Positions 1-10,941 of a stretch of DNA of 10,941 nucleotides are shown here, one piece after another. Position numbers and translations under genes: made by a program. The stretch spans positions 1 through 10,941 of the forward strand of contig JAAZCS010000313.1 in assembly GCA_012513125.1 (NCBI GenBank). The letters run 5' to 3'. Within the stretch, counting starts at the first letter, position 1; every line of letters starts with the position of its first letter. The DNA comes from Treponema sp. (GTDB lineage: Bacteria; Spirochaetota; Spirochaetia; Treponematales; Treponemataceae). The notes under the pieces are model-generated. The model was not told where the DNA came from, ran no database searches, and saw only the letters and a program-made list of their open reading frames with translations.

Positions 1-194
1 CCTTCTGACTGCAATTGCACATATGCACTTTCAACTGTAACAATACTAATTCCCAAATTTGCAGCAAAAGCACGTTTTGAAGGTAATTTATCACCACTTT
101 TAAGCTTATTATTCGTAATATCATTTTTTATACACTCATACAGATAAATATATATTTTTTTATTTCCTATTGAATCAAAAGAATATGTCAACAT
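1..194 (-). CDS. pdxR: GntR/MocR-family transcriptional regulator, probably PdxR (N-terminal part only)
   Basis: The minus strand has an open frame from ATG at 194 that runs off the left edge, giving the first 64 residues. They look like a GntR-type winged helix: a helix beginning IYIYLYECIKNDI, then the typical LKSGDKLPSKRAFAANLGIS turn, then a recognition helix with TVESAYVQLQ and SEG. A Shine-Dalgarno AGGA (complement of 202-205) lies 7 nt before the ATG. The gene diverges from pdxST, the standard place for PdxR, a MocR-type protein that fuses this domain to an aminotransferase-like PLP-sensing domain and controls pdxST. The aminotransferase part lies outside the window, so MocR/PdxR identity rests on the helix-turn-helix plus context. 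A plain GntR regulator is the alternative. Confidence 0.8.
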   Translation of the reverse strand, partial: MLTYSFDSIGNKKIYIYLYECIKNDITNNKLKSGDKLPSKRAFAANLGISIVTVESAYVQLQSE

Positions 195-238
195 AAATCA
201 TTCCTGACCTTATTATAAAATATCTTTTTGAATATTTC

Positions 239-244
239 TATAAT
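239..244 (+). promoter_or_regulatory. Candidate -10 box of the pdxS-pdxT promoter
   Basis: A perfect TATAAT lies 50 nt before the pdxS ATG, which would place transcription start near 251. The hexamer about 17 nt upstream (216-221, TAAAAT) is a poor -35 match. A strong -10 with a weak -35 suits a promoter that needs an activator, which is the usual role of MocR regulators at pdxST, but this is inference. A TATAAT on the opposite strand (complement of 212-217) might serve pdxR, although it would leave a leader of only about 11 nt. Confidence 0.5.
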
Positions 245-260
245 GTCACATTCACATTAT
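240..260. promoter_or_regulatory. Candidate PdxR operator: nested inverted and direct repeats
   Basis: Positions 242-252 form the palindrome AATGT-C-ACATT. The hexamer CACATT is repeated in tandem at 247-252 and 253-258. The outer arms ATAATGT (240-246) and ACATTAT (254-260) form a perfect 7-bp inverted repeat with a 7-nt spacer. The element overlaps the -10 box and the expected start point of pdxST. A related palindrome, TATGT-CA-ACATA, lies at 184-195 over the pdxR start codon and shares the core ATGTC(A)ACAT. The repeats are directly visible; the assignment to PdxR is inference from position. Confidence 0.45.
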
Positions 261-293
261 GCTCCAATTATCAACAAAATGATAGGAGTCAAT

Positions 294-1169
294 ATGAAAG
301 AAGAACAATTCAAATTAAACAGAGAATTAGCACAAATGTTAAAAGGTGGAGTAATAATGGACGTTACAACACCTGAACAAGCTAAAATTGCCGAAAAAAG
401 CGGTGCGTGTGCAGTAATGGCACTGGAACGAATTCCTGCCGACATAAGAGCAGCAGGCGGAGTTTCCAGAATGAGCGACCCAAAGATGATAAAAGGTATA
501 CAAGATGCAGTTTCTATTCCAGTAATGGCAAAATGTAGAATTGGACACTTTGTTGAAGCCCAAATTCTTCAGGCAATTGAAATAGATTATATTGATGAAA
601 GTGAAGTTCTCTCACCTAGCGACAACGTTTATCATATCAATAAACGAGAATTTTCAGCTCCATTTGTTTGTGGCGCAAAAGATTTAGGTGAAGCATTAAG
701 AAGAATAAATGAAGGCGCTTCAATGATTAGAACAAAAGGAGAGCCGGGAACTGGTGATATCATTCAAGCTGTTACACATATGCGAAAAATGAACAGTGAA
801 ATTGCAATAATCACATCATTAAGAGAAGATGAACTTTTTGAAGAGGCAAAACGTCTTGCAGTTCCTTATGAATTGGTAAAATCTGTTCATGATAATAAAC
901 GTCTTCCTGTTGTGAACTTTGCTGCAGGTGGCGTTGCAACTCCAGCTGACGCGGCATTGATGATGCAACTTGGTGCAGAAGGTGTTTTCGTCGGTTCAGG
1001 AATATTCAAATCTGGAAATCCTGAAAAAAGAGCATCAGCAATTGTTCAAGCTGTAACTAATTACACCAACGCCAAATTAATTGCTTCTATTTCCGAAGAT
1101 TTAGGCGAAGCAATGGTTGGAATCAACGAAAGCGAAATTGCACTTTTGATGGCAGAAAGAGGAAAATAA
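294..1169 (+). CDS. pdxS: Pyridoxal 5'-phosphate synthase subunit PdxS
   Basis: PdxS is the synthase subunit of the DXP-independent route. It condenses ribose 5-phosphate, glyceraldehyde 3-phosphate and PdxT-derived ammonia to pyridoxal 5'-phosphate in a cytosolic 12-mer decorated by PdxT. The 291-residue product has the usual family length and a TIM-barrel sequence. Catalytic residues align one position short of the Bacillus numbering: Asp23 (GGVIMDV), Lys80 (MAKCRIGHF) and Lys148 ([10 protein letters not shown]). Phosphate-binding glycines are visible in [13 protein letters not shown] and [13 protein letters not shown] chose ATG 294 over the in-frame ATG at 228 because AGGAG (284-288) sits 5 nt before it and because the family starts near this residue. 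The extra 22 codons lie on the promoter and operator. pdxT follows after 1 nt. Confidence 0.96.
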
Positions 1170-1170
1170 T

Positions 1171-1731
1171 ATGAAAATTGGAATCCTTGCTTTACAAGGT
1201 GCATTTCTTGAACATGAAAAAATGCTTGAAACACTAAATACTAATTTTTTTGAAATACGAAATAAGACAGATGCCGAAAAAGATTTTGATGGATTAATTT
1301 TGCCCGGAGGCGAAAGCACTGTTCAGCGAAAACTTTTATTTGATTTAAATATTTTTTCAGTTTTAAAAGAGAAAATCGACAAAAATATTCCTGTTCTTGC
1401 AACTTGTGCAGGATTGATACTCCTTTCACAAAAAATATCAAACGATTCTAACATTACTTTTGGAACGTTACCAATTGAAGTTAAACGAAATGCGTATGGA
1501 AGACAACCAGGAAGTTTTCATTTTGAAGGAAATGTAAAAAATATTGGAAATTTTCCAATGGAATTTATTCGAGCTCCAATAATACAAAGCGTTTTTGACA
1601 AAACAGAAGTATTATCAGAAACAAAAGGAATAATTAGTGGGGTAAAATACAAAAATCAACTTGGTTTTACATTTCACCCTGAACTAACAGACAATAATTC
1701 AATACACAAATACTTTTTGTCATTAGTATAA
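1171..1731 (+). CDS. pdxT: Pyridoxal 5'-phosphate synthase glutaminase subunit PdxT
   Basis: PdxT is the class I glutaminase partner of PdxS: it hydrolyses glutamine and channels ammonia into the synthase. The 186-residue product shows the full catalytic set: the oxyanion/glutamine motif PGGEST (45-50), nucleophile Cys79 in ATCAGLILL, and His169/Glu171 in FTFHPEL. The N-terminus MKIGILALQGAF is typical. The ATG is 1 nt after the pdxS stop, and its Shine-Dalgarno (AGGAAAA) lies within the last codons of pdxS, so the two are co-transcribed and probably translationally coupled. It is slightly shorter than Bacillus PdxT (about 196 residues), with no motif missing. The gene ends 2 nt before the convergent HAD gene ends. 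Confidence 0.95.
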   Translation: MKIGILALQGAFLEHEKMLETLNTNFFEIRNKTDAEKDFDGLILPGGESTVQRKLLFDLNIFSVLKEKIDKNIPVLATCAGLILLSQKISNDSNITFGTLPIEVKRNAYGRQPGSFHFEGNVKNIGNFPMEFIRAPIIQSVFDKTEVLSETKGIISGVKYKNQLGFTFHPELTDNNSIHKYFLSLV

Positions 1732-1733
1732 GC

Positions 1734-2378
1734 TTACAGAATCTTGATTAAGCCTTTTAATGAGTCACAAAGATTCCACAACAAAGGCTTAATCTCTTCC
1801 GTAGGTTGCATTCGGTCTGGTATCATAACTGTACGTAAACCAGCATTATAGGCACTTTTTATTCCGTTTGGGCTGTCTTCAATTGCAATACACTCATCAA
1901 CAGAAAGCTGCAACGAAGAACAAGACATCTGATATATTTCAGGATTAGGTTTGCTGTGTATCACCATATCACCAGTTGTAAGTGTCTCAAAATAATCAAG
2001 AACTCCAACTCTATTCAACTGTCGTCTTACAGTATCACCCTTTGTGGATGATGCTAAAGCAATTCTATATTTTGGCTTTAAATAATCCAATGTTTCTTTT
2101 ACGTATGGCAGAAGAGGTATTCCTGATGTATTTTCAACTTCATGAAATTTTTCAATTGATTTATTAGTAAATAATTCGGAATCGAAATCGTCACCATATA
2201 TTCTTTTCAAAATGATTTTTGTGTCACTTATATTTCGACCTCTACATTCATTTATTCCAAGAGATATATTTGAAATATTCATTTCTTTTGCAATTTCAGC
2301 CCATATTTTATCGCAAAGCGATTCTGAATCTAAAATCACACCATCCATATCAAAAATGATTGCCTTTATATCTTTCAT
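1734..2378 (-). CDS. HAD-superfamily hydrolase, beta-phosphoglucomutase/phosphatase-like
   Basis: This is a cytosolic haloacid-dehalogenase-fold phosphatase or phosphomutase of 214 residues, usual for subfamily IA. Motif I is FDMDGV with nucleophile Asp10 and acid/base Asp12. A helical cap follows (about 16-85). Motif II is the Ser in ALASST (about 110-111), motif III is Lys143 in SKPNPE, and motif IV is Glu167-Asp168 in IEDSPNGI. The closest general resemblance is to the beta-PGM/YcjU/GS1 group, acting on small sugar phosphates; I cannot name the substrate. The ATG lies 2 nt after the gatB stop with no recognisable Shine-Dalgarno, so translation is probably coupled to gatB. The neighbours do not reveal its role. 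Confidence 0.88.
   Translation of the reverse strand: MKDIKAIIFDMDGVILDSESLCDKIWAEIAKEMNISNISLGINECRGRNISDTKIILKRIYGDDFDSELFTNKSIEKFHEVENTSGIPLLPYVKETLDYLKPKYRIALASSTKGDTVRRQLNRVGVLDYFETLTTGDMVIHSKPNPEIYQMSCSSLQLSVDECIAIEDSPNGIKSAYNAGLRTVMIPDRMQPTEEIKPLLWNLCDSLKGLIKIL
1746..1794. repeat. 12-bp perfect inverted repeat at the pdxT/HAD convergent junction
   Basis: GATTAAGCCTTT (1746-1757) and AAAGGCTTAATC (1783-1794) are exact reverse complements separated by 25 nt. They lie inside the last codons of the HAD gene, just past the pdxT stop. No clear run of T follows on either strand, so this is not a canonical intrinsic terminator. With only 2 nt between the convergent stop codons, however, both transcripts must end inside each other's gene, and this stem is the only strong candidate I see nearby. 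Confidence 0.4.
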
Positions 2379-2380
2379 AA

Positions 2381-3919
2381 TTAGTCTGAGTTTTTTGCTA
2401 GATATTTCTGCAAGATTTCTGTAGCCTGTTTCGGATTTGCTTTTCCTTTAGAAAGCTTCATAACTTGACCCATTAGCCAACCCAAAACATTAGTTTTTCC
2501 GTTTTTATAATCCTGAACAGCGTTGTCGTTATTTTTCAGAACATCTTGAACTATTTTATCAATTTCACATTCATCATCAACAACTTCAAAACCTTTTTCC
2601 TTTATAATAACAGAAGGCATTTTTGAAGTTTTCATCATTTCTTCAAAAACTTCTTTTCCCTGCTTACTTGTTATTTTATTAGCATCCAAAAGATTAGCTA
2701 AATCAGAAATATGTTCAGGTGTAATATTAACATCAGCAATAGTCTGCTTTTTTTCATTCATAACAGCCAATAATTCTGACAAAATTAGATTTGCAACTCG
2801 TTTTGGGCTATTTGAATTTTTTGCAGCCTCTTCAAACCACAACGCAAATTCTCTTGTAGAAGTAAGTGTTTCCACGTCAAAATCAGAAAGTGCATACTCT
2901 TTTTTTAAGCGTGTTCTTTTTGCTTCAGGAAGTTCACCAACTTTACTCTTTGCATTTTCAATAAATTCTTCGCTTACACTAAAAGGCTTAATATCAGGTT
3001 CAACTACAAATCTATAATCAACAAAAGAATTTTTTGTACGCATTATATTTGTAACTGATTTTTCTTCATCCCAGTTCATTGTGTTTTTATAACCAGGATT
3101 AAATTCTTGTCTATTTACCTTAAATTCTTCAAGTTGTCGTTTTGCCTCATATGTACAAGCATCTTTAATTGAGCGGAATGAGTTCAAGTTTTTAATTTCT
3201 GAAATAGGAGTATGATATAATTTTCCATCTTCCCAAACATTCAAGTTGATATTTGCATCGCATCTCATGTTTCCTTCTTCAAGATTACCATTTGTTACTT
3301 TTACATAGCGAAGAATTTCTTGAACAGTCTGCATAAATAAAGCTGCCTCATCAGGTGAAGTCATATCTGGTTTAGTTACAATTTCAATTAATGGTGTTCC
3401 GCAACGGTTATAGTCAATATAAGAATGTGAACCTTGCAAGTGCAAAGATTTTCCAACATCTTCTTCCAAGTGAATTCTTTCTATTCTAATTCTTCTATAC
3501 TTATTATCAATTACACAATTCTTACCAACAAAATTTTCTGGTCTAAACATACTTCCACCAGGTCGTTCATTTTCTTGATAATGGATAAATGGCAAATCAA
3601 CATAGCCATCAGTGCATAAAGGCAAATCGTATTGAGTAATTTGATAACCTTTAGCCAAATCAGGATAAAAATAATGCTTTCTATCAAATTTTGTAAATCT
3701 AGCTATGTTACAATTTAAGGCCTGCCCAGCTACAGCTCCAAGCTCAACATAACCTTTACTTACTCGAGGCATTGCTCCAGGAAGACCTAAACATACTGGA
3801 CAAACACGAGTATCAGGCATTCCCCCATATTTATTCTCACAGGCACAAAAAGCCTTAGTTTTAGTCAAAAGCTAAGTATGAATTTCGCATCCAATAACAA
3901 TTTCCCACTTATCAATCAT
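2381..3919 (-). CDS. gatB: Aspartyl/glutamyl-tRNA amidotransferase subunit B, interrupted by an in-frame TAG at codon 16
   Basis: GatB is the kinase and tRNA-binding subunit of GatCAB, which converts Glu-tRNA(Gln) to Gln-tRNA(Gln) and Asp-tRNA(Asn) to Asn-tRNA(Asn). ATG 3919 has a good Shine-Dalgarno (AAGAGGAA, complement of 3925-3932) and its own promoter. It encodes the conserved N-terminus MIDKWEIVIGCEIHT, then TAG (complement of 3872-3874), then LLTKTKAFCAC. Many family members have Gln at the TAG position. Downstream is intact: zinc-type cysteines 25, 27, 40 and 43, GTPLIEIVTKPDM, GNLEEGNMRCDANINL, and a YqeY-like tail with KANPKQA. Full length with readthrough is 512 codons. A TTG at 3868 opens a 495-codon frame but has no Shine-Dalgarno and would delete the conserved VIGCEIH strand. 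It might still be used for reinitiation, being 3 nt after the TAG. gatA and gatC are not in the window. Confidence 0.9.
3872..3874 (-). other. In-frame amber codon in gatB
   Basis: Reading from the gatB ATG, codons 14 to 18 are CAT ACT TAG CTT TTG. TAG stands between conserved residues His14-Thr15 and Leu17-Leu18. A single C-to-T change from CAG would give it. Because the protein is conserved on both sides in one frame, this is a point nonsense change and not a frameshift or a mistaken start. Confidence 0.9.
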
Positions 3920-3945
3920 AGCAATTCCTCTTAAATGAATATTCA

Positions 3946-3974
3946 ATTATAGCAAAAAAAACCTCATGACTCAA
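3946..3974 (-). promoter_or_regulatory. gatB promoter (extended -10)
   Basis: On the minus strand, TTGAGT (complement of 3969-3974) is followed after exactly 17 nt by TATAAT (complement of 3946-3951), preceded by TG as in extended -10 promoters (TGCTATAAT). The start point would be near 3939, giving a leader of about 20 nt before the Shine-Dalgarno and ATG. A perfect 10-bp palindrome, TGAATATTCA (3936-3945), covers the start point and may be an operator. The spacer contains a run of eight T. Confidence 0.7.
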
Positions 3975-4000
3975 TATAGCCACAAAATAAGAATTTTTTT

Positions 4001-4069
4001 CTACAAAATTGATAAATACCTATCTCCTGTATCAGGCAATAATACAACAATATTTTTTTCAGAATACTC
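4001..4069 (-). pseudogene. Detached C-terminal coding remnant of cysK
   Basis: In the same frame as cysK and directly after its TAA, 22 codons encode a segment containing IVVLLPDTGDRYLS, followed by TAG at 4001-4003. This is the conserved C-terminal strand and signature of CysK. With it the protein would be 305 residues, the family norm. The intact motif and frame show that the TAA is either recent, a sequence error, or read through. Confidence 0.8.
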
Positions 4070-4918
4070 TTATTTCTTTGCAAGATTTATCGCAGCACAC
4101 AAGGCGGCTCCACTTGAAATACCAACAAGAATTCCTTCTTTTCGGGCTAAAGTTTTTACCATTTCAGGCGCTTCTTCGTTTCCAACAGTAAGAATTTCAT
4201 CCAAAACAGATTTATCTAACACTTTTGGAATAAAATTCGCACCTATTCCTTGCAACTTATGAGGACCAGCTTTTCCTTTTGTTAATAATGGAGATGTTTC
4301 TGGCTCTACTCCAATTATTTTTACATCTTTATTCTTACTTTTTAAAAAACGACCTGTTCCAGTTATTGTTCCGCCAGTTCCAATTCCAGCCACAAAAGCA
4401 TCAACTTTTCCATCCATATCATTCCAAATTTCAGGACCAGTTGTTTTTTCATGAGCGTCGGCATTAACAGGATTATCAAATTGAGATGGAATATATGAAT
4501 GTTCATATTTTTTCGAAAGTTCCTCGGCTTTTTCCACTGCACCGGCCATTCCTTTTGAACCTTCAGTCAGAATAATTTCAGCCCCATATAACTTTAAAAG
4601 TTTAATTCTTTCTTCACTCATTGTATCAGGCATAGTTAAAATCACCTTGATTCCATAACTTGCAGCAATTGCAGCAAGACCTATTCCAGTATTTCCACTT
4701 GTTGGCTCAATAATGACTGAATCTTTGCTTAATTTCCCAGTTTTAAGTGCATCATCTATCATAGCTTTGCCAATTCTATCTTTTGCACTACCAGCCGGAT
4801 TCAAATATTCAAGCTTTGCAAAAATATTTCCTTTTAATCCAAATAATTTTTTTATATTTTTTAATTCCAATAATGGTGTATTTCCAACCAATTCAGCTAT
4901 ACAATTTGCACTCTTCAT
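4070..4918 (-). CDS. cysK: Cysteine synthase A (O-acetylserine sulfhydrylase), ended early by an in-frame TAA
   Basis: CysK is a PLP enzyme of the cytosol that joins O-acetylserine and sulfide to cysteine. The start at ATG 4918 is preferred over the in-frame ATG at 4933: GGAGAA (complement of 4926-4931) lies 7 nt ahead, and MKSANCIAELVGNTPLLEL matches the family start. Visible features are the PLP Schiff-base Lys46 in PAGSAKDR, the substrate loop TSGNTG (73-78), the phosphate loop GTGGT (180-184) and the PLP-ring serine in ISSGAA (268-269). The product stops after 282 residues at AINLAKK. Family members normally run to about 305 and end with PDTGERYLS, and that segment is still encoded past the TAA. 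It starts 2 nt after the pflA stop, so it belongs to the pflA transcript. Confidence 0.9.
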   Translation of the reverse strand: MKSANCIAELVGNTPLLELKNIKKLFGLKGNIFAKLEYLNPAGSAKDRIGKAMIDDALKTGKLSKDSVIIEPTSGNTGIGLAAIAASYGIKVILTMPDTMSEERIKLLKLYGAEIILTEGSKGMAGAVEKAEELSKKYEHSYIPSQFDNPVNADAHEKTTGPEIWNDMDGKVDAFVAGIGTGGTITGTGRFLKSKNKDVKIIGVEPETSPLLTKGKAGPHKLQGIGANFIPKVLDKSVLDEILTVGNEEAPEMVKTLARKEGILVGISSGAALCAAINLAKK

Positions 4919-4920
4919 TT

Positions 4921-5667
4921 TTAACTTCTCCATTCATTATATTTATCACATTCTAGTATTTTCTTTGCATTTTCTACTCTTTCCAAAGTTGGCGACTGAG
5001 TATCCTGTAAGACATAATCCAAACCCAAATCTTTATATTTCACTGCACCTAATCCATGATAAGGCAAAACTTCAACTCTTTTTACATTATGCAGCGTTCG
5101 GATAAAATCTCTTGTTTGAATTAAATATTCATCATTATCGGTAATGCCAGGAACAAGAACATGCCTAATCCAAATCGGTTTTTTAATTTCATCAAGATAT
5201 TTGAACATCTCAATAATGTTTTTTCCAGTATGACCAGTCAATTTTATATGTTCATCTTCATTTATATGTTTTATATCCATCAACAAGATATCAGTTAATT
5301 GCATTAATTTTTGGAATTTTTTGAACCACTCACCTTCTTTTGTAAAAGGACCACCTGCTGTATCAATACAAGTATTTATTCCCAAATTCTTTGCTTTTTG
5401 AAACAATTCAATTAGAAAATCTATTTGAACCAAAGGCTCGCCACCACTTACTGTAATTCCACCTTTTGCACTCCAATACGATTTACAAGCAATAGCCTCA
5501 CTTATTAAATCATCAGCACTATACAATTTGCCTTTAGTCATATCCCACGTATCAGGATTGTGGCAATATTTACAACGAAGCGGACACCCAGCTAAAAAAA
5601 TAATAAATCTAACACCAGGTCCGTCTACTGAACCAAAAGATTCTAATTGATGAACATATCCTTGCAT
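4921..5667 (-). CDS. pflA: Pyruvate formate-lyase-activating enzyme (radical SAM)
   Basis: PflA uses a [4Fe-4S] cluster and S-adenosylmethionine to abstract hydrogen from the glycine of PflB, creating its glycyl radical under anaerobic conditions. The 248-residue product has the radical-SAM motif CPLRCKYC (Cys28, 32, 35), the SAM-binding SGGEPL (74-79), and PFL-activase signatures GSVDGPGVRFIIFLAGC at the N-terminus and DIKHINEDEH in the middle. It is of usual length. AAGGAA (complement of 5673-5678) precedes the ATG. It lies downstream of pflB but is separated from it by a strong terminator, so its expression probably depends on readthrough. cysK begins 2 nt after its stop, with the cysK ribosome site inside the pflA end. 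Confidence 0.95.
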   Translation of the reverse strand: MQGYVHQLESFGSVDGPGVRFIIFLAGCPLRCKYCHNPDTWDMTKGKLYSADDLISEAIACKSYWSAKGGITVSGGEPLVQIDFLIELFQKAKNLGINTCIDTAGGPFTKEGEWFKKFQKLMQLTDILLMDIKHINEDEHIKLTGHTGKNIIEMFKYLDEIKKPIWIRHVLVPGITDNDEYLIQTRDFIRTLHNVKRVEVLPYHGLGAVKYKDLGLDYVLQDTQSPTLERVENAKKILECDKYNEWRS

Positions 5668-5682
5668 ATATTTTCCTTAAAC

Positions 5683-5713
5683 AAAAAAGCCGTTACGTAT
5701 AAGTAACGGCTTT
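5683..5713 (-). terminator. Rho-independent terminator between pflB and pflA
   Basis: A perfect 11-bp stem, AAAGCCGTTAC (complement of 5703-5713) with GTAACGGCTTT (complement of 5686-5696), encloses a 6-nt loop and is followed in the minus direction by a run of T. It begins about 50 nt after the pflB stop and ends about 15 nt before the pflA ATG. I see no good promoter between it and pflA, so it probably acts as a partial terminator that keeps the activase below the level of the lyase. Confidence 0.9.
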
Positions 5714-5762
5714 AAGAATTTCAGCCCAAAAGCTTACAATTCTGTAAATTTTTTATCAGCTA

Positions 5763-8060
5763 TTACAAACTTGCATGACAAGTACGAGCAATAACATCAT
5801 CCTGCTGTTCTTTTGTAAGATTGATGAATCTAACTGCATAACCAGAAACACGAACTGTAAAGTTTGCATATTCAGGTTTTTCAGGATGAGCCTGACAATC
5901 CTTCAATTTTTCAACACCGAATACGTTTACATTCAAGTGGTGAGAACCTTGATCAAAATATCCATCAAGAACATTTACAAGATTATCAATTCTTTCGTTT
6001 TCATCATGTCCCAAAGCACCAGGATTGATTGTTTGTGTATTAGAAATACCATCCAATGCATATTCATAAGGAACTTTTGCAACAGAGTTCAATGATTTAA
6101 CAAGACCTTTTGTTTCTGCACCGTAAGAAGGGTTAGCTCCAGGTGAGAATGGCTCGTGTGCTTTTCTTCCATCAGGTAATGCACCAGTAGCTTTTCCGTA
6201 AACAACGTTTGAAGTAATTGTAAGGATAGAAGTTGAAGGTTCTGCATTACGATATGTAGGATATTTTCTGATTTTAGCCATAAATGTTTTCAATAACCAT
6301 ACTGCAATTTCATCAGCTCTATCATCATCTTGACCATAGCGTGGGAAATCACCAGTAATTTCAAAGTCACTTGAGAGACCTTTTTCATCACGGATAACTT
6401 TTACTTTTGCATATTTAATTGCAGAAAGAGAATCAACTACATGTGAGAATCCTGCGATTCCTGTTGCAAATGTACGACGAACATCAGTATCAATAATAGC
6501 CAATTCAGCTGCTTCATAGTAATATTTATCATGCATATAATGAATTGCATTTAAAGTATTTACGTACAAATCTGCAAGCCATTCAAGCATTACATCATAT
6601 TTACGCATAACTTCATTGTAATCAAGATATTCTGAAGTTATTGGCTGAAGTTCTGGTCCAACCTGTGCATATGGAGTAAGTCCAGCTGCTTCATCTTTTC
6701 CGCCATTGATAGCATAAAGTAAAGCTTTAGCTAAGTTAGCACGTGCACCAAAGAATTGCATTTCTTTTCCAGTTTGAGTTGCAGATACACAACAACAAAT
6801 TGAATAATCATCACCCCAAATTGGACGCATAATATCATCGTTTTCATACTGAATTGATGAAGTATCAATAGAGATTTTTGCAGAATATTTTCTGAAATTA
6901 GCAGGAAGTCTCTTTGAATAAAGTACAGTCATATTTGGCTCTGGAGATGGACCCATGTTTTCTAGAGTATGCAAGAAACGGAAATCATTCTTTGTTACCA
7001 TAGAACGTCCATCCTGACCTAATCCACCAACTTCCAAAGTAGCCCAAATTGGATCACCTGAGAATAATTGATTGTATGATTCAATACGTGCAAAACGAAC
7101 CATACGGAATTTCATAACCATATGATCAACTAATTCCTGAGCTTTATCTTCAGAAAGAAGTCCTTTTTTGATATCACGTTCAATATAAATGTCTAGGAAT
7201 GTAGAAATACGACCAACAGACATTGCAGCACCGTTTTGTGTTTTGATTGCAGCCAAATATCCAAAATAAAGCCATTGGAAAGCTTCTTTTGCAGTGTTAG
7301 CTGGTTTTGAAATATCATAACCATAAAGTGCAGCCATAGCTTTAATGCCTTTAAGAGCTTTAATCTGTTCAGAAATTTCTTCACGAAGACGAATAACTTC
7401 TTCAGTCATTGAACCATTACCACAATTAAGGTTATCTTCTTCTTTCATTGCGATTAAGTAATCAATACCATAAAGAGCTATACGACGATAATCTCCAACA
7501 ATACGACCTCTTCCATAAGTATCAGGCAATCCAGTCAAAATATGAGCTTTACGAGCAGCACGAATTTCTGGTGTGTAAACTTCAAATACAGCGTCAGAGT
7601 GTGTTTTGTGGTATTCTGAAAAAACCTTATGAAGATTTTTATCTGATTCGTAACCATACATCTGAGTTGACTGTTCAGCCATTTTAATTCCGCCATAAGG
7701 CATGAAAGCACGTTTCAAAGGTTTATCAGTCTGAAGACCTACAACCTGTTCCAAATCTTTTCCATTTTTGCAGATGTATCCAGCTGGATGTGATGTAAGA
7801 CCAGTAACAATTTCTGTATCCATATCAAGAACACCAGTACGTTCTTTTCCATCTAGTCCAACACACTTTTTATTATGTTCATCTTTCTGTAATTTCTGAA
7901 GTTCATCAAATAAAGTTTTAGTAGCACTAGTAGGACCACTTAAAAAAGATTCATCACCATCGTACTCTTTGTAATTGCTCTGAACAAAGTCGCGAACATT
8001 AATTTCGCTCGTCCACAAACCTTTAGGGTTAAATCCTTCCCATTCAGTTTTCATTTCCAT
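5763..8060 (-). CDS. pflB: Formate C-acetyltransferase (pyruvate formate-lyase)
   Basis: PflB cleaves pyruvate with CoA to acetyl-CoA and formate, a central step of anaerobic sugar fermentation, using a glycyl radical installed by PflA. The 765-residue product matches E. coli PFL (760) throughout. The active-site cysteine pair is Cys423-Cys424 in SICCCVSA, with a third Cys422 where E. coli has Ala. The radical glycine is Gly740 in RVSGYAVRF near the C-terminus. Other signatures are [30 protein letters not shown] and [11 protein letters not shown]. The first ATG (8060) is chosen over the one at 8054 because GAGG (complement of 8067-8070) lies 6 nt before it. It ends in a tandem stop, TAATAG, then a terminator. 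Two promoters with repeats lie upstream. Confidence 0.97.
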
Positions 8061-8156
8061 TTTAAACCTCGAAAATTTAATATATTTATAACAATTCTCT
8101 ATAAATGCCGTCAGTAAATAAACTTTCTATGAGCTATCTACCAACAACCCGAACAG

Positions 8157-8185
8157 ATAATAATACAAAAAATGTATACTTTCAA
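8157..8185 (-). promoter_or_regulatory. pflB proximal promoter
   Basis: On the minus strand, TTGAAA (complement of 8180-8185) and TATTAT (complement of 8157-8162) are separated by exactly 17 nt. The start point would be near 8150, leaving a leader of about 90 nt. The spacer contains a small inverted repeat, ATACA-TTTTT-TGTAT, and the -35 box abuts the inverted repeat at 8186-8214, a position suited to regulator binding. Confidence 0.6.
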
Positions 8186-8214
8186 GTTAATAACCTGTTA
8201 TTCTAATTATTAAC
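8186..8214. promoter_or_regulatory. Inverted-repeat candidate operator upstream of pflB
   Basis: GTTAATAA (8186-8193) and TTATTAAC (8207-8214) form a perfect 8-bp inverted repeat with a 13-nt spacer. Nested within it, AATAAC-CT-GTTATT (8189-8202) is a second perfect dyad. The element touches the -35 box of the proximal pflB promoter. A redox or fermentation regulator would fit the gene, but the sequence does not match the Rex, Fnr or Crp consensus well enough to name one. Confidence 0.45.
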
Positions 8215-8244
8215 TCTTTACACTTTTGTAATCTTTACACTTTT
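8215..8244 (-). repeat. Two 13-bp direct repeats upstream of pflB
   Basis: AAAAGTGTAAAGA occurs twice on the minus strand (complements of 8232-8244 and 8215-8227), 17 bp apart start to start. The first copy directly follows the -10 box of the distal promoter and covers its expected start point near 8238. Both copies lie upstream of the proximal promoter. They could block the distal promoter or help activate the proximal one. Confidence 0.6.
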
Positions 8245-8273
8245 ATAATATATATAATCATTTCGTAAGTCAA
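8245..8273 (-). promoter_or_regulatory. pflB distal promoter
   Basis: On the minus strand, TTGACT (complement of 8268-8273) and TATTAT (complement of 8245-8250) are separated by exactly 17 nt. The -35 box begins 16 nt after the stop codon of the upstream exported-protein gene. I see no terminator there, so some transcription may also enter from that gene. Confidence 0.65.
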
Positions 8274-8288
8274 GTTTTTTCATCTTTG

Positions 8289-8915
8289 TTATCTAAAACA
8301 GAATGACAAACCTGCCTTAACCCATTCTTGACCACCAAATTCAACATTTAAACCAAAATTTTTTGCAAATAACCAATTAAAACCAACAACAGGATATAAT
8401 TCAAAATCCCAATTTGACTTATTGAACTTTGCGTAAACAATGTCATAAGTTTGATATAAATATTGAACACCAAACTTTACGCCGGCATAAATGTCCAGCG
8501 ATTCTGCAGGAAGATGAAAATGATATTTCATTGTTGTTCCAACTGATGCTGTATTATTGATTTTTGCATATCCAAAAACATTACCTAATCGAAGTCCATA
8601 ATTTAACTCTGTAAACTGCGACATTCCAAAACCAGCATATCCACCAAAAGAAAAAGGCAATTTCCAGATTTGTGACATAACATCAAAACTAGCTTCTGAA
8701 TATGGGAATAACCAATCCAATCTAGAAATGGTAAGAGCTTGTTTTTTAAACATATTTGCGTGCAATCCTGCATCTGCATTTATTATCACATCACCAGTTT
8801 TTAAATCTGCTGCATAAGTGCACCAAACATCTGACCACTTATAGTCTTTTGCAAACAAATTTGTTGAAAACAAAGCCAAAACTGCCAAAAAAATGACACT
8901 AAATTTCTTATTCAT
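8289..8915 (-). CDS. Exported protein of unknown function, probable small outer-membrane beta-barrel
   Basis: I do not recognise a named family. The 208-residue product has a clear signal peptide: MNKK, a hydrophobic core SVIFLAVLALF, and a likely cleavage after residue 22 (LFA, before KDYKWSDVW). The mature part has alternating polar and aromatic stretches rich in Tyr, Phe, Trp and Gly, such as GGYAGFGMSQFTELNYGLRLGN, KFGVQYLYQ, YPVVGFNWLF, NVEFGGQEW and AGLSFCF. This pattern suggests an 8-10-strand outer-membrane barrel. The last residues are SFCFR, so the usual terminal Phe is followed by one Arg. ATG 8915 is preferred to the upstream ATGs because GGAG lies 6 nt before it and the signal peptide then starts correctly. 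It lies between a beta-CASP gene and pflB, with no evident functional link. Confidence 0.7.
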   Translation of the reverse strand: MNKKFSVIFLAVLALFSTNLFAKDYKWSDVWCTYAADLKTGDVIINADAGLHANMFKKQALTISRLDWLFPYSEASFDVMSQIWKLPFSFGGYAGFGMSQFTELNYGLRLGNVFGYAKINNTASVGTTMKYHFHLPAESLDIYAGVKFGVQYLYQTYDIVYAKFNKSNWDFELYPVVGFNWLFAKNFGLNVEFGGQEWVKAGLSFCFR

Positions 8916-8937
8916 ATAAATCTCCATCACTATGGGA

Positions 8938-8980
8938 AAATTACATCAAACGAAACTTAATGTCAATAAACAGTATTATA
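8938..8980 (-). promoter_or_regulatory. Candidate promoter elements for the exported-protein gene
   Basis: In the 81 nt between the beta-CASP stop and the start of the exported-protein gene there are a perfect TTGACA (complement of 8961-8966), with only a weak TAATTT 17 nt downstream, and a perfect TATAAT (complement of 8975-8980). The nearest upstream -35 for that TATAAT is a TTGACA 21 nt away (complement of 9002-9007). The parts are good but the spacing is not, so I cannot choose between them. Confidence 0.35.
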
Positions 8981-8996
8981 TAACAGTTATCTATAA

Positions 8997-10424
8997 TTAT
9001 TTGTCAAAAAAATATCTTTCCTTGTCTTTTACTATCTCTACATTTGGAAATCCATTTTTAATCAAATGTTCCTTAAAGAATGCTTGTGGTTCTTTTTCAC
9101 CATGCACCAAAAAGATTTTCTTTAAACGAGATGTATTTATTTCTTTTAACCAAGAAGTCATTTCACTATAATCAGCATGTGCAGAAAAAGCGTTCAATTG
9201 TTCTATCTTTGCGTTAACTTTATACACATCACCCAAAATTCGAACTTCACTTTCACCTTCTTTTATTCGCCTACCCAACGTGTTTTCCGCCATGTAGCCA
9301 ACAATTAAAATTGTATTTTTAGGATCTGAAATATTATTTGCAAGATGATATAAAACTCTTCCAGCTTCACACATTCCATCTGCACTAATAATAATCATCG
9401 GCCCTTCTTTTTTATTCAATTTTTTTGATTCTTCAACACTTGTTGTATAAGTAAGCGAACTAAAACCGAAAGGATTTTTATGATGCTTCAAAAACGCCTC
9501 ATTCACTTCTTCATCGTAGCACTCTGGATGAACCATAAAAATACTTGTTGCATTTGTCGCCATTGGTGAATCTACATAAATTGGAATTTTTGGAATTTTT
9601 TGCTTGTCCATCAATAAATGCAAAGCAAAAACTAACTCTTGAGCTCTTTCAATTGCAAATGAAGGAATAATGACTTTTCCTTTTTTAGCTACCGCTTCAC
9701 GAACAATCCGCTCTAACTCTTTCATGGCAAAATCATGTTGTTCATGAAGTTTATTACCATATGTGGATTCAAGATAAATATAATCAGGAGCAGGAAAATC
9801 AACTGCAGGATCTCTAACAATCGGCTTTCCTTTTCGTCCTATATCACCTGTATATAAAATTCGTAATTCTTCATCAGGATTCTGCTTATTTGGATTAACC
9901 GTAATATTTGCAAAAGATGATACCAAAATATGTCCAGCATCAAGAAATTCCAATTGAACATTTGGAGCGAGCAACATCTTTCTGTTATATGATAATGATA
10001 CAATTTGATTTGCAGTCGCTACACAATCTTTTTCGTCATACAATGGTTTCCATGTAAATGCCCCACCTTTTTTAGAAGCCCGTTTTGCCAAAAATTCTGC
10101 ATCCCGCGCTTGAATTCTTGCACTATCCATCATGATAATATTCACAAGATCTCTTGTTGCTGGCGTTGCATAAATATTTCCCTCATATCCTTTTTTCGTC
10201 AACACAGGCAGAAGACCACAATGATCCAAATGTCCATGTGTTACAATTACTGAATCTAAATGTGATAAATCTATATTAAATTGTCTGTTTTTTTCATCGG
10301 ATTCACGTCTCTTTCCTTGGAATGATCCACAGTCAATCATTATCTCTCTTCCATCAATGTCTAAAATATGTTTTGAACCAGTAACTTCTTCACAAGCACC
10401 CAACGAGTATCCAGAAACCTTCAA
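8997..10424 (-). CDS. Beta-CASP metallo-beta-lactamase-fold hydrolase, RNase-like (COG1236 type)
   Basis: This is a 475-residue cytosolic protein of the CPSF73/Ysh1-like MBL-fold RNase group. Metal-binding motifs are THGHLDHCG (HxHxDH, 63-68), His165 in LDAGHI and Asp194 in YTGDIG. The beta-CASP insertion has ESTYGNKLH (219 onward), the SADGMCEAGR segment (about 348-356) and IVGYMAENTLGRR. The C-terminal motifs are SAHADYSE (414-421) and HGE (441-443). Members act as endo- or exonucleases on RNA, but the bacterial members of this particular subgroup are poorly characterised, so the substrate is open. The start is TTG at 10424, supported by a perfect AAGGAG (complement of 10431-10436) 6 nt upstream. 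It diverges from the DUF2804 gene. Confidence 0.9.
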   Translation of the reverse strand: MKVSGYSLGACEEVTGSKHILDIDGREIMIDCGSFQGKRRESDEKNRQFNIDLSHLDSVIVTHGHLDHCGLLPVLTKKGYEGNIYATPATRDLVNIIMMDSARIQARDAEFLAKRASKKGGAFTWKPLYDEKDCVATANQIVSLSYNRKMLLAPNVQLEFLDAGHILVSSFANITVNPNKQNPDEELRILYTGDIGRKGKPIVRDPAVDFPAPDYIYLESTYGNKLHEQHDFAMKELERIVREAVAKKGKVIIPSFAIERAQELVFALHLLMDKQKIPKIPIYVDSPMATNATSIFMVHPECYDEEVNEAFLKHHKNPFGFSSLTYTTSVEESKKLNKKEGPMIIISADGMCEAGRVLYHLANNISDPKNTILIVGYMAENTLGRRIKEGESEVRILGDVYKVNAKIEQLNAFSAHADYSEMTSWLKEINTSRLKKIFLVHGEKEPQAFFKEHLIKNGFPNVEIVKDKERYFFDK

Positions 10425-10479
10425 TTATTACTCCTTATGGAAAGCGAGGCGATATTGCACAAAACTTTTCATAATAAAA

Positions 10480-10508
10480 ATTATAGAGTAGCTTTTTACT
10501 TTTCACAA
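10480..10508 (-). promoter_or_regulatory. Promoter of the beta-CASP gene
   Basis: On the minus strand, TTGTGA (complement of 10503-10508) and a perfect TATAAT (complement of 10480-10485) are separated by 17 nt. The start point would be near 10473, giving a leader of about 50 nt before the TTG start. Confidence 0.55.
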
Positions 10509-10556
10509 ATTTTTTTATCTGTTTTAATTTTTTTTAATCTCACGTTTTCCCATATG

Positions 10557-10584
10557 TTGAAATTTTATTGAATTAGTTTATAAT
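10557..10584 (+). promoter_or_regulatory. Promoter of the DUF2804 gene
   Basis: TTGAAA (10557-10562) and a perfect TATAAT (10579-10584) are separated by 16 nt. The expected start point near 10591 gives a leader of about 65 nt. Upstream (10509-10545) is a run of A/T tracts that could act as an UP element shared with the divergent promoter. Nothing else is visible in the 231-bp intergenic region. Confidence 0.6.
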
Positions 10585-10655
10585 TAATTCACTTCATAGT
10601 TTTTTTTAGAGTGTATTTTTGAATTTGACTTCAAATTCTTATAAAGAGGTTTTTT

Positions 10656-10941
10656 TTGTATTCACGTCAATTGCTTCCTCCCCCAGAACATATTATTCAA
10701 GACGGAAAAGCTAAATTTGGATCATATATAGGTGTTTCACCAAAAATTGATATACGAGGAATGAAAGCTCCATATGCAGGCATTCCACTTCCTTCTTTTC
10801 TTTCCAATCTCAGAATAAAAAGCAGACTTGTTTATACTTTCTCTTTGGATAATTTTATAGGAATAACAGAATTTTTTGATTTTAAAGTTTTTGCTTTGGC
10901 AGAAGTGACACTTTGGAATACAGATAAAAAAATTTGTGAAA
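10656..10941 (+). CDS. DUF2804 family protein (5' part)
   Basis: An open frame begins at TTG 10656 and runs off the right edge after 95 codons. The Shine-Dalgarno AAAGAGG (10643-10649) lies 6 nt before the TTG. The product begins (M)YSRQLLPPPEHIIQDGK and continues with FGSYIGVSPKIDIRG and PYAGIPLPSFLSNLRIKS, then FIGITEFFDFKVFALAEVTLW. This order of proline-rich start, PLP-x-FL segment and a strand with FDxKxxALA resembles DUF2804, a large domain of unknown function found in spirochaetes and other bacteria. I recognise it by pattern only. No function is assigned. Confidence 0.72.
   Translation, partial: MYSRQLLPPPEHIIQDGKAKFGSYIGVSPKIDIRGMKAPYAGIPLPSFLSNLRIKSRLVYTFSLDNFIGITEFFDFKVFALAEVTLWNTDKKICE

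Follow-up and report, generated by a model that had tools for sequence, protein, structure and literature searches.

An in-frame amber codon in gatB of a fragmented Treponema-type MAG is probably a consensus error

How should a stop codon be read that interrupts, at codon 16, a gene as expected to be essential as gatB? The codon in question lies in a single contig of 10,941 bases, the whole of which was analysed and is called the window here. It belongs to a fragmented spirochaete MAG of 2,265,936 bases in 406 contigs, which is 80.62% complete. A first-pass annotation of the window had offered four options for the amber codon: a sequence error, a nonsense mutation rescued by a second gatB, suppression by a tRNA reading UAG, or termination followed by reinitiation at a nearby TTG.

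The codon itself is as described. On the minus strand, the frame begins with an ATG (3919-3917), 5' of which stands AAGAGGA, continues through 14 further codons, all family-typical, and meets the TAG (3874-3872); 496 open codons then follow up to the stop at 2383-2381. The gatB frame is thus not intact in this assembly, and the TTG named as a possible later start (at 3868) is present in the sequence. Past the TAG, the predicted protein matches NCBIfam NF004012 (E 2.6e-166, 554 bits against a cut-off of 338, profile positions 18-480 of 481) and Pfam GatB_N from profile position 11, and the match to the GatB equivalog model extends over its length. These matches, together with Gln at the codon-16 position in all 89 relatives' loci checked, bear out the claim that the frame carries GatB sequence around the TAG.

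The relatives' gatB loci comprise the best 80 of 139 confirmed in a scan of genome contigs, all titled Treponema or other spirochaetes, and nine from a search of the genus. Identity of the window GatB to the 80 named loci listed reaches 83% at most (best segment). In the genus search (146 genomes, including our own), the top-scoring gatB match outside the genome itself, among the matches listed, has 78% DNA identity, and short pieces among them reach up to 81%; no close strain was seen among the matches listed for these 146 genomes. For 86 of the 89 loci we also compared residues private to one sequence, omitting three (L084, L089, and L090) that lie on the opposite strand and likewise have Gln. 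Besides the stop, the window GatB has one private residue over 260 columns that are invariant in the 86 relatives, among which, taken singly, 71 have none at invariant columns and the remaining 15 have one to three each. This count indicates a gatB under normal selection. Coordinates of the features discussed here are collected in Table 1.

Table 1. Positions of gatB, cysK, and the stray in-frame stops found by the homology scan (unprefixed positions are those of the window)
Feature	Position	Strand	Remarks
gatB, Asp-tRNA(Asn)/Glu-tRNA(Gln) amidotransferase subunit B	2381..3919	minus	ATG at 3919, stop 2381-2383, one in-frame stop
In-frame TAG, codon 16 of gatB	3872..3874	minus	Gln in P0001 and in 89/89 relatives' loci
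TTG codon after gatB TAG	3866..3868	minus	start of mechanically listed 495-aa ORF
cysK, cysteine synthase A	4001..4933	minus	one in-frame stop; P0121 starts at ATG 4918
In-frame TAA in cysK	4070..4072	minus	codon 288 from ATG 4933, residue 283 of P0121; Glu in P0121
nadE stray stop	L133:1464	minus	homology scan
Lipid kinase stray stop	L153:12007	plus	homology scan
ABC ATPase stray stop	L130:2971	minus	homology scan
leuB stray stop	L256:5416	plus	homology scan
Acyl-ACP thioesterase stray stop	L129:4195	minus	homology scan

A second stray stop, absent from the first-pass annotation, interrupts cysK, the gene that adjoins gatB upstream. It is a TAA that falls 22 sense codons short of the natural stop, and those codons complete the usual CysK end. 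The two stray stops are approximately 200 bases apart. That two adjacent genes carry one each was an early hint of a cause not confined to gatB.

Elsewhere in the window, the minus-strand frame at 8997-10424 encodes a beta-CASP metallo-beta-lactamase protein whose top NCBIfam model is that for type VII Cas14 (398.5 bits, cut-off 800), followed by aCPSF1; the product is probably a plain beta-CASP RNase. A 213-residue protein encoded on the minus strand at 8289-8930 has a signal-peptide-like start by eye and is without a family match in Pfam or NCBIfam at E 0.001. The G+C content is 33% in the window, approximately 29 to 35% in the readable contigs of a first sample (L117-L158), 38% in the reference genome G041, and 41% in the relatives' loci.

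The load of stray stops was estimated over a sample of the MAG made up of stretches of 62 of its 406 contigs, 23 of them wholly masked, with 347,849 readable bases including the window. Reference frames for the homology scan came from G041, from two fragmented MAGs of the genus (G103 and G061), and from 80 relatives' loci, and shadow frames were removed. Homology coverage of the genome came to 106,491 bases, and in these the scan found eight internal stops. One (L118:8631) was judged by eye to be the natural end of a gene that we take to be uvrA and was dropped from the count, leaving seven, in gatB, cysK, nadE, leuB, and genes for a lipid kinase, an ABC ATPase, and an acyl-ACP thioesterase. 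The same scan found no internal stop in 540,598 covered bases of the controls (17,367 in G103, 28,350 in G061, 134,939 in G041, and 359,942 in the relatives' loci, with none in any of the four). The MAG therefore carries an excess of stray stops, seven to eight in 106 kb against none in 541 kb. Because the window had been chosen for its stop, we also counted without it (8,292 covered bases): five stops remain in approximately 98 kb, against none in 541 kb, and by our arithmetic the chance that all five would fall in the genome's own part at an equal rate is approximately 1 in 10,000. A stricter scan with fewer references gave four stops in 53,081 covered bases (two of them in the window), against none in 277,988 and none in 39,802. 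G103 and G061 are themselves fragmented and yet show no stops over the 17 and 28 kb covered, so that fragmentation alone does not predict stray stops.

A piecewise family search bore on the five genes outside the window. In nadE, leuB, and the ABC ATPase gene, the pieces on either side of the stop match one family, in order; for the lipid kinase the downstream piece alone has a family match, and for the thioesterase the upstream piece alone was submitted. A reference-free scan marked 27 places in our sample, eight in G041, and 12 in the relatives' loci. The 27 include the cysK stop of the window. We inspected 16 places, 12 of them among our own 27, and judged most to be neighbouring genes sharing one frame, for example pairs that we named from their sequences as mraZ-rsmH, hisH-hisF, pstA-pstB, and motA-motB. 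Two further places are likely stray stops, less well supported than the seven: a TGA in an M28-type peptidase gene (L128:658), whose upstream piece matches Pfam M28 and whose downstream piece matches no family, and a TAA (L154:3593) in the gene of what we label a TPR-like lipoprotein. Frameshift-like breaks found by the scan number one in our sample, one in G041, one in the relatives' loci, and none in G103 or G061. By eye, an apparent frameshift was also noticed on the plus strand of L130 near position 4344, in a gene that, from its sequence, we take to resemble O-acetylhomoserine sulfhydrylase.

Near-identical intact proteins exist for three of the interrupted genes. The open part of GatB was used to query a protein catalogue, and among the 8,000 candidates scored was P0001, an intact GatB of 512 residues. 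Its cluster has five member sequences and 32 contigs, the longest of 132,363 bases. P0001 is identical to the open part at 492 of 495 residues (99%), the next catalogue match standing at 82%, and differs from the window GatB solely at residues 16 (stop to Gln), 319, and 451. It also has the private residue of the window GatB, which accordingly belongs to the species. For CysK, the counterpart is P0121 (305 residues; five member sequences and one contig of 2,028 bases), from which the window protein differs at two of 305 residues: the stop, where P0121 has Glu, and residue 249, at which the next relatives have the same residue as the window and P0121 is the deviant. The source of both P0001 and P0121 is listed as '-', meaning the protein encoded by the window itself, and the listing counts both with the window. 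For nadE, a gene expected to be essential, the counterpart is P0241 (647 residues; one contig of 5,829 bases), which shows seven differences from the MAG copy (locus L133, G000:C250), namely, six residues and the stop, in place of which P0241 has Ser. These comparisons rest on cluster representatives. Over gatB, cysK, and nadE together, missense differences from the intact counterparts number nine in 1,464 codons, somewhat above what the rate of stops predicts, so that some of them may reflect true divergence between strains.

The nine stray stops that we accept consist of five TAA, two TAG, and two TGA codons; random single-base changes in the codons of this genome would give 52% TAA, 28% TGA, and 21% TAG. 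The residues that they replace are Gln, Glu, and Ser, as judged from the near-identical proteins, and probably Gly, as judged from the best relative of leuB. Since 5.3% of single-base changes in the genome's codons create a stop, seven stops in 106,491 bases correspond, by our arithmetic, to approximately 1.2 base changes per kilobase, plausibly the error rate expected of a consensus at very low depth. Two of the three stops with a known catalogue residue are of the G:C to T:A kind. A passage in PMC5994075 links such changes to 8-oxoguanine in sequencing; we considered an oxidation-type error spectrum, for which three stops are too few to build on.

With the near-identical intact GatB and the excess of all three kinds of stop in the MAG, we favour the reading that the gatB amber codon is a single-base consensus error in a fragmented, incomplete Treponema-type MAG, and we give it a probability of roughly 90%. 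In that case the gatB of the organism would very probably be of the usual kind, running uninterrupted over 512 codons, with codon 16 encoding Gln. We infer as the cause a base-call or assembly error, perhaps a consequence of low read depth. The stop is real in the letters of the assembly and most likely absent from the organism. Of the four options offered by the first-pass annotation, the same two lines of evidence single out sequence error as the best supported; the findings fit it and none of the other three.

The strongest competitor, which we nevertheless consider unlikely, is that the stops are real and the sampled lineage, like a decaying or mutator one, has recently acquired private nonsense mutations across many of its genes, gatB and cysK included. 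The stops are, after all, present in the assembly and spread across several genes; for MutY there is just a weak match of 53 bits, below the cut-off of 286.5, in an assembly that is 80.6% complete; and a second cysK-like place in the genome, at C4 (68% DNA identity), could make loss of the window cysK tolerable. Seven to eight stops per 100 kb would, however, amount by our arithmetic to some 150 newly broken genes in 2.27 Mb, gatB and nadE, both expected to be essential, among them, a burden that a free-living cell would hardly survive. The near-identical copies of GatB, CysK, and NadE are intact. In gene decay, frameshifts are expected to be at least as frequent as nonsense changes, and here they are not similarly raised, with one found by the scan and one by eye. 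Taken more broadly, the idea that the strain truly carries these stops, either with near-cognate readthrough of all three or as a mutator with many freshly broken essential genes, seems to us highly improbable; should the stops be genuine, it would be surprising to find readthrough so widespread in a spirochaete.

The idea that a suppressor or reassigned tRNA decodes UAG as Gln has, in our estimate, a very slight chance of being correct. The invariant Gln at codon 16 of the relatives suits it, and the 23 tRNA genes seen in this incomplete assembly leave several amino acids without any, so that a suppressor tRNA may have escaped notice. Release factor 1 is neither lost nor altered, prfA being whole at C246 (364 open codons, 469.6 bits, above the curated cut-off), and in the first sample 49 of the 259 open frames that look coding end in TAG. 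The stray stops do not recur as UAG at one same residue: TAA, TAG, and TGA all occur, at Gln, Glu, Ser, and probably Gly, and no single reassignment accounts for such a mixture of codons and residues. P0001, moreover, has a translated Gln at this position, which by the standard code implies a sense codon there. The 23 tRNA genes (22 Rfam matches and one found by ARAGORN), from a genome of which approximately one fifth is missing, include one tRNA-Gln, with anticodon TTG; neither CUA nor UUA occurs among their anticodons. Suppression, as raised in the first-pass annotation, is therefore opposed by the intact RF1 and by the mixed stops and residues, and less clearly by the lack of CUA among the 23 tRNA genes seen.

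It seems equally remote that the window copy has become a pseudogene, its function supplied by a second gatB. A second copy could be missing from an incomplete assembly; when looked for, gatB gave one full match in this assembly, and the other place found is marginal (E 9.5e-4, 26% identity, query residues 362-468). The window copy shows no relaxed selection, having one private residue in 260 columns, and it is not broken in its lineage, the near-identical protein being intact; at 99% identity P0001 looks like the same gene and not like a diverged paralogue. The gene gatA gave a partial match (profile positions 2-393 of 466), below the cut-off. Reinitiation, by which translation would stop at the TAG and resume at the TTG one codon further on, where a 495-codon frame opens, yielding a GatB short of 17 residues, is possible in principle and unneeded, and we think it scarcely credible, because the first strand is kept in the relatives and in P0001 and because it leaves the other stray stops unexplained, cysK having just 22 codons past its stop.

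The case serves mainly as a caution: where a draft MAG shows a lone in-frame stop in an essential gene, any claim of recoding should be preceded by comparison with near-identical catalogue proteins and by a count of the stop load over the entire assembly. The window gatB resembles the GatB of GatCAB in its family match along the length past codon 16 and differs from it by one in-frame stop, in this assembly. With truncating errors in draft assemblies it shares the pattern of single in-frame stops, scattered among genes that are normal in other respects. Using truncated proteins to gauge assembly errors is the principle of the IDEEL check, as described in a passage of PMC6785717 that deals with indels in long-read assemblies, whereas the faults seen here are mainly substitutions.
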